Made by a program: the position numbers and the translations under genes
The notes under the pieces: generated by a model
What the model was told of the DNA's origin: nothing
Databases searched by the model: none
Seen by the model: the letters and a program-made list of their open reading frames with translations, nothing else
Assembly (NCBI GenBank): GCA_022841625.1
Contig: JALHRD010000006.1
Span: 1 to 64,000, forward strand
DNA: 64,000 nt
Source of the DNA: Xanthobacteraceae bacterium
Lineage (GTDB): Bacteria; Pseudomonadota; Alphaproteobacteria; Rhizobiales; Xanthobacteraceae
Direction: 5' to 3'
Shown here: one piece after another, positions 1 to 64,000 of the stretch
How positions within the stretch are numbered: the first letter of the stretch is position 1
Layout of the letters: each line of letters opens with the position of its first letter

Positions 1-640
1 GCGCGGCGGCGGCAGCAGCGGCCGCAGCAGCAGCCGCAGCGGCGGCTTCGGCGGCCGCCTTCATTTCTTCGGCGTAGCCCGACGGCGGGACGATCGTGAC
101 CAGCGTCTGGTCGACAGTCCCCACCACCCGAATATTCGCCGGCAGGGTGACATCGCTCAAATGCTTCGAGTAATTGATCTCAAGGCCGGAAATGTCGACG
201 TCGATCGATTCCGGAATCTCCTCCGGCGAGCAAATCACTTCCACCGCATGGGTGACGATATTGACCGCGCCACCGCGCTTCACGCCGGGCGCCTGCTCTG
301 CATTCAACACATGCACCGGAATGCGCACGCGAATTTTGGCGCCCGCGCTCAGGCGCAGGAAGTCGACATGAACCGGCAGGTCACGCACCGGATCGAGTTG
401 GAAGTCGCGCGGGATCACGCGGTGCTTGGTTCCGTCCACGTCGAGTTCATAGATCGTGGTCAGAAACCGCCCGGCATAGATGCGCTGCTTAAGCTCGGCG
501 TGGTCGACCGAGATGGCGATGGGGGTTTTGCTGTCTCCGTAGATAACGCCCGGCACGCGGCCGGTGCGACGGACTGCCCGGGCGGCCCCCTTGCCGGCCT
601 TCGGACGCGCCGTCGCTTTCATTTCCATGACGGTGGCCAT
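1..640 (-). CDS. rplY: 50S ribosomal protein L25/general stress protein CTC, 3' end cut by window
   Basis: L25 binds 5S rRNA in the large ribosomal subunit. Reading leftwards from the ATG at 640, the protein starts MATVMEMKATARPKAGKGAA, followed by an L25 core (VPGVIYGD, HRVIPRDFQLDPV) and a C-terminal CTC beta-domain that ends with ANIRVVGTVDQTLVTIVPP. An alanine-rich tail follows (GYAEEMKAAAEAA, then nearly pure Ala) and runs off the window, so the true C-terminus is not seen. An AAGGAATTC ribosome-binding site lies just upstream of the start. Long CTC-type L25 with a low-complexity tail is usual in alphaproteobacteria. Confidence 0.93.
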   Translation of the reverse strand, partial: MATVMEMKATARPKAGKGAARAVRRTGRVPGVIYGDSKTPIAISVDHAELKQRIYAGRFLTTIYELDVDGTKHRVIPRDFQLDPVRDLPVHVDFLRLSAGAKIRVRIPVHVLNAEQAPGVKRGGAVNIVTHAVEVICSPEEIPESIDVDISGLEINYSKHLSDVTLPANIRVVGTVDQTLVTIVPPSGYAEEMKAAAEAAAAAAAAAAAAAAA

Positions 641-839
641 TGTCGTGAATTCCTTGCTTTAACGAATAATAACGCTGCGGCCTGCCTCCAGGGGTGTCGG
701 GGCCGCGATTGCGGGCGTTGTTTAGCGGCTACGCCGAGGAATGACAAGGAACGGCCAACAGCCGCCACAAGCCGCCAGGAACGCGCCGGGATCCCCCGAA
801 ACCAGGCCTATTGGGGCGGTCGCTCAATGCCGCCGGGGC

Positions 840-1133
840 CTATCCTGACATTGCCGGAGGCCCAGGCTGCGCGCCACCGCCAGAGGCCTTAATCTGGCCT
901 TCCAACGCGGCAATCCGCACCTTGAGCGCCTCGTTTTCCTCACGCGCCAGGCGCGCCATATCCTTAACCGCCTCAAACTCCTCACGCTTGATCAGATCGA
1001 GATCCCGCAGCCAGCGCTCGGTCTGGGTCTTGACCAGCGTTTCGAACTCGCGCCGTACCCCTTGCGCCACGCCGGCGGCGTCGTTCATCAGCCGCGCGAC
1101 TTCATCGAAGAAACGGTTGCTGGTTTGGGTCAT
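840..1133 (-). CDS. ubiK: UbiK-type accessory factor (BMFP domain), ubiquinone biosynthesis
   Basis: This small protein of 97 residues begins MTQTSNRFFDEVARLMNDAA, the amphipathic N-terminus typical of the BMFP/UbiK family (COG2960). A C-terminal coiled coil (about residues 45-80, EEFEAVKDMARLAREENEAL) and a Gly/Pro tail follow. In enterobacteria UbiK helps the UbiJ/lipid assembly under aerobic ubiquinone synthesis; that role is carried over here by family. It lies upstream of rplY on the same strand with about 200 bases between them, and divergent from lgt. An AGAGAGAG purine stretch precedes the ATG. Confidence 0.8.
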   Translation of the reverse strand: MTQTSNRFFDEVARLMNDAAGVAQGVRREFETLVKTQTERWLRDLDLIKREEFEAVKDMARLAREENEALKVRIAALEGQIKASGGGAQPGPPAMSG

Positions 1134-1500
1134 GGCTCTCTCTCTCGCGCGTCCGAATCTTGTCGATTAAAAATGGCGTCTGGCCGGCGTCCTTGCAAGG
1201 CGCTTGCCGCACCCGATCGGCCCGTCCACCCGGGCCAGACCTGGCTAGTGCCACTTTTCGATTTGAAGTTCCTAACTGAATTTGCAGCAAGCGCTGTAGG
1301 AGCTTCAAATCGGCGGCACTCATCTAAGGCACCAGCCTAGTTCATAAGGGTTCATAGCCCGTTTCCAAAGCCGCGGGCGCGCCAACGCCGTCATTCGCGA
1401 TCTTTCCGCGTGTTATTTGCCGCTATCCCTCCGCAATCTATTGACTTCGCCCGAGCGGCGGCCGCATCACCGCCGTACTTATGCGGTGACCTCATCAGAG
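1134..1500. other. Divergent intergenic region between ubiK and lgt
   Basis: This 367-base non-coding stretch separates two divergent genes and should hold both promoters. Its only clear structure is a 76-bp CTAG-ended palindrome at 1245-1320, listed separately. No small gene or RNA gene could be supported. The long reading frame that enters lgt from 1417 lacks a convincing ribosome-binding site, and family comparison favours the start at 1501. Confidence 0.6.
1245..1320 (+). repeat. 76-bp CTAG-ended palindromic repeat, family A copy 1
   Basis: Starts CTAGTGCCAC and ends CGGCGGCACT. The arms CGATTTGAAG (about 1259-1268) and CTTCAAATCG (about 1303-1312) are inverted repeats, with AGTGCC/GGCACT outside them and a small inner CAGC/GCTG stem. 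It aligns without gaps to 47995-48070 (58 of 76 positions by hand count) and, in reverse orientation, to 42443-42518. It is intergenic. Confidence 0.8.
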
Positions 1501-2319
1501 ATGCCTGTTCTCGCCCTCCCCTTCCCCGTCTTCGACCCGGTATTGATCAGCATCGGACCGCTGGCGATCCGCTGGTATGCGCTGGCCTATATCGTGGGCA
1601 TTCTCGGCGGTTGGTTCTACGCCCGCCGCATCCTTCGGTCGGAGCCGCTGTGGGGCGGCAAGCCGCCGCTGACCGTCGTCGATTTCGATGATTTCATCCT
1701 CTGGGTCACGCTTGGCATCATCCTGGGCGGACGCTTGGGCTATGTCTTATTTTACAATCCGGCCTATTTCGCCGCTCATCCGATCGAGGTCGTTCAGCTC
1801 TGGAAAGGCGGGATGTCGTTTCACGGTGGCTTCCTCGGTTGTGTGATCGCGGTGATCGCCTTTGCTCGCCACCGCGGCATTCCAATTCTCTCGCTCGGCG
1901 ATGTCGTTTGCGCAGTGGCGCCAATCGGACTGTTCCTCGGCCGCATTGCCAATTTCATCAATGCTGAATTGTGGGGCCGCACCACCGACATGCCTTGGGC
2001 CTTTGTGTTTCCCGGTGCCGGGCCTTTGCCACGCCATCCAAGCCAAATTTATGAGGCGACGCTTGAAGGGATTGCGCTGTTGGTCGTACTGGCAATCATG
2101 ATGCGCAGGGGCGCACTCCAGCGGCCCGGCACGATCCTCGGGACGTTCTGTCTTGGCTACGGTATCGCGCGGACGTTCTGCGAATTCTTTCGCGAGCCCG
2201 ACCAGCAACTCGGTTTTCTGTTCGGTTGGCTCACGATGGGGATGTTATTGTCGTTGCCACTGATGATCGCCGGCGTCGCACTCATCGCGGCGGCACGACG
2301 CCCCCAGCGACAGGCATGA
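1501..2319 (+). CDS. lgt: Prolipoprotein diacylglyceryl transferase
   Basis: Lgt moves diacylglycerol from phosphatidylglycerol to the lipobox cysteine of prolipoproteins in the inner membrane, the first step of lipoprotein maturation. The 272-residue protein has about seven membrane segments and the family blocks [20 protein letters not shown] and [13 protein letters not shown], with the conserved HPSQIYEA segment near residue 180. The start at 1501 ([16 protein letters not shown]) is chosen because homologues begin near this point. The downstream methyltransferase overlaps by ATGA, giving an lgt-midA-pgeF operon common in alphaproteobacteria. Confidence 0.95.
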
Positions 2320-3485
2320 CTACGATGACGCACGACCTTTCGCCGATCGAGGCTGAAATTCGGCGCCGCATTACCGCGGCGGGCCCGATGCCGGTGGCGC
2401 AATTCATGTCGCTTTGTCTCACCCACCCACAGCACGGCTACTACATCACGCGCGATCCGTTCGGCGCCCGGGGCGACTTCATTACCGCGCCGGAAATCAG
2501 CCAGATGTTCGGCGAATTGCTCGGGCTTTGGTGCGCCGCGACGTGGCAGCTCATGGGATCGCCCGAGAATATACGCCTGGTCGAGCTTGGGCCCGGCCGT
2601 GGCACCATGATGCTCGATGCTCTGCGCGCGGTGCAGATCGTGCCTCAATTCCGCAAGGCGCTGGTCGCTCATATGGTCGAGATTAGCCCCACGCTCGAAC
2701 AGCGCCAGCGGCAGGCGCTGTCAGCAATCGATGTGCCGACCGAATGGCACCAATCGCTCGATCAGGTGCCGGACGGGCCAACCATCATTCTCGCCAATGA
2801 GTTCATCGACGCGTTACCGGTCCACCAGGCCGTGATGTGCGTCGACGGCTGGCACGAACGCGTCATCCGGATCGCCGAGGACGGCAGCCTGCAATTCAGC
2901 CACGCGCGCGATCCCATTGCGCTGTTCGAACAAATGCTGCCGCCCCGGCTGCGCGACGCGGCAATCGGAGACATCTTTGAATGGCGCGGCGACCGGATCG
3001 CGCTTGAGATCGGTCGCCGGGTCATGCGGTCACACGGCGCCGCGCTGCTGATCGATTACGGCCATCTCGAAAGCGCGGTGGGCGATACGCTTCAGGCGGT
3101 CGGACGGCAGGCCTATGCCGACCCGTTGCAGGCGCCGGGAGCTCTCGACCTTACGGCCCATGTCGACTTCCAGGCCCTGGCCCAAACCGCCCAAAGTTTT
3201 GGCGCCCGCGTCCACGGTCCGATCACGCAGGCCACGCTGCTGCGCCGTCTTGGCATCGAGACCCGCGCCGACGCGCTCACAAAAGGAGCGCCGCTCAGCA
3301 AGAATTCCGAGGTCAAGAATGCCCTGGCGCGACTGACCAGCGAGGATGCGACCGGCATGGGCAGGATGTTCAAGGCCATCGCATTTGCCGATCCCGCGCT
3401 GGGCGAACTGCCGGGGTTCGAGACCGAACCGGCAGCCAACGACACCGGCGATCGTCACGCGCCCAGCCAAACCAAGCCGGCGTAA
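2316..3485 (+). CDS. Class I SAM-dependent methyltransferase, MidA/NDUFAF7 family
   Basis: The 389-residue protein starts at the ATG that overlaps the lgt stop (ATGA), so translation is probably coupled. Family features include [20 protein letters not shown], the SAM-binding loop [29 protein letters not shown] and the late LIDYGH segment. The mitochondrial relative NDUFAF7/MidA methylates an arginine in complex I subunit NDUFS2, so a NuoD-type arginine is the likely bacterial target, though this is inference. A pgeF gene follows 11 bases downstream. Confidence 0.85.
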
Positions 3486-3496
3486 GGGGCATTGCC

Positions 3497-4264
3497 ATGC
3501 TCCACGCAACGTCGCTGACATCGCTAAACGGCATTCGCCACGCCTTCTTCACGCGTCATGGCGGCGTCTCAACCGGACTCTATGCAAGCCTGAACGGCGG
3601 CGTCGGCTCGCGCGACGCACCGGATTGCGTGGCGGAAAATCGCGCACGAATGGCCGCAGCACTCGGCGTTCACCCGGATCGTTTCCTGACCCCCTACCAA
3701 ATCCATTCGCCCGATGTGGTCACCGTCGAGCAGCCATGGACGCCGGATGCGGGACCGCGCGCCGATGCTCTGGTCACGCAAGGCTGCGGCATTGCCATCG
3801 GCGTGTCGACTGCCGATTGTGGACCTATTCTGTTTGCCGACGCGAATGCAGGCGTCATCGGCGCCGCGCATGCCGGCTGGCGCGGCGCGTTGACCGGCGT
3901 AATCGAAGCGACGGTCGCGGCCATGGAGCGCTGCGGTGCGAACCGCAACGCTATCGTCGCTGCGACCGGCCCGATGATCCGGCAATCCAATTATGAGGTC
4001 GGCCCGGAATTCGTCGATCGCTTCACATCGGACAACGCAGCCAATGCGCATTTCTTTACGCCAAGCGTTAAACCGGGCCATGCTATGTTCGATCTCAACG
4101 GCTATATCGCAGCGCGGCTTTCGAGCGCCGGCATCGGCCGCATCGAAGATCTCGGCCGATGTACCTATGCCGATGCCGATTCATTCTACAGCTATCGGCG
4201 GTCGGTGCATCGCAACGAGGCCGATTACGGGCGGCACATCAACGCCATCGCGCTGTCGGACTAA
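3497..4264 (+). CDS. pgeF: Multicopper polyphenol oxidase/purine nucleoside phosphorylase family protein (YfiH/LACC1 type)
   Basis: The 255-residue protein carries the family's metal-site motifs in order: YQIHSPDV (His), STADCGPILF (Cys) and AAHAGWRGALTGV (His). It ends with the usual Y-x-Y-R segment (SFYSYRRS). Members act as purine nucleoside phosphorylases/adenosine deaminases, and the E. coli member also affects fidelity of peptidoglycan precursors. The later GPCI-like loop here reads GPMIRQSNYEVG, so a commonly conserved Cys is replaced by Met. It is the last gene of the lgt-midA-pgeF operon. Confidence 0.88.
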   Translation: MLHATSLTSLNGIRHAFFTRHGGVSTGLYASLNGGVGSRDAPDCVAENRARMAAALGVHPDRFLTPYQIHSPDVVTVEQPWTPDAGPRADALVTQGCGIAIGVSTADCGPILFADANAGVIGAAHAGWRGALTGVIEATVAAMERCGANRNAIVAATGPMIRQSNYEVGPEFVDRFTSDNAANAHFFTPSVKPGHAMFDLNGYIAARLSSAGIGRIEDLGRCTYADADSFYSYRRSVHRNEADYGRHINAIALSD

Positions 4265-4450
4265 CCGGTCGGATTAGCCATTGCGGTGGCGCCATTCCCG
4301 CGGGAGCCCGCGCGGGCGCACAGCGAAAAACCCGCGAAATTCGTGGACTTTCGGGCCGTGTCGTATTGCCAGCCATATTGCGGGCTTGTTATCAGGTCGC
4401 CGCCATGTGATCGGGTGAGCCTCAGTACCCGACGAGCCTTGGAGACTGCG

Positions 4451-5404
4451 ATGGCCACCAATAACGGCGTGATCAAGCTGGTCGCCGGCAACTCCAACCC
4501 GGCCCTATCTGGGGCCATCGCCGCCCATCTTGGCGTCCCGCTGACCAAGGCGGTGGTCCGGCGCTTCGCGGACATGGAGATTTTCGTCGAAATTCAGGAA
4601 AACGTCCGCGGCTCGGACGTGTTCGTCATCCAATCGACCTCGTTTCCCACCAACGACCACCTGATGGAACTGCTGATCATCATCGACGCCCTGCGCCGTG
4701 CATCAGGGCGGCGCATTACGGCGGTTATCCCCTATTTCGGCTATGCCCGACAGGATCGCAAACCCGGCCCACGGACACCGATCTCTGCCAAATTGGTCGC
4801 CAATCTGATCACCACGGCAGGCGCCAACCGAGTGATGACCCTCGATCTCCACGCCGGCCAGATTCAAGGCTTCTTCGACATTCCGACCGACAATCTCTAT
4901 GCGTCCCCGATGATGGTGCGCGACATCAGGGAGCGGTTTGACCTCGATAAGCTTATGGTGATTTCGCCGGATGTCGGCGGTGTGGCGCGGGCGCGCGGCC
5001 TTGGCAAACGCATCAATGCGCCGCTCGCCATTGTCGACAAGCGCCGCGAGCGACCCGGCGAATCCGAGGTCATGAGCGTGATCGGCGACGTCAAAGGACG
5101 CACCTGCATCCTGGTCGACGACATCATCGATTCCGGCGGCACCATCGTGAATGCGGCCGACGCCCTGCTCGAGAAGGGCGCCACCTCGGTTTATGCCTAT
5201 ATCACCCATGGCGTGCTGTCGGGCGGCGCGGTGGCCCGCCTTGCGAAATCTCGGCTCAAGGAACTGGTGATTACGGATTCGATTCAGCCGACCGAGGCCG
5301 TCGCCACGGCGCCCAATATCCGAATCCTCTCCACTGCGCCCCTGATCGGCGAGGCGATCGGCCGAACCGCCAACGAAGAATCGGTGTCGAGCCTGTTCGA
5401 CTGA
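4451..5404 (+). CDS. prs: Ribose-phosphate pyrophosphokinase (PRPP synthetase)
   Basis: Makes PRPP from ribose 5-phosphate and ATP for nucleotide, His and Trp synthesis. The 317-residue protein starts [20 protein letters not shown] behind a GGAGA site at 4441-4445. Motifs include [20 protein letters not shown] (ATP/flexible loop), [18 protein letters not shown] and the PRPP-binding loop [14 protein letters not shown]. Length matches bacterial class I enzymes. Extending the frame upstream to 4286 adds unrelated sequence, so this start is preferred. It has its own upstream region of about 185 bases after pgeF. Confidence 0.97.
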
Positions 5405-5530
5405 ACCGCAACCCGCCGGTTACGAGTCCCTGCCCCGCATTGCTACTTCTGCGAGTCGTCAAGTTGTGGATGACGACCCAATATCCACCAATCGTTAACC
5501 TGGACTGGTGCCCACTCTCCTTGGACGGTG

Positions 5531-5567
5531 GAATCAAGCGGTTATATTCGAATCGCTTAGTGATTCG
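5531..5567. promoter_or_regulatory. Cluster of three GANTC (CcrM-type) sites upstream of ybjN-like gene
   Basis: GAATC occurs at 5531-5535 and 5550-5554, and GATTC at 5562-5566. The last two form a perfect inverted repeat CGAATC-N7-GATTCG at 5549-5567. GANTC is the target of the alphaproteobacterial cell-cycle methylase CcrM, and clusters in promoters are read by GcrA/CtrA systems. The functional link here is inferred from position, about 110 bases before the gene at 5678. Confidence 0.4.
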
Positions 5568-5677
5568 CCCCGGACCAGTCAAACCAGGCTCCATCGGGGA
5601 CCGCGTAAGAAAAAAAACCCGGTGGCGTGTTGCACGGTCGCGTGCGCATCCACTCCAAGCGGCAAGGTGGAGACGAC

Positions 5678-6178
5678 ATGTCCCTCATCAACTACAACGA
5701 ACCGGCGCGCATAAACCCGCTGGAGGTCGTTGAACGCGTCGCCTCGACCAATGACTGGTCGTTCGAGCGAGCGGGCGAAGACGAGATTACGCTCATGGTG
5801 CGCGGCAAGTGGGCCGACTATCAGATGTCGTTCACGTGGATGTTCGACATCGAAGCCCTGCACGTGGCCTGCGCCTTCGAATTCAAGGTTCCCGATCGAC
5901 TGCGCGCCGAGACCCAACAGCTGATTGCAATGATCAACGAGCAGTTGTGGCTGGGTCATTTCGACCTTTGGGTCAAAGACGGCCTGATCATGTACCGCAA
6001 CGCCCTGCTGCTCGCCGGCGGGGTCGAGGCGTCCAGCCAGCAATGCGAGGCCATGTTGGCCACCGCGGTCGATGCCTGCGAGCGCTACTTCCCGGCCTTC
6101 CAATTCGTGGTCTGGGCCGGAAAGACCGCGCAACAAGCAATCGACGCCGCCATGTTCGATACCGCCGGCGAAGCCTAA
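5678..6178 (+). CDS. YbjN domain-containing protein
   Basis: The 166-residue acidic cytosolic protein begins MSLINYNEPARINPLEVVER after an AGGTGGAGA ribosome-binding site. The YbjN/DUF1790 domain spans about residues 15-145, with the Trp-rich strands FERAGEDEITLMVRGKWADY and INEQLWLGHFDLW. The fold resembles type III secretion chaperones, and E. coli YbjN affects motility and stress responses when overexpressed; no specific activity is established. The gene stands alone between prs and proC, about 270 bases after prs, and a cluster of GANTC sites lies upstream. Confidence 0.8.
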   Translation: MSLINYNEPARINPLEVVERVASTNDWSFERAGEDEITLMVRGKWADYQMSFTWMFDIEALHVACAFEFKVPDRLRAETQQLIAMINEQLWLGHFDLWVKDGLIMYRNALLLAGGVEASSQQCEAMLATAVDACERYFPAFQFVVWAGKTAQQAIDAAMFDTAGEA

Positions 6179-6210
6179 CCGCTTGCAAGAGCGCCGATTG
6201 CCGACAGACC

Positions 6211-6294
6211 TCATGGCCGGGCTTGTCCCGGCCATCTTCGTTTTCGATCCCTCGTGATCTAAGACGTGGATGCCCGGACCCATGCCCGGGCATG
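6211..6294. repeat. Double-hairpin dispersed repeat (MAGLVPAI-type), copy 1
   Basis: Two GC-rich palindromes lie in tandem: GGCCGGG-CTTGT-CCCGGCC (6215-6233, perfect 7-bp stem) and ATGCCCGG...CCGGGCAT (6270-6293). The first arm translates as MAGLVPAI in one frame and as the MAGTSPAM-like peptide on the other strand. From memory such units are abundant between genes in Bradyrhizobium and Rhodopseudomonas relatives. The second palindrome spans an apparent upstream ATG of proC, which argues for the downstream proC start. Confidence 0.65.
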
Positions 6295-6332
6295 AAGAGA
6301 GCGAGAATACGGACCCAGGAGCCGTAAGCCAC

Positions 6333-7181
6333 ATGACGACATCGACCTCAACAACCGCGCGCCCGCTTACCGGTCGGGCTGGAACCATTGTACTGATGGG
6401 CGCCGGCAAGATGGGCGGCGCCCTGCTGGAAGGCTGGCTGGCGCTGGGGCTCGAGCCGGCTTCGGTCGTCGTCATTGAGCCGCAACCCGGGCCCGAATTA
6501 TCGGCGCTCAAGAGCCGCGGCCTACGCCTCAATCCGCCGCCTCAGAGCATTGGCGAAACGGCCGCGATTGTACTCGCCATCAAGCCGCAGGTCGCTCCCG
6601 AGGTCGTACCGACGCTGGCGCCCTATCTCGGTGCTGCGACCGTGGTGCTGTCGATCATGGCCGGCCGCACCCTCGGCTTTCTCGCGCAGGCCATGCCGCA
6701 ACGCGGCGCGCTGGTACGCGCCATGCCCAATACGCCGGCCGCGATCGGTCGCGGCATCACGGTCGCCGTAGCCGGCCCGCAGGTCTCCCAGCGCCAGCGC
6801 GAACTGGTCGACGCCCTGCTATCGGCAACCGGCGCCGTCGAATGGATTGACGACGAAACACTGATGGACGCGGTGACGGCGGTGTCGGGTTCCGGGCCGG
6901 CCTATGTGTTTTTGCTGGCAGAAGCGCTGGCGCAGGCCGGCGTGGCCGCCGGCTTGCCGGAAGCCCTCGCCGGCCGGCTCGCCCGCGCGACCGTGGCGGG
7001 GTCGGGCGAACTGCTGCACCGCTCGCCGCTCGATCCCGCGGTCTTGCGGCAGAATGTCACTTCGCCGGGCGGAACGACGGCGGCCGCGCTCGACCTGCTG
7101 ATGGCGCCCGACGGTCTCAACCCATTGCTGCGCAAGGCGGTTGCGGCCGCGACGCGCCGCTCGCGCGAATTGGCCGGTTAA
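6333..7181 (+). CDS. proC: Pyrroline-5-carboxylate reductase
   Basis: Catalyses the last step of proline synthesis, NAD(P)H-dependent reduction of pyrroline-5-carboxylate. The 282-residue protein has the nucleotide-binding loop LMGAGKMGGALLEGWL near the N-terminus, the RAMPNTPAAIGRGIT block, and the signature region GSGPAYVFLLAEAL with NVTSPGGTTAAAL near the C-terminus. The start at 6333 (MTTSTSTTARPLTGRAG) avoids the repeat at 6211-6294; an upstream ATG at 6270 is inside that repeat. A TetR-type regulator follows on the same strand 108 bases later. Confidence 0.95.
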   Translation: MTTSTSTTARPLTGRAGTIVLMGAGKMGGALLEGWLALGLEPASVVVIEPQPGPELSALKSRGLRLNPPPQSIGETAAIVLAIKPQVAPEVVPTLAPYLGAATVVLSIMAGRTLGFLAQAMPQRGALVRAMPNTPAAIGRGITVAVAGPQVSQRQRELVDALLSATGAVEWIDDETLMDAVTAVSGSGPAYVFLLAEALAQAGVAAGLPEALAGRLARATVAGSGELLHRSPLDPAVLRQNVTSPGGTTAAALDLLMAPDGLNPLLRKAVAAATRRSRELAG

Positions 7182-7289
7182 CCCAATGCGTGCGCCAAAG
7201 CCTTCGCGCCCAAAGGCTTCGGCCGCCTTGGAACCGCCCCCGTTGTCGCCTTATCTTGCGGAGCACATAGTCCTATCGAGGAGCCGGCC

Positions 7290-7970
7290 ATGACCGACGA
7301 ATCCACGCAATCATCGCATAGCGGCGCCGATCCGATCGTGGACGCCTTCATGGCGCTGTTGGCCGAAAAGCGTTTCGACGATATCGGCTTTGCCGACATC
7401 GCACGGCGCGCCGGCATTTCCTTGTCGGAACTGCGCGCCAAGCAGCCATCCAAGATCGCGCTGCTTGCGGCGCATATGCGCGCGGTCGACCGGGCCGTGC
7501 TCGACGGCATCGATCCCGGCATGGCCGAGGAACCTCCCCGCGAGCGCTTGTTCGACGTGCTGATGCGCCGCCTCGACGTGCTGGCGCCGCACAAGGCGGC
7601 GGTGCGTTCGCTGCGACAGTCGGTCGTGGTGAACCCGGGCCTGATCCTGGCGCTGAACGGCCTCGCCGTTCGCTCGATGCAATGGATGCTCACGGCCGCC
7701 GATATTTCGGCCGCTGGGCCGAAGGGCATGATACGGGCGCAGGGTCTTGCCATGCTGTTTTCTTCGGTGCTGCACACCTGGCTTACCGACGACGATCCCG
7801 CCCAGGCGCGCACGCTGGCCGCGCTTGATAGCGCACTGGCGAGCGGCCAGCGCTGGGCGGGCTTGCTCGACGATCTCTGCCGGATTCCGGAAGCCGCCTG
7901 CAATGCGCAACAGGCATTCCGGCGGCGCCGCGACCGCGACAATCGCGACCAAGAGCCCGCGGCGGCGTAG
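7290..7970 (+). CDS. TetR/AcrR-family transcriptional regulator
   Basis: The 226-residue protein has an N-terminal helix-turn-helix at about residues 15-60 (VDAFMALLAEKRFDDIGF, DIARRAGISLSELR) with a LRAKQPSKIALL segment where canonical TetR has YxxFxxKxxLL, followed by an all-helical ligand domain. A GAGGAG ribosome-binding site precedes the ATG. It follows proC and ends nine bases before the convergent histidine-kinase gene. No operator or target could be assigned. Between proC and this gene there is an AAGCCTT-N8-AAGGCTT inverted repeat (7198-7219) without a T-run. Confidence 0.8.
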   Translation: MTDESTQSSHSGADPIVDAFMALLAEKRFDDIGFADIARRAGISLSELRAKQPSKIALLAAHMRAVDRAVLDGIDPGMAEEPPRERLFDVLMRRLDVLAPHKAAVRSLRQSVVVNPGLILALNGLAVRSMQWMLTAADISAAGPKGMIRAQGLAMLFSSVLHTWLTDDDPAQARTLAALDSALASGQRWAGLLDDLCRIPEAACNAQQAFRRRRDRDNRDQEPAAA

Positions 7971-7978
7971 AGAGAACC

Positions 7979-9361
7979 TTATACCGGCACCTTCACCGTC
8001 GCGCGCAGCCCGCCCATGTTGGAATCCGACAGCGTGATGTCGCCGCCGTGCGAGCGCGCGATGTCACGTGCGATTGCCAGCCCGAGCCCGGTGCCGCCCT
8101 CGTCCTGATTACGCGCATCGTCGAGCCGCAAGAACGGCTTGAACACTTCCTCGCGCATGGCGGCGGGAATGCCGGGACCGTCGTCGTCGACCATGATGGT
8201 AAGCCAGCGATGGTCGCGGTGGCCGGTGATTGAAATCGCACGCGCATGGCGCGCGGCGTTCGACACCAGATTGTCCAAACAACGCTTGAACGCTGCCGGG
8301 CGCACAGTCACGATTGGCAGTCCATGAAACATGACGCTGGTGTTGTGACCGTTGCGTTCGCTTTCGGCCTTCAGCTCGTCCAAAAAAACCGTCATATCGG
8401 TGGCGGCCGAGGTTTCCCCGGAATCGCCGCGCGCAAAGGCGAGATAAGCCTCGAGCATCCGCGCCATTTCATTGACGTCGCTCTTCATTGCGGCGATCTC
8501 GGGACTGTCATCGATCAACGCAAGCTCCAGCTTGAAGCGGGTCAGGATGGTGCGCAGATCGTGTGAAACACCCGCGAGCATCGCGGTGCGCTGCTCCATC
8601 GCGCGCTCGATGCGGGTTTTCATTTCGATGAAGGCTTGCGCCGCGCGCCGCACCTCGAGCGCGCCGCGCGGTCGAAAGCTTGGCACCTCGCGGCCCTTGC
8701 CGAAGCTCTCGGCCGCATCGGCCAGCCTGAGAATTGGGCGGATCTGATTGCGCAGGAACAAGATCGCCACAATCAGCAACACGATCGAGGTTCCAACCAT
8801 CCAGATCAGGAATATCTCCGAATTCGACGCATAGGCGGCGCTCCTGCGAGCGAATACGCGCAGCACCGCATCGTCAAGTTGGATGCGAATCTCGACCAAT
8901 GCGGACCGGCCGACGGTGTCGATCCAGAACGGCCGCCTGATGCGCTTGCTGATCTCCTCGGAGAGCGAATAATCGAGCAGCGAGAAGAACGGCCTGGGTC
9001 CGATCGGCGGCATTTCGGCGATCGGCAAAAAATCCACGACCAGGCCAAGCCGTTCCTGCGCGATGCGCCGGATCTGCGCCTGGTCGGCCTTCAAGGTCGC
9101 ATAAACGTCGATCAACGCCGCAATATCTTGCACCACGGCCGCCGAGAGCCGCTGCGTCACCGAGTTCCAGTGCCGTTCCATGAATACGAAGGCAATCACC
9201 GACTGAAGCAACACCATCGGCAAAATGATGATCAGCAGGGCGCGCGCATAGAGGCCTTTCGGCATCACGTCCCGCAACGCATTGCCGGCACGGTCATAGG
9301 CGCGATAGGCGCGCCTCGCCGCCGAGCGCAACGCCGCGATCCCGGTATCGAGGGCGGTCAC
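7979..9361 (-). CDS. Membrane sensor histidine kinase, EnvZ-like
   Basis: The 460-residue protein has a first membrane helix near residues 38-62 (RALLIIILPMVLLQSVIAFV), a periplasmic sensor region to about 185, a second helix (IFLIWMVGTSIVLLIVAILF), then HAMP, the phosphorylatable H-box LAGVSHDLRTILTRFKLEL, the N-box FKRCLDNLVSNAARHA, DDDGPGIP and GTGLGLAIARDI. The H-box pattern resembles EnvZ. Its ATG overlaps the stop of the response-regulator gene by ATGA (9358-9361), so the pair is co-translated. The signal sensed is unknown. Confidence 0.92.
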   Translation of the reverse strand: MTALDTGIAALRSAARRAYRAYDRAGNALRDVMPKGLYARALLIIILPMVLLQSVIAFVFMERHWNSVTQRLSAAVVQDIAALIDVYATLKADQAQIRRIAQERLGLVVDFLPIAEMPPIGPRPFFSLLDYSLSEEISKRIRRPFWIDTVGRSALVEIRIQLDDAVLRVFARRSAAYASNSEIFLIWMVGTSIVLLIVAILFLRNQIRPILRLADAAESFGKGREVPSFRPRGALEVRRAAQAFIEMKTRIERAMEQRTAMLAGVSHDLRTILTRFKLELALIDDSPEIAAMKSDVNEMARMLEAYLAFARGDSGETSAATDMTVFLDELKAESERNGHNTSVMFHGLPIVTVRPAAFKRCLDNLVSNAARHARAISITGHRDHRWLTIMVDDDGPGIPAAMREEVFKPFLRLDDARNQDEGGTGLGLAIARDIARSHGGDITLSDSNMGGLRATVKVPV

Positions 9362-10080
9362 GGCGCCACCATCAGCCGGTAGCCGATGCCGCGAACGGTC
9401 TGCACCAGCAACGGATTGGCCGGGTCCCGCTCGATCTTGCGCCGCAGCCTATTGACCTGCACATCGACGGCGCGCTCGCCAATCGCACCGCCATTGCCGC
9501 CACCGGCGAGCGCAAGGCGGGTCACTGTTTCGCCGGGCGTCGTCGCCAACAGCTTCAGCATCTCGCGTTCGCGGTCGGTCAGATGAACGACATCGTCGCC
9601 GCGCTTGAGCTCGCTGCGTGCGAGATGGAAGACGAACTCCCCGAAACGAACGATTTCGGCCAGCGGCGCAGCGGCCGGGCGCGCTCGCTTCAGGATGCTC
9701 GCAACCCGCAGCGACAATTCCCGCGGCTCAAACGGCTTGCCGACATAGTCGTCGGCGCCGATCTCAAGCCCCTGAATCCGGCTCTCGGCCTCGCCGCGCG
9801 CCGTCAACATCAGGATCGGAACGTTCGACGATGTCCGCAGCTTGCGGGCAAATTCGAAGCCAGTTTCGGCCGGCATCATGACATCGAGTATCAGGAGATC
9901 GAAACTCAATCCTTCGAGCTTGGAGCGCGCCTCAGCCGCCGACTGCACCGTGGTGACCCGATAGCCCTCGCCCATGAGAAAACGCGACAGCAATTCGCGA
10001 ATCCGGCGGTCGTCGTCGACCACCAAGAGATGCGGTGCGTCGTCGGGTAAATTGCTTATTTTAGCCCGGCCGGCTGCCAT
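9358..10080 (-). CDS. OmpR-family response regulator, PetR-like
   Basis: The 240-residue protein has a receiver domain (about 15-130) with the acidic pair VVDDD, the phosphoacceptor Asp in LLILDVMMPAETGFE and the conserved Lys in VGKPFEP, followed by a winged-helix output domain (ERAVDVQVNRLRRKIE, VRGIGYRL). It lies 14 bases after a MarR-type gene and overlaps the kinase gene. A MarR-regulator gene followed by this type of regulator matches the petP-petR arrangement of Rhodobacter, where it controls the cytochrome bc1 operon; orthology is inferred from order and domains only. Confidence 0.9.
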   Translation of the reverse strand: MAAGRAKISNLPDDAPHLLVVDDDRRIRELLSRFLMGEGYRVTTVQSAAEARSKLEGLSFDLLILDVMMPAETGFEFARKLRTSSNVPILMLTARGEAESRIQGLEIGADDYVGKPFEPRELSLRVASILKRARPAAAPLAEIVRFGEFVFHLARSELKRGDDVVHLTDREREMLKLLATTPGETVTRLALAGGGNGGAIGERAVDVQVNRLRRKIERDPANPLLVQTVRGIGYRLMVAP

Positions 10081-10094
10081 CGGCTCGCGTCCCT

Positions 10095-10640
10095 TCAGGA
10101 GCGCTGACGCCGCGCGCGGTCGGCTCGCGCAATAATTCGCAGCACGCCGTCGCGGTTGTCGGAATCGATGAGCGCCGTAAGAAAGCGGCGCGCCGCTTCA
10201 TAGCCATTCGGACCCAATTCGCCAAGTGCGCGGGCGACCCGCGCAGTCTGCAAGCCCGCGAGCTTGATCGCCAGGGTCTCGCCTTTCGATGTCACATAAA
10301 GTAGCCGCTGGCGGCGATCATTGGCGCCTTCCTTTTGCACCACATAACCTTGGTCGACGAGTTGCTTCAACACGCGCCCGAGCGATTGCTTGGTGATCTT
10401 GAGGATGTCGAGCAGTTCCGCCACCTTCATGCCCGGATTGCGATTGACAAAATGCAGGACGCGATGGTGCGCACGCCCAAAGCTCAACTTGGCCAGCACA
10501 TCGTCCGGCTCGCTGACAAAATCGCGATAGGCAAAGAACAGCAATTCAATGATGTCCCAGACCGGCTCATCCTGGCGGGCGATGCGGTCCCCGCCCGAAG
10601 GCCTGAGATCGGAAGTGGCGGGAGCATTTAGGTCAGCCAT
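10095..10640 (-). CDS. MarR-family regulator, PetP-like
   Basis: The 181-residue winged-helix protein has a dimerisation helix, the recognition region MKVAELLDILKITKQSLGRVLKQL (about residues 70-95) and a wing with DRRQRLLYVTSKGE. It is the first gene of a three-gene operon with an OmpR-type regulator and a histidine kinase. The ATG at 10640 lies close to its probable promoter and has no obvious Shine-Dalgarno sequence, so either the leader is very short or the real start is slightly downstream. An inverted repeat at 10661-10674 may be an autoregulatory operator shared with ilvE. Confidence 0.85.
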   Translation of the reverse strand: MADLNAPATSDLRPSGGDRIARQDEPVWDIIELLFFAYRDFVSEPDDVLAKLSFGRAHHRVLHFVNRNPGMKVAELLDILKITKQSLGRVLKQLVDQGYVVQKEGANDRRQRLLYVTSKGETLAIKLAGLQTARVARALGELGPNGYEAARRFLTALIDSDNRDGVLRIIARADRARRQRS

Positions 10641-10660
10641 ATTGACATATTTCGCTTGGT

Positions 10661-10674
10661 TTGATAACGATCAA
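10661..10674. promoter_or_regulatory. Candidate MarR operator, TTGAT-N4-ATCAA
   Basis: TTGATAACGATCAA is an inverted repeat with 5-bp arms, 20 bases upstream of the MarR-type start and 180 bases before ilvE. Size and symmetry suit MarR dimers. A TTGACA hexamer (10642-10647) lies next to it. No binding data can be inferred beyond position. Confidence 0.4.
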
Positions 10675-10852
10675 CTGCCAGCGTGGTTGAGCGCTCATTT
10701 CGCGAACCCCACGCCCGGTCGTTGCGCCGCCGCAGCCGGCGCCCGTTCATCGGCAGCGGAAACATACCGGGTGTTGGCCCGCGACGCAAAAGCGTACAAC
10801 AAATACGGCAAACGGCCGTAACCTTTGCCGATGGGCCAGATGGAGAAGCGCG

Positions 10853-11746
10853 ATGTCCGAGAAACCCTATGACCGGCTCGACGGCGTCATCTGGTACGAC
10901 GGCAAGCTCGTGCCTTGGAGCGAGGCCACGCTGCATATCTGCTCCCACGGCCTGCATTACGCGAGTTCGGTGTTTGAAGGCGAACGCGCCTATGGCGGCG
11001 AGATTTTCAAATGCACCGAACATTCCGAGCGCTTGAAGCGCTCAGCACAGACCCTCGATTTCGAAATCCCCTATTCGGTCGCTGAGATCGATGCCGCCAA
11101 GCGGCTGGTGCTGGAGAAAAACGGTCAGCAGGAAGCCTATATCCGACCTGTCTCCTGGCGCGGCTCGGAGATGATGGGTGTTTCGGCCCAGAACAATAAG
11201 ATCCATCTCGCCATCGCCACCTGGCAATGGCCGAGCTATTTCGATCCGGTGCAACGGCTCAAGGGCATTCGTCTCGACCTCGCCGATTATCGCCGGCCCG
11301 ACCCCGCAACCGCGCCGGCGCGCGCCAAGGCCGCGGGCCTCTACATGATCTGCACCATCTCCAAGCATAAGGCCGAGCGCAAAGGCTATGCCGACGCCAT
11401 GATGCTGGACTGGCAAGGCCGCGTCGCCGAATGCACCGGCGCCAATATCTTCTTCATCAAGGACGGCAAGATCCACACGCCGATCGCCGATTGTTTCCTC
11501 GACGGCATCACCCGCCGCACGGTGATGGATCTTGCCCGAAGGCGCAGCATCGAAGTGATCGAGCGGCGCATCATGCCGGACGAACTGGCGCAATTCTCCG
11601 AATGTTTCATCACCGGCAGCGCCGCCGAAGTTACCGCGGTGTCGGAAATCGCCGATTGGCGCTTCACGCCCGGCAGCATCACTCGGCAGTTGATGGACGA
11701 TTACACCGCCGAAGTGCAGCCCAAGGGCAAGGCCGCCGCGGCTTAA
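10853..11746 (+). CDS. ilvE: Branched-chain amino acid aminotransferase
   Basis: Class IV PLP aminotransferase of 297 residues that interconverts Leu/Ile/Val with their 2-oxo acids. Features are DGVIWYDGKLVPW, the HGLHYASSVFEGERAY block, the region ISKHKAERKGYADAMMLD and the conserved AECTGANIFFIKDG. A GGAGAAG site precedes the ATG. It is divergent from the MarR/OmpR/kinase operon; the leader holds a palindrome TACGGC-N5-GCCGTA (10804-10820). The convergent DUF1460 gene ends 12 bases downstream. Confidence 0.94.
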   Translation: MSEKPYDRLDGVIWYDGKLVPWSEATLHICSHGLHYASSVFEGERAYGGEIFKCTEHSERLKRSAQTLDFEIPYSVAEIDAAKRLVLEKNGQQEAYIRPVSWRGSEMMGVSAQNNKIHLAIATWQWPSYFDPVQRLKGIRLDLADYRRPDPATAPARAKAAGLYMICTISKHKAERKGYADAMMLDWQGRVAECTGANIFFIKDGKIHTPIADCFLDGITRRTVMDLARRRSIEVIERRIMPDELAQFSECFITGSAAEVTAVSEIADWRFTPGSITRQLMDDYTAEVQPKGKAAAA

Positions 11747-11757
11747 TAGCCACCGGT

Positions 11758-12534
11758 TTAAGCGCGGTCGAACGACATCTCCGTAGGCCGCAGCAGCGCC
11801 ACATGGCGGACGCCATTGGCAACGACAAAAAGCGCCATCGGCTCTTCAACAACCCGTCGTCGACTCTGCGCCGCGTGCCGCAGGTTCAATTCTCCGTGTG
11901 GCCCGCGCATCACCAAACCGGTGTGAAAGAAATCGAGATTTTCCCGCTTCGAAACAAAGCCGATAATATCGCCGCTCGCCAGCGCGTCCGGATGCGCCAG
12001 CGCCGCATCCGTCGGAACGCCAAGGATCGACACCCGCCGTCGACCGAGATTGCTCCAACGCACAGTTTTCTCAATTGTCACGGCCTGCGGCAGCGCGACC
12101 GGTTGGCCGATTCCGTTCTCGACGGCGCGGCGAATCCATTCCGCGAAATAGTGATTACGCCGATCCCAGCGTACGACGCCATCGGCATAGCGGATTTTCC
12201 TTAGGGCCAGATCGAAAGCGCCGTAGTCGCGCGCCAACGCCGCCGCCAGCACGACTTCGCAATAGGTAACGCAATCGAAAGCATCGTCACGGACCACGAA
12301 CTGCTCCGGCTGCCGCGGCCCGCCGATCAGCGTATTGGCGCGATAGCGGGTGCCAAGCAGCGCATGGGAGATGAATTCGATGCGCGCCGATATCGGTTCG
12401 AGCCCGCGCGCCGCGTGAATCAGACGCGCGACCTGACCGCCTTTTTGAGCGAATGAAGCACCGCCGCCGCCGGCCAGCAGTGCAACTCCGCCAAACACTT
12501 GTAGAAACATTCGGCGATCGAGCGGATGCACCAT
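11758..12534 (-). CDS. DUF1460 (N-acetylmuramoyl-L-alanine amidase-like) protein, probable Tat export
   Basis: The 258-residue protein starts with a Tat-like signal (LDRRMFLQVFGGVALLAGG, cleavage near Ala-29). The mature part has the DUF1460 signature: an N-terminal SHALLGTRYRANTLIGG, the nucleophile region DDAFDCVTYCEVVLA, IRYADGVVRWDRRNHYFAEW, and a late His in FFHTGLVMRG. The family is structurally NlpC/P60-like, so cleavage of a peptidoglycan peptide or amide bond is likely, but the substrate is not known. A TATAAT hexamer on the minus strand (12574-12579) could be its promoter. The TetR gene upstream is on the same strand. Confidence 0.82.
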   Translation of the reverse strand: MVHPLDRRMFLQVFGGVALLAGGGGASFAQKGGQVARLIHAARGLEPISARIEFISHALLGTRYRANTLIGGPRQPEQFVVRDDAFDCVTYCEVVLAAALARDYGAFDLALRKIRYADGVVRWDRRNHYFAEWIRRAVENGIGQPVALPQAVTIEKTVRWSNLGRRRVSILGVPTDAALAHPDALASGDIIGFVSKRENLDFFHTGLVMRGPHGELNLRHAAQSRRRVVEEPMALFVVANGVRHVALLRPTEMSFDRA

Positions 12535-12612
12535 GGCTTTGCCCCGTGGCTGAGCGCAGCATGAATTACCAGCATTATACTGGCAAGTTGGCGTGCGAGC
12601 CTCCGTGTCGCT

Positions 12613-13236
12613 CTATTTCGGGGCGTGCGCCGCGATCAGGGCTTCGCTCATGCGATCAAGGCGGGCGCCGAGCCCGTCGATCCCGACGCTTTGCGCGGTC
12701 ACGCGCGCGCCTTCAAGCATCAGGCCGAGTTCGTCGGCCAGCAACTCCGGCTCCTTGAGGCCGGCGGCGCGGCAAAGCGCGATCACCTTGTCACGAGTCG
12801 CAGACTTGCATTCCTCGATGACGCGCCGCGCCGGATGGTCCTTCTCCGGCAGTTCGACCGCGGCGTTGGCCAGCGGGCAGCCACGCTCGTCGCGGCTGAC
12901 GACATGGCCGAACATCTCTTTGAGCCAGGCGCGCAGTTGCGCGAGTGCATCACCAGGATGCTGCGCGTTAAGCCGCTCCCAGCAGGCAGCCTCCCCCTTG
13001 GCCGACTGGCGCAGATACTCGGCGACCAATTCGTCCTTGGACGCGAAATGACGATAGAGCGTCATCTTGTTGGTGCCGGCCGTCTCGGCAATGGCGTCGA
13101 CACCAACGGCTCTGATCCCATGACGATAGAACAGATCAGCGGCAACCGCGAGGATGCGTTCCCGAGGCGGCATTCTCTCTGCTTTGTCAGGGGCTACAGA
13201 CGCTTTTGCGCTCACGGTCGATTGGCCTCTTGACAC
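12613..13236 (-). CDS. TetR-family repressor divergent from ene-reductase (NemR-like role)
   Basis: The 207-residue protein has a standard TetR helix-turn-helix at about residues 25-72 (RERILAVAADLFYRHGIRAV, AETAGTNKMTLYRHFASKDELV) and a ligand domain with the RGCPLANAAVEL segment. It contains four cysteines, in AACWER, RGCPL, EECKS and ALCRA, which could make it sensitive to electrophiles as in NemR; that is inference. It is divergently transcribed from the Old Yellow Enzyme gene, with two palindromic operators between the starts, so autorepression and control of the reductase are very likely. Confidence 0.88.
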   Translation of the reverse strand: MSRGQSTVSAKASVAPDKAERMPPRERILAVAADLFYRHGIRAVGVDAIAETAGTNKMTLYRHFASKDELVAEYLRQSAKGEAACWERLNAQHPGDALAQLRAWLKEMFGHVVSRDERGCPLANAAVELPEKDHPARRVIEECKSATRDKVIALCRAAGLKEPELLADELGLMLEGARVTAQSVGIDGLGARLDRMSEALIAAHAPK

Positions 13237-13240
13237 AGGT

Positions 13241-13283
13241 GTTACCGGTAAGTACCTATCATATAATGTTACTTACCAGTAAC
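13241..13283. promoter_or_regulatory. Double TetR operator flanking a TATAAT promoter
   Basis: Two near-identical palindromes face each other: GTTACCGGTAAGTA (13241-13254) and TTACTTACCAGTAAC (13269-13283). Each core (TTACCGGTAA, perfect; TTACCAGTAA, one mismatch) is itself palindromic, and the two together make a larger inverted repeat. A TATAAT (13262-13267) sits between them. This places repressor sites directly over the divergent promoters of the TetR gene and the ene-reductase. Confidence 0.75.
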
Positions 13284-13339
13284 ACAACATCGGCTGCCTG
13301 TCATCCCCTGGCCGGAGTCGCATTATCAGGAGCCCCCTT

Positions 13340-14461
13340 ATGAGCGTCCAACCCTCCGCCAACCACCCCCACCCGGTCCGACCGCAACCAACACTGTTCT
13401 CGCCCTACGCGTTGGGCAATATCGCGCTCAATAATCGACTGGTATTGGCGCCGATGACGCGCAGCCGCGCGCTCAAAGATAACGTCGCGAACCCTGTGGC
13501 TGCGACCTATTACGTGCAGCGCGCGTCGGCCGGCCTTATGATCACCGAAGGGACCCAGGTGAGCCCACAGGGCGTCGGCTACATTCGGACGCCCGGCATC
13601 CATTCGCCCGAGCAGGTCGAGGGCTGGAAGCGGATCACTGACGCCGTGCATCGGGTCGGCGGCACCATCTTCGCGCAGCTCTGGCACGTCGGCCGCGTCT
13701 CGCATCCTGATTTCCATGGCGGCGAATTGCCGGTCGCGCCGTCCGCCCTGCCGGTCACGGGCGAAGCCTTCACGCACAACGGCAAGGTCAATATCCCGAC
13801 TCCGCGTGCGCTCGAAACCAATGAGATCCCGGGCATTGTCGCACAATTCCGCAAGGGCGCCGAGAACGCAAAGGCCGCCGGCTTCGACGGCGTCGAACTC
13901 CATGGCGCCAATGGCTATCTCCTGGATCAGTTCCTGCGCGACGGCACGAACCAGCGCACCGACGCCTATGGCGGAAGCGTCTCCAAGCGCGCGCGGTTGC
14001 CGCTCGAGGTAACCGAGGCGGTGGTCGAGGTGTTCGGCGCAAGCCGCGTTGGCTACAAGCTCTCGCCCTACTTCGCCGGTTACTCGATGTCGGATTCCAG
14101 CCCGGTCGCCACCTTCAGCCACATCGCCAGGGAGCTTGGCAAGCTGGGTGTCGGTTATCTGCACGTATCGGAAGCGATCGCCGGACCGATGAAGGTCGAC
14201 GGCGCGGTGCGCGTCACGCCGCTAATTCGCAATGTATACGACGGCGCCTTGATCGCGAACGGCGGCTACGCCGCCGACTGCGCGGAAACGGCGATCGCGG
14301 GCGGGCAAGCCGATTTGGTCGCGTTCGGCGTGCCGTTCCTGGCCAATCCGGATCTGCCACTACGGTACCGCAACCGCGCACCGCTCAACGCGCCGGACGC
14401 ATCGACGTTCTATGCCGGCGAGGACAAGGGCTACATCGACTATCCCGCGCTGAGTCACTGA
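13340..14461 (+). CDS. nemA: Alkene reductase, Old Yellow Enzyme family (NemA-like)
   Basis: FMN-dependent NADPH reductase of 373 residues acting on activated alkenes, maleimides and nitro compounds. It shows the TIM-barrel family blocks NRLVLAPMTRSRA, the phenolic-ligand-binding region FHGGELPVAPSAL, HGANGYLLDQFLRDGTNQRT and DAYGGSVSKRARLP, and the phosphate-binding end LIANGGY. AGGAG precedes the ATG by seven bases. The divergent TetR gene and the double operator suggest induction by electrophiles. A 61-residue gene follows 23 bases downstream and may be co-transcribed. Confidence 0.93.
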   Translation: MSVQPSANHPHPVRPQPTLFSPYALGNIALNNRLVLAPMTRSRALKDNVANPVAATYYVQRASAGLMITEGTQVSPQGVGYIRTPGIHSPEQVEGWKRITDAVHRVGGTIFAQLWHVGRVSHPDFHGGELPVAPSALPVTGEAFTHNGKVNIPTPRALETNEIPGIVAQFRKGAENAKAAGFDGVELHGANGYLLDQFLRDGTNQRTDAYGGSVSKRARLPLEVTEAVVEVFGASRVGYKLSPYFAGYSMSDSSPVATFSHIARELGKLGVGYLHVSEAIAGPMKVDGAVRVTPLIRNVYDGALIANGGYAADCAETAIAGGQADLVAFGVPFLANPDLPLRYRNRAPLNAPDASTFYAGEDKGYIDYPALSH

Positions 14462-14484
14462 CTGCACAAATAGAGTGAGGACCC

Positions 14485-14670
14485 ATGCCACATCAAGAAC
14501 TCACGCTAGACGACGCGCTGTCCGACCCACTGGTGCGGATGGTGATGGCAGCCGACCGTGTCGATCCGCAGGCGTTGCGCGCAATACTGAATTCCATCGC
14601 GTCAACGCTCGACCGCGCGAAACTTAAACCGCAGCGCGGCGCTGCGTTCCACGCAACGAATTGCGCCTGA
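14485..14670 (+). CDS. Small hypothetical protein downstream of ene-reductase
   Basis: The 61-residue reading frame starts MPHQELTLDDALSDPLVRMV behind a good GAGTGAGG site. It looks like a cytosolic helical protein with DRVDPQALRAILNSIASTL and a basic tail. I recall similar short proteins of unknown function in Bradyrhizobium relatives but cannot verify this. Position suggests co-transcription with nemA, and a terminator-like hairpin follows at 14723-14775. No function is assigned. Confidence 0.6.
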   Translation: MPHQELTLDDALSDPLVRMVMAADRVDPQALRAILNSIASTLDRAKLKPQRGAAFHATNCA

Positions 14671-14722
14671 CCACGTTACCGCACTGTCGTGGCGTGTCCC
14701 CGCCCCGCCCCACGCCGCGCAC

Positions 14723-14775
14723 GCGCCGGATGACTCGTCCGCCCCCGGATGAAGTCGTCCGGCGCTCAATTTTTT
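14723..14775 (+). terminator. Rho-independent terminator after nemA and the small gene
   Basis: GCGCCGGATGAC (14723-14734) pairs with GTCGTCCGGCGC (14754-14765) with one mismatch. Inner TCGTCC/GGATGA pairing extends the stem, and TTTTTT follows at 14770-14775. Orientation fits the plus-strand nemA transcript. Confidence 0.65.
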
Positions 14776-14799
14776 CGTCATGGCGGGGCTTATCCCACC
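14776..14799. repeat. Half unit of the MAGLVPAI-type repeat, copy 2 (degenerate)
   Basis: CGTCATGGCGGGGCTTATCC resembles the first hairpin of the repeat at 6211-6294, with the stem partly decayed. On the other strand it reads MGGISPAM, a variant of the typical peptide. A related arm (GTCGTGGCGTGTCCCCGCC) lies about 90 bases upstream near 14690, so the terminator may sit within a decayed full unit. Confidence 0.5.
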
Positions 14800-14858
14800 T
14801 ACGCGCCAAAGCCGGCATACGCGACTTGCGAGACACTCACAGGCAACAGCGATTGGCA

Positions 14859-15347
14859 TTACTCCGCCGCGTCGCGGCGGCCCGGCGCCGGTTCGCGCCA
14901 GCGTTCGACCGCGCCGTCGTCGGACTGCTTGGCCTCGACCCAACTGGTGGCGCCGGCTACCTCAACTTGTTTCCAAAACGGCGCGCGTGCCTTGAGGTAG
15001 TCCATCAAGAATTCGGCGGCGGCGAAGGCGTCATGGCGGTGCGATGACGCCGCCAGCACCAAGACGATCGGCTCGCCCGGCGCGATCCGGCCAAAACGAT
15101 GAATGACGGTGACGCCCAACAGCGCCCAGCGCGACTGCGCCTCCTCGACATGACGCGCGATCTCAGCCTCGGCCATGCCGGGATAGTGCTCAAGCGTCAG
15201 CGCTGCGATCGGCGCACCATCCTCAGCGCCACGGCAGATGCCGGTGAAGGCGACCACCGCGCCCATGTCGGTCCGACCGCGCGTCAGCGCCGCCGTCTCG
15301 GCGGCGGCGTCGAACGGCTCACGCTGCAGGCGGATGGTCGCAGGCAT
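14859..15347 (-). CDS. moaE: Molybdopterin synthase catalytic subunit MoaE
   Basis: MoaE (162 residues) holds precursor Z while sulphur from MoaD is inserted to make molybdopterin. Conserved parts include GAVVAFTGICRG, LTLEHYPGMAEAEI, VIHRFGRIAPGEPIVLV, SSHRHDAFAAAEFLMDYLK and the catalytic-lysine region APFWKQ. It begins 3 bases after the moaD stop, giving the operon pgsA-moaD-moaE. Its stop lies in a region with repeat and terminator sequences of the convergent nemA transcript. Confidence 0.95.
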   Translation of the reverse strand: MPATIRLQREPFDAAAETAALTRGRTDMGAVVAFTGICRGAEDGAPIAALTLEHYPGMAEAEIARHVEEAQSRWALLGVTVIHRFGRIAPGEPIVLVLAASSHRHDAFAAAEFLMDYLKARAPFWKQVEVAGATSWVEAKQSDDGAVERWREPAPGRRDAAE

Positions 15348-15350
15348 TGC

Positions 15351-15602
15351 TCAGCCTCCCGTCATCGGCGGGAAGAAAGCGATCTCGCGCGCACCGCCGA
15401 TCGCGGTCTCGGGTCGAACATGGGTGCGATCGATCGCCGCGCGAATGACCCGCGGATTCTCGAAGGCGTGGGCATATTCATCGCCGCGCTTGGCAAGCCA
15501 GGCCATTAGATCGCCAACCGTCGAAATGCCCGCCGGCAACTCGACGTCTTCCTGCGGCTTGCCGATGCGCTCGCGCACCCATGCGAAATAAAGCAGCTTC
15601 AC
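15351..15602 (-). CDS. moaD: Molybdopterin synthase sulphur carrier subunit MoaD
   Basis: This ubiquitin-like protein of 83 residues starts MKLLYFAWVRERIGKPQEDV and ends with the required Gly-Gly (AFFPPMTGG), which is adenylated and thiocarboxylated by the MoeB-type enzyme before donating sulphur to precursor Z in the MoaE complex. Length and both ends match MoaD. It sits between pgsA (44 bases upstream) and moaE (3 bases downstream) on the minus strand. Confidence 0.95.
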   Translation of the reverse strand: MKLLYFAWVRERIGKPQEDVELPAGISTVGDLMAWLAKRGDEYAHAFENPRVIRAAIDRTHVRPETAIGGAREIAFFPPMTGG

Positions 15603-15646
15603 GCCAACACCTGTTTTGGCTCTGTTGCAAACATCGCAATTCTATA

Positions 15647-16267
15647 TCAATCGATCAAATGGCGCAGCCCAGCGCGGAAATAATCCCAGCCGGTATAGAG
15701 CGTCAGCAGCGCGGACAGCCATAATAGCGACAAACCGATGATCGTCACCACCGGCACAATCGCGTCGCCGGCGTCGCCCGCGATCAGGAAACCGATCGCG
15801 ACCATCTGCAGAACCGTCTTCCACTTGGCGAGCCGCGTCACCTCGACCCGGACATTAAGCCCGGCAAGGTATTCACGCAGCCCCGACACCAAAATCTCGC
15901 GGCACAGAATGACGACCGCCGCGAACAGCGACCAGCCGCGAATGGTGCCGTCCGACACCAGCATCAACAGGCAGGCCGACACCAGGAGCTTATCGGCGAT
16001 CGGATCCAGCATGCGGCCGAACGAGGACAGCTCACCCCACTTGCGCGCCAGATAACCATCGAAGAAATCCGTTACTCCCGCCGCGATAAAAATCGCCAGC
16101 GCAACCAAACGCAGCCATTCGCCGGAGCGGGGCACTTCTTGAAAGAAGAGACACAACACCACCGCCGGCACGGCGACAATGCGCGCATAAGTCAGCAGAT
16201 TCGGCAGCGCAAAGGGGCGCGCCGGCAACGGTTGGGCCGGAATCGGCCTGCTGGTGACCCCATCCAT
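15647..16267 (-). CDS. pgsA: CDP-diacylglycerol-glycerol-3-phosphate 3-phosphatidyltransferase
   Basis: Makes phosphatidylglycerophosphate for phosphatidylglycerol synthesis in the inner membrane. The 206-residue protein has about five to six membrane helices and the CDP-alcohol phosphotransferase motif D-x2-DG-x2-AR-x8-G-x3-D-x3-D, seen as FFDGYLARKWGELSSFGRML followed by DPIAD. It heads the pgsA-moaD-moaE operon. Two tandem CTAG palindromes (16348-16516) lie between it and the divergent HtrA-like gene. Confidence 0.94.
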   Translation of the reverse strand: MDGVTSRPIPAQPLPARPFALPNLLTYARIVAVPAVVLCLFFQEVPRSGEWLRLVALAIFIAAGVTDFFDGYLARKWGELSSFGRMLDPIADKLLVSACLLMLVSDGTIRGWSLFAAVVILCREILVSGLREYLAGLNVRVEVTRLAKWKTVLQMVAIGFLIAGDAGDAIVPVVTIIGLSLLWLSALLTLYTGWDYFRAGLRHLID

Positions 16268-16347
16268 CGACTACATGTAGTCCGGTTCGCCCGGACTCAA
16301 AAGGGGGCCGGTTGGATTACACACCAACAATAATCAGCGCATTCGGA

Positions 16348-16425
16348 GCTAGCGGTCCGATTCTAACATTCGCATACCATTTCCGCGCGCGATTTTGCGA
16401 ATGTTAGAATCAAAGGACCACTAGC
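16348..16425. repeat. CTAG-ended palindromic repeat, family B copy 1
   Basis: GATTCTAACATTCGCA (16359-16374) and TGCGAATGTTAGAATC (16396-16411) form a perfect 16-bp inverted repeat. The outer ends GCTAGCGGTCC and GGACCACTAGC also pair with one mismatch. From CTAG to CTAG the unit is 76 bp. Each arm carries a GANTC site. Confidence 0.85.
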
Positions 16426-16437
16426 AAGTATAAGCTG

Positions 16438-16516
16438 CTAGTGGAGTTTTGGATTTGACATTCGCATCGCGTGCTTGCTGCCAGGTGGGTAGCGAATGTC
16501 AAATCCACTCCACTGG
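16438..16516. repeat. CTAG-ended palindromic repeat, family B copy 2
   Basis: GGATTTGACATTCGC (16451-16465) and GCGAATGTCAAATCC (16492-16506) form a perfect 15-bp inverted repeat. Outer ends CTAGTGGAG and CTCCACTGG extend it. It lies 13 bases after copy B1, and the facing ends CCACTAG and CTAGTGG pair with each other. Confidence 0.85.
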
Positions 16517-16634
16517 CGTATCGGGTCACTTTCACGTCACCCAGGCACCTTCGTCAATCCGGCCGGCGTCCGGACCACTTTCGCCCGGGCCCGCGAACGA
16601 CCACATAACAGTCAAACCCGGGAATGTTTGTAAC

Positions 16635-17654
16635 ATGCTCAACACCCACCTCGCTTCTCTGTTGGATCCCGATCAATCTGTGGCGCAGCCGGCTGCGCCC
16701 GATCCAGCCGACGGGCGCGGCCTGTTCGACGCCTATTCGGAAGCGGTTGCGTCCGCGGTCGAAACGGTCGGCCCGGCGGTCGTGCGCGTCGACACCCGCG
16801 GCGGCGAGCAGCCGCGCGGCGGCGTCGGATCGGGCGTCGTGATCTCGCCGGACGGACTCAGCTTGACCAACGCCCATGTGGTCAGTGGCGCGCGCCAGAT
16901 TCGTCTTTCCGACAGCGAAGGTCGGATCACTGTGGCGCGTCTCCTCGGGATCGATCCCGATACCGACCTCGCGTTGCTGCGCGCTGACACGGCGCGCGAT
17001 TTCGCGTTCGCTCCCCTTGGCGATTCCAAGATGCTGCGCCGCGGCCAGCTCGCAATCGCGATTGGCAATCCGCTCGGTTTCGAGTCGACCGTTACCGCCG
17101 GCGTGATCTCGGCGCTCGGCCGCTCGCTGCGCGCCACCACAGGCCGCACGATCGAGGACGTGATACAGACCGACGCCGCGCTCAATCCCGGCAATTCAGG
17201 AGGACCGCTGGTGTCGTCGCGCGGCGAGGTGATCGGCATCAACACCGCGGTAATCTCAGGCGCGCAAGGTATCTGCTTTGCGGTCGCGAGCAACACCGCC
17301 AATCACGTCCTGAGCGAGATCATCATGCACGGCCGCGTGCGACGCGCCCATGTCGGCGTGGCGGCGCAGACCGCGCCGGTACCGCGGCGGCACGCGATCG
17401 AAGCCGGCGTCGAGAACAAGCTCGGCGCAATGCTCACCGGGATCGACCAGAATGGGCCGGCAAGTCGCGCTGGGCTTCTGTCGCACGACCTCGTGGTCCG
17501 CCTCGACGGCAGGCCGGTCACCGGCGTTGACGACCTGATCCGCCTGCTCGACCGCAGCCGCATCGGCAAGCGCGTCACCGTCGACGTGCTACGGCTCGGT
17601 CGTCTGCGTTCATTCGAGATGACGCCGATTGAGCGGGCAGCTCCGGCAAGCTGA
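16635..17654 (+). CDS. Trypsin-like serine protease with PDZ domain (HtrA/DegP family), no signal peptide
   Basis: The 339-residue S1C protease has the triad His in LTNAHVVSGARQ, Asp in DPDTDLALLRAD and Ser in NPGNSGGPLVSS, then a single PDZ domain (about 245-335, LGAMLTGIDQNGPASRAGLL). The start at 16635 (MLNTHLASLLDPDQ) is chosen because the longer frame begins inside repeat B2. The N-terminus has no hydrophobic segment, so it is probably not exported by Sec, unlike DegP. The stop is immediately followed by the stop of the convergent LysR gene, with no spacer. Confidence 0.88.
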   Translation: MLNTHLASLLDPDQSVAQPAAPDPADGRGLFDAYSEAVASAVETVGPAVVRVDTRGGEQPRGGVGSGVVISPDGLSLTNAHVVSGARQIRLSDSEGRITVARLLGIDPDTDLALLRADTARDFAFAPLGDSKMLRRGQLAIAIGNPLGFESTVTAGVISALGRSLRATTGRTIEDVIQTDAALNPGNSGGPLVSSRGEVIGINTAVISGAQGICFAVASNTANHVLSEIIMHGRVRRAHVGVAAQTAPVPRRHAIEAGVENKLGAMLTGIDQNGPASRAGLLSHDLVVRLDGRPVTGVDDLIRLLDRSRIGKRVTVDVLRLGRLRSFEMTPIERAAPAS

Positions 17655-18533
17655 CTACGCGTGCCGGCTGCGCGACGCCCGCAGCAGCCATTTGCGGAAC
17701 GCCACGAAGTCGCGCTGGTCCTTCCGGAAATCGCGATAGACGAGATACCATTGCTGCCCCTTGGACACGGTGACCGCGAACGGCGCCACCAACCGTCCGG
17801 CCGCAAGATCATCATCGATATAGGGGCGGATGCCCATCGCAACGCCGACGCCGTCGGCGGCGGCTTGAATGGCTTGACCATAGTATTCGAACTCTGGACC
17901 CTTGGCGCTGATGCGCCCGCCGCCCGCTGCCTTGAGCCAGCGCGGCCAGTCCTCTCTTGCATGCGCGACCCGCAGCAACGTCGCCCCACCGAGGTCGCCG
18001 ACACGCTTGAGGCCCGCAGCAAAGCGAGGCGCGCAGACCGGCAACAGATCGGCGGCGAACATGCGCTCCGCGGTCAATCCCGGCCACTCCCCGTCGCCCA
18101 GCGTGATGCCGCAGGTCCAATCGTCGGCGAACGGCGCCGCCACACCGCCGGTGGTGAACCGCACCTCGATGTCGGGTTCCACTTTCTGGAAGTCCGCGAG
18201 CCGCGGTATGAGCCAGCGGATGGCGAAGGTCGGCCCCACGCCGATTGTGAGCACGCGCTCGGCGATCGATGAGGTCACCTGACTGGTGAGATTGGCAAGG
18301 GCATCGAAGATGGTGGTCAGCCCGGCCTGATAGGTTTGTCCGGTTGGCGTCAGCGCGAGGCGATTAGACTTGCGCTCGAACAGCGCGACGCCAAGCCGCT
18401 GTTCCAACAGACGCACCAACCGGCTGATCGCCGCGGGCGAGACGTTGAGCTCCCCGGCCGCGGCCGCGAAGCTGCCATTGCGGGCGGCTGCCTCGAACGC
18501 CTTGATGCCGTTGAGATGAGGCAATTTGCGCAT
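17655..18533 (-). CDS. LysR-family regulator (GcvA type), divergent from TauE
   Basis: The 292-residue LysR protein has an N-terminal winged helix (KLPHLNGIKAFEAAARNGSF, GELNVSPAAISRLVRLLEQR) and a substrate-binding effector domain from about residue 90. The HLNGIKAFEAAAR start is typical of the GcvA/AmpR subgroup. It is divergent from a TauE/SafE exporter, and a perfect palindrome lies 17 bases upstream of its start. Regulation of the exporter and itself is therefore likely; the inducer may be an organosulphur compound, but that is a guess from TauE. Confidence 0.88.
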   Translation of the reverse strand: MRKLPHLNGIKAFEAAARNGSFAAAAGELNVSPAAISRLVRLLEQRLGVALFERKSNRLALTPTGQTYQAGLTTIFDALANLTSQVTSSIAERVLTIGVGPTFAIRWLIPRLADFQKVEPDIEVRFTTGGVAAPFADDWTCGITLGDGEWPGLTAERMFAADLLPVCAPRFAAGLKRVGDLGGATLLRVAHAREDWPRWLKAAGGGRISAKGPEFEYYGQAIQAAADGVGVAMGIRPYIDDDLAAGRLVAPFAVTVSKGQQWYLVYRDFRKDQRDFVAFRKWLLRASRSRHA

Positions 18534-18549
18534 CGGGAGCCCCGAACGA

Positions 18550-18568
18550 GCATCAACAAAATTGATGC
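18550..18568. promoter_or_regulatory. LysR operator GCATCAA-N5-TTGATGC
   Basis: A perfect 7-bp inverted repeat with a 5-base AT-rich spacer, within the 104-base region between the LysR start (18533) and the TauE start (18638). It contains the T-N11-A pattern of LysR boxes in an ATCAA/TTGAT frame. Confidence 0.65.
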
Positions 18569-18637
18569 TAGGCCAACATATCTCAGTTTGTCTTCGCCGC
18601 TCAACGGAATCACACCGGCACCGAGGGAGGCCCCGCT

Positions 18638-19384
18638 GTGACGCCTTGGATGATCCTGCTGCTCTGCCTGCTGATGATCGCGACGTCGTTCCTGTCCGGC
18701 ATTTTCGGCATGGCGGGAGGCCTCATCCTGATCGGTGTCTTGCTGGCCCTGCTGCCGATTCAGACCGCTATGGTGCTGCATGCGGTCACCCAGATCGCGT
18801 CAAACGGCTGGCGTGCTTTCTTGTGGCGCAAGCACGTATGCTGGAGGCCAGTCGGCGCTTACGTCTTCGGATGCCTCGTGGCGCTCGCCGCCTGGTCATT
18901 GTTCCGCTACGTTCCGAGCACCCCCGTAGCGTTCATTTTTCTAGGGGTGAGCCCATTCCTAATTAAATTGTTTCCTTCCGACTGGCAGCCCGACCCCGAA
19001 AGCCGATTGCAAGGCACGCTCTACGGCACGGCCTGTATGACATTGATGCTGTTAACCGGTGTTGCCGGTCCGCTGATCGACAGTTTCTTCCTCGATGGCA
19101 AGCTTGATCGTCGAGAAATCGTCGCCACCAAGGCGACGTGTCAGATCATTGGACACGCCCTCAAGCTTGCCTATTTCGGCGGCATCATCGAGCAGGCCGG
19201 CACGCTCGATCCGGTGCTCGCGATCCTCGCGATCATGGCGTCCATGGTCGGCACCACTTTGGCCAGGCGCTTCCTGGAGATGATGAGCGACCGCCAGTAT
19301 CGGATCTGGGCGGGACGGATCATTACAACCATCGCCGGCTACTACGTCATCCAAGGCATGACCCTGCTGATCATGCCTCGGTGA
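18638..19384 (+). CDS. Sulfite exporter TauE/SafE-family membrane protein
   Basis: The 248-residue protein has about seven to eight membrane helices and two related halves, each with the family's Gly-rich region (LSGIFGMAGGLILIGVLLAL, TGVAGPLIDSFFLDG). Members export sulphite, sulphoacetate or other organosulphur anions, or act as general anion exporters. The start is a GTG at 18638 behind GAGGGAGG. The divergent LysR gene and palindromic operator suggest substrate-induced expression. A convergent Bug-type binding protein gene ends 34 bases downstream. Confidence 0.85.
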   Translation: MTPWMILLLCLLMIATSFLSGIFGMAGGLILIGVLLALLPIQTAMVLHAVTQIASNGWRAFLWRKHVCWRPVGAYVFGCLVALAAWSLFRYVPSTPVAFIFLGVSPFLIKLFPSDWQPDPESRLQGTLYGTACMTLMLLTGVAGPLIDSFFLDGKLDRREIVATKATCQIIGHALKLAYFGGIIEQAGTLDPVLAILAIMASMVGTTLARRFLEMMSDRQYRIWAGRIITTIAGYYVIQGMTLLIMPR

Positions 19385-19418
19385 GGTTCACTGGGGCGCC
19401 GCGCGACGGCAAACCCGA

Positions 19419-20384
19419 TCAGCCCTTGAGTTTCAGCGCGGCTATGACGCGCGTGAATTCGTCAACCTGACGTTGGATATGCGCGGCAAAATCGTCGCCG
19501 CAACGCGGATTGGGATATAGCCCATGCGCGACCAACTTGGACTTGACCTCGGGCGCCTCGATCGCGGTTTTGAACCAATCGATATATTGCGCAATGATCG
19601 GCGACGGCGTCTTGGCCGGCGCAACCAGCCCAAACCAGACCTCGGCGAAGAAATCCTTATAGCCGGATTCGGCAATGGTCGGCACGTTCGGCAGCGGCGG
19701 AATTCGTTCGCGTGTCGAGGTTGCAAGCGCACGCAACGCGCCGGCCTTCACCGGCTCGCCAAGCTCTGAGTAGTTTTGCAGCACCGCTGTCACATGACCG
19801 CCAAGCAGCGCATTGATGGCGGGCGCGCCGCCGGTATAGGGCACATAAGTGAGGTCGACGCCGGCAACACGCTTGAAGCGCTCAACCGCAATATGCTGCG
19901 TCGTGTTGGGGCCAACCGTCGAAATTGAGAACTCGCCCGGCTTGGCGCGTGCCGCATCGACGAAGTCGCCCAACGTATGGAACGGAGATTTACCGTTGAC
20001 CACGAGCACCTGAGGCGAATCGACCAGGAAGCAGATCGGTTCGAAGCTGGTGCGCGGATCGAAGTTCACCTTGCGCAGGATCGGACTGATCATCTGGCCG
20101 TTCGAATTGACCAGCAGCGTGGCGCCGTCCGGCGCGGCGCGCGCGACGGTTTCGGCGGCGATGATCGAGCCGGCGCCCGGCCTGCTCTCGACCACAATGG
20201 TCTGACCGCGGGTCCGCCCAAGATAATCCGCCAATACGCGGACCAAGAGGTCAATGGTGCCGCCGGGCGGCACCGAGATCACGATCTTAATGGTACGCGC
20301 CGCTTCTGCCTGCGCAGCGCCCGACGCGAACGCAAGGCCGACGCCGAACCAGGCGCAGAGCGCCACGATGCGAAATATCGGCAT
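19419..20384 (-). CDS. Bug-family periplasmic binding protein (tripartite tricarboxylate transporter type)
   Basis: The 321-residue protein has a signal peptide cleaved after about residue 27 (VGLAFASGAAQAEA) and the Bug/TctC fold: IKIVISVPPGGTIDLLVRVL at the N-terminal ligand loop, then GQTIVVESRPGAGS, KVNFDPRTSFEPI, VPYTGGAPAINALLGG and the C-terminal GLVAPAKTP region. It lacks nearby TctA/TctB genes. The first strand reads SVPPGGTID, differing from the VPFxAGG type of the four genes at 59-63 kb, so it belongs to a separate branch. Ligands of such proteins are usually carboxylates or small aromatics; none is assigned. Confidence 0.9.
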   Translation of the reverse strand: MPIFRIVALCAWFGVGLAFASGAAQAEAARTIKIVISVPPGGTIDLLVRVLADYLGRTRGQTIVVESRPGAGSIIAAETVARAAPDGATLLVNSNGQMISPILRKVNFDPRTSFEPICFLVDSPQVLVVNGKSPFHTLGDFVDAARAKPGEFSISTVGPNTTQHIAVERFKRVAGVDLTYVPYTGGAPAINALLGGHVTAVLQNYSELGEPVKAGALRALATSTRERIPPLPNVPTIAESGYKDFFAEVWFGLVAPAKTPSPIIAQYIDWFKTAIEAPEVKSKLVAHGLYPNPRCGDDFAAHIQRQVDEFTRVIAALKLKG

Positions 20385-20532
20385 ACGCTTCCTCCCATCG
20401 CGGTTGACATCGCAACCGCCAACGCATGCAGCGTAGTCCGGTGCTGACTTTCAGCAAAGGGCTTGATCGTGGAAATGGCGCGCGCGCCAGCCTCATTCCG
20501 CGTTCCCGGCGGGAAGCGGCGGATTCGCGACG

Positions 20533-21588
20533 CTACGCCGCGACCTTGGTGACGGAAGCGAATGCGCGCACCAGCGCCGCGTCGAGCTTGGGGCCCATGC
20601 TGAGCAAGATATCGTAGGCCTTCTGGGGCGACATTGGCGGCTTGTATGAGCGTCGTTCAAGCAGCGCGCCGTATATGTCGGCGACCGTCATCATACGAAC
20701 GAGATCGGGAATTTCGTTGCCGCCGATACCATGCGGATACCCCGATCCGTCGAGATACTCATGGTGATGGAGCACGATTTCGAGCATTTCCGGTTGGAAA
20801 CCTTCTGCCGTTTTCAAGGCTTCGGCGCCGTATTCAGGATGCTTCCGCATGATCGCCAGTTCGTCCTGATCGAGCGGGCCCGGCTTCTCCAGGATTGAAA
20901 TTGGAATCCGCGCTTTACCGAGATCGTGCAGCATGCCGGCAATCGACAACCGTTTACGGTCGGCGGACCCGACGCCAAGATGCTGCCCAAACGCAACGGC
21001 AACGCCGGTGACCAACAGGCAATGTTGATAGGTCTGGCTATGGTGACTGCGGACGGTCTCGATCCATGTTGAGAGCCCGTTCGCTTCGATATCGTTAACG
21101 ACCGCCGCACCGGCGGATTCGATGGCCGTAGCCTTTAACGCATCGCCAAGGCTCGCCGCGCTGAAAATATCGCGCAGGCTATCTTGCGCCGCGGCCGCAC
21201 CTTGATGGCCTAGCGCACCAAACCCCGGCGTTGTGTCGCCGAGGACCGCAATATCGTCCCAAAGCTTTTCCAACAATTCGGCACTATCGATCGGACGGTG
21301 CACAACACCGGTGGCGCCAAGGGCATGGGCTTGCGCATTCTCGACCCGCGATTCAGCGCGGGTCACGAAAACCATCCTGCCGTCCTTCGGGCGCAATTTA
21401 ATCCACTGGCGGAGTTTAATCAGGCTGGGCGCGTCGTCGTAGTCCGGCGCAATGACGGTGAAGCGATCAGGCCGCTCACCGCCGACGCGCGCAAGTTCGA
21501 CGAATTGGACATCGAACACCCCGGTCAGCAGCCGGCGTAACCGTTCGGCATCAAGCGTCGAGTTGCCGATAAAGGACAGCCGGTTCAT
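20533..21588 (-). CDS. HD-GYP domain protein with degenerate N-terminal receiver-like domain
   Basis: The 351-residue protein starts MNRLSFIGNSTLDAERLRRL. The first 120 residues resemble a receiver fold (APDYDDAPSLIKLRQWIKL, MVFVTRAES) without a clear phosphoacceptor. An HD-GYP domain follows at about 165-340: HCLLVTGVAVAFG, the metal pair MLHDLGKARIPISIL, PEYGAEAL, HHHEYLDGSGYP and MMTVADIYGALLERR. This set predicts cyclic di-GMP phosphodiesterase activity. An upstream in-frame ATG at 21663 adds a Cys-rich, non-conserved stretch and is disfavoured. No operon partner is evident. Confidence 0.85.
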   Translation of the reverse strand: MNRLSFIGNSTLDAERLRRLLTGVFDVQFVELARVGGERPDRFTVIAPDYDDAPSLIKLRQWIKLRPKDGRMVFVTRAESRVENAQAHALGATGVVHRPIDSAELLEKLWDDIAVLGDTTPGFGALGHQGAAAAQDSLRDIFSAASLGDALKATAIESAGAAVVNDIEANGLSTWIETVRSHHSQTYQHCLLVTGVAVAFGQHLGVGSADRKRLSIAGMLHDLGKARIPISILEKPGPLDQDELAIMRKHPEYGAEALKTAEGFQPEMLEIVLHHHEYLDGSGYPHGIGGNEIPDLVRMMTVADIYGALLERRSYKPPMSPQKAYDILLSMGPKLDAALVRAFASVTKVAA

Positions 21589-21886
21589 AGACCGCAGCCT
21601 CGCAAATTGTCCTTGCTGTCGCAGTGCCGTCAGCAAGCAACAGCACAAAGCCCAATGCAGCATAAGCGCGACTTGTTACACATCGCTTAATCGTAAATTA
21701 CACGCCTATATGCGCTGTTTAAGCCGTGCCGCCTCTCCAGCGCTCCCCGCCGCGCCAGTCGACGCCGGACATTCTCCTGGCACAGGCGAGCCATGCAGCC
21801 CGCCGGAAATTGATCCAAGTCAAATCGGCCAATTGCCAATGGCAACTAATTTGCCTTGGAAAGTCAACTTCACAAGGAGCAGCGCC

Positions 21887-22834
21887 ATGCCAGAACCTCG
21901 CGTCAATGACATTCGCGGCCTCGACTTGGCGGTGCGTGACCTCGCAGCGAGCGAGGCTTTCTACACCAAACACTGGGGCCTCGATGTTGCCGCCCGCGAC
22001 CGCAATACGGTTTATCTCCGCGCGACCGGCCGCGAGCACCATGCGCTCGCGCTACACCAAAGTCCGCGAATCGAGGTGCTAGGTGCGAATTACGCGGCGC
22101 CCGACAAGGCCACCGTCGACGCACTCCATGCCAAAGCCGTCGGTGCGGGGGTCGACATCGTCGCGGCTCCCCATGCCTTGCCCGCCATCGGTGGCGGCGG
22201 TTACGGCTTCAGCGTCCGCACACCCGACGGAATTCGGCATACCCTCAGTTGCGACGTTGCGCGCCACGCAACCGCCATTGACGACAAACGGCGGCCGCGG
22301 AAGTTTTCGCACGTTGTGTTCCGATCGAAGGACTACCCGCAACTTGAAACTTTCCTGCGCGAGGTCCTGGGTTTCAAACTTTCCGACCGTACCGACGGAA
22401 TCGATTTCTTCCGCTGCTCGGGCGACCACCACAGCGTCGCGCTCGGCAAGCTGACTGGGCCGGGCCTGCATCATATGGCATTCGAATTGCCCGATCTCGA
22501 CGGGCTGATGGGCGCATCAGGCCGCATGAAGCTTGCCGGCCATATCATCGAATGGGGCGTTGGCCGCCATGCCGGGCCCGGCAACAACATTTACAGCGTG
22601 TTCGTCGATCCGAACGGCCTTGCCGCCGAATACACGACAGAGATGGAACAAGTCGACGAAACGACCTACCCGCACCGCACCGCCGAGGACTGGCGCAACC
22701 TACCAATCCGGCCATGCGCCTGGGGCATGGGCATGGAGCGCTCGGAACGGCTGCGACAGGCCAACACCGGCAAGCTGGTCGACGAACTCAACCGCCGCCA
22801 CTGCGAGACCATGTCACAAAGATCGGCAAGTTAG
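21887..22834 (+). CDS. VOC-family extradiol ring-cleavage dioxygenase-like protein
   Basis: The 315-residue protein has two tandem VOC modules, as in catechol 2,3-dioxygenases. The second holds the expected metal ligands: His in KFSHVVFRS, His in GLHHMAFEL and Glu in LAAEYTTEM. The first begins VNDIRGLDLAVRDLAASEAF. A strong AAGGAG site precedes the ATG; a longer upstream frame has no such support. A palindrome TTGCC-AAT-GGCAA (21833-21845) about 40 bases upstream may be an operator. It stands alone, so the substrate ring compound is unknown. Confidence 0.85.
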   Translation: MPEPRVNDIRGLDLAVRDLAASEAFYTKHWGLDVAARDRNTVYLRATGREHHALALHQSPRIEVLGANYAAPDKATVDALHAKAVGAGVDIVAAPHALPAIGGGGYGFSVRTPDGIRHTLSCDVARHATAIDDKRRPRKFSHVVFRSKDYPQLETFLREVLGFKLSDRTDGIDFFRCSGDHHSVALGKLTGPGLHHMAFELPDLDGLMGASGRMKLAGHIIEWGVGRHAGPGNNIYSVFVDPNGLAAEYTTEMEQVDETTYPHRTAEDWRNLPIRPCAWGMGMERSERLRQANTGKLVDELNRRHCETMSQRSAS

Positions 22835-22933
22835 GCGCAGACGCCCGCGCCCAATTTCGCTGTGCTTAGCAAGCGACCGATTTTGCAATGGCAGCGTCAC
22901 AGGAGAAGTGCGATCCGGTTCAGGAACGCGCAA

Positions 22934-23179
22934 TCACGCTGCCTTGCTGTCCGCAGCCTTACCGGTTGCGCTGGTGCGGCAACCAATGACCTGCTTGCGA
23001 GTCTTGCAGTCAGGGCAGATTCCAATACGCGAGGTGAAGCGCTCAGTCTCCAGCGCGGCGCGCATGGCCGTGCGGCTGGCGATCAACAACCGCTCAACCA
23101 AGCAACTCTCACAATAGGCTGCGGTACGCTTTTGAAGGAACGCCGCGACACGCTCCACAATATTACGAACTCGGTCCAT
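22934..23179 (-). CDS. Small protein with paired CxxC motifs (zinc-ribbon-like), function unknown
   Basis: The 81-residue protein begins MDRVRNIVERVAAFLQKRTA and carries YCESCL near residue 24 and CPDCKTRKQVIGC near residue 55, a spacing that could bind one zinc ion. The helical N-terminus followed by Cys pairs resembles short uncharacterised proteins of Bradyrhizobium relatives, from memory only. The ribosome-binding site is weak. A TACGCCG-A-CGGCGTA palindrome lies about 80 bases upstream. It is convergent with the VOC gene. Confidence 0.55.
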   Translation of the reverse strand: MDRVRNIVERVAAFLQKRTAAYCESCLVERLLIASRTAMRAALETERFTSRIGICPDCKTRKQVIGCRTSATGKAADSKAA

Positions 23180-23551
23180 TGATAACGCTTTCAGCAGCAG
23201 GGGTTCCCTGCCGAGGCTCGATTCTCTGCTCTGTTGGGAGCAATTAAATAATCATACGCCGACGGCGTAGACCCGTTGATATATAGAGCAAAAATCTACA
23301 TTCCGCCAGCCTGTAAATCGGCGGTGGTTAGCATGGCATGGCTGGGTTGCTAGAAAGCCTGGCATCGGCGCTGCGGACTTTTAACCAATGGCGCCCAGGC
23401 GCGACCCCCCCCCCCCCTGACAGGGGTTTTGGCCGGCTCGGACAACCCGATAACGCAGGTATCGGGGTGGGTGCCCCCAACCCAGGGAGCCACAGCAGCC
23501 CAAAACCGTGCACCTGAAGCTTGCGGCGCCCCCCTGACCCGCCTTGACCGC
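23180..23551. other. Intergenic region with 13-C homopolymer and palindromes
   Basis: These 372 bases between the start of the CxxC gene and the end of uvrC hold a perfect palindrome TACGCCGACGGCGTA (23256-23270), an AT-rich TATATA stretch near 23280 that may be a minus-strand promoter, a run of 13 C (23405-23417) merging into CCCCTG-A-CAGGGG and TTTT (23414-23430), and a short duplication of the uvrC end (CCCGCCTT at 23538 and 23556). No gene was seen. Confidence 0.55.
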
Positions 23552-25564
23552 CTAACCCGCCTTATCGTGGAAGAAATCGTAAATCTTTTTTGCCATTTCC
23601 GCGCTCACGCCATCGACCCTGGCGAGGTCGGCGGGCGAGGCACGCTCAATCGCCTTGAGCGTGCCGAAGTGCTGGAGCAAGGCGCGCTTGCGGGTGGGGC
23701 CAACGCCGGGGATCTCCTGCAGGCCGGCCTCGCGGATATCCTTCTTGCGCCGGGCCCGGTGCGACCCGATGGCAAAACGATGCGCCTCGTCGCGCAGACG
23801 CTGCACAAAATAAAGCACCGGATCGCGCGGTTTCAGTTTGAACGGCTCGCGGCCGGGCGCGAAAAATGTCTCGCGGCCGGCATCGCGTTCCGGCCCCTTG
23901 GCAATGGCGAGCAGCGGCAGGTCCTGTAAACCGAGCGCGGCGAGGCTCGCCTGTGCCGCCGACAATTGTCCGCGCCCGCCGTCGATAATGACGAGATCGG
24001 GCCAGGGCGATGCATCCGCACCGTCGGCACTCTCGTCGTCAGCGGTCGCGGCCGCCCGCGTTTCGCCCATCAGCCGCTTGAATCGCCGCGCCAAGACTTC
24101 CCGCATCATGGCGAAATCGTCGCCAGGCGTCAGCGCCGTCGAGCGGATATTGAACTTGCGATACTGGTTCTTCTGAAATCCTTCAGGACCGGCAACGATC
24201 ATGGCGCCAACCGCGTTAGTCCCCTGGATATGGCTATTGTCGTAGACCTCGATCCGGCGCGGCGGGCGCACGAGCCCTACGCTTTCAGCGAGCGCATCGA
24301 GCAGCCGCTTCTGCGAAGCGGTGTCGGCAAGCTTGCGTCCCAACGCCTCACGCGCATTGGCAAGCGCGTGGTCGACCAGATCTTTCTTCTCGCCACGCTT
24401 GGGCCTTGCAATCTCGACCTTGCGGCCGCTGCGCGCTTCGAGCGCCCGCTCTAGCAGCGCATGATCCGCAATCTCGTGCGAGATCAGCACCAGTTCCGGC
24501 ACCGGCTTGTCGTCATAAAATTGCGCTAGGAACGCGCCCAGCACTTGACCGGGGTCGAACGCCCGATCGGCCTTGGGGAAATACGCGCGATTTCCCCAGT
24601 TCTGTCCGGTACGGAAAAAGAATACTTCGACGCAGAAAAAGCCGCCTTCTTGGTGTACCGCAAAAACGTCAGCCTCCTCGGTCGACCGCGGATTGATGCC
24701 TTGCTGTGCCTGCACCGCCGATAGCGCGGCGAGACGATCGCGATAGATCGCGGCCCGCTCAAAATCGAGCGCAGCGGACGCTTTCTCCATTTCGGCGGCC
24801 AGTTGTTGCTTCACCGCACGACTCTTGCCGGACAGGAAATCAGTCGCCTCGCGCACCAATTCCCGATAGTCGGCGAACGCGATCTCGCGGGTGCAAGGCG
24901 CGGCGCAGCGCTTAATCTGGTGCAACAGGCATGGCCGCGTGCGGCATTCAAAGAAGCCGTCCGAGCACGAGCGCAGCAGGAAGGCGCGTTGCAGCGCGGT
25001 GATCGTGCGGTTGACCGCCCCGACTGACGCAAACGGCCCGTAGTAGCGCCCGTCGCGGTTGCGCGCGCCGCGATGCTTGAGGATTTGCGGCGCCCAATGG
25101 TCGCCGGTGATCAGGATGTACGGAAACGATTTGTCGTCGCGCAGCAGCACATTGAAGCGCGGACGCAGGCGCTTGATGAAATTGGCCTCCAGCAGCAGCG
25201 CCTCGGTTTCGGTCTTGGTGGAGACGAATTCAAGCCCCGCCGTCGCCGCGATCATGCGCTCGATGCGCGGATCGTAGCCGGTCGGCCGCGCATAGGCCGC
25301 GATGCGTTTGCGGATGTTCTTGGCCTTGCCGACATAGAGCACCGCGCCCTGCGCATCGACCATGCGATAAACGCCCGGCGACGATGGCGCGAGCTTTACA
25401 TGGCGCAGCACCGCGGCGCGGCCGGCCGCCAGCACGCCGGTGCCAGCGGCTAGGTCCGTCGCAGTCTCGATCTCCGGCAAGCTCTGATCGTCGTCTTCTT
25501 CGACCAGATCGGTCGTCGGGTCGATGTCTTGCTTGCCGTGGGTTTTCGGGGGAACAGCCATCAT
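23552..25564 (-). CDS. uvrC: Excinuclease ABC subunit C
   Basis: UvrC makes both incisions in nucleotide excision repair. The 670-residue protein has, in order, a GIY-YIG nuclease (about 60-140, [20 protein letters not shown]), a four-Cys region ([20 protein letters not shown]), a UVR motif that binds UvrB ([17 protein letters not shown]), an RNase H-like nuclease ([31 protein letters not shown]) and C-terminal helix-hairpin-helix repeats ([17 protein letters not shown]). An acidic N-terminal extension of about 45 residues precedes the nuclease; later starts are possible. The gene is complete. Confidence 0.97.
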
Positions 25565-25857
25565 CGCAAAGTAGGAATTCGCCGCGCGCGGAGCCAGCCT
25601 TGAACGTCGCGATCGTTTCGCGACCGCACAGCCGCCGATCGCAGGTTGGCCGCCGCCCGCGCCGACTGAGGTTGCTTTAAGTATTCATTGACCATCACGA
25701 CGCGATATTTACAGTTTGTTTTCTATATTCGCGGCGGTGCAGCGGCAGGAATGCCAGAATTTGGCACAATAAGTATTTGGTTAAGCCTACATCATCCTTA
25801 CGCTAGACTTTAAATGAATGAAGAATACTATCAAATTTCGCGATGCGAGGAGGGTGT

Positions 25858-26523
25858 ATGATGAAACGCGTTATTCTGGCGTGCTTGGGGCTCTTGGTCG
25901 TCACGGCAACGGCGGACGCCGCCGATATGCCACGGCGCGGCCAACAGTACCCGCAACAATCGGCTTACATGCCGGGCAACAACTGGACCGGCTTCTATAT
26001 CGGCCTCAACGGCGGCGCCGCCTGGGGCACTTCGGCTTGGACCAGCGTCGGAAGCTTCGACGTTACCGGCGGCATGATCGGCGGAACCGCTGGCTATAAC
26101 TGGCAGGGCGGACCATTCGTGTTCGGTCTTGAAGGCGATCTCGATTGGACCCGCATCGACGGCCGCACGACCGCGGCCTGCGTGACCGGCTGCAAGACCA
26201 GCAACCACTGGCTCGCCACGGTTCGCGGTCGCGTCGGCTATGCTTTCGACCGCTTCCTGCCGTATGTCACCGGCGGTCTGGCGCTCGGCGGCATCGATGC
26301 GAGCCGGCCAGGATTTGTCGGCGCGAAGGACACCAATGCCGGCTGGACGGTCGGCGGCGGCCTCGAATTCGTCATCGCCGGCAATTGGAGCGCGAAAGCC
26401 GAATACCTCTATGTCAATCTCGGCAGTTTCAATTGCGGCCTTGGCTGCGGCAATGGCATCAACCCGGACAACGTCTCGTTCAACACCCACATGGTGCGTG
26501 GCGGCGTCAATTTCCGGTTCTGA
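25858..26523 (+). CDS. Outer-membrane beta-barrel protein, Omp25/porin-like
   Basis: The 221-residue protein starts MMKRVILACLGLLVVTATAD with a signal peptide cleaved near ADA-AD, behind a strong AGGAGGG site at 25848-25853. The mature protein has the pattern WTGFYIGLNGGAAWG, GGMIGGTAGYNWQ, FGLEGDLDW, RGRVGYAFDRFLPYVTGGLAL, WTVGGGLEF, AKAEYLYVNLG and ends MVRGGVNFRF, an eight-strand barrel with a C-terminal Phe as in Brucella Omp25/31 relatives. The AT-rich 290-base upstream region probably holds a strong promoter. A perfect terminator follows at 26549. Confidence 0.92.
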   Translation: MMKRVILACLGLLVVTATADAADMPRRGQQYPQQSAYMPGNNWTGFYIGLNGGAAWGTSAWTSVGSFDVTGGMIGGTAGYNWQGGPFVFGLEGDLDWTRIDGRTTAACVTGCKTSNHWLATVRGRVGYAFDRFLPYVTGGLALGGIDASRPGFVGAKDTNAGWTVGGGLEFVIAGNWSAKAEYLYVNLGSFNCGLGCGNGINPDNVSFNTHMVRGGVNFRF

Positions 26524-26548
26524 TCGACCAACCATTATTCGACATCGA

Positions 26549-26585
26549 CAAAGCCCCGGACCGTCGGTCCGGGGCTTTGTATTTT
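26549..26585 (+). terminator. Strong Rho-independent terminator after the beta-barrel gene
   Basis: A perfect 14-bp stem CAAAGCCCCGGACC (26549-26562) with a 3-base loop and its complement (26566-26579) is followed by TATTTT. Its symmetry lets it also act on the convergent GST transcript. Confidence 0.9.
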
Positions 26586-26621
26586 GATTGGCAAACAGAA
26601 CCGTTCGCACCAACGTAACGA

Positions 26622-27233
26622 TCACGCCGGCGGCGGTTTGGTCGCATCGAATGACGGCACACGCGCGGCAAAATTATCGAGCCAGGCCGAAAGACGCGGG
26701 CAATTCTTTTTCAGCATGCCGGGAAACCGAAACTCGCGGTAGCCAAGCGCGCAGGCGAGCGAGATCTGGCCGACATTGGGCGGACTGTCGAGACCGGGCG
26801 GCTTGGCTTCGAGCGCGGCCAAGGAACGATCGACCTTGCCCGCCTGCAAATCGAGCCACTTCTGCTCGTGCTTCTCCGCCGGCCGGTAACGGCCTTCATA
26901 GACGATCAGGATCGACGCATCCATGATGCCATCGGCGAGCGCTTGCAGGCGTAGTGCGTCAAACCGCGCCTTGGCGTCCGCCGGAATTATTTTGCCGCCG
27001 CCGGCCAGGTGATCAAGATATTCAATGATCACCGGCGAGTCGAAAATCGCGCTGCCGTCGTCAAGCACGAGAACCGGAATTTTGCCGAGCGGATTCTGCT
27101 GACGCAGGGGATCGGCGGGATCCTGCGTCGTCGCCGACTCGACACTCACTTTGCTATCGAGACCGAGCACACTTATGGCAATGCGGGCTTTGCGGCCAAA
27201 CGGAGAACCAAAACTCGTTCGCACAGTCAACAT
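26622..27233 (-). CDS. Glutathione S-transferase family protein
   Basis: The 203-residue protein has a thioredoxin-like N-terminal domain (LTVRTSFGSPFGRKARIAIS, NPLGKIPVLVLDDG, FDSPVIIEYLDHLAGG) and an all-helical C-terminal domain. The start at 27233 (MLTVRTS) is chosen from family comparison and an AAAGG purine stretch 11 bases upstream; an ATG three codons earlier is too close to that site. The catalytic Ser/Tyr/Cys is not certain; Ser in SPFGRK is a candidate. It is convergent with the beta-barrel gene. Confidence 0.87.
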   Translation of the reverse strand: MLTVRTSFGSPFGRKARIAISVLGLDSKVSVESATTQDPADPLRQQNPLGKIPVLVLDDGSAIFDSPVIIEYLDHLAGGGKIIPADAKARFDALRLQALADGIMDASILIVYEGRYRPAEKHEQKWLDLQAGKVDRSLAALEAKPPGLDSPPNVGQISLACALGYREFRFPGMLKKNCPRLSAWLDNFAARVPSFDATKPPPA

Positions 27234-27316
27234 GATCGACATCACCTTTGCTTGCGCGGTCGCGATGCGGCCGCGGCGACAAAACGACAAATCAACGAAA
27301 CCTGCCCGGATGTTTG

Positions 27317-27532
27317 CTAGCCGGTGATGACAAGGTTGACCGCTTTTGGACCCTTGCCTTTCTTATCAGGCTCAACATCGAAGGTTATCCGCTGTCCCTC
27401 GTTCAATGCTTTGAGACCTGCACGTTCGACCGCGGTGATGTGTACGAACACATCGCGCCCGCCGTCATCGGGTTTGATGAATCCGTAACCGCGTTCGGCA
27501 TTGAAGAATTTCACCGTACCTGCCATCGCCAT
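27317..27532 (-). CDS. Cold-shock protein (CspA family)
   Basis: The 71-residue single cold-shock domain binds single-stranded RNA and DNA through RNP1-like GTVKFFNAERGYGFIKP and RNP2-like DVFVHITAVE. The start MAMAGTVKFF at 27532 is supported by a GGGAAGGGAG site seven bases upstream; a longer upstream frame is non-homologous. A 5' leader of more than 100 bases is likely, with a TATACA hexamer on the minus strand at 27681-27686, fitting cold-shock genes whose long leaders control translation. Confidence 0.93.
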   Translation of the reverse strand: MAMAGTVKFFNAERGYGFIKPDDGGRDVFVHITAVERAGLKALNEGQRITFDVEPDKKGKGPKAVNLVITG

Positions 27533-27761
27533 CGGGAAACTCCCTTCCCCGTGGTTGCCGCCGCCGGCCCCCACGGCGCGACGGCGCGGCCGGACATCCG
27601 CAATCGGGGAAAGGCATCGGCCACCCAAGGCCTCAGTCACTCCGCCGGCCCCCAACGGAGGCGGAACGTCAAAGCCACCATGTATAGGAATAAGCTAAAC
27701 CGGGGCTGTGGAAAAGTGGGGACCACGCTGTTTCGCAATCGGCCCACAAATTCGCCCGCGG

Positions 27762-28598
27762 TTACGCGCGGGCGATCCAGTTCAAGCGCCCGCCGCCGCC
27801 GAAAATCCTGGCAAAAGCTGGCATCAGGATCTCGACCTCCTCGGCCATTCCCCACGGCGGATTGATCGCGACCAGACCGCAAGCCGCAAGCCGCCCTGCC
27901 TCGCTTTGCGTTTTGTAGTCGACTTCGATGCGCAGCACTTTGGGAATCGCCGAACGACGCAGGCGCCGTGCCAGATCATCGGAATCCTGACGCCGCTTGA
28001 TCGGATACCAGATCAGGAAAATGCCGGTCGGCCATTTGCGATGGGCGGCTTCCAACGCCTGCGCCAGCCGCGCAAATTCGTTCACCGCCTCGAATGGCGG
28101 ATCGATCAGCACCAGGCCGCGCCGCTCCGGCGGTGGGATATAGGCATTGAGCGCGGTCCAACCGTCGATTGCGACGGCCTTGGCGCGCCGATCGCCGCCG
28201 AGATTGTGCGCCAATGCGGCGGCGGCATTCGGCTCAAGTTCGCAGGCAATCAGGCGGTCCTGACTGCGCAATAGCGTCCGGGCCAGCATCGGCGAGCCCG
28301 GATAGCGGGTGAGCCGGTCAGCGGAATTAAGCGCCAAAACCGCGTCGAGATAGGGCTTGAGCAGGGCGTGCTCCGCTACGCCGATCACCCCACGCATAAT
28401 TTTGTCGATTCCGTCGCGCCATTCCGGGCTGCGGGTCGCTTCCGGGCCCTGCAGATCGTAGAGACCGGCGCCGGCATGGGTATCGATCACCCGAAAGGCC
28501 GCGGGCTTATTGCACAGATGCACCAGGATGCGGACCAGCACCGCATGCTTGATGACGTCGGCGGGTCCGCCGGCGTGGAATGCGTGGCGATAGTTCAA
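27762..28598 (-). CDS. rlmJ: 23S rRNA (adenine(2030)-N6)-methyltransferase
   Basis: RlmJ methylates A2030 of 23S rRNA. The 278-residue protein begins LNYRHAFHAGGPADVIKHAV, matching the family start if the TTG at 28598 is used as initiator. That TTG overlaps the TGA stop of the upstream RNase T2 gene (TTGA), so translation is probably coupled; longer frames read into the upstream gene's coding region. Other motifs are the catalytic VLIDPPFEAVNEF and the early VIDTHAGAGLYDL. The stop lies about 230 bases before the cold-shock gene on the same strand. Confidence 0.93.
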   Translation of the reverse strand: MNYRHAFHAGGPADVIKHAVLVRILVHLCNKPAAFRVIDTHAGAGLYDLQGPEATRSPEWRDGIDKIMRGVIGVAEHALLKPYLDAVLALNSADRLTRYPGSPMLARTLLRSQDRLIACELEPNAAAALAHNLGGDRRAKAVAIDGWTALNAYIPPPERRGLVLIDPPFEAVNEFARLAQALEAAHRKWPTGIFLIWYPIKRRQDSDDLARRLRRSAIPKVLRIEVDYKTQSEAGRLAACGLVAINPPWGMAEEVEILMPAFARIFGGGGRLNWIARA

Positions 28599-29299
28599 TG
28601 GCGCGCCGGCCCGCCGCGCAGCGGCGGCATGACCAATCGATCCCGGCGGCAGGCGCGCCGGTCGGTCTCCTCGCAATCCCGAAAGCGCAGGTCCTTGGAC
28701 ATGCAGATCCTGACCTCGTTCAGGCGGCGGCTATCGCAGGTCACCGCGATGCCTTTGCGGCTCAAGCCTGGATTGACGCCGACAAAGGCCTCCTCGACCT
28801 CGTCGGGCGTCACCGTCAATGGGCGCGTGAGCTCGATATAGGGCTCCGGGATTTTGACCTGCGCGCGCGCCTTGCGCACCGCCTCGAAATAACCGCGCGG
28901 CTCAAGCCCGGAACAGACCCCGTGTTTGTCCCACTGATGGAAGATCAACCGCGGCGCGGGCATCAAGTCCAGCATTGCGGAGACGATGTTACGATCGAGC
29001 CGCGGCGCCGGGTTCTGGCAGAATTCCGGAAATCCCCGCTCATATTGCGGCCAAAGCCCGTGCACCACGAAAGCGTAAGGCCGCCCGCCACATTGCTCAC
29101 GCGGCGCCTGCCCGCGTTCGGCCGACGCCTCGCAAAACGACGGCGACCAGGACAAGGCCAGCACATAGAAATCGAACTGGCCGGGCCGGTTCTGGCGCCG
29201 ATCCTGCGCCGATGCTGCAACCGCTGCGAACAATATGGTCGCGACAACCACGACCCGACCGGCAATCCCAACCATCGACAGCCTCGCACGGTGAACCAA
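28595..29299 (-). CDS. Ribonuclease T2 family protein, exported
   Basis: The 234-residue protein has a signal peptide (about 1-31, VVVVATILFAAVAASAQ) and the two catalytic blocks of T2 ribonucleases: CAS1 as FVVHGLWPQYERG and CAS2 as FHQWDKHGVCSGL. The residue after the CAS2 His is Gln where Glu is most common. Cysteines suited to disulphides flank both blocks. It should be a periplasmic or secreted RNA endonuclease. Its TGA overlaps the TTG start of rlmJ. Confidence 0.9.
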   Translation of the reverse strand: MVHRARLSMVGIAGRVVVVATILFAAVAASAQDRRQNRPGQFDFYVLALSWSPSFCEASAERGQAPREQCGGRPYAFVVHGLWPQYERGFPEFCQNPAPRLDRNIVSAMLDLMPAPRLIFHQWDKHGVCSGLEPRGYFEAVRKARAQVKIPEPYIELTRPLTVTPDEVEEAFVGVNPGLSRKGIAVTCDSRRLNEVRICMSKDLRFRDCEETDRRACRRDRLVMPPLRGGPARH

Positions 29300-29369
29300 G
29301 CTGCCTGCAATTATGACGGCGCGCTAAGAACATTTCAAGAACAAATTCGCGGCGACACGCGGCCGGCGC

Positions 29370-29819
29370 TTAAGGCCGCGCCATTTTGCAGGCCGGACTG
29401 AACGCCCAGTTGCGATCAAGCCCGACCACACACCACTCAACCCCCCAACTGGTCCCAAGCAGGCCGCCGGCTTCACTGATGGCGTAATGCACGGGGTGCT
29501 TATAACCATCCGAAACCAGCGCGAGCGCGTTGCAGAACCGCCGCGGCATGGCATTGGGCGCCCACGGCCGATACGCCGTTTCGCGAATTCGCTCATAGCC
29601 TTGAATGGTAAGGTTCGAATTCCAATAGCGACCTTCCTTATGGGAAAAGCGCGATGAAATCGTGTCGAGCGCCGCGACCGAATCGCAAGCCGGTAACACG
29701 CCCTCATAGCGCGGACCAGACATCCAGAAATTCAGTTCAAGCAGGTTCGTCGCCAGCGCGGGGAGCGGCGCCAGCGCGGTCGCCGCGATCGCAAACCACA
29801 ATGCGCGTCTGCACATCAT
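29370..29819 (-). CDS. Exported hypothetical protein
   Basis: The 149-residue protein has a signal peptide (MCRRALWFAIAATALAPLPA, cleaved near ALA-TN). The mature part is aromatic-rich with Cys residues in VLPACDSVAALD, MPRRFCNALAL, VEWCVVGLDRN and SPACKMAR, suggesting two disulphides in the periplasm. Blocks such as YWNSNLTIQGYERIRETAYRP look like a conserved but uncharacterised family of rhizobial relatives. It lies upstream of the RNase T2 gene on the same strand, separated by 70 bases. No function is assigned. Confidence 0.72.
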   Translation of the reverse strand: MMCRRALWFAIAATALAPLPALATNLLELNFWMSGPRYEGVLPACDSVAALDTISSRFSHKEGRYWNSNLTIQGYERIRETAYRPWAPNAMPRRFCNALALVSDGYKHPVHYAISEAGGLLGTSWGVEWCVVGLDRNWAFSPACKMARP

Positions 29820-30087
29820 TCTCCCCCATCGAACAATATTTTGGAACGGTGCCGCGCCGGGCGTGACCGGTCAAGAGCGGACCAGCAACCGGGCACTGAA
29901 TGTGCTCAAGCCTGTTGCCGGCGCGCAACGCCACCGTGATACCCCGTTGAGTTATCCACTGTTTCTACAGTGCGCCGACACCGCCCGGGATAGCGCCAGC
30001 GCCGATATCCGCGCCATTTCGCCGGCGCGGACTTTCCATCGACCGTCGCGCCGACTAGAATCTTGCACTCATAGCCGGGAGGCCAGC

Positions 30088-30438
30088 ATGCGCGCGGAAT
30101 GGCGTCTGTCGTTGATCGCTTTGGCTGTTGCCACGGGCACGGCGAGCGCGTCGGCCCAGATCTCTGCGATCTATCGCGGCAATGACACCGGCGGCATCAT
30201 TCCGTGGTCATGCGAAAATGAAGCGCGAGCGCCAGAGACCGCCGACGGCTTCTGCGCGGGTTACGGCAAATATGGCCGCATCACCAGCGTGAACCGGATG
30301 GACGGCGATTACATTGCGTTCAGTTGCCTGTGGCGCCCTGATATTGCGCGCCATCAAATTCCGGCAGCGCGCACGCGCGCCTCGTGCCCGATTGGCCACG
30401 GCCCGCGGCGACAAACGCGCGGCAGCCTCCGCGAGTAA
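30088..30438 (+). CDS. Small exported hypothetical protein
   Basis: The 116-residue protein starts MRAEWRLSLIALAVATGTAS behind a GGGAGG site, with signal cleavage near ASA-QI. The mature region includes IPWSCENEARAPETADGFCA and a late basic tail. Four Cys residues may form disulphides. An upstream extension to 29863 lacks support. It precedes the DUF3617 gene by 42 bases on the same strand, so the two may be co-transcribed. I do not recognise the family. Confidence 0.65.
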   Translation: MRAEWRLSLIALAVATGTASASAQISAIYRGNDTGGIIPWSCENEARAPETADGFCAGYGKYGRITSVNRMDGDYIAFSCLWRPDIARHQIPAARTRASCPIGHGPRRQTRGSLRE

Positions 30439-30480
30439 TCGGCCGGCGTCACCGCGAAGTTTTTGTGAGGAGGCCAATCC

Positions 30481-31026
30481 ATGCGCTCTTGCCTGTCGGT
30501 TCTCATTGTCGGTGTTGCCTGCGTGTCGTCCGCCGCTGCGCAGGAGTTCCCAACCCGCCGTGCCGGATTATGGGAAGTCACTATCAATCAGGATGGCGGC
30601 AAGATGCCGCCGCAAGTGATGCAGCAATGCACGGATGCGGAAACCGACAAGCTGATGAACGCATTCGGCGGCGATCTCAGCGCCGACCTTTGCGCCAAGC
30701 AGGAAGTCCGAAAAGTCGGCGCGACGCTCGTGATCAACGCGGTTTGCCAGATCGGACCCATGAAATCGGCGTCGCAGAGCGTCGTCTCGGGTGACTTCAA
30801 CAGCAACTATACGGTCAAGGTCACCTCAAAGATCGAAGGCATTCCGGCCGGCGCGCAGGGCATGGCCGGCGGCACCACGACCATTCAGGCCAAGTGGATC
30901 GGCGCTTGCAAACCCGGCCAGCGGCCCGGCGACATGATGATGCCGGGCGGCCACACAATGAATGTCCGCGACCTGCGAAAGATGATGGAGGGCGGACTGC
31001 CACCGGGCGCTCCGCCGCAACGATAG
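30481..31026 (+). CDS. DUF3617 domain-containing exported protein
   Basis: The 181-residue protein has a signal peptide (LSVLIVGVACVSSAAA, mature start QEFPTRR) and a DUF3617 domain: RRAGLWEVTINQDGGKMPP, a Cys in VMQQCTDAE, VINAVCQIG and a late GACKPGQRPGDMMMPGG. The family is periplasmic and of unknown function, with a lipocalin-like or START-like fold expected. A TGAGGAGG site precedes the ATG. It is convergent with hisS, ending 35 bases away. Confidence 0.85.
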   Translation: MRSCLSVLIVGVACVSSAAAQEFPTRRAGLWEVTINQDGGKMPPQVMQQCTDAETDKLMNAFGGDLSADLCAKQEVRKVGATLVINAVCQIGPMKSASQSVVSGDFNSNYTVKVTSKIEGIPAGAQGMAGGTTTIQAKWIGACKPGQRPGDMMMPGGHTMNVRDLRKMMEGGLPPGAPPQR

Positions 31027-31060
31027 CGCAGGTCGCGCCATTACCGATCGCGGCGGCGCC

Positions 31061-32560
31061 TTAGGACCAACTGACCCCGCGGCGCACCAGGAGTTCGCGC
31101 ACCGCTTCGACCAGCCTGTCTTCCGGTATAGCGAACTGCGCTTCCGCCTGTTTCTTGAGATAGTCGTCGCGGTCTTTCGACAATCCGGCGATTTCCGCTC
31201 CGAGAATCAGGTCCTTGATCTGGACCTCGCCCTTGGCTTTTTCATCGCCGCCCTGGATCACTACGCATGGGCTGCCGCGTTTATCGGCATATTTGAGCTG
31301 ATTGCCAAAATTCTTCGGATTGCCGAGATAGAGCTCGGCGCGAATACCGGCGCCGCGCAGTGCGGAAACCATCTTCTGGTAGTCGGCGGTGCGCGCGCGA
31401 TCGAACACCGTCACCACCACCGGACCGGGCGCGGACTGGCCGGCGAGCTTGCCGATCATGGTGAGCGCGGCCTGCAACCGCGAGACGCCGATGGAAAAGC
31501 CGGTCGCCGGCACCGGCTCGCCGCGGAAGCGCGACACCAGCCCGTCATAGCGGCCGCCGCCGCCGACCGAACCGAAGCGCACCGGACGGTCCTTTTCGTC
31601 CTTGGTTTCGAGCAGGAGTTCAACCTCGTAGACCGGCCCCGTATAGTATTCGAGGCCACGCACGACCGACGGATCGATCAGAACACGGTCGTCGGCATAA
31701 GCCGACGATGTTGTCAACGCCGAGATCTGGCGCAATTCGTCCACACCCGCCTCGCCCTGCGCCGAACCGGCGACAACCGTCGCGAGGTTTGCGAGCGTTG
31801 CATTGGCATCCGCGCCTTTCGATCCGACGAAAGCCAGCACGCGATCGATCGAACCGGTATCGAGGCCGGCGCCCTTGGTGAAGTCGCCGCTTTCGTCCTT
31901 GCGACCTTCGCCGAGCAACTGGCGCACACCCTCCGGACCCAGGCGGTCGAGCTTGTCGATCGCCCGCAGCACGGTCAACCGGCGTGCCGCGCCCGCTTCG
32001 CCGCCAAGTCCGATGGCTTCCAGCACACCATCGAGCACTTTGCGGTTATTTACTTTGACGACATAGCTGCCGCGTGGAATGCCGAGCGCCTCCATGGTGT
32101 CGGCGGCCATCATGCACATCTCGGCATCGGCCGCCATCACGCCCGAGCCGACCGTGTCGGCGTCGAACTGCATGAATTGCCGGAAGCGGCCGGGGCCCGG
32201 CTTCTCGTTGCGGAACACCCAGCCGAAGCGGTAGCTGCGGTAGGGCTTCGGCAAGGCATCAAAATTTTCGGCGACATACCGCGCCAGGGGCGCGGTCAGA
32301 TCATAGCGCAGCGACAACCACTGCTCGTCGTCGTCCTGGAACGAAAACACGCCCTCGTTGGGCCGATCCTGGTCGGGCAAGAACTTGCCGAGCGCGTCGG
32401 TATATTCGATCGCCGGCGTCTCGACCGGCTCAAAACCATAGCGCTCATAGACGTCGCGGATGGCGTCGGTCATGCGCCGGGTCGCAGCGATCTCGGGCGC
32501 GCCGCGATCCGCGAAGCCGCGCGGTAGCCGCGCCTTGAGGCGGTTGGTTTTGTCAGCCAT
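31061..32560 (-). CDS. hisS: Histidyl-tRNA synthetase
   Basis: Class II synthetase of 499 residues charging tRNA-His. It begins [20 protein letters not shown] and has motif 2 as [20 protein letters not shown], the histidine-binding [17 protein letters not shown], the [11 protein letters not shown] region (motif 3) and a C-terminal anticodon domain ([20 protein letters not shown]). The start at 32560 is chosen from the family; an upstream ATG at 32626 adds a non-conserved stretch. It is divergent from the aminotransferase gene with 69 bases between the starts. Confidence 0.96.
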
Positions 32561-32629
32561 CGTGCTACATCCGTGAATGCGCGGTTGGTAGCAGCCGGCT
32601 CGCGCAGCGGCAAGTGAGTGGAGCATGGA

Positions 32630-33970
32630 ATGCCTTCCGGATCAGCCACATCAGCAGCGGTCCCCAACGATTTGGAGTCCTATTGGCTGCCGTTTACGCC
32701 AAACCGCGCGTTTAAGGCCGCGCCGCGACTGATCGCGCGCGCCAAGGACATGCACTACTACACACCCGACAGCCGCGCCGTGCTCGACGGCACCGCCGGT
32801 CTGTGGTGCACCAATGCCGGACATAATCGCGATCCGATTGTCGCTGCGATCCGCGCCCAGGCCGCCGAACTCGACTACGCGCCGGCGTTTCAATTTTCGC
32901 ATCCGAAAGCGTTTGAACTGGCAAGCCGCGTAGCGGCGCTCGCACCGGCGGGGCTCGACCATGTATTCTTCTGCAATTCCGGCTCGGAAGCGGTCGACAC
33001 CGCACTCAAGATCGCACTCGCCTATCACAACATCCGCGGCGAAGGCGCACGCACACGCCTGATTGGACGCGAACGCGGCTATCACGGCGTCGGCTTCGGC
33101 GGAATTTCGGTCGGCGGCATTGTCGGCAACCGCAAACTCTTCGGATCGCTGCTCACCGGCGTCGATCATTTGCCGGCGACCTACAATCGCGCCGAGCAGG
33201 CCTTCAGCAAGGGCGAACCGGATTGGGGCGCGCATCTCGCGGACGATCTCGAACGCATCGTCGCGCTGCACGATGCTTCGTCGATGGCCGCCGTCATTGT
33301 CGAGCCGATGGCGGGATCGACCGGCGTATTGCCGCCGCCGAAAGGCTATCTGCAACGGCTGCGCACGATCTGCGATAAACACGGCCTGCTCTTGATCTTC
33401 GACGAGGTCATCACCGGCTTCGGCCGGCTCGGCCATGCATTCGCAGCCGAACGCTATGGCGTCACGCCCGACATCATCACCTTCGCCAAAGGCGTAACCT
33501 CGGGAACCGTGCCGATGGGCGGCGCGATTGTGAAGAAATCGATCTACGATGCCTTCATGCGCGGGCCCGAGCACGTGATCGAACTGTTCCACGGCTACAC
33601 TTATTCCGCCCACCCGCTGGCCTGCGCCGCCGGGCTTGCAACGCTTGATCTCTATCGCGAGGAAGACCTGTTCGCGCGCGCCCGCAAGCTTGAGCCGGTC
33701 TGGGCCAACGCCGCGATGGGCTTGAAGGGACTGCCAAATGTGCTCGACATCCGCTGCGTCGGGCTCACCGCCGGCATCGACCTCGCCGCGCGTCCCGACG
33801 CCGCCGGCCGGCGCGCCTACGACGCCATGGTGCACGCCTTCAACAACGAGAGCATTGTGATCCGCGTCACCGGCGATACCCTTGCACTGACGCCGCCGCT
33901 GATTGTGAGCGAAAATCAGATCGGTGAAATTTTTGACAAAGTTGCACGCACAATCAGAGCCGTTGCCTGA
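32630..33970 (+). CDS. Omega-amino acid-pyruvate aminotransferase (class III, PLP-dependent)
   Basis: The 446-residue enzyme belongs to the group containing beta-alanine-pyruvate transaminase. Evidence includes [86 protein letters not shown] and the PLP Lys in [16 protein letters not shown]. The likely amino donors are beta-alanine or other omega-amino acids with pyruvate as acceptor. The start at 32630 has GTGGAG upstream; a GTG at 32618 is an alternative. It is divergent from hisS and lies upstream of the efflux operon. Confidence 0.9.
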
Positions 33971-34056
33971 TAGCCTCTGATCTACGCCGTTTGCGTTGCA
34001 TCAAGGCCGAACCGTTCGAATGCCTCGATCGAGATAGGCAAGCGGGAGCGCTGTAC

Positions 34057-35076
34057 GTGAAAATTCGCGGGTTTGCTGGCTGGATTCTGGTGATCGCCGC
34101 GGTCTTGGGCGCCGGCATGTGGTGGCTTTATGGCCAGCTGCCGCAAGTTGCCGCCGTCGCGGCGCAACGCGGCACCGCGGTCGAAATCGTCTATGCCACC
34201 GGCGGCGTGGAGCCGGAGCGTTGGGCCAAAGTCGCCAGCCTCATTCGCGATCGCATTGTCGAGATTTGCGATTGCGAGGGCAAGACGGTCGCCAAGGGAG
34301 ACGTTCTGGCCCGTCTCGATGATCGCCAGGCGCAGGCCCAATTGCAAGAGTTGCGGGCGCGCGAGGAATTTCTCAAGCGCGAGATGTCCCGGGTGAGCGC
34401 GCTGATCGGAAAGGGCGTCACCACCGCGCAGGCGTTCGAGCGCGCCTCGATGGACCTCCGGCAGATTCAGGGGCAGATTTCGGTACAGCTCGAACGCATC
34501 AGCGACTATGTCATCACCGCGCCGATGGACGGCGTCGTATTGCGCAGAGACGGCGAAGTCGGCGAGATCGCAGAGGGCGGGCAAATTCTGTTTCGGATTG
34601 GCGTGCCCAAACCGCTGCAGGTGGTGGCCGAGGTCAACGAAGAGGACATTCCCCGGGTTGCGCTCAACCAGCTTGTCCTGTTCCGCACCGACGCATTTCC
34701 CGACCAGCGGCTCGCCGGGCAGGTGCGCGAGATCACTCCGATGGGCGATGTCATCACCAAGACCTACCGCATCAAGATAGCGCTCCCTGACAATACGCCG
34801 CTCATGCCCGGAATGAGCGTGGAGGCCAATGTCGTCACCCGCGAAAAGCAAAACGCGCTGCTGGTACCGGCGGATGCGATCCGCGGCAGTTCGGTTTTCA
34901 TCATTGACAACGCCCGCGCGCACAGGCGCGATGTCAAGATTGGCATCCGCGGTGCGCGGGCGGTCGAGATCGTCTCCGGACTGACCGACGGAGAGCGGGT
35001 GGCCTCGCCCGCGTCCACCGACTTGGCGGACGGGACCCGCGTCCGCGTCATCGATGCACCGGCGAGCGGGTCATGA
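34057..35076 (+). CDS. Periplasmic adaptor subunit of MacAB-type efflux/export system (HlyD/RND-MFP family)
   Basis: The 339-residue protein has one N-terminal membrane helix (GWILVIAAVLGAGMWWLYG), a barrel-sandwich domain split by a coiled-coil hairpin (LARLDDRQAQAQLQELRARE), ITAPMDGVVLRRDGEVGEI and beta-barrel/membrane-proximal domains. The start is a GTG at 34057 with GGGAG nine bases upstream; the earlier ATG at 33991 adds a non-homologous stretch. The next gene overlaps by ATGA. Together the three genes form an adaptor-permease-ATPase transporter that would need a TolC-type outer-membrane channel, not found here. Confidence 0.88.
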   Translation: MKIRGFAGWILVIAAVLGAGMWWLYGQLPQVAAVAAQRGTAVEIVYATGGVEPERWAKVASLIRDRIVEICDCEGKTVAKGDVLARLDDRQAQAQLQELRAREEFLKREMSRVSALIGKGVTTAQAFERASMDLRQIQGQISVQLERISDYVITAPMDGVVLRRDGEVGEIAEGGQILFRIGVPKPLQVVAEVNEEDIPRVALNQLVLFRTDAFPDQRLAGQVREITPMGDVITKTYRIKIALPDNTPLMPGMSVEANVVTREKQNALLVPADAIRGSSVFIIDNARAHRRDVKIGIRGARAVEIVSGLTDGERVASPASTDLADGTRVRVIDAPASGS

Positions 35077-36308
35077 AATTGATCCTGACCATCGCCTGGA
35101 CGCACGTTCGCTCCCGGGCGCGGCACACCGGATTTGCCATGGCCGGCGTCGCCACCGGCGTCGGCTTTTCGATCATGATGGCAGCGCTGATGCAGGGCTC
35201 GCAGGACGACTTCACCCAGCGCCTGGTCAATGCGATGCCGCATATCACGGTCTACGACGAGCGCCGGCTGCCGCCGCGACAGCCGGCGGAGCAGTCGTTC
35301 GACGCCATCGAAATCCACGGCCTGACGCCGGAGGCGCGACGCCCGGGCATCAAGAATCCGCTGGCGACCATGGCCGCGCTCGAAGCCTGGGTGCCGGGAG
35401 GAATCGCGCCCTCGGTTCGCGTGCAAGGCATTATCCGCTATGCCGGCCGCGACGTCGGCACCGCAATCGTGGGGATCGATCCACGCCGTGAGGCGGCGGT
35501 CTCCGACCTTCCCAAGCAGATGCGCGGCGCCACGCTGGCCGCACTCTACCGCGCGACCAACGCGATCATCCTCGGCGACAAGCTGGCGGAGAAGATCGGC
35601 GCCCGCATTGGCGCCAACATCACCGTGCAAACTAGCCAGGGCGCGCGCATCGGAGCTCACGTCGTCGGTTTTTTTCACAGCGGCGTTCGCCAGGTCGATG
35701 AGGGCACTGCCTATGTGCTGACCCGAACCGGGCAGATTCTCGCGCGCCAGACCGGCCTGATCAACGAACTGCGGCTGCGCCTGACGGACCACCTGTCGGC
35801 GCGGGCGATTGCCGAGCGGATCGAGAGCGATACCGGCTATAAATCGGTCGCCTGGCAGGAAGCCAACGAGGAACTCCTCAGCGCATTCGTCATTCGCAAC
35901 ATCATTATGTACACAGTTGTGGGCGCGATCCTGCTGGTGGCCAGCTTTGGCACCTATAATATCGTCTCAACGATCACCCATGAGAAGGCGCGCGACATCG
36001 CTATTATGAAATCCCTCGGTTTGCCCGAGGCGACCGTGCGGGCAATCTTCGTGGTCGAAGCAATGATGATCGGCTTGGGGGGAGCGCTCGTCGGTTTTGC
36101 GCTGGGCTACTTGCTGTGTCTGGGGCTTGGCGCCGTCGAAATTAAAAACCCGTTTCTTGACGCCAATCGGCTGCCGCTGGCCTATTCGGCTTGGCACTAT
36201 GTGTTGGCCGGGATGGTGGCTTTGATATCGTCGGTGGCCGCAGGCTACATGCCGGCGCGCAGGGCTGCGCGCGTATATCCGGTCGATATCATTCGGGGTG
36301 CGACATGA
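35073..36308 (+). CDS. ABC transporter permease, MacB/LolE/FtsX family
   Basis: The 411-residue protein has the MacB-like topology: a first membrane helix (GFAMAGVATGVGFSIMMAAL), a large periplasmic domain (about 50-280) and three C-terminal helices forming the FtsX domain (VGAILLVASFGTYNIVSTIT, AMMIGLGGALVGFALGYLLC, LAGMVALISSVAAGYMPARR). The cytosolic KARDIAIMKSLG loop is the expected coupling site for the ATPase. It overlaps both neighbours by ATGA. Substrates of this class include lipoproteins, macrolides and peptides; none can be chosen from sequence. Confidence 0.9.
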   Translation: MKLILTIAWTHVRSRARHTGFAMAGVATGVGFSIMMAALMQGSQDDFTQRLVNAMPHITVYDERRLPPRQPAEQSFDAIEIHGLTPEARRPGIKNPLATMAALEAWVPGGIAPSVRVQGIIRYAGRDVGTAIVGIDPRREAAVSDLPKQMRGATLAALYRATNAIILGDKLAEKIGARIGANITVQTSQGARIGAHVVGFFHSGVRQVDEGTAYVLTRTGQILARQTGLINELRLRLTDHLSARAIAERIESDTGYKSVAWQEANEELLSAFVIRNIIMYTVVGAILLVASFGTYNIVSTITHEKARDIAIMKSLGLPEATVRAIFVVEAMMIGLGGALVGFALGYLLCLGLGAVEIKNPFLDANRLPLAYSAWHYVLAGMVALISSVAAGYMPARRAARVYPVDIIRGAT

Positions 36309-37057
36309 GCGCCCCCACCGCCTCACGCCCGGTCGAGCAGGCGGCATCGTCATCGGTGCCACTGATCGAGGCTAAAGGCGTCACCCGCATTCTTCCGGGC
36401 ATTGTGCCGACCACCCTGGTGCACGACATCAACCTGCAGTTTCGCGAGAACGAATTCGTCGCGATTACCGGGCCATCAGGTTCGGGCAAGTCATCGCTGC
36501 TGTATCTGCTCGGCCTGCTCGATTTGCCGACCTCGGGCGAGGTGCTGATCCACGGCAAGGCCACCGCACACATGGCCGAGGCGGAGCGGGCCTACACGCG
36601 GCTGTCGCAGCTCGGTTTCGTGTTTCAGTTTCATTTTCTGTTGCCGGAATTCACGATTCTCGACAATGTCTTGCTGCCGATGCGCGCGCTGGACCGGCTC
36701 TCCGCCGAAGCCATGCAGGAGCGCGCCGTCGAGATCCTGTCGGCGCTCAGCCTTTCCGACCACTTGAATAAACGGCCCGACCAGCTCTCCGGTGGGCAGC
36801 GGCAGCGCGTTGCCGTAGCACGCGCGCTCGCCAACGACCCGCCGATTGTGCTTGCCGACGAACCCACCGGCTCGCTCGATTCGCATGCCAGCGAGCAGGT
36901 CTTTCAGCTTCTACGCGATCTTGTGGACAAGCAGGGCAAGACTGTCATCGCAGTCACGCACGATCTTGGGCTGGCGCAACGAATGGACCGACGGATTCAA
37001 CTGATCGACGGCGGGCTGGTCGGTGAAACGCCGCAAGATTCGCCGCCACAACAATAG
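36305..37057 (+). CDS. ABC transporter ATP-binding protein, MacB/LolD family
   Basis: The 250-residue ATPase has Walker [10 protein letters not shown], the Q-loop [14 protein letters not shown], signature [15 protein letters not shown], Walker [13 protein letters not shown] and the switch His in [13 protein letters not shown]. The ATG overlaps the permease stop (ATGA), which decides the start over a longer frame from 36191. The short N-terminal extension of about 20 residues is Ala/Ser-rich. It is convergent with the GT2 gene, which ends 11 bases downstream. Confidence 0.94.
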
Positions 37058-37067
37058 TCCTGGCGCA

Positions 37068-38051
37068 TTACCTCGCCGGCCCTGCGACGCGCTCGACATG
37101 AGCGGCAACGGCGGGACGCTCCGCTTCAGTCTCGGCCACGACATAACTCGGCCGGCGGCGAGTCTCGCGCAGAATACGGCCGACATATTCGCCAATGATG
37201 CCGAGCACGAAAAGCTGCGCCGCGCCCAAGACCGCAATCGCCGCCATGATCGAAGTCCAGCCCGCCACCGTATGCTGCACAAAAAGGAAACTTACGATCG
37301 AATAGACGACAAACAGCATCCCGAGCGCAGCGAACGCCAACGCCAGCCAGATCGCGGCGCGCAACGGCCGCACGCTGTGGGCGGCGATGCCGTCAAGCGC
37401 CAGCTCCACCATCCGGCTGACTGAATATTTGCTGACGCCGTGCCGCCGGCGTCCCGGCCGATAGCTGACTTTGGCGACTGGAAATCCGAGCCAGCGCACC
37501 AGGCCGCGCAGAAACAATTCCTGGTCCTCAAAGCCGTTGATGGTGTCGACGACGGTTCGGTCCAGCAGCAGGAAGTCGGCGCTGCCGGGCTCCATTTGCA
37601 CGTCACCGAGCGCGCCCAACAGCCGGTAATACAGTCGGGAAGTTACGCGTTTGAACGGCGATACCGCGTCATCGTCCAGGCGTTGCGCCGCCACGACCTT
37701 GAAGCCCTCCCGCCAGCGCGCCACCAATTGCGGAACCAATTCGGGCGGATGTTCGAAGTCCGCGTCCATCACCACGACGACCTGGCCGCGCGCGGCGCGC
37801 AGCCCGGCGCGCATCGCCGCTTCGTGACCGAAATTCCGCGTGAACGAAATATAACGCACCATCGGGTCCGCACTGGCTGCGGCCCGCAGCGCATCGAGCG
37901 TGCCGTCATTCGAGCCGTCGTCAACGCCAATGATTTCGGTCGGGCCGATCGCCGCCATCAGCCGCCGCAATTCCGCAACGATCGGCGCGATGTTGCCGAC
38001 CTCATTGTGGGCCGGAAGCACAATTGAGAACGCGACTGCGGCGGAAGCCAT
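37068..38051 (-). CDS. Glycosyltransferase family 2, polyprenyl-phosphate sugar synthase type
   Basis: The 327-residue protein resembles dolichyl/undecaprenyl-phosphate mannose or ArnC-type transferases. The N-terminal GT-A domain has FSIVLPAHNEVGNIAPIV, VDDGSNDGTLDAL, the metal-binding VVVMDADFEHPPELV and ELFLRGLVRWLGF. Two C-terminal membrane helices (AIWLALAFAALGMLFVVYSI; IMAAIAVLGAAQLFVLGIIG) anchor it. It would attach a sugar to undecaprenyl phosphate for use by a membrane transferase, and a GT39-type enzyme is encoded divergently 132 bases away. The start at 38051 (MASAAVAFS) is preferred over 38102, with modest confidence. Confidence 0.88.
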   Translation of the reverse strand: MASAAVAFSIVLPAHNEVGNIAPIVAELRRLMAAIGPTEIIGVDDGSNDGTLDALRAAASADPMVRYISFTRNFGHEAAMRAGLRAARGQVVVVMDADFEHPPELVPQLVARWREGFKVVAAQRLDDDAVSPFKRVTSRLYYRLLGALGDVQMEPGSADFLLLDRTVVDTINGFEDQELFLRGLVRWLGFPVAKVSYRPGRRRHGVSKYSVSRMVELALDGIAAHSVRPLRAAIWLALAFAALGMLFVVYSIVSFLFVQHTVAGWTSIMAAIAVLGAAQLFVLGIIGEYVGRILRETRRRPSYVVAETEAERPAVAAHVERVAGPAR

Positions 38052-38183
38052 TGCGATGCCCGGTTGGAGCGGATCGGCGCCGCCCGATACAATGGCAGCC
38101 ACCGACTATCGTTCATACATTAGCATCGCGGCCAGCCCGGGCGCACTGGACGATCCACCGATTTCCTGCGATGTGCCGCAGCC

Positions 38184-39761
38184 ATGGCCGTGACCAACAC
38201 CCTTCGCCGGTTATCCGACGGAATCGTCGATCTGGCCCAGCACCGGCCAAACGTCGTACTGGCCTGGCTGCTCGGGTTTCATGTGGCGGTCTGGACGCTG
38301 GTTCCCGCGCTTTTGTCGGCTAATTTGCAGCTCGACCTCATCGAGGGCCTCGCGCTCGGCAGGGAGTGGCAGCTCGGATACTGGAAACACCCGCCGCTGC
38401 CCTGGTGGATCACCGATCTCGCCTATCGCGCCACCGGCCAGATTAACGCGGTCTATATCCTCGGCCCGCTCGCGGCGGTGGTTTGCTTTTATGCGGTTTG
38501 GCTCTTGGCCCGCGAAGTGGCCGGCCCGGTCAAGGCCTTGATTGCGGTCGCGGCCTTGGAAGCGATCCACTACTATAATTTCTCGGTCGTGAAGTTCGCG
38601 CATGATCAAATGCAATTGCCGTTCTGGGCGCTGACCGGACTATTTTTCTGGCGCGCCATCGTCCGCGGCCGCATGCTCGACTGGGCGCTGGCCGGCTTAT
38701 GCTTGGCGGGCGCATTCTGGTCGAAATATGCCGCATTCGCCCTGGCCGCGACGCTCGGCTTGATCCTGCTGATCGATCCGTTCGCACGGCGCGCCTGGCG
38801 CACGCCGGGGCCCTATGTGATGACCGCGGTTTTCGCGATCGCGATCGCACCCAATGTCTGGTGGCTCATCGACAATGATTTCATGCCGTTCCGCTATGTC
38901 GACGAACGCGCTGTCACCGCCGCGCGCTGGTATCACTATGTCCTGTTCCCACTGCGATGGACCGGCGGTCAGATCCTCTACCTCCTGCCGATGGTCGCGT
39001 TGCTGGCGCTGCTCTATCTGCCGCGCCGGCAGACCGCAATAGCGCCGCCAAGCGACCGGACCGCGTTCGACCGGCGTTACATCGGGGCGCTGGCGCTCGG
39101 CCCATTCGCCATGACCACTGTAATCGCCGCCGTCCTGGGACGTCAGCCGATAGCTTTATGGGGCTACCCCCTGTGGTCATTCGCCCCGCTGGCCATCCTG
39201 ATGTTCTGGCCGCCGGCGCTTGAGGCAGCGCAATTGCGGCGGTTTGCGGGGGCGGCGCTGGCTGCGCTGGTTGCCTTTCCCCTGGCATTTGCGGTTGCGG
39301 AGATCGGCGAACCGCTGCTGCGCGATCGTTCCAAGGCAACGCAGTTCCCAGGCCGCCTGCTGGCCGAAACCATTGCCCGACAATGGCATGACGCGACCGG
39401 GACGCCGCTGGCCTATGTCGGCGGCGCCATCGTGATCGCCCGGGATACCGGCGTCCCGCGCACCATTAATGCGGCCGGCCAATTCGCCGCCAACAATGTC
39501 GCGGTCTATTCGCCGGACCGACCCCGCGTCATTGTGAACGGTGAACTCCGGCTCAGCCCGTGGATCGACGCTGCCGATTTCGACCGACGCGGCGGCGTGC
39601 TGGTCTGGCAGCCGGCGTCGCCCGGGCCAGAACTGCCTGAAAACATCCGCCGCGCGTTCCCCCGCGCGGCGCTGCAGCCCCCGCTGACACTGCCGCGGCA
39701 AGCCCTCGGCCCCCGGCGTGGCGATGTCGTCCACTACGCCATCGTCCCGCCACGCCCCTGA
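38184..39761 (+). CDS. Glycosyltransferase family 39 (ArnT/PMT-like) membrane protein
   Basis: The 525-residue protein has about ten to twelve membrane helices and the acidic first periplasmic loop of GT-C enzymes (LIEGLALGREWQLGYWKHPP, ending LPWWITDLAYR). A short periplasmic C-terminal domain follows (VVFYAVW-like helices, then FDRRGGVLVWQPASPG). ArnT-like proteins move a sugar from undecaprenyl phosphate to lipid A or another acceptor outside the inner membrane; the acceptor here is unknown. The divergent GT2 gene may supply the lipid-linked donor. Confidence 0.87.
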   Translation: MAVTNTLRRLSDGIVDLAQHRPNVVLAWLLGFHVAVWTLVPALLSANLQLDLIEGLALGREWQLGYWKHPPLPWWITDLAYRATGQINAVYILGPLAAVVCFYAVWLLAREVAGPVKALIAVAALEAIHYYNFSVVKFAHDQMQLPFWALTGLFFWRAIVRGRMLDWALAGLCLAGAFWSKYAAFALAATLGLILLIDPFARRAWRTPGPYVMTAVFAIAIAPNVWWLIDNDFMPFRYVDERAVTAARWYHYVLFPLRWTGGQILYLLPMVALLALLYLPRRQTAIAPPSDRTAFDRRYIGALALGPFAMTTVIAAVLGRQPIALWGYPLWSFAPLAILMFWPPALEAAQLRRFAGAALAALVAFPLAFAVAEIGEPLLRDRSKATQFPGRLLAETIARQWHDATGTPLAYVGGAIVIARDTGVPRTINAAGQFAANNVAVYSPDRPRVIVNGELRLSPWIDAADFDRRGGVLVWQPASPGPELPENIRRAFPRAALQPPLTLPRQALGPRRGDVVHYAIVPPRP

Positions 39762-39851
39762 ACCGGCATCCCCGACCAAACGTCCACCGCGGTATCGGTG
39801 GGGATCGATGGAGATCGCTTGACCCGCGCTAACTCTCGTAGAGATTGAGTG

Positions 39852-39865
39852 GATTCGGCCGAATC
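39852..39865. promoter_or_regulatory. Perfect palindrome GATTCGGCCGAATC with two GANTC sites
   Basis: A 14-bp perfect palindrome built from GATTC and GAATC, 62 bases upstream of the TipF-like gene at 39928. Both halves are CcrM targets. A role in cell-cycle control or as a repressor operator is inferred from position and symmetry. Confidence 0.35.
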
Positions 39866-39927
39866 ACTGCCGCCAGTCCGTTACTGGTTCGGGCTGCTGT
39901 AGGGCTGACCTTGGACTAATATTGATA

Positions 39928-41463
39928 ATGCGCCTCGCAACGATCTTCATCGCAGCTTGCCTGATTGTGATCGCGGCATCGGCTGGCGCCACGGTCTTTC
40001 TGGGCCTCGGCGCCTCCGTGACGGCATCGACGGTTGCCGCGATCGCGATCCTGGCGGCGCTTGGGATCTACCATGCCTTCTCCGATCGGCTTGGCCTGAG
40101 GGGGACGGCCGGCCGCCAGATCAACGAACTCTCGCGCAGCAATTTCGATCTGACCCGCCAAGTGACGGAGCTGGGCCGGCAGCTTGCTTCGCTCGAGAGC
40201 CGCATGGACGCTGCGTACAATCGGGCGCGTTCGGCGGCCGACCCCCTCGCAATCGAAATCAGCGAGCTTGGCACGCTGGTCCGGCAGTTGGCGGAGACCG
40301 TGGCAACCTACGAAGCCAGGTTTGGCGAAATCGTGCAATCGATCCCGGCCCAGCCACCACCAGCCGTCGCGCCGGTCGTGGCGCCGGTGGCGGACACCGC
40401 GGTTGCGCCAACCCCAGCGATCACAGCCGCAGTACCGGCGCCTGCGGCACCCCGAGAGCCCGCGGCAGCGCCACCGACACCGGCGGCGATCCCCGTGTCC
40501 GCACCGGCCCCCCAGACGGTCGTTGCGGCAACGCTCGCAGAGACGATCGTCGCAGACGTCGAACGACTGACGGCAATTCGATCCGCCATCGAGGCCAACC
40601 GCGTCGACCTTTACCTGCAACCGATCGTGTCGCTGCCGCAACGAAAGGTTCGATTCTATGAAGCGATGTCGCGGTTGCGCACCGAAACCGGTGAGGTGAT
40701 CCCGGCCGCCAATTTCATTTCCCATGCGCAGCGCGCGGGCTTGATGGCGCGGATCGACAATCTCGTGGTGTTTCGCTGCGTGCAGATCGTTCGGCGGCTC
40801 CTGCACAAGAACCGCGAGATCGGCTTGTTCTGCAATCTTTCAGAGTCGGCCCTGACCGACGCTGCGGTCTTCCAGCAACTGCTCGACTTTCTCGAAGCCA
40901 ATCGCACCATCGCATCGTCGCTGATTCTTGAATTTACCCAGAGCACGCTGCGCTCCATCGGCCCGCTAGAGAACGAGGCTCTTTCAGCGCTTGCCGAGGT
41001 CGGGTTTCGGTTCTCCCTCGACAACCTACAAGATCTGCGGATTGAGCCGCGCGATCTTGCGGCCCGCGGCTTCCGCTACGTCAAGATCCCGGGCAGCCTT
41101 CTGCTCAATCCGAAAGACGCCGACACCGACATCCATCCGGCCGACCTCTCCGTTTTGCTGGGCCGTTTCGGCATCGATTTGATCGCCGAGCGGGTCGAGA
41201 CCGAATCGATGGCGGTCGACTTGCTCGATTACAGCCCGCGCTTGGGACAGGGATTTCTGTTTTCACCGCCCCGTCCAGTGCGCGCCGAAGCAATGCAAGG
41301 TCTTACCGATCGCACCGACACCGCCACCCGCAATGCCGACGCCGCCCATGACGCGGCGGCCGCCGACATGACGACGCGCGATTTCATCGAGGAGCCTGCG
41401 GCCATTAGCCCTGGCACAAGGGGATTGGCCCAGCTTGCCCGCGGCGCGGCCGGCCGCGTTTGA
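39928..41463 (+). CDS. EAL-domain protein with N-terminal membrane anchor and coiled coil, TipF-like
   Basis: The 511-residue protein has two membrane helices (about 6-28 and 33-50), a coiled coil (about 62-135), a Pro/Ala-rich linker (139-205) and an EAL domain (215-470). The motif is EAM in FYEAMSRLR; NLSES, LEFTQST, KIPGSLL, AERVETE and QGFLFSPP are present, but the usual DDFGTG loop reads LDNLQD. This architecture matches Caulobacter TipF, a c-di-GMP receptor needed for flagellum placement, so binding rather than hydrolysis is likely. The ATG at 39928 is preferred to a TTG two codons earlier. Confidence 0.85.
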   Translation: MRLATIFIAACLIVIAASAGATVFLGLGASVTASTVAAIAILAALGIYHAFSDRLGLRGTAGRQINELSRSNFDLTRQVTELGRQLASLESRMDAAYNRARSAADPLAIEISELGTLVRQLAETVATYEARFGEIVQSIPAQPPPAVAPVVAPVADTAVAPTPAITAAVPAPAAPREPAAAPPTPAAIPVSAPAPQTVVAATLAETIVADVERLTAIRSAIEANRVDLYLQPIVSLPQRKVRFYEAMSRLRTETGEVIPAANFISHAQRAGLMARIDNLVVFRCVQIVRRLLHKNREIGLFCNLSESALTDAAVFQQLLDFLEANRTIASSLILEFTQSTLRSIGPLENEALSALAEVGFRFSLDNLQDLRIEPRDLAARGFRYVKIPGSLLLNPKDADTDIHPADLSVLLGRFGIDLIAERVETESMAVDLLDYSPRLGQGFLFSPPRPVRAEAMQGLTDRTDTATRNADAAHDAAAADMTTRDFIEEPAAISPGTRGLAQLARGAAGRV

Positions 41464-41565
41464 TCCAGCAAGGCGGATCGTCTAAGAGCATCCGGACCTT
41501 CGACCCAGGCAAGCGACAACGCATCGCCGCTGCGCCCACCCGCCTCAGAACCGACGTCAAACCGA

Positions 41566-42435
41566 ATGTCCCCGCCTGTATCGATCATCAGCAATCGTTT
41601 TTCGGCGGTCGCCGATCTCTACGACGTCCTGCTGTCTGACGTGTGGGGCGTCGTGCATAACGGCATCGCCGCAACCGTGACCGCCTGCGATACGCTTTGC
41701 CGATTTCGCGAGCGCGGCGGCACTGTCGTCCTGATCACCAACGCCCCGCGTCCCTGCGAATATGTGCAGCAATTCATTGGCGGCCTCAAAGTGCCGCGCG
41801 AATGCTATGACGCAATCGTAACGTCCGGCGATGTGACCCGCGCATTGATCGGCGCACGGGCCGGCCAGCGCGTTGGACACATCGGCCCGGAGCGCGATCA
41901 ACCGATTTTCGACGGCCTCGACGCAATGCTGGTGCCGGTGGAACAGGCCGACTATGTCGTCTGCACCGGGCTGTTCGATGACACCACCGAAAAGCCCGAC
42001 GATTACGATGCAATTCTAGCGGCGATGCTGGCGCGCAAACTGCCGATGACATGCGCCAACCCCGACATCGTCGTCGAACGCGGCCATCAACTGGTCTATT
42101 GCGCGGGCGCGATCGCCGACCGTTACGCCGCCAAGGGCGGCACGGTGATCTTTGCCGGGAAGCCGTATCGCCCGATCTACGAACAGGCGATGGCCGCGGC
42201 GCGCAGGGCGCGCGGATGCGAAATTGCGCGCGAACGGGTGCTGGCGATCGGCGATTCCGTGCGAACCGATCTCAAAGGCGCGGACGCCTTCGGCATCGAT
42301 GCGCTGTTTGTGACCGCCGGCATTCATGCCGACGAGCTTGGCGCGCGCGAGGCCCCGGATGCAACGGCGCTTGCAGCAGTATTCGCAGCGGCGCAGGTTT
42401 CACCGAAATTGGTGATGCAACAGTTGACGTGGTGA
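41566..42435 (+). CDS. HAD-superfamily subfamily IIA hydrolase, TIGR01459 type
   Basis: The 289-residue protein has the subfamily start LYDVLLSDVWGVVHNG (nucleophile Asp with Trp at the usual second Asp position, typical of TIGR01459), VVLITNAPRPCEYVQ, and a late LAIGDSVRTDLKGADAFGID with ALFVTAGIH. IIA members are sugar-phosphate or nucleotide phosphatases; the physiological substrate of this subgroup is not known. It is convergent with a CheY-like gene, and a 76-bp palindrome fills the gap between them. Confidence 0.9.
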   Translation: MSPPVSIISNRFSAVADLYDVLLSDVWGVVHNGIAATVTACDTLCRFRERGGTVVLITNAPRPCEYVQQFIGGLKVPRECYDAIVTSGDVTRALIGARAGQRVGHIGPERDQPIFDGLDAMLVPVEQADYVVCTGLFDDTTEKPDDYDAILAAMLARKLPMTCANPDIVVERGHQLVYCAGAIADRYAAKGGTVIFAGKPYRPIYEQAMAAARRARGCEIARERVLAIGDSVRTDLKGADAFGIDALFVTAGIHADELGAREAPDATALAAVFAAAQVSPKLVMQQLTW

Positions 42436-42442
42436 GGGGATT

Positions 42443-42518
42443 AGAGCCGCCGATTTGAAGTTCCAATATCGGTCGCCGCGAGCGCGGCTATGAACTTCAA
42501 ATCGAACAGCAACACTAG
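42443..42518 (-). repeat. 76-bp CTAG-ended palindromic repeat, family A copy 2 (reverse orientation)
   Basis: CGATTTGAAGTTC (42451-42463) and GAACTTCAAATCG (42492-42504) are a perfect 13-bp inverted repeat, with an inner GCCGCG-AG-CGCGGC hairpin (42475-42488). Read on the minus strand it aligns over 76 bases with copies at 1245 and 47995. Its CTAG end overlaps the TAG stop of the CheY-like gene. It lies between convergent genes and could also terminate transcription. Confidence 0.82.
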
Positions 42519-42922
42519 GCTGCGAGCGGCGGCGTCGGCTCGCCTGCAAACGCTTCCTGGATCTTGTGATGCAATGTCTTGGCGGTAAACGGCTTGACGA
42601 TATAATTGTCGACACCCGCAACCTTTGCCGCGACGACGTTCTCGATTGTCGACTCGGCGGTGACCATGATGAAGCGCGTGCTGCGCAAGACCGGGTCGGC
42701 GCGTACTTGAATCAACAGTTCGTAGCCGGTCATTGGCGACATGTTCCAGTCCGAGATGACCAAGTCGTAGGTCTTCGCCCGCATCTTCGCAAGCGCGGAT
42801 ACGCCGCCGCCGGCATCGTCGACGTTCTCGTATCCAAGCTGCTTCAGCAGGTTCCGAATAATGCGGATCATCGTATTGAAGTCGTCAACGACGAGGATCG
42901 ACATTGACGTATCAATAACCAT
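42515..42922 (-). CDS. CheY-like single-domain response regulator
   Basis: The 135-residue receiver starts MVIDTSMSILVVDDFNTMIR behind an AAGGAGAGG site. It has the acidic pair VDDF, the phosphoacceptor Asp in LVISDWNMSPMTGYELL, MVTAES and the Lys of IVKPFTAKTL, all as in chemotaxis CheY. There is no output domain. The stop codon TAG lies inside the CTAG end of a 76-bp repeat, so the C-terminal tail (PPLAA) may have been set by that insertion. It is not adjacent to other che genes in this window. Confidence 0.9.
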   Translation of the reverse strand: MVIDTSMSILVVDDFNTMIRIIRNLLKQLGYENVDDAGGGVSALAKMRAKTYDLVISDWNMSPMTGYELLIQVRADPVLRSTRFIMVTAESTIENVVAAKVAGVDNYIVKPFTAKTLHHKIQEAFAGEPTPPLAA

Positions 42923-43082
42923 AACCCTCTCCTTTAACTCTGCCCATCCAAATACTCTCGGCGGCTCCTGCGCGCCTAACAGCAACAACCGTCAATTTCC
43001 GGCCAAAATTGCCCGATCGAAAACGTTAGCATCGGGGCTTTGAATATCCGGTAAATTGCGCTGCATTGTTCTCACCGGCCTG

Positions 43083-43100
43083 GATAAAACAAATTTTATC
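43083..43100. promoter_or_regulatory. AT-rich perfect palindrome GATAAAA-N4-TTTTATC upstream of ribF
   Basis: A 7-bp perfect inverted repeat with CAAA spacer in an otherwise GC-rich region, about 70 bases before the ribF start. A direct repeat of AGAACCACC follows at 43104. It could be a repressor operator; the regulator is unknown. Confidence 0.35.
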
Positions 43101-43168
43101 GGTAGAACCACCAGAACCACCACTCCTCAAGGGACGCCTCAAACCTTGCCGGCCCAACCTGCAAAGTC

Positions 43169-44155
43169 ATGACAGTCAGCACGGAATCAACTCACGAATT
43201 CGTTGTGACCCAAGGGGCGACGCCCCCTGGCCATCGGCTGCGTGGCGCCGTGGTGGCGATCGGCAATTTTGACGGCGTGCACCGCGGCCACCAGGCGGTG
43301 ATCGCAACCGCGCGCGGGCGCGCCGCAGCGCTCGGCCGACCGGCCGCGGCGCTGACTTTCGAGCCACATCCGCGCAGCCTCTTTCGGCCGCAGGAGCCGC
43401 TGTTCCGCCTGACCGACGCGCGCAATAAATTGCGATTGCTGGCGTCGACCGGGCTGGACGGCGCGATCGTGCTGACCTTCGACACGGCCTTGGCAGCGCT
43501 GAGCGCCGACGATTTCGTTCAGCATGTGCTTATTGAGCGGTTGGCGATTTCGGGCGTCACCATCGGTTTCGATTTTCACTTTGGCGCCAAGCGCTCCGGA
43601 TCGGCCGACTATCTTGCCACGGCCGGAGCGAAACAAGCTTTCAGCGTCGATGTTGTTCCACGCTTTGAGGACAATGGACGCCGCATCTCCTCCGGCCCGA
43701 TCCGGATCGCACTGGCCGATGGCCAGGTCGCCGACGCCGCCGAAATGCTCGGCTTCCCCTGGTTCGTGACCGGTGAAGTCGTGCATGGCGATAAGCGCGG
43801 GCGCGAACTTGGCTATCCCACCGCCAATCTGCGGCTCGATCCGACTTGCCGCCTTCGGCACGGGATCTACGCGGTACGCGTCAATGTCGCCGGCAGGCGC
43901 TACAATGGCGTGGCCAACTTCGGCCGCCGACCAATGTTTGACATCGGCACCGTGCTGCTGGAAATTTTTCTGTTCGATTTCTCCGCCGATCTCTACGGGC
44001 AGACCATCGACGTCGCCTTTATCGATTGGATCCGACCGGAGATGAAATTCGACAGTCTTGACGACCTGGTCCGCCGCATGGACGAGGACAGCCGGATCGC
44101 GCGCAGCCTGTTGGCCAAGGCTCCGAACGCATTTCCCCCGTTGGCAGACCGATAG
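43169..44155 (+). CDS. ribF: Bifunctional riboflavin kinase/FAD synthetase
   Basis: Makes FMN and then FAD from riboflavin. The 328-residue protein has an N-terminal nucleotidyltransferase domain with VAIGNFDGVHRGHQAVI, FEPHPRSLFRP, VTIGFDFHFGAKRSG and ISSGPIRIALADG, and a C-terminal kinase domain with GDKRGRELGYPTANL, GIYAVRVN and ANFGRRPMFD. The first 25 residues are an unconserved lead. The 245 bases upstream hold the divergent promoters for this gene and the CheY-like gene. Confidence 0.95.
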   Translation: MTVSTESTHEFVVTQGATPPGHRLRGAVVAIGNFDGVHRGHQAVIATARGRAAALGRPAAALTFEPHPRSLFRPQEPLFRLTDARNKLRLLASTGLDGAIVLTFDTALAALSADDFVQHVLIERLAISGVTIGFDFHFGAKRSGSADYLATAGAKQAFSVDVVPRFEDNGRRISSGPIRIALADGQVADAAEMLGFPWFVTGEVVHGDKRGRELGYPTANLRLDPTCRLRHGIYAVRVNVAGRRYNGVANFGRRPMFDIGTVLLEIFLFDFSADLYGQTIDVAFIDWIRPEMKFDSLDDLVRRMDEDSRIARSLLAKAPNAFPPLADR

Positions 44156-44169
44156 GCGCGTGAGCCGCG

Positions 44170-44244
44170 CCAGTGGTCTGAATCTAACGTTCGCATCCCG
44201 CGCGAGCCGCAACGGCGTGGCGAATGTCAAATCCACTCCACTAG
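44170..44244. repeat. CTAG-ended palindromic repeat, family B copy 3 (hybrid arms)
   Basis: Left arm CCAGTGGTCTGAATCTAACG with TTCGC resembles copy B1, and right arm GCGAATGTCAAATCCACTCC ending CACTAG resembles copy B2, so pairing is imperfect. The unit is 75 bp and lies between ribF and ileS. Confidence 0.75.
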
Positions 44245-44338
44245 CGTGAGCGGAACCGATCTGGTACCAAGCCGCAATCATGGCTAGTCATTCACGCCTC
44301 CGTATCGTCATCGGGCCGGCTGCTCGGTCAATTCGTGG

Positions 44339-44378
44339 CCCGGCTTCCGCCTGACGCCAGCGTCAGCGGAGGACCGGG
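44339..44378 (+). promoter_or_regulatory. Long hairpin in the ileS leader
   Basis: Nested stems CCCGG/CCGGG (44339-44343 with 44374-44378), TCCG/CGGA (44346-44349 with 44367-44370) and CTGACGC-CA-GCGTCAG (44351-44366) form a 40-base structure ending 40 bases before the ileS ATG. No T-run follows, so translational or stability effects are more likely than termination. Confidence 0.45.
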
Positions 44379-44418
44379 ACCGCCGAGCCCTCACCGCCAT
44401 TCTCAGCCTGGTAAGGTC

Positions 44419-47400
44419 ATGACCGAAGCCGCCCGCGATTACAGCGAGACTCTGTTTCTACCCAAGACCGACTTCCCAATGCGCGCCGGCTTGCCGCAAA
44501 AGGAGCCGGAACTGCTGGCGCATTGGGCCAAGCTTGGGCTCTACCGCCGCCTGCGCGAGACCGCCCGCGGCCGCACCAAATTCGTGCTGCACGATGGCCC
44601 GCCCTATGCAAACGGCAATATCCATATCGGGCATGCCCTCAACAAGATCCTCAAGGACGTGGTGACGCGCAGTCAGCAGATGCTCGGCCACGATTCGAAC
44701 TACGTGCCGGGCTGGGATTGCCACGGCCTGCCGATCGAGTGGCGGGTCGAGGAAGAGAACTACCGCTCCAAGAACAAAGCCAAACCAAATCTCGCCGATC
44801 CGGCGGCCATGGTCGCATTCCGCAAGGAATGCCGCGCCTATGCCGAACATTGGCTCAATGTGCAGCGCGAGGAATTCAAGCGGCTCGGCGTCGAAGGCGA
44901 CTGGGACCATCCCTACTCCACCATGGACTTCGCAGCCGAAGCGCAGATCGCACGCGAGATCATGAAATTCGCGCAGAATGGCACGCTGTATCGCGGATCG
45001 AAGCCGGTAATGTGGTCGGTGGTAGAAAAAACCGCGCTCGCCGAAGCCGAGGTTGAATATGAGGATTACACTTCGGATCAGGTCTGGGTGAAGTTTCCAA
45101 TTCGCAGCATCGAGGGCACGGGCGACCGGCTCGGCCCGCTGCGCTCGGCCGCAATCCTGATCTGGACCACGACGCCCTGGACGATCCCCGGCAATCGCGC
45201 GATCAGCTTCGCGCCGAAGATCGAATACGGGCTTTACGAAGTGACCGACGCGCCTTCGGACAACTGGGCCAAGCCCGGTGACTTGCTGGTGCTCGCGGAT
45301 CGGCTGGTTGTGGACGTGCTCAGGCAAGCGCGTGTCACGGCATTCAAGAAGCTAAAAGCGGTTGCCACCACCGATCTTGCCACCATCGTCTGCCAGCATC
45401 CGTTGCATGAGTTTTGCGGCGGGTATGACTTTCCTGTCCCCCTGCTCGCCGGCGATCACGTCACCGACGACACCGGCACCGGCTTCGTGCATACCGCGCC
45501 AGGCCATGGCCGCGAGGATTTCGAAGTCTGGACAGCGAACACTGCCAATCTTGCGGCACGCGGCATCAATACCGTCATTCCCTATACGGTCGACGAGAAC
45601 GGCGCGTTCACCGAGCAGGCACCCGGGTTTGCCGGCAAGCGCGTGCTCAACGACAAGGGCGAGAAAGGCGACGCCAACGAGGCGGTGATCAAGGCCCTGG
45701 CCGACGCCGGCATGCTGATCGCGCGCGCGCGGCTCAAGCACCAGTATCCGCACTCCTGGCGCTCCAAGAAGCCGGTGATCTTTCGAAACACCCCACAGTG
45801 GTTCATCGCCATGGACCAGCCAATCGCCGACGCTGGTGATAAAGCAAAGTCCGGCGACACCCTGCGCGCGCGCGCCCTCGGCGCCATCAAAACCACACGC
45901 TGGGTTCCCCCGCAGGGCGAGAACCGCATCAACGGCATGATCCTCAGCAAGCCTGACTGGGTGATTTCGCGTCAGCGCGCCTGGGGCGTGCCAATCGCGG
46001 TTTTCGTGCGCGAAAACGGCGATGGAACCGTCGCCATTCTTCGCGACCGGCACGTCAACAACCGCATCGCCGACGCGTTCGAAAAGGACGGCGCCGATGC
46101 CTGGTACGCTCCCGGCGCGCGCGAGCGATTTCTCGGTAAGCTCGCCAACGAGCAATGGCAGAAAGTCGACGACATTCTGGACGTCTGGTTTGACTCCGGC
46201 TCAACCCATGCCTTTGTGCTGGAAGACGCCAAGCACTTTCCCGGGCTCGCCGGCATCCGGCACAAGCATACCGGCGGCCCCGACACCGTGATGTATCTCG
46301 AAGGCTCCGACCAGCACCGCGGCTGGTTTCAGTCTTCGCTGCTGGAAAGCTGCGGCACGCGCGGCGTGGCGCCGTTCGACGCGGTGCTCACCCATGGCTT
46401 CGTGCTCGACGAAAACGGGCGCAAGATGTCGAAGTCACTCGGCAATGTTACGGCGCCGCAAGACGTCATCAAACAATTCGGCGCCGATATCCTGCGAATG
46501 TGGGTCTGCGCGTCGGATTACGCCGACGACCTTCGTATCGGGCCGGAAATCCTCAAGACCACGGTCGAGACCTATCGCAAGCTGCGCAATACGCTGCGTT
46601 GGATGCTGGGTTCGCTCGCGCATTTCCGCGAAGACGAGCGGATATCGCCCGAAAAAATGTCCGAACTCGAGCGGCTGATGCTGCATCGTCTTGCCGAACT
46701 CGATCGCCTGATCCGACAGGCCTATGCCGATTTCGACTACAAACGCATCTTCGCCGCGCTCAATGTGCTGATGACGGTCGATCTCTCGGCGTTCTATTTC
46801 GATATCCGTAAGGACGCACTTTATTGCGACCCGATCTCCTCTCAGAAGCGCCGTGCCTGCCTCACCGTGCTCGATCATTTGTTCCGGGCAACCGTCACTT
46901 GGCTCGCACCGATGCTGCCGTTCACCGCCGAAGAGGCGTGGCTGGAGCGCTATCGGTCCGATGACGATTCCGTGCATCTGCAGCCGTTCTCCAAGATACC
47001 GGCAACCTGGCGCGACGATGCGCTGGCCGAGAAGTGGCGCAAGATTCGCACCGTCCGCCGCGTCATCACCGGCGCCCTGGAGATCGAGCGCGCCAACAAG
47101 CGCATCGGCTCATCGCTGGAGGCCGACCCGATGGTCTATGTCTCCGATCCCGACCTGTTCGTGGCGCTGGTCGACGCCGATCTGGCGGAGATCTGCATCA
47201 CCTCGGCCGCAACGCTGGTGGCAGACGACGGCCCGGCCGCCGCGTTCCGGCTGCCCGACGTGCCCGGCGTCGCGGTTGTCGCCGAGCTTGCCGAAGGCAG
47301 GAAATGTGCGCGCTCCTGGAAGGTGTCGGCGGCGGTCGGAAGCGATCCGGACTATCCAGATGTTACGCCGCGCGATGCCAGAGCGCTGCGCGAATGGCAC

Positions 47401-47427
47401 ACAATGCAAAGCCGGGCGGCGGAATGA
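44419..47427 (+). CDS. ileS: Isoleucyl-tRNA synthetase
   Basis: Class Ia synthetase of 1002 residues. It begins [20 protein letters not shown] and has the HIGH motif in [12 protein letters not shown], the editing domain with [14 protein letters not shown], and KMSKS in [12 protein letters not shown], plus a C-terminal anticodon-binding helical domain. TAAGG lies just before the ATG. The start at 44419 is chosen over 44335, which lies in the leader. Its stop overlaps the lspA start (ATGA), the common ileS-lspA arrangement. A strong leader hairpin and repeat B3 lie upstream. Confidence 0.97.
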
Positions 47428-47930
47428 CCGCGACGCTCCGGCAGCCCATGGTCCGCCTTGGGCTCATCACCATGGCGCTGGTCATGCTGCTCGACCAAGC
47501 GCTCAAGCTATGGCTGCTGTTCGTTTTTGACCTAGCTGCGCGCGGCCCCGTGCGGGTGACCGCGTTTTTCGACCTTGTCCTGATTTGGAACAAGGGCATC
47601 AGTTACGGACTGTTCCAGCAGGACGGCCCCCTCGGACAATGGGTTCTGCTGGCGCTGGTGGCGGTGGCCGTCGGGCTGCTCGGTCTTTGGCTGCTGCGGG
47701 CCACGTCGCGGCTGGTGGCGCTGTCGCTGGGCCTGATTATTGGCGGCGCCGTCGGCAACGCCATCGACCGCCTCGCTTATGGGGCGGTGGCCGATTTCGT
47801 GCTGCTGCACCTAACGACCGCCAGTTTTAGCTTCAAATGGTATGTATTTAACCTGGCGGACGCCGCCATTGTTGCTGGGGTGGCCGGACTCTTGTATGAT
47901 TCCTTCGCGCCCCATAAGCGAAGTTCGTGA
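47424..47930 (+). CDS. lspA: Signal peptidase II (lipoprotein signal peptidase)
   Basis: Cleaves prolipoprotein signal peptides after Lgt has acted. The 168-residue protein has four membrane helices and the catalytic aspartates in [15 protein letters not shown] and [11 protein letters not shown], with [10 protein letters not shown] as the conserved substrate loop. Translation is coupled to ileS by an ATGA overlap. Lgt is encoded at 1.5 kb in the same window, so two of the lipoprotein maturation enzymes are present. Confidence 0.96.
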
Positions 47931-47970
47931 GCCAGTTGCAGCGACCGCTGTCACGAACCTGGGTAGCCGA

Positions 47971-47981
47971 GGGGACACTAG
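47971..47981. repeat. Right-end remnant of a CTAG repeat
   Basis: GGGGACACTAG resembles the right end of family B (AAGGACCACTAG) and lies exactly 13 bases before the CTAG that begins the copy at 47995, the same spacing as between B1 and B2. Confidence 0.4.
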
Positions 47982-47994
47982 TAACTCTATGATT

Positions 47995-48070
47995 CTAGTG
48001 ACACTTTTCGACTTAAATGGCCTAATTGCACTTGTTGTAAGCGCGATAGGAAATTCAAATCGGCAGCACA
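47995..48070 (+). repeat. 76-bp CTAG-ended palindromic repeat, family A copy 3
   Basis: Starts CTAGTGACAC and ends CGGCAGCACA. It aligns ungapped with copy 1 over 76 bases. The arms are less perfectly paired than in copy 2, suggesting age. It lies between lspA and an exported-protein gene. Confidence 0.78.
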
Positions 48071-48173
48071 AATTGGCTGGAACGCCGCAATACAGCCCTG
48101 ATCTGTATGATAATTTCGGTTGGGGCCGCTATCCGCCGCAGAAACCGCAAGAATGCCGCGTCGAGGGACCGAC

Positions 48174-48893
48174 ATGATGCAAGCTCGCTGGGTTAGGCAG
48201 GCCGCCGCTGTCGGCGGATTGGCGCTGTTAGCATTGGCATTCGGCGCGCCCGTTAGCGCGCAGGCGCAACGCGACGACAGCGTCGAGACCAACTCGATCT
48301 GGGGCCTCGAGCAACGCATTATTGGCACCTTCGCCCGCGGACTCGGCCTGCGCGACCCGAACGCGCCAGCAATTGATTACCGCGAGCGCTCCCCTCTGGT
48401 GGTTCCGCCAAGCCGTGAGCTGCCGCCACCACAGGCCCGGGTGACCCCAGGCGATCCCGCATGGCCGGTCGACCCGGACGTGGCCAAAGCAAGAAAGCAG
48501 GCCGATATAAAGCGCAAGCAGGGCAGCGCAAACGCCAGAACGGCACGGGAAAACCAGGGGACACCGCTGACTCCGGAGCAACTGAACCCGACCGGCAGCA
48601 CCGCGCCAGCCCAGTCCAACCGCTCCAATGCACCAGCGCCGGGCAGCGACCCTGACGGGCGCCAAGTCGCGCCGTCGGAACTCGGCTATTTTGGCGGGTT
48701 ATTCACACCGCGAGCTTGGGGCTTCGGCCTTGGGCGCAACCAGAGTGAAACCGCAACGTTCACCGGTGAGCCGCCGCGGTCACAACTCACTGAGCCTCCG
48801 CCCGGCTACCAAGTGCCCTCGCCTGCGCATCCCTATGGCACGACCCACCGCACCGAACGGACCAAGGTACAAGCTTTCGATCCAGCGCGTTAG
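48174..48893 (+). CDS. Exported Pro/Gln-rich hypothetical protein
   Basis: The 239-residue protein has a signal peptide (AAVGGLALLALAFGAPVSAQ, mature start near AQRDDS) behind GAGGG. The mature part has an initial conserved helix (NSIWGLEQRIIGTFARGLGL), then a low-complexity region rich in Pro, Gln, Asn and Ser and an aromatic segment YFGGLFTPRAWGFG. No catalytic motif is visible. It lies 90 bases upstream of the M16 peptidase pair, where it may be an envelope partner. I do not recognise a named family. Confidence 0.72.
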   Translation: MMQARWVRQAAAVGGLALLALAFGAPVSAQAQRDDSVETNSIWGLEQRIIGTFARGLGLRDPNAPAIDYRERSPLVVPPSRELPPPQARVTPGDPAWPVDPDVAKARKQADIKRKQGSANARTARENQGTPLTPEQLNPTGSTAPAQSNRSNAPAPGSDPDGRQVAPSELGYFGGLFTPRAWGFGLGRNQSETATFTGEPPRSQLTEPPPGYQVPSPAHPYGTTHRTERTKVQAFDPAR

Positions 48894-48983
48894 GATCACG
48901 GACCTGCCTTACAGGCTCTTGCGGCGATACTCTCAAATCGCCATTTGCAGCCAGGGCGGAATTGACCAACAAAGAGGCCTGCC

Positions 48984-50363
48984 TTGCCCCATGCTTTGAA
49001 GCGCACCTTTGCTGCGCTTGCGACATTGTCTTTGTCTTTCACCGTTTTCGCTGGGTCGAGTGGGCACGGCGCCGGATGGGGACCGGACGTTTCCCAGTTC
49101 ACCCTCGCCAATGGCCTTGAGGTTGTGGTGATCCCCGACCGCCGGACGCCGGTGGTCACCCATATGCTTTGGTACCGGGTCGGTGCCGCCGACGAAACGC
49201 CCGGCAAATCCGGCCTCGCCCACTTCCTCGAACATCTCCTGTTCAAGGGCACCAAGAAAAACCCGCAAGGCCTGTTTTCGCAAACGGTGGCAACCATCGG
49301 CGGTTCGGAAAACGCTTTCACGTCGTCCGACTACACCGGCTATTTCCAGCGAACATCGCGCGAGCGTCTCAAGCTCATGATGGAGTTCGAGTCTGACCGC
49401 ATGACCGGTTTGGTGCTCACCGACGAGGTGGTGAAACCGGAACTGAAGGTCGTGCTCGAAGAACGCAACTCTCGCGTCGAAAACAACGTGAATGCGCGGC
49501 TCGCCGAGCAAATGGAGGCCGCGCTATACTTGAATCACCCCTATGGCCGGCCGGTGATCGGCTGGCGCAACGAGATCGAGGGGCTGACGCGTGACGACGC
49601 GCTTGAGTTCTACCGCCGTTTCTACACGCCGAATAACGCGACCCTAATCGTCGCCGGCGATGTGACGCCGGAAGAAGTCAAACAATTCGCGGAAGAGACC
49701 TATGGCCGGGTTCCGCGCGTCGCCGAAGTAAAGCCGCGCATACGCCCGCAGGAGCCGCGCCAAGAAGCGCCGCGCACCGTCACCTTATCCGACCCACGCG
49801 TCACCCAGCCGAGTTTAAGCCGCTACTATCTTGCACCGTCCTACACCTCGGGCCGCCCCGGCGAAGCCGAGGCCATCGACATCCTGTCGCATGTACTGGG
49901 GCGCGGCGCGAACAGCCGGCTCTACCTGAAGCTGGTCGTCGAAGCCTCCACCGCGGTCAACGCCGGCGCGAACTATCACGGCACGGCGATCGACGCGACC
50001 CGCCTCAACGTCTACGCGACGCCGAAGCCCGGCACCAGCCTCACCCAGATCGAAGCGGCGATGGACGCGGTGATCGCCGAAGTGGTCGAAAAAGGCATAA
50101 CCCCGGACGAGCTCGAACGCGCCCGCAACCGGCTGCTCGCCGATGCGGTCTATGCCCAAGATAGCCAGAGTTCGCTGGCACGCTGGTATGGCGCCTCGCT
50201 GTCCACTGGACTGACCATCGAACAGATCAGAAGCTGGCCCGACCGTTTGCGCGCCGTTACCGTCGATGACGTCAAAAATGCCGCCCGCCTGGTGCTCGAC
50301 AAGCAACGCTCGGTGACGGGCTACCTCATCAGACCCGCCGGATCGAAGGACGACCGCTCGTGA
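48984..50363 (+). CDS. M16-family metallopeptidase, catalytic subunit
   Basis: The 459-residue zinc peptidase has the inverted motif HFLEHLLFKGT (HxxEH) at about residues 77-81, with the distal Glu in ELKVVLEERNSRVENN, and a C-terminal M16 half. A signal peptide is present (TFAALATLSLSFTVFA). The only in-frame initiator is a TTG at 48984 with AAAGAGG six bases upstream, since the nearby ATG at 48991 is in another frame. It overlaps the second subunit gene. Alphaproteobacterial pairs of this type form a heterodimer like mitochondrial processing peptidase. Confidence 0.9.
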   Translation: MPHALKRTFAALATLSLSFTVFAGSSGHGAGWGPDVSQFTLANGLEVVVIPDRRTPVVTHMLWYRVGAADETPGKSGLAHFLEHLLFKGTKKNPQGLFSQTVATIGGSENAFTSSDYTGYFQRTSRERLKLMMEFESDRMTGLVLTDEVVKPELKVVLEERNSRVENNVNARLAEQMEAALYLNHPYGRPVIGWRNEIEGLTRDDALEFYRRFYTPNNATLIVAGDVTPEEVKQFAEETYGRVPRVAEVKPRIRPQEPRQEAPRTVTLSDPRVTQPSLSRYYLAPSYTSGRPGEAEAIDILSHVLGRGANSRLYLKLVVEASTAVNAGANYHGTAIDATRLNVYATPKPGTSLTQIEAAMDAVIAEVVEKGITPDELERARNRLLADAVYAQDSQSSLARWYGASLSTGLTIEQIRSWPDRLRAVTVDDVKNAARLVLDKQRSVTGYLIRPAGSKDDRS

Positions 50364-51724
50364 TCAATCAGCACGCCATCATGCGCCGCCCCTTCACCGC
50401 CCGGCTGGGCGCTCTGGCGGTGATCGCCGCCGCGCTGCTTGCGCTTTGTGTTCCGGCCAAGGCGACCAAGATCGAGCGCGTCACCAGCCCAGGCGGCATC
50501 GAATTCTGGTTCGTGCGCGACGGCACAGTTCCGCTGATCGCGATCGAATTTGCATTTCGCGGTGGCGCGGTACAGGACCCCGACGACAAGGCCGGCCTCG
50601 CTGAAATGACGGTCGCGACCCTGGACGAAGGCGCCGGCGACATCGATAGCACCGCGTTCCACGCGCGGCTGGAGCGCAAGGCGATCGAGCTGCAAATGCG
50701 CGCGGGCCGCGAAACAGTTCGCGGCACGCTGCGCACCCTCAAGGAAAACCAGGACGAGGCATTCGATCTGTTGCGAATGGCCTTGAACACGCCGCGGTTT
50801 GACGCCTCAGCGGTCGAGCGCATCCGCGCGCAGACGCTGTCGTCGCTGCAACGCCAGAGCACCAACCCCAATTCGATCGCGAGCCGCAACTGGTGGTCCA
50901 GCGCGTTCCCCAATCACCCCTATGGACGCCCGACCAGTGGCACGCCCGAGTCGGTTGCCCGCATTACGCCCAACGACATGCGCGACTATGCCCGCCGCGT
51001 GCTGGCGCGCGAGCATCTCAAGATCGGCGTCGTCGGCGATATCGACGCCAAGGCGGCAGGCCAGTTGATCGACAAGACCTTCGGACCGCTACCCGCCAAG
51101 GCGCAGCTCAAGCCGATCCCCGAGGGAAAACTCCTGGGACGCGGCGGCCGCAATGTGATCGACCTCAACGTTCCGCAGGCGGTGGTGATATTCGGCGGCA
51201 TCGGCATCGCCCGCAACGATCCCGACTTCATGGCAGCCTATCTCGTCAATCACATTCTCGGCGGCGGATCGTTCTCCTCGCGGCTCTATCGCGAGGTCCG
51301 CGAGATCCGCGGCCTGGCCTATGGCGTTAACACCAGCCTGCTGTGGCTTAATCGCTCCGCGGCGCTGATCGGCAGCACCGCCACCCGCGCGGATGCGACC
51401 GCCGAGACCATCGAACTCGTAGAAACCGAGTTCCGCCGGATGGCGGCAGACGGCCCAACCGCCGACGAACTTGCCAAAGCCAAGACCTATCTCCAGGGCT
51501 CGTTCGCACTCAATCTCGACACCTCCACCAAGATCGCGTCGCAGCTCGTCCAGATGCAGGTCGACAATCTCGGCATCGACTACTTCGACCGCCGCAGCGC
51601 GCTGATCGACGCCGTGACACCGGCCGATGCCCGCCGCGTGGCCAAGCGGCTGCTGGATGGCGGCCTCTTGGTCACCGTGGTCGGCCGGCCGAAAGGCGTC
51701 ACGACACGGCCACCTGGTGGCTAG
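50360..51724 (+). CDS. M16-family metallopeptidase, non-catalytic partner subunit
   Basis: The 454-residue protein starts at a GTG overlapping the upstream stop (GTGA) behind AAGGA, with a signal peptide (LGALAVIAAALLALCVPAKA). The HxxEH zinc motif is replaced (GLAEMTVATLDEGAG), as expected for the inactive subunit. The Gly-rich region GGSFSSRLYREVREIRGLAY and the R/Y-type substrate site near it are conserved. Both genes should act together in the periplasm; target peptides are not known. Confidence 0.9.
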   Translation: MINQHAIMRRPFTARLGALAVIAAALLALCVPAKATKIERVTSPGGIEFWFVRDGTVPLIAIEFAFRGGAVQDPDDKAGLAEMTVATLDEGAGDIDSTAFHARLERKAIELQMRAGRETVRGTLRTLKENQDEAFDLLRMALNTPRFDASAVERIRAQTLSSLQRQSTNPNSIASRNWWSSAFPNHPYGRPTSGTPESVARITPNDMRDYARRVLAREHLKIGVVGDIDAKAAGQLIDKTFGPLPAKAQLKPIPEGKLLGRGGRNVIDLNVPQAVVIFGGIGIARNDPDFMAAYLVNHILGGGSFSSRLYREVREIRGLAYGVNTSLLWLNRSAALIGSTATRADATAETIELVETEFRRMAADGPTADELAKAKTYLQGSFALNLDTSTKIASQLVQMQVDNLGIDYFDRRSALIDAVTPADARRVAKRLLDGGLLVTVVGRPKGVTTRPPGG

Positions 51725-51774
51725 AACCTTTCCTCGACAGGTGAACGGACTCTGGTCCGCGCGGTTGATCGGCC

Positions 51775-53079
51775 ATGCCCCTGCTCCAATCCATTGAGAC
51801 GGCGCGCGCGGAGCGCATTGGCGCCAACGGTGTCGAGACCGCCGCTTTCAACGAGACGCTGGCGCGCTGTTCGGCCGCGCTCGATTGGATCCGGTCGCGG
51901 CATGCCGACGGCGCATGGCCGCTCTTGCACCTGCCGGAACGGCACGACGACCTCGACGCCATTCGTGCCACCGGCCGCCGGCTCTCCAGCAATGCCAGCG
52001 ACATCGTCGTGTTCGGCACCGGCGGATCCAGCCTCGGCGGCCAAGCCCTGGCCCAGCTTGCGGATTACGCAGTCGAGGGCGCGGGCGCACTGCGCAGCGG
52101 CCCGCGCCTGCACTTCATGGATAATCTCGATCCCGACAGTTTCGCCGCCTTGCTCGCACGGTTGCCGCTCGAAACCGCGCACTTTCTTGCGATCTCGAAA
52201 TCCGGCGGCACCGGCGAAACTTTGATGCAAATGACGGCCGCGCTTGCCGCTGTCAAAGCGGCGGGACTTTCAAATCGCATCCCCGAACTTTTCCTTGGCC
52301 TGACCGAACCCATGCAGGGCGGCAAGCGCAGCGGCCTGCGCGCATTATGCGACGACCACAGCATCGCAATGCTCGATCACGATCCCAAAATCGGCGGGCG
52401 CTTCGCGGTGCTGAGCAATGTCGGGCTTCTGCCAGCGGCGGCGCTCGGGCTTGACATCGCGGCCATTCGCAAGGGCGCCGCAGCCGCGCTCACGCCGGTG
52501 CTTGCCAAGCGCGCACCGACCGAAGTGCCCGCCGCCGTCGGTGCTGCGCTCGCCGTCGCCATCAAAAAACCCATCGCCGTGATGATGGCCTATGCCGACC
52601 GGCTTGAGCGTTTCACGCGCTGGTATGTGCAACTCTGGGCCGAAAGCCTCGGCAAGGACGGCAAAGGCACCACGCCGATCGCCGCCCGCGGGCCGGTCGA
52701 TCAACACAGCCAGCTTCAGCTATTTATCGCGGGGCCGCGAGACAAGCTCTTCACCATTATCACCACAGGCACTGCCGGCCGCGGACCGCGGATCGACGCC
52801 GATCTGGCAATGCGCACGGGCGAGCCGGATTTTGCCGGCAAGACCATCGGCGATCTTGTTGCCGCACAGGGTCGCGCCACCGCCGAGACACTGGCGAAGA
52901 ATGGTTGCCCGGTCCGCACCATCCACATTGAACGGCTCGATGAGACCAGCCTCGGCGAGTTGCTGATGCATTTCATGTTGGAGACCATCATCGCCGCGCA
53001 TCTGCTTGGCGTCGATCCGTTCGATCAGCCGGCGGTGGAAGAGGGCAAGGTGTTGGCGAAGCAGTATTTGAAGGGCTAA
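51775..53079 (+). CDS. pgi: Glucose-6-phosphate isomerase
   Basis: Interconverts glucose 6-phosphate and fructose 6-phosphate. The 434-residue protein, short compared with the enterobacterial enzyme, has SIS-domain blocks VVFGTGGSSLGGQALAQL, FLAISKSGGTGETLMQM, and late GPVDQHSQLQLFIAGPRDK. The catalytic Glu/His/Lys lie in the C-terminal half, with the final Lys in EEGKVLAKQYL. It lies about 50 bases after the M16 pair and 18 bases before arfB. Confidence 0.93.
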   Translation: MPLLQSIETARAERIGANGVETAAFNETLARCSAALDWIRSRHADGAWPLLHLPERHDDLDAIRATGRRLSSNASDIVVFGTGGSSLGGQALAQLADYAVEGAGALRSGPRLHFMDNLDPDSFAALLARLPLETAHFLAISKSGGTGETLMQMTAALAAVKAAGLSNRIPELFLGLTEPMQGGKRSGLRALCDDHSIAMLDHDPKIGGRFAVLSNVGLLPAAALGLDIAAIRKGAAAALTPVLAKRAPTEVPAAVGAALAVAIKKPIAVMMAYADRLERFTRWYVQLWAESLGKDGKGTTPIAARGPVDQHSQLQLFIAGPRDKLFTIITTGTAGRGPRIDADLAMRTGEPDFAGKTIGDLVAAQGRATAETLAKNGCPVRTIHIERLDETSLGELLMHFMLETIIAAHLLGVDPFDQPAVEEGKVLAKQYLKG

Positions 53080-53097
53080 TTCTGCTATTATTTGCGG

Positions 53098-53520
53098 ATG
53101 ATCCGGATCACCGACTCCATTGCCATTGACGAGAGCGAGCTGACCGAGGACTTCGTTCGCTCCTCCGGCCCCGGCGGCCAGAATGTCAATAAGCTCTCGA
53201 CCGCGGTGCAGCTACGCTTCGACGTGCGGCGCTCGCCGTCGCTGCCCAACGATGTCGCGATCCGGCTGATGCGTCTGGCCGGCAGCCGCCTCACCAAAGA
53301 CGGCGTCATCGTCATCACCGCGCAACGCCACCGCACCCAGGAACGCAACCGGCAGGATGCCCGTGACCGATTAGTCGCACTGATCCAAGAGGCCGCGGTC
53401 GTGCCGATCAAGCGGCGACCGACCAAGCCGACCCGAGCGGCGCGTGAGAAGCGGATCGAATCCAAGAAGCGGCGCGGCAGCATCAAGGGCTTACGACGGG
53501 TGAAGCCGGCATTCGAATAA
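53098..53520 (+). CDS. arfB: Alternative ribosome-rescue peptidyl-tRNA hydrolase
   Basis: ArfB/YaeJ releases peptidyl-tRNA from stalled ribosomes without a release factor. The 140-residue protein has the GGQ motif in SSGPGGQNVNKLSTAV and the basic C-terminal tail (KKRRGSIKGLRRVKPAFE) that inserts in the mRNA channel. The ATG at 53098 is chosen; a TTG two codons earlier is possible. It may be co-transcribed with pgi. Confidence 0.93.
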   Translation: MIRITDSIAIDESELTEDFVRSSGPGGQNVNKLSTAVQLRFDVRRSPSLPNDVAIRLMRLAGSRLTKDGVIVITAQRHRTQERNRQDARDRLVALIQEAAVVPIKRRPTKPTRAAREKRIESKKRRGSIKGLRRVKPAFE

Positions 53521-53598
53521 CGGGGGCGAATTGCGGCCGACCCTCGCGAAAGCCGGTATCGATGGTTAGATTTGCGCTTGTCGAATCAGGTTTTTGTC

Positions 53599-55401
53599 AT
53601 GCCCGTCCGTCAGCTCAGCGAAGCCACCGTCAACCGCATCGCCGCCGGCGAGGTGGTCGAACGGCCGGCGAGCGTGGTCAAGGAACTCACCGAGAACGCG
53701 CTCGACGCCGGCGCGACCAAAATCGAGATCCTCACCGATGGCGGCGGCCGCCGGCTGATCCGCGTCACCGACGACGGCGACGGCATGACCGGCGCCGACC
53801 TCACCCTTGCGGTCGATCGCCATGCCACCTCCAAACTCAATGATGACGACCTGCTCGATATCAGAACGCTGGGTTTTCGCGGCGAGGCGCTGCCATCGAT
53901 CGGGTCGGTGGCGCATCTCAGCATCACCACGCGCCACAACAGCGAGCCGCATGCCTGGAGCATCGCCGTCGACGGCGGCGAGAAGTCCGAGCTCAAGCCG
54001 GCCGCGCTTGGCGCGGGCACCCGGGTCGAAGTGCGCGACCTGTTCTATGCCACGCCGGCGCGGTTGAAATTTCTCAAGAGCGATCGCACTGAAGGCGAGA
54101 ACATCCGCGAAACTATACGCCGCCTGGCTATGAGCCGCCCGGACGTTGCTTTCACACTCGCTGGCGAGGAGCGCGCGCCGATCACTTGGGCTGCGGCGCT
54201 GCCCGGCGCCCCTGGCCGGCTGGCGCGCCTGGCCGACATTCTCGGCCATGAATTCCGCGCCAATGCGGTCGAGGTGCGTGGCGAGCGCAACGGCATCGCC
54301 GTCGAGGGCTTTGCTGCGCTGCCGACCCACACCCGCGCCAATGCGCTTGGGCAATATCTTTTCGTCAACGGCCGGCCGGTGCGCGACAAACTGTTGATCG
54401 GCGTGGTGCGCGGCGCCTATGCCGATTATCTGCCGCGCGATCGCCATCCGATCGTCGCGCTATTTGTGACGCTCGATCCGCGCGAGGTCGATGTCAATGT
54501 GCATCCGGCCAAGGCCGAAGTACGCTTCCGCGATCCCGCGCTGGTGCGCGCGGTGCTGATCACATCCCTGCAGCAAGCGCTGGTGCGCGAGGGCCAGCGC
54601 GCCGCGACCAGCGGCGGCAGCGCCACCATTGCCGCCTTCCGACCCGCGACGACGACGCGTCCCGGCTGGGACTGGCGGCGCTCGCCGGCCTATCCACCCT
54701 TGTCGACCCATGGCAACGCCGCGCTCGGTTTTGCGGAAGCGGCGCAGGCCGCCTTCGACGTCGGCGGCCCATCGGCCGATGCACGGGTCGCAGTCGCCGA
54801 AGCGACCGCCGACCTGATCGATAATCCGCTCGGCGCCGCCCGGGCCCAGGTGCATGAGACCTATATCGTCGCACAAACCCGCGACGGCATTGTCATTGTC
54901 GACCAGCACGCCGCGCACGAGCGCATCGTCTATGAGCGCATGAAGGCGGCGCTGGAAAAAGCCGGCGTTGCGCGTCAGATCCTGCTGATCCCGGAAATCG
55001 TCGAATTGGACGAGGCCGCTGTCGAGCGCGTTCTGGCGCGCGCCGACGAACTGTCGCGCTATGGACTAGCCATCGAACCGTTCGGCCCCGGCGCGGTCGC
55101 GGTACGCGAGACCCCCTCCATGCTAGGCCACATCGATGCCCGCGCGCTGATCCGCGACCTGTCCGAACACATCGCCGAATGGGACGAAGCGCTGCCGCTG
55201 GAGCGCCGGCTGATGCACGTTGCCTCCACCATGGCCTGCCATGGCTCGGTGCGCGCCGGCCGCCGCCTCAAGCCCGAAGAAATGAATGCTCTGCTGCGCG
55301 AGATGGAAGCGACGCCGAATTCCGGCCAGTGCAATCACGGCCGCCCGACCTATGTCGAATTGAAGCTCAGCGATATCGAATCGCTGTTCGGTCGGCGGTG
55401 A
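53599..55401 (+). CDS. mutL: DNA mismatch repair endonuclease MutL
   Basis: The 600-residue protein has the GHKL ATPase domain ([52 protein letters not shown]), a Pro/Ala linker and a C-terminal dimerisation/endonuclease domain. The nuclease motif DQHA-x2-E-x4-E is intact ([12 protein letters not shown]), with ACHGSVRAG and CNHGRPT, so this MutL should nick DNA itself, as in bacteria without MutH. Its last 106 bases are repeated 1,990 bases downstream, after an inserted LysR/binding-protein module. The start at 53599 ([20 protein letters not shown]) follows the family. Confidence 0.96.
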
Positions 55402-55403
55402 TC
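55298..55403 (+). repeat. Direct repeat, left copy (functional mutL 3' end)
   Basis: The last 35 codons of mutL plus two bases beyond the stop match 57288-57393 at 97 of 106 positions by hand count, offset exactly 1,990 bases. Similarity stops abruptly on both sides. Confidence 0.9.
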
Positions 55404-55409
55404 TGAAAT

Positions 55410-56315
55410 TCAGACGATCGACGTTCGTGCCGCCACTGCCGGCGCGCTTGACTGCATGCAAGCCGCAAAGGTGCGCAACGCGGCGTCCTCATGCGTGACG
55501 CGGCGGCGCACGAAGAGGGTTTCAACCCGGCTTTGAGAGCTCTTGAGCGCGTGCGCGCTGATGCTCCCATTCAGCTCGCTGCGCGCGACAACGGTGCGCG
55601 GGAGGAGCGCCACACCCACATCGGCGGCCACGCAGCCGATGATCCCGTCGAGAGTTCCGAACTCCAATCGTGTGGTGCAGGGCCAACCAAATTCCGCAAA
55701 AACCTGTTCGAGCCGCTGCCTGTAGGAGCAGCCAGTGCGGAATACGAGAGCGGTGGGACCTGCTTCGGGCGTTCCCTTGCGCAACGCAGCGAGGCTCGCC
55801 CAGCGCCTCGCCGTGACGAGCACAAGTTCTTCCTTGAAGGCGGAGACGACCGTGAGATCAGGATGATCAATGGGGCCGGCAACGAAGGCACCGTCGAGCG
55901 ACCTGTCGAGGACTGCCGCAACGAGCGCCGCCGTAGGACCGGTGCGCAGGGTCAACTGCACCGCCGGGCAAGCCTGGTGGAAGCGGGCGAGCAGGGGCGG
56001 CAGGCGAACGGCCGCGGTCGTTTCCATGGCGCCGATCGCCAGCGGTCCCTTGGGAACACCATCGTCACGGGTTGCAGCCATGGCTTCTCGCGAGAGCGCT
56101 GCCAGCCGTTCGACATAGGGTAACAGCCGCCGCCCGGCTCCGGTCAGCGTCATACCGCGACTATGCCGCTCGAACAGGGGGACGCCAACCTCGGCCTCAA
56201 GAGCCCTGATCCGGCTGGTTACATTCGACTGCACCGTTCTGAGTTCCCCGGCGGCGCGGGTGATGCCGCCACAGCGGGCGACGGCCGAGAAGGTGGAAAG
56301 ATCTGAAAATTCCAT
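55410..56315 (-). CDS. LysR-family regulator in the inserted module
   Basis: The 301-residue LysR protein has a winged helix (FSDLSTFSAVARCGGITRAA, LRTVQSNVTSRIRALEAEVG) and a substrate-binding effector domain. It is divergent from a periplasmic binding-protein gene with 108 bases between the starts, where TTGAGA (56335-56340) and TCTCAA (56365-56370) form a spaced inverted repeat. It ends eight bases after mutL, in convergent orientation, and lies within the segment bracketed by the duplicated mutL end. It probably controls the divergent gene. Confidence 0.87.
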   Translation of the reverse strand: MEFSDLSTFSAVARCGGITRAAGELRTVQSNVTSRIRALEAEVGVPLFERHSRGMTLTGAGRRLLPYVERLAALSREAMAATRDDGVPKGPLAIGAMETTAAVRLPPLLARFHQACPAVQLTLRTGPTAALVAAVLDRSLDGAFVAGPIDHPDLTVVSAFKEELVLVTARRWASLAALRKGTPEAGPTALVFRTGCSYRQRLEQVFAEFGWPCTTRLEFGTLDGIIGCVAADVGVALLPRTVVARSELNGSISAHALKSSQSRVETLFVRRRVTHEDAALRTFAACMQSSAPAVAARTSIV

Positions 56316-56423
56316 CGCCGCACCCGATCTGTATTTGAGATGGGATCCTTCTTTACAAACTATTTCTCAAGAACGCTAGCCGCGCTTAGACTGCAGGCTG
56401 GATTGAACTCGGAGGGATTGCCC

Positions 56424-57218
56424 ATGCCGACCCACACCGACCCGAACAGACTGCTGCGCATAAAGCACAAACTGGCTCCCACAGCGGCGGTCGGCTTTCT
56501 CGTGATGTTGACAACGGCAGTTGCGGCACCGGCCGCAGAAATCAAGGTATTCAGCACCATTGGCATCAGGGCTGTTATGCAGGAACTGGGCCCCGTGTTC
56601 GAGCGCGCGACAAAACACAAGTTAACGACAACATTCGATGTGGCCGCCGCGTTGAAACGACGGATCGACGCGGGCGAGAAGTTTGACGTCGCGATCCTCA
56701 CTGTGCCGATCATCGACGACCTGATCAAACAGGACAAAATTGTCGCCGGGACACGCGTTGACGTCGCGCGCGGCGGAATGGGCTTGGCCGTGCGCACCGG
56801 CGCGCCCAAGCCAGACATCAGCTCCGTAGAGGCGCTGAAGCGCACGCTGCTCAGCGCAAAATCAATCGCCTACCCAAAGGAGGGCTTGGTCGGCATAAAC
56901 TTTGTGCGCATCCAGGAACGCCTTGAGATCGCCGAAGACATCAAACCCAAGGCCAAGCTGACAGGTGCCGACAGTCCCGCCGGACTCGTGGCGCGCGGCG
57001 AGGCGGAAATTGCCGTGCATCTCATCCCTGAACTGTTGGCCGTGCCGGGTGTTGAACTTCTCGGTCCTTTTCCACCACAGCTGCAATATTACGTCATTCT
57101 CCCCGGCGGCGTGGGGGCCAATGCCGGGGAGCCACAGGCCGCCAAGGAATTGCTGCAGTTCCTCATCGGGCCGGCCGCAAACACCGTCATGAAGGCGAGA
57201 GGTTATGAGCCCGGGTAA
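56424..57218 (+). CDS. Orphan periplasmic binding protein, ModA-like (PBP type 2)
   Basis: The 264-residue protein has a signal peptide ([18 protein letters not shown], mature start EIKVFST) behind GGAGGG. The fold is of the molybdate-binding ModA type: [20 protein letters not shown], a central [38 protein letters not shown], and a late [18 protein letters not shown]. No ABC permease or ATPase gene is nearby. The ligand is probably an oxyanion or small organic acid; binding residues could not be assigned. It is co-located with the divergent LysR gene inside the mutL-flanked insertion. Confidence 0.85.
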
Positions 57219-57287
57219 ACACCGGCGACGTGGCCGCATGTCGAGAAACGATCGCGCACTTTTCTCGGGTAACGCATACGAACCTAA

Positions 57288-57391
57288 GCGAGATGGAAGC
57301 GACGCCGAATGCCGGCCAGTGCAACCACGGCCGTCCGACCTATGTCGAGATGAAGCTCAACGACATCGAAACGCTGTTCGGGCGGCGGTGA
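57288..57391 (+). pseudogene. Duplicated 3' fragment of mutL
   Basis: This fragment keeps the mutL frame to the stop ([17 protein letters not shown], then [16 protein letters not shown]). Relative to the intact gene, five of nine base changes are synonymous and four give conservative replacements (Ser-Ala, Leu-Met, Ser-Asn, Ser-Thr), so it evolved as functional coding sequence before being separated. It has no ribosome-binding site and is not expected to be translated. Confidence 0.85.
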
Positions 57392-57437
57392 TCCCTGATC
57401 ATCCCGACCCTGCATTGTGCGCCGATCACGCCGCGGC

Positions 57438-57701
57438 TCACTTGATCGAGCCGGATACGCGCAGGATGTAGCTGAGAACCTCGGCCACCGCGCGATAGAG
57501 GCTTTCCGGAATTTCCTGCTCGATATCGATACGCGACAGCGCCGCCGCCAGGCTGGGATTTTCCGATATTGGCACGCCACTCGCCTCGGCCAGGTCGATG
57601 ATGCGCCGCGCCGCAACTCCGCGACCGATGGCGGTAACGCGCGGCGCATTCGGCTTTTCGTATTTCAACGCAACCGCCAGAGCATTCGGGTTGTCGCTCA
57701 T
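57438..57701 (-). CDS. FlhB C-terminal-like protein (EscU/YscU/HrcU family, FlhX type)
   Basis: The 87-residue protein matches the cytosolic C-terminal domain of the flagellar/type III switch protein: ALAVALKYEKPNAPRVTAIG, AEASGVPISENPSLAAAL and IPESLYRAVAEVL. The autocleavage NPTH site is replaced by NPNA, so no self-cleavage is expected. Such stand-alone FlhX proteins can partly replace FlhB-C in specificity switching. Its start overlaps the stop of the FliK-like gene (ATGA), and a CtrA-type site lies upstream of the pair. Confidence 0.88.
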   Translation of the reverse strand: MSDNPNALAVALKYEKPNAPRVTAIGRGVAARRIIDLAEASGVPISENPSLAAALSRIDIEQEIPESLYRAVAEVLSYILRVSGSIK

Positions 57702-59353
57702 GTTGCCTGATCCAGGAAATGGCCCGGCCCGGCCGCCGATCCTTGCGGCGTGCCGGCATGGCAGAGCAGCCGGCCCGGCTCGAGGTCCACGCTGCGCAGC
57801 CCGGCTTCGAGCAGCGGCAGTTCGCGCGCCAAGCGATTGGCGCTTTCGTCGCGTTCCGCTTTCAGCGTCACCGCGGCGCGATCGCCGATCAGGCCGATCC
57901 GCGCATGCACCGGACCGATCGGTTCGAGATTGATCGAGAAGTTGACCCGCCAGATCGGGACGTCACCCTCCGCGGTCCGTTCGGCGCCGTCACGCTCGAT
58001 CCGCATTTGGGCAATGGCCGTGCCTTGCCCGTTGGTCAGCGGAATGTCGAACGTCAAATGGGTGGAAGCGTCTCCGCGCGGCCGGGCGCCGCTGCTGGCC
58101 TCCTCCGGCAGCGACGCAATCTGCAACAAAGTCTGACGCGCGAGCGCCGCATCGGTTTCGTTGAGCAGTTGGCGCGCCATCTCCGCCGGCGCCGCCTCAG
58201 CCGGAAGCGTCGCAGGGACCGCCAGCTGCGGCAAAGTCGGCGTGTTACGGAAGGGCAAAACCGGACCGGACGCGCGGGCCGCACCCAGCGACTCGCCGGT
58301 AGACGGCGTTGTGGGCATCGCCTCCCTAAGAGCGGTCGGCGTGGCGTCCAGCCAATTTTTCAGTGCCGCGCGCAGATCGAGCAAGGCCGACCGGAGATCG
58401 ACCGGCATTGGCCGCACGCCCTGGGCCGGATCGGTCACCAGACCCGAACGCAGCAAGGCATTCTTGATCCCGTCGGCATCGACCTCAGCGCGGATATCGA
58501 GCCGCAATGCCAACAATTGCCGCGCCGCGGCGACAACCGGCGGCGGAACCTCCGGTCGCGCAAATGCTGCTTCGAGATTGGCATAGAGCGGGGCCAAACC
58601 GCCCTGGCGCAGGGTGGCATTGCCGACCAGAGCCGCAACCGACTTGACCGCCACCGCGACTGCATCCGGCGCAAGTGAATGGGGTGCAAGTGAATGGGGC
58701 GCAATTGCATCGGGCGCGGGCGCCACCGGACCGCGCAACGCGCCGTCCGGCAGCGCCTTTGCGACGGTTCCGACCGCCGAAGCGTTTGGCGACGGCGTTG
58801 CGGCGGAGCGCGGTACAGTTTGCGGCGCTGCGCCGCCGGGAAGTTCTGGCAACGGCCGCAGCACCAGCCGGGGCCGTGCTGGCGGACCCTCGATCGAAAG
58901 CTCCAGTCGCGTCGCCGGCGACGCCGCGCGCGGCGCAAGCGCCGGATCCGGCTGCGTACGGCTGGCCTCGAGATTCACCAAACGCGGGCCTGCGCCAACC
59001 GCGACCGGCTTGCCATCCGGATCAACGGCCGGCGGATTGGATGGTTGAGCCGCCGAACTGCGCGGCACGACTTGCTGCGCCAATTGGCCGGAAGACGCAG
59101 GGATGGGCCGCAGCACCAGCTTGGGCTGCGACGCTGGGCCCTCGAGCGCGAGCGCAACCCGCGTGCCCGGCGCGAGTTGTAGATCGGTCTTGAGATCGAG
59201 TGTCCCGTCGCCGAACAAAAGCCGCAGCGTCATGTCGGTGAGTTGCGCCTGCACCACGGCGTTCAGAACGGCCTCGGACTGTAGGCTCGGCAATGCGGGT
59301 GCGGCCACATTGGCGGCGGCGGTCGCGAGCGGCGGCAGGACGACGGGGGTCAT
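57698..59353 (-). CDS. FliK-like hook-length control protein
   Basis: The 551-residue protein has a long Pro/Ala-rich N-terminal part and a C-terminal Flg_hook-type domain (about 420-535: HLTFDIPLTNGQGTAIAQMR, WRVNFSINLEPIGPVHARIG, RLARELPLLEAGLRSVDLEP). The N-terminal part contains an internal duplication: residues about 62-101 and 146-185 share GTRxxLxxEGPxxxPxLVLR and VPRSxA. A short tandem APHSLAPHSLAPDAV lies near the middle. It is co-translated with the FlhB-like gene, and its upstream region carries TTAA-N7-TTAA. It may set hook length or the length of another exported structure. Confidence 0.85.
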   Translation of the reverse strand: MTPVVLPPLATAAANVAAPALPSLQSEAVLNAVVQAQLTDMTLRLLFGDGTLDLKTDLQLAPGTRVALALEGPASQPKLVLRPIPASSGQLAQQVVPRSSAAQPSNPPAVDPDGKPVAVGAGPRLVNLEASRTQPDPALAPRAASPATRLELSIEGPPARPRLVLRPLPELPGGAAPQTVPRSAATPSPNASAVGTVAKALPDGALRGPVAPAPDAIAPHSLAPHSLAPDAVAVAVKSVAALVGNATLRQGGLAPLYANLEAAFARPEVPPPVVAAARQLLALRLDIRAEVDADGIKNALLRSGLVTDPAQGVRPMPVDLRSALLDLRAALKNWLDATPTALREAMPTTPSTGESLGAARASGPVLPFRNTPTLPQLAVPATLPAEAAPAEMARQLLNETDAALARQTLLQIASLPEEASSGARPRGDASTHLTFDIPLTNGQGTAIAQMRIERDGAERTAEGDVPIWRVNFSINLEPIGPVHARIGLIGDRAAVTLKAERDESANRLARELPLLEAGLRSVDLEPGRLLCHAGTPQGSAAGPGHFLDQAT

Positions 59354-59402
59354 ACAGGGACAATCGAACGCATGAGGGTCGCTTGAAGCTAGCGCTTGGT
59401 CG

Positions 59403-59417
59403 TTAATCGCCTATTAA
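59403..59417. promoter_or_regulatory. CtrA-type site TTAA-N7-TTAA upstream of fliK-like gene
   Basis: TTAA (59403-59406), seven bases, then TTAA (59414-59417) with a following C match the full CtrA-box consensus. It is 50 bases upstream of the FliK-like start and 96 bases upstream of the divergent Bug gene. CtrA controls flagellar genes in many alphaproteobacteria; binding here is inferred. Confidence 0.5.
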
Positions 59418-59512
59418 CTGTAAGACCAATGACCCAGAATGATCACAAAGCTTTATCTTGTGGCCCAGCCAAGCATCGATCGTGTTTGGCCGCGCAAAGC
59501 CAGGAGACCACA

Positions 59513-60496
59513 ATGTCCGTACGCATGATTGATGTCGTGACTGGTGCCATACTGCTCATTGCGAGCTCGGCCGCAGCGCAGGAGTGGCAGCCATCCCGAC
59601 CGATCACCATGGTGGTGCCGTTCGCAGCCGGCGGACAGGTCGACGTGCTGGGTCGCGTGCTGGCGCCGCGGCTGGGCGAGATCCTCGGTCAACAGATCGT
59701 GGTGGAGAATGTCGGCGGTGGCGGCGGAATGATCGGCTCAAGCCGCGTAGCGCGCGGCGCGCCCGACGGCCATTTGTTCGTGCTTGGCTCAATCAGCACG
59801 CACACGTTCAATCAAACACTGTTCAAGCAGCCGCTCTACAACGTGACCACCGACTTCACGCCGGTCGCACTGATCGCGGAAACCCCGCTGGTGCTGGTGA
59901 CGCGCAAGGATCTGCCGGCAAGCAACCTGAAGGAATTCGCGGCCTTCGTCAAAGCGCGCGGCGACAAAGCGACCTATGGCTCGGCTGGGGTCGGGTCGGC
60001 CAATCACCTGAGTTGCATTCTACTCGATATGGCGATCGGCACAACGACGACCCATGTTCCCTATCGCAGCGGCGGACTGGCAATGCAGGACCTAGTGGGC
60101 GGGCAAATCGATTTCAATTGCAACGTCGTGTCGAGCGCGCTGCCGCAAATCAACGGCAAGCTGGTGAACACCATTGCCATGCTGTCGCGCGCGCGCATCG
60201 CGGCATTGCCGGACGTGCCGACCGCCCAAGAGCAAGGGCTCGCCGACTTCGACGCCAGCACCTGGAATGGCGTGTTCCTGCCACCGCGCGCGCCGCCGGC
60301 GATCGTCAACCGGCTCAATGCCGCGATCCTCGAAGCAATGCGGACGCCACAGCTGCAAAGCCGCGCCCAGGAAATCGGCGCGTCCCTGGTCGCAGCCGAT
60401 CGCCGTTCGCCCGACTACTTCGCCAAATTCGTGCGCGAGGAGATCGAAAAATGGGGCAAGACCATCCGCGCCGCCGGGATTGCCGGCTCCATGTGA
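59513..60496 (+). CDS. Bug-family periplasmic binding protein, tandem copy 1
   Basis: The 327-residue protein has a signal peptide cleaved before QEWQPSRP, then ITMVVPFAAGGQVDVLGRVL, GQQIVVENVGGGGGMIGSSR and PYRSGGLAMQDLVGGQIDFN. CAGGAG precedes the ATG. It is the first of four consecutive Bug/TctC-like genes; its ligand loop (SISTHTFNQTL) differs from its neighbours. No TctA or TctB gene is present in the window. Bug ligands are usually carboxylates, aromatic acids or amides, and the specific ligand is unknown. Confidence 0.93.
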   Translation: MSVRMIDVVTGAILLIASSAAAQEWQPSRPITMVVPFAAGGQVDVLGRVLAPRLGEILGQQIVVENVGGGGGMIGSSRVARGAPDGHLFVLGSISTHTFNQTLFKQPLYNVTTDFTPVALIAETPLVLVTRKDLPASNLKEFAAFVKARGDKATYGSAGVGSANHLSCILLDMAIGTTTTHVPYRSGGLAMQDLVGGQIDFNCNVVSSALPQINGKLVNTIAMLSRARIAALPDVPTAQEQGLADFDASTWNGVFLPPRAPPAIVNRLNAAILEAMRTPQLQSRAQEIGASLVAADRRSPDYFAKFVREEIEKWGKTIRAAGIAGSM

Positions 60497-60592
60497 CCGG
60501 CCCTGCGTCGACGTCACGCCACCCCTGCGGCTCTATCGCTCTTGATCCGCGCCGGCCAGCGGGCGAGGCTTGGCCAATACAGGAGACTGGAT

Positions 60593-61570
60593 ATGCACAA
60601 GACCATAATCGCCGCCGCGGCCGCCCTTGTCGCGCTCTCCAGCATCGTCACCGCCCAGGACTGGCCGGCAGCGCGGGTCATCACCATGATCATTCCGTTC
60701 GCGCCCGGCGGCGGTGTCGATGCGTCCGGACGCATCCAGGCGCAGCGCATGGGCGAACTTCTGGGACAGACCATCATTGTCGAGAACATCGGCGCCGCCG
60801 CCGGCACCGTCGGCACGGCCCGGGTCGCGAAAGCCACACCCGACGGCTACACCATGCTGATGGGCAACTCCGGCACGCATTCCTATAGCCAAGGGTTGCG
60901 CAAGAATCCGCCCTACAATTCCGTCACCGATTTCGCACCAATCGGGCTGGTGACGGAATCGCCGCGCATCCTGCTGGCGCGCAAGGACCTGCCGGTCAAC
61001 AATCTGCAGGAATTCATCAAATATGTGAAAGCAAACCATGACAAAATGCAGTTCGGCTCGGCCGGCGTCGGCTCCGGCACGCATCTGCCCTGCGAACTCC
61101 TGAATGCGACGCTTGGCGTCAAGGTCACGCACATTCCTTACAAGGGCGCCGCCCCGGTAATGCAGGATCTGATCGGCGGTCGCATCGACTATTTCTGCGA
61201 CACCATCCAGACCGGCGCCGCGCAAGCCAAGGCCGGTACCGTCAAGGGCCTCGCGGTGATGTCGCCCCGACGCGTGCCGATCATCGCGGAGCTTGCCACC
61301 ACCGGCGAGCAGGGCCTTGCCGGAGTTGAGGCGACGGTGTGGAACGGATTCTTCTTCCCCAAGGGAACGCCCGACGCCATCGTGCGCCGCATGAACAAGG
61401 TCATGAACACCATGATCGAAGAGCCGGCGATGCGTAAACGACTGGAAGAACTCGGCCTCGAAATCCTGCCGTCCGAGCAGCGCACGCCCGAATATCTCGC
61501 AAAATATCTGGCGGAAGATGTTGCGCGCTGGAAGAAAGTGATCCTCGACGCCGGTATTCCTGTTGAATGA
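60593..61570 (+). CDS. Bug-family periplasmic binding protein, tandem copy 2
   Basis: The 325-residue protein has a signal peptide (AAAAALVALSSIVTA, mature start QDWPAARV) and Bug motifs ITMIIPFAPGGGVDASGRIQ, GQTIIVENIGAAAGTVGTAR, HIPYKGAAPVMQDLIGGRID and NGFFFPKGTPDAIVRR. ACAGGAGAC precedes the ATG. The ligand-site loop reads GNSGTHSYSQGL. It lies 96 bases after copy 1. Confidence 0.93.
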   Translation: MHKTIIAAAAALVALSSIVTAQDWPAARVITMIIPFAPGGGVDASGRIQAQRMGELLGQTIIVENIGAAAGTVGTARVAKATPDGYTMLMGNSGTHSYSQGLRKNPPYNSVTDFAPIGLVTESPRILLARKDLPVNNLQEFIKYVKANHDKMQFGSAGVGSGTHLPCELLNATLGVKVTHIPYKGAAPVMQDLIGGRIDYFCDTIQTGAAQAKAGTVKGLAVMSPRRVPIIAELATTGEQGLAGVEATVWNGFFFPKGTPDAIVRRMNKVMNTMIEEPAMRKRLEELGLEILPSEQRTPEYLAKYLAEDVARWKKVILDAGIPVE

Positions 61571-61596
61571 GCGCCTGCGACCTTGGGAGGCATACC

Positions 61597-62574
61597 ATGA
61601 TGCGCATATTCGCCGCCGCCACGACCGCATGGTTGGCAACCGCGGCAATGCCCGCGCAAGCCCAGGATTGGCCGAGCCGACCGATCACCATGGTGGTGCC
61701 CTATGCCGCCGGCGGGCCGGTCGACACGATCGCGCGGATTCTCGCCGCCCGCATGGGAGAAACGCTCGGCCAACAGGTCATCATCGAGAACATCGGCGGC
61801 GCCGGCGGCATGACCGGCGCGGCGCGCGTCGCCAAGGCAGCGCCCGACGGATATTCGCTGCTGATGTCCGGCAGTGCCGTCCTTAGCATCAATCAGACGC
61901 TCTATCGGCGGCCGCTCTATAACGGCCTGACCGATTTCGAACACGCCGTATTGAATTCGGATTCTGCGCGCGTTCTGATTGCGCGGCCGGATTTCCCCGC
62001 CACGAATCTCGCCGCGTTCGTCGCTTACGCCAAGGCCAACCACAGCAAGATGCAGTACGGCTCCGCTGGCGCCGGCTCCGGCACGCATGTTTGCGCGGTG
62101 TTGCTCGATGTCGCCATGGGCACCAAGATCACCCATGTGCCCTATCGCGGCGCCGCCCCCGCGATGCAGGATCTGATCGCCGGGCGGATCGATTTCATCG
62201 CTGAGCAGATTTCAACGGCGCTGCCGCAGATCCAAGGCGGCAAGGTCAAGGCGATCGCAACGCTCGGGCTCGACCGCGCGCCCGGCCTCGAAAATCTCGC
62301 GACCGCGGAGGAGACAGGATTGAAGGGCCTCGACTGCGGTTCCTGGGGCTCGTTCTCGTTCCCGAAAGGCACGCCCGAACCGATCGTGCAGCGGCTGGCG
62401 CAGGCATCCAATGAGGCGGTCGAGTCGGCGATGGTGCGCGACCGTTTCCGGGCGATCGGCGTGGTGGTGCCGGCTAAAGAACGCCGAACCATTGCCTATC
62501 TCCGCAAATTCGTCGCGACCGAGACCGAGCGCTGGGCGGCCCCAATCAGGAACAGCGGCGCAGTGATCGACTGA
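61597..62574 (+). CDS. Bug-family periplasmic binding protein, tandem copy 3
   Basis: The 325-residue protein starts MMRIFAAATTAWLATAAMPA, with the mature start at QDWPSRPI. Motifs are ITMVVPYAAGGPVDTIARIL, GQQVIIENIGGAGGMTGAAR and HVPYRGAAPAMQDLIAGRID. The ligand loop SGSAVLSINQTL lacks the TH pair of its neighbours, suggesting a different ligand. TTGGGAGG supports the start at 61597 over an ATG at 61567 that overlaps the previous stop. It is 26 bases after copy 2. Confidence 0.93.
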   Translation: MMRIFAAATTAWLATAAMPAQAQDWPSRPITMVVPYAAGGPVDTIARILAARMGETLGQQVIIENIGGAGGMTGAARVAKAAPDGYSLLMSGSAVLSINQTLYRRPLYNGLTDFEHAVLNSDSARVLIARPDFPATNLAAFVAYAKANHSKMQYGSAGAGSGTHVCAVLLDVAMGTKITHVPYRGAAPAMQDLIAGRIDFIAEQISTALPQIQGGKVKAIATLGLDRAPGLENLATAEETGLKGLDCGSWGSFSFPKGTPEPIVQRLAQASNEAVESAMVRDRFRAIGVVVPAKERRTIAYLRKFVATETERWAAPIRNSGAVID

Positions 62575-62602
62575 TCGCACACGCGGAGCCAGGGAGAAGC
62601 CA

Positions 62603-63580
62603 ATGCCAAAACGCGTGATCGTGGCACTCTCGGCGCTTGCGCTGGCTTGGCATGGCGCCGCCCATGCGCAGGATTGGCCGACCCGGCCGATCACCATGGT
62701 GGTGCCGTTCCCCGCCGGCGGACCGATCGATTTCATTGGCCGGCTGATGGCGCAGAAACTCACCGAAAGCCTCGGCCAACAGGTGATTGTTGAGAATGTC
62801 GGCGGTGCCGGCGGCATGAATGGCGCAGCGCGCGTTGCCAAATCAACGCCCGACGGCTCGATATTCCTGTTCGGCAACCAGGGTACTCATACTTTCAGCC
62901 AGATGCTCTACAAAAAGCCGTTGTATAACGCCGTCGCCGATTTCACACCGGTCGCAGTGGTGGTCGAGAACGTCAAGTTCCTGGCGGTCCGCAAGGACTT
63001 CCCCGCCAATAATCTAAGCGAATTCATCGCCCACGCCAAAGCCAACCAGAAGACTATGCAATACGGCTCGGCGGGAATCGGCTCAGCCACCCACGTTACT
63101 TGCGTGCTGCTCAATCATTCGATTGGCGTCGACATTACCCATGTGCCCTATCGCGGCACCGGACCGGCCTTGCAAGACATGATTGCCGGCCGGATCGATT
63201 ACATGTGCGAGGTGACTTCAACCGGCGCGCCGCACGTCCACGTCAATGCGATCAAGGCGCTCGCGATCCTATCGCCGTCGCGCAACAGCGCCATGCCGGA
63301 TATTCCGACCGCGCATGAACAAGGCTTGGCCAATTTTGACGCCGACGGTTGGAACGCCTTCTTCTTCCCGCGCGGAACTCCCGCGGCAATCGTGCGCAAG
63401 CTCGCCCAAGCGACATCGGCCATCCTTGACGTGCCCGATATGCGCGTGCGACTGGAGAAGGCCGGTCTCAATGTTGCAGTGCCGGAACGACGTAACCCGG
63501 ATTATCTCGGCAGGCTCGTGGCCACCGAATTGGACAAATGGGGTCCACCGGTTCGCGCCAGTGGCGTTAGCGCGGATTAA
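62603..63580 (+). CDS. Bug-family periplasmic binding protein, tandem copy 4
   Basis: The 325-residue protein has a signal peptide (LSALALAWHGAAHA, mature start QDWPTRPI) and motifs ITMVVPFPAGGPIDFIGRLM, GQQVIVENVGGAGGMNGAAR and HVPYRGTGPALQDMIAGRID. The ligand loop is GNQGTHTFSQML. A GGGAGAAG site precedes the ATG, 28 bases after copy 3. By eye copies 3 and 4 look closest. The gene is convergent with rsmD and ends the array. Confidence 0.93.
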   Translation: MPKRVIVALSALALAWHGAAHAQDWPTRPITMVVPFPAGGPIDFIGRLMAQKLTESLGQQVIVENVGGAGGMNGAARVAKSTPDGSIFLFGNQGTHTFSQMLYKKPLYNAVADFTPVAVVVENVKFLAVRKDFPANNLSEFIAHAKANQKTMQYGSAGIGSATHVTCVLLNHSIGVDITHVPYRGTGPALQDMIAGRIDYMCEVTSTGAPHVHVNAIKALAILSPSRNSAMPDIPTAHEQGLANFDADGWNAFFFPRGTPAAIVRKLAQATSAILDVPDMRVRLEKAGLNVAVPERRNPDYLGRLVATELDKWGPPVRASGVSAD

Positions 63581-63597
63581 CGCGCATTGGCGGAGCG

Positions 63598-64000
63598 TCA
63601 GCGCAAGAACACGAGTTCGGTATCGCCATAGCGGCGGCGCTCGATCTCACTGAAGCCGTCCGGCGCGATCGACGGCGTCTCAGCCGCCTCCTCGACCACG
63701 ATCAACGCATTGGGCGCAAGCCAACCACCGGCGCGCGCCGCGACCAAAGTCGGGCCGGCCAGTCCGCGGCCATAAGGCGGGTCGAGAAACACCAGCGAAA
63801 ACGGCTCGATTGGGTGGGCCGGACCGAGTTTGGTCGCGTCGCGTCGATAGACTTTGGTAACGCCGCCAAGCCCGAGCGCATCGATATTGGCGCGGATCAA
63901 GGCGCGCGCCTCCGATCCGTCATCGACAAACAGCGCAAACGCCGCGCCGCGCGACAGCGCCTCAAGCCCGAACGCGCCGGTGCCGGCGAACAGGTCCAGC
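63598..64000 (-). CDS. rsmD: 16S rRNA (guanine(966)-N2)-methyltransferase, 5' end cut by window
   Basis: RsmD methylates G966 of 16S rRNA during 30S assembly. The visible part (about 133 codons) includes the SAM-binding LDLFAGTGAFGLEALSRGAA, FVDDGSEARALIRANIDALG and the catalytic FSLVFLDPPYGRGLAG, ending ERRRYGDTELVFLR. The start lies beyond 64000. It is convergent with the last Bug gene. Confidence 0.94.
   Translation of the reverse strand, partial: LDLFAGTGAFGLEALSRGAAFALFVDDGSEARALIRANIDALGLGGVTKVYRRDATKLGPAHPIEPFSLVFLDPPYGRGLAGPTLVAARAGGWLAPNALIVVEEAAETPSIAPDGFSEIERRRYGDTELVFLR

Follow-up and report, generated by a model that had tools for sequence, protein, structure and literature searches.

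In Rhodoplanes sp. Z2-YC6860, orphan TctC genes are reported to form 48 pairs, 6 triples, 3 fours, 1 five and 1 nine (Rosa et al. 2018, PMC5994714), whereas only nine receptors of that strain belong to full TTT operons. Members of the nine-gene array are mostly less than 50% identical, and 5 of the 9 are closest to proteins encoded outside the array. The four genes analysed here (g1 to g4) are a fresh example of this already described type of orphan array. Both hosts are alphaproteobacteria with orphan TctC runs, low identity between array members and, for some members, closer kin outside the array. The present array differs from the arrays as described in that report in having been followed across species at one site, between mutL and rsmD, which is closed in some relatives and partly filled in others, and in its group-specific loops. 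The Bug proteins of Bordetella described in PMC5812351 belong to the same family and, as here, the receptors outnumber TctAB, although the host is betaproteobacterial.

Four orphan receptor genes at the mutL-rsmD junction

The window, a stretch of 64,000 nucleotides from a Xanthobacteraceae bacterium, contains at positions 59513-63580 the head-to-tail quartet of Bug-type genes described in the original prediction: g1 (59513-60496, 327 aa), g2 (60593-61570, 325 aa), g3 (61597-62574, 325 aa) and g4 (62603-63580, 325 aa), all on the forward strand. PF03401 (TctC) was the sole Pfam match of each product, with scores of 194-220 bits (cut-off 27) and profile coverage from position 1-3 to 271-273 of 274. 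The starts of g1, g2 and g3 are inner ATGs of longer ORFs, the same choice as that made earlier, and a Shine-Dalgarno-like stretch was recognized by eye ahead of all four ATGs, in agreement with the individual ribosome-binding sites attributed to them. The open frames are intact. Inspection by eye also revealed hydrophobic N-termini with A/V-x-A ahead of QEW (g1) or QDW (g2, g3 and g4), which corresponds to the common mature start Q(D/E)W that had been proposed. The best solved relatives were MatC (6hke) for g1 and g4 and BugD (2f5x) for g2 and g3, with E values from 2.5e-74 to 6.6e-68. The four products are predicted to be exported to the periplasm and to act there as Venus-flytrap receptors of the TTT (TctC/Bug) family. 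No RNA elements were detected in the window at the gathering threshold, and promoter and terminator consensus scans of positions 59340-63700 gave 0 and 0 matches, an uninformative result.

The left boundary of the site in relatives is mutL (53572-55401, forward strand; NCBIfam NF000953 MutL, 949.5 bits, cut-off 693), and the right boundary is rsmD (63598-64000, reverse strand), which is convergent to mutL and the array and is cut by the window end. The latter was assigned by PF03602; its TIGR00095 (RsmD) score of 101.5 bits, below the cut-off of 117.5, refers to the 133 residues that the window contains. Between mutL and g1, Pfam matches revealed a LysR-type regulator (55410-56315, reverse strand), an SBP_bac_11 protein (56340-57218, forward strand) that is weakly ModA-like (NCBIfam ModA, 40.8 bits, below the cut-off of 62.5) and a FliK-like Flg_hook protein (57698-59353, reverse strand). 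This interval of about 4 kb (55410-59353) is absent at that place in two loci from the same genus, L039 and L040.

The absence of TctA and TctB genes nearby, also predicted, extends to the whole 179-kb contig, which gave no match. The count of transporter partners that had been suggested as a check amounted to 11 TctA and 10 TctB places in the genome, 0 of either being located on this contig. The array is not part of a complete TTT transporter (TctCBA), in which TctA and TctB accompany TctC, and consists of adjacent co-directional TctC genes without TctAB, as in the Rhodoplanes-type orphan arrays.

TctC genes are abundant in this genome of 4.9 Mb. Their number is estimated by sampling at about 407 (range 345-470, counting error only), from 229 ORFs in 1,217,500 bases, window included; the remainder was extrapolated from 32 stretches of 20 kb, with 31 ORFs between them, that were placed by hand, and not at random, outside known hits. 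A union of 179 TctC places was assembled by hand, and first-look counts of 340 to 388 candidates, depending on the query, are in rough agreement with the estimate. With about 407 such genes among 4900, the number of co-directional runs of at least four expected at random was 0.09, versus three seen in the fetched quarter of the genome (g1-g4, another four and one five). None of 2000 simulations, which assumed a strand persistence of 0.75 and 4900 genes, gave as many. The array exceeds chance clustering.

The site was followed in 37 family genomes, in 21 of which mutL and rsmD lie on one contig within 10 kb; in the others the two genes are on separate contigs, distant or unmatched. As read off by hand and then worked out, the junction spans less than 700 bp in 12 of these 21; elsewhere it is occupied by one to four genes of the clade to which g1-g4 belong, in varying order, including g3-g2 in one genome and g2 alone in another. 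On broken contigs, mutL is followed by g2 in one genome, and g2 or g3 adjoins rsmD in three. As far as the retrieved sequence or the contigs extend, no neighbour from the clade was seen for rsmD in the former, for mutL in two of the latter three, or for either gene in two further genomes. As gene number and order vary between relatives, genes have been gained, lost or moved. The site is not the exclusive home of the clade: in five related loci with a g2 orthologue the fetched DNA contains neither mutL nor rsmD, and rsmD is absent from the 6 kb downstream of an array at a further locus (L041).

Kinship and age of the array

In a FastTree phylogeny of 209 TctC proteins of this genome, g1-g4 are four of a ten-member clade (support 99), and in a larger phylogeny, built from 227 proteins of this genome and 177 foreign ones, these ten were united with 60 foreign rows (support 100). 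The trees omit ORFs matching fewer than 230 model positions, among them 2 of the 229 own ORFs and a gene adjoining mutL in one relative (L045). The four do not fall in distant branches, the outcome that had been named as speaking against local duplication. The gene at 19.4 kb, proposed as a fifth relative, does encode a TctC protein, but it is 28% identical to g1, falls in a separate branch and is kin only at the level of the wider family. The motif VP(F/Y)xxGG, given as common to the four, is present in three, g2 having IPFAPGG, while a P(F/Y)xxGG loop (beta1-alpha1) is present in all of them. Neither this motif nor Q(D/E)W proved a good sign of local kinship: among 226 own TctC ORFs examined, VP[FY]xxGG occurs in 68, Q[DE][WFY] in 41 and both in 15, so such widespread motifs constitute only weak evidence for it.

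Array mates are 42-48% identical. However, g1 is 54% identical to two proteins encoded elsewhere in the genome (C4:109323 and C2:6372) versus 43-48% to its mates, and g4 is 49 and 51% identical to the same two versus 48-49% to its mates, so that the array is mostly below 50% identity with some members nearer to outside proteins. These values bear on a plain local duplication at mutL-rsmD with loop divergence afterwards, in which the other six own paralogues would be later exits. Such an origin would fit the presence of all four genes in one ten-member clade and the excess of runs of at least four over chance, and placing the four orthologue groups in a single clade was compatible with an AU test (p 0.195), g2, g3 and g4 being united, weakly (37/73), in the best tree. 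Against it stand the closer similarity of g1 to the C4 and C2 copies, the relatives in which the site is occupied by g2 alone or by g3-g2, and a free tree 11.8 lnL units above the one with the groups constrained together, a difference that is not significant. We regard this explanation as doubtful, although, given the result of the AU test, an old duplication in place may have occurred.

The orthologues provide an indication of age. The gene order is mutL-g1-g2-g3-g4-rsmD in L039 and mutL-g2-g3-g4-rsmD in L040, where no g1 orthologue was seen; orthologues at this same site are 81-91% identical (84% for g1 in L039). In the orthologue tree, from which four rows duplicating those of L039 and L040 had been removed (L240, L241), the largest clade was that of g2 (16 rows, 100/100), the best sampled because the scan of relatives was queried with g2, followed by g3 (8 rows, 100/100) and g4 (4 rows, 100/99). 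As orthologues are 81-91% identical and array mates 42-48%, the splits among g1-g4 are older than the same-genus species, and as the orthologues occupy the same mutL-rsmD place, any duplication is old. On these grounds, the idea that recent local duplication fully accounts for the array was rejected, and the array members are not each other's closest kin. NG86 dS values were 1.03-1.35 between array mates and 0.57-0.88 between orthologues; being near saturation, they have no dating value, so the age argument is based on protein identity. The original proposal of duplication followed by ligand divergence thus holds as regards the single clade and the divergent loops (see below), but not as simple local duplication, given the outside affinity of g1 and the splits that precede the species.

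The dN/dS ratios against orthologues (0.05-0.19 for all four) indicate that the genes have probably retained their function. A drifting, non-functional surplus left by a runaway expansion of the family would be consistent with the several hundred members that the genome probably holds and with the copy number at the site, which differs between relatives. These ratios, the intact frames and contact positions that are conserved above the protein average inside orthologue groups already disfavour this reading, which we consider very improbable.

Ligand loops and pocket positions

The ligand loops had been quoted exactly: SISTHTFNQ in g1, NSGTHSYSQ in g2, SGSAVLSINQ in g3 and NQGTHTFSQ in g4. When all 301 windows were ranked as kept among orthologues and different between paralogues, the loop windows came first, as expected from the ligand divergence proposed. 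A random-column control (0 of 400) is biased because the loop had been picked for its differences, which makes the ranking the fairer measure. Moreover, 6 of 10 group-specific columns (cut-offs of 0.85 within and 0.25 between groups, chosen by us) fall at 20 TphC contact, pocket, pincer or hinge positions (hypergeometric p 6e-6), a list of our own choice after PMC8556258, transferred by alignment to the terephthalate-binding chain and not from structures of g1-g4. At the 13 contact positions there is no extra difference between groups (identity 0.49 vs 0.47 for the average column), and they are conspicuous only by conservation within groups (0.88-0.96 vs 0.69-0.73).

MatC (malate) has GTH in the loop and also has the two cysteines present in g1, g2 and g4; g3 lacks both a THxxxQ-type loop and the two cysteines. 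Residues 35, 86, 197 and 241, in the numbering of TphC/TBP (7ndr, 8hka), a protein of the same family, differ between MatC or BugD (aspartate) and at least one of the four. The TphC pocket is narrowed by the bulky P86 and Q150, replaced in g1-g4 by S/N/G/N and A, respectively, so terephthalate-like ligands are not indicated. Divergence of the four proteins in ligand is supported by the ranking of the loop windows, and each receptor probably has its own ligand, predicted to be a small organic acid.

The neighbours of the six paralogues elsewhere (ten proteins typed) indicated no consistent ligand. UbiD and an aspartate dehydrogenase-like gene are found close to the pair on contig C4. Genes close to the C2 paralogue include two for amidohydrolases and one that is glyoxalase/dioxygenase-like, and the C13 paralogue has glycerol-3-phosphate dehydrogenase- and TsaD-like genes in its vicinity; that on C9 is the second of a pair after a dienelactone hydrolase-like gene, and that on C30 adjoins an alpha/beta hydrolase.

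Many receptors and few membrane partners

The reading that we favour, with a probability of roughly two in three, is that g1-g4 arose as paralogues within a single subclade long ago, came together at the mutL-rsmD site and encode organic-acid receptors sharing few membrane partners located elsewhere. The paralogues would have gathered at a convergent junction that is closed in many relatives, and the array would have been inherited since then, with genes being gained, lost and reordered. No dedicated TctAB pair lies beside any of the four. The loaded proteins would most likely deliver their ligands to a single membrane partner, or a small number of them, used in common and encoded elsewhere, and the ligand range would be broadened through extra receptors and not extra pumps. 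The 11 TctA and 10 TctB places found compare with what are probably hundreds of TctC genes.

A role in sensing, in which the four proteins, once loaded with ligand, would assist histidine kinases or chemoreceptors as co-receptors and so equip the cell to sense various organic acids instead of taking them up, has precedents in BctC of Bordetella, reported to signal via BctE (PMC5812351), and in Rhodoplanes, for which 14 of 22 histidine kinase genes are reported to have TTT receptor genes nearby (PMC5994714). In the window, however, no kinase was found among the neighbours scanned (LysR regulator, SBP_bac_11, FliK-like, MutL, glucose-6-phosphate isomerase-like and RsmD), and only one of nine Pfam-scanned neighbours in related loci is a kinase (HisKA_2, in L041, about 2.6 kb from g2). 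Sensing in place of uptake is, in our opinion, unlikely.

Returning to receptors with shared partners, a broader version can be put forward tentatively, as a speculation: mutL-rsmD would be a long-lived accretion site that reshuffles diverged specificities while their loops are kept, in a genome denser in TctC genes than the published record strain, and the many receptors and few permeases would make up a modular, receptor-swapping uptake system. As to density, the estimate of about 83 TctC genes per Mb (range 70-96) may place this genome above the Rhodoplanes strain, with a reported 434 in 8.2 Mb, or 53 per Mb (PMC5994714).

The papers cited here leave unsettled what hundreds of orphan TTT receptors are for in the bacteria that have them. 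The array described here is a small, tractable case, with orthologues in other species, loops conserved within each group and relatives in which the site is closed or partly filled, and it makes testable whether different ligands account for the retention of such copies and whether permeases are shared. It also suggests that the expansion described in a single Rhodoplanes strain extends to a wider lineage, in which the present genome is possibly the denser one.

Four tandem receptor genes and their kin

Four genes encoding TctC/Bug receptors (g1-g4) lie head to tail on the forward strand at 59513-63580 (59513-60496, 60593-61570, 61597-62574 and 62603-63580), separated by 96, 26 and 28 bp, in a draft genome of 4.90 Mb (completeness 99.99, contamination 0.58). 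The four consecutive genes of the original prediction were confirmed as open reading frames for which TctC was the sole Pfam match; an NCBIfam scan gave no match at E 0.001. A Shine-Dalgarno-like stretch is seen by eye 5' of each ATG. The claimed lack of nearby genes for TctA or TctB, the membrane partners of TctC in TTT transporters, also held, as none of 11 TctA and 10 TctB places found in the genome is on the array's contig (C6). The VP(F/Y)xxGG motif said to be common to all four needs a small correction, since g2 reads IPFAPGG.

In a tree of 209 TctC proteins from this genome, g1-g4 fell inside one ten-member clade (support 99) and not in distant branches. The other six members are two tandem copies on contig C4 and single copies on C2, C13, C30 and C9. 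When g1 and g4 were used as queries against their own genome, with the best 150 places scored for each, the same ten proteins ranked first. A gene at 19.4 kb, proposed as a fifth relative, belongs to another branch: it is 28% identical to g1 and is placed with copies on C35, C21, C1 and C5.

History of the array between mutL and rsmD

The array occupies the interval between the convergent genes mutL (53572-55401) and rsmD (63598-64000, cut by the window end). The order mutL-g1-g2-g3-g4-rsmD was found at locus L039, from a Xanthobacteraceae metagenome-assembled genome (MAG), with orthologues 81-91% identical, and L040 reads mutL-g2-g3-g4-rsmD; from their contig coordinates we infer that these loci are from the same-genus genomes G001 and G003. 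With X standing for other clade members, more distant MAGs carry mutL-g3-X-g2-rsmD (L043), mutL-X-g3-g2-rsmD (L047, and in the same order L045, whose first gene matches only in part) and mutL-X-g3-g4-g2 followed by a metallo-beta-lactamase-fold gene, another TctC gene and rsmD (L050). At L041, X-g3-g2 lies at a contig end, with rsmD absent from the 6 kb downstream. The partly matching first gene of L045 (3884-4903) is possibly damaged and was excluded from the tree.

A tree of 73 proteins gave clades of orthologues for g2 (16 rows, 100/100), g3 (8 rows, 100/100), g4 (4 rows, 100/99) and g1 (2 rows, 100/100), without settling the branching order among them. As array mates are mutually 42-48% identical and same-site orthologues 81-91%, the splits among g1-g4 predate the species compared; they may have taken place at this locus or elsewhere. 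The proposal of local duplication stands in part: it agrees with the ten-member clade and with an AU test that did not reject a single clade for the four orthologue groups (p 0.195), but the splits are old and g1 is closer to the C4 and C2 copies (54, 54 and 51% identity) than to its array neighbours (43-48%).

Both mutL and rsmD were found on one contig within 10 kb in 21 of the 37 family genomes searched, the present one included. The gap is below 700 bp in 12 of these (3 bp in two), as it is in five of eight genomes outside the family but in the same order that likewise have the two genes within 10 kb; in six further genomes of the order the two genes share a contig at a distance of 11-44 kb. 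In 5/21 the gap is occupied by members of the array's clade: here, in G001 and G003, in G017 (g3-g2) and in G009 (g2 followed by 3.4 kb of other DNA). Three of the four remaining gaps were inspected, and those of G011 and G015 show no TctC gene. On broken contigs, g2 adjoins mutL in G027, and g2 or g3 adjoins rsmD in G002, G004 and G006; in the fetched stretches no clade member was found next to either gene in G007 and G035, nor next to mutL in G004 and G006 or rsmD in G027. In the simplest reading, a closed junction would have been opened by one receptor gene and then filled stepwise, although loss could give the same states.

In G020, of another genus, the gap holds a TctC gene from another branch, on the strand opposite mutL (L299, C1:109600-111000), as if a receptor gene had been taken up independently. 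Beside rsmD in G004, at 272-2292 of locus L297 (C354:8100-14000), two TctC frames overlap, one of g3 type and the other matching in part and closest to g2 (~57%); this is perhaps a frameshift or fusion. In the window itself, approximately 4 kb between mutL and g1 (55410-59353) encode a LysR regulator, an SBP_bac_11 protein (weakly ModA-like) and a FliK-like protein, a block missing between mutL and the array in L039 and L040.

Divergence of the ligand loop

TphC residues in contact with terephthalate, in the pocket lining, in the closing pincer or in the hinge, as described in PMC8556258, were mapped onto g1-g4 by alignment. Eight-column windows across 30 proteins of the four orthologue groups were then ranked by within-group minus between-group identity, with within-group values taken from g2, g3 and g4. 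Of the 301 windows, the four ranked highest (86-93, 84-91, 83-90 and 85-92) all cover the loop in which ligand divergence had been predicted, supporting that claim. The next-ranked fell in 111-121 (TphC hinge 115-117), 235-245 (hinge 241-242) and 193-201 (contact 197). Ten columns are nearly invariant inside each group but differ from one group to another; six of the ten coincide with one of the 20 TphC positions (p 6e-6). By contrast, the 13 contact positions taken as a set differ no more between groups than an average column does (0.49 versus 0.47), although within groups they are far better conserved. Together with dN/dS values of 0.05-0.19, which denote purifying selection, the loop windows and group-specific columns provide good indirect evidence that four different specificities have been kept.

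The best solved relatives by sequence, MatC (malate) and BugD (aspartate), hint at small dicarboxylates as ligands, and the bulky P86 and Q150 of TphC are absent from g1-g4. Two cysteines are common to g1, g2, g4, the other clade members aligned and MatC. Both are absent from g3 (61597-62574) and its seven orthologues (8/8). By eye, these proteins instead carry cysteines at two different positions, in HxC and in LDCG or IDCG, which would fit a relocated disulphide, although the pairing is a guess.

Receptor excess and likely function

Combining four own-genome searches by hand gave a union of 179 TctC places, and an iterated HMM found 229 TctC ORFs in 1,217,500 fetched bases. Of these ORFs, 31 come from 32 stretches, each 20 kb long and positioned to avoid known hits; from them we extrapolate approximately 407 TctC genes in 4.9 Mb (345-470, a range reflecting counting error alone), in rough agreement with first-look counts of 340 to 388 candidates. 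This corresponds to a probable density of ~83 per Mb, roughly 70-96. The fetched DNA holds 159 singles, 21 pairs, 5 triples, 2 fours and 1 five. Under random placement the whole genome would be expected to contain ~22 pairs and 0.09 runs of at least four genes, so the three such runs seen in the fetched quarter, itself enriched for TctC genes, exceed chance, and the array is one of several long runs in this genome. Another four lie at C7:121690-125553 and five co-directional genes at C10:116318-121366 (L167).

The most likely function of g1-g4 is that of four exported receptors, each of which would bind its own organic acid and pass it on to shared membrane partners, TctAB or others, whose genes lie elsewhere. 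This proposal, already made for Bordetella and Rhodoplanes (PMC5994714), agrees with the surplus of receptors relative to 11 TctA genes; the main rival, in which g1-g4 would serve in sensing instead of transport, draws on PMC5812351.

According to PMC5994714 (Rosa et al. 2018), Rhodoplanes sp. Z2-YC6860 has 434 TTT receptors in an 8.2-Mb genome, nine of them within full TTT operons, and arrays of two to nine genes; members of its nine-gene array are mostly below 50% identical and often closer to outside proteins. The present array belongs to this kind. The estimated density here is possibly higher than that of this Rhodoplanes strain, the published record (~83 versus 53 per Mb). First-look counts of 436-443 candidates in 6.3 Mb (G001) and 352-360 in 5.3 Mb (G017) suggest that high TctC numbers may mark a wider lineage. 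In the part of the literature that our search covered, no description of an array of this kind between mutL and rsmD was found. What this case may add to the known arrays is a history traced at a defined junction, group-specific loops and a possibly higher receptor density.
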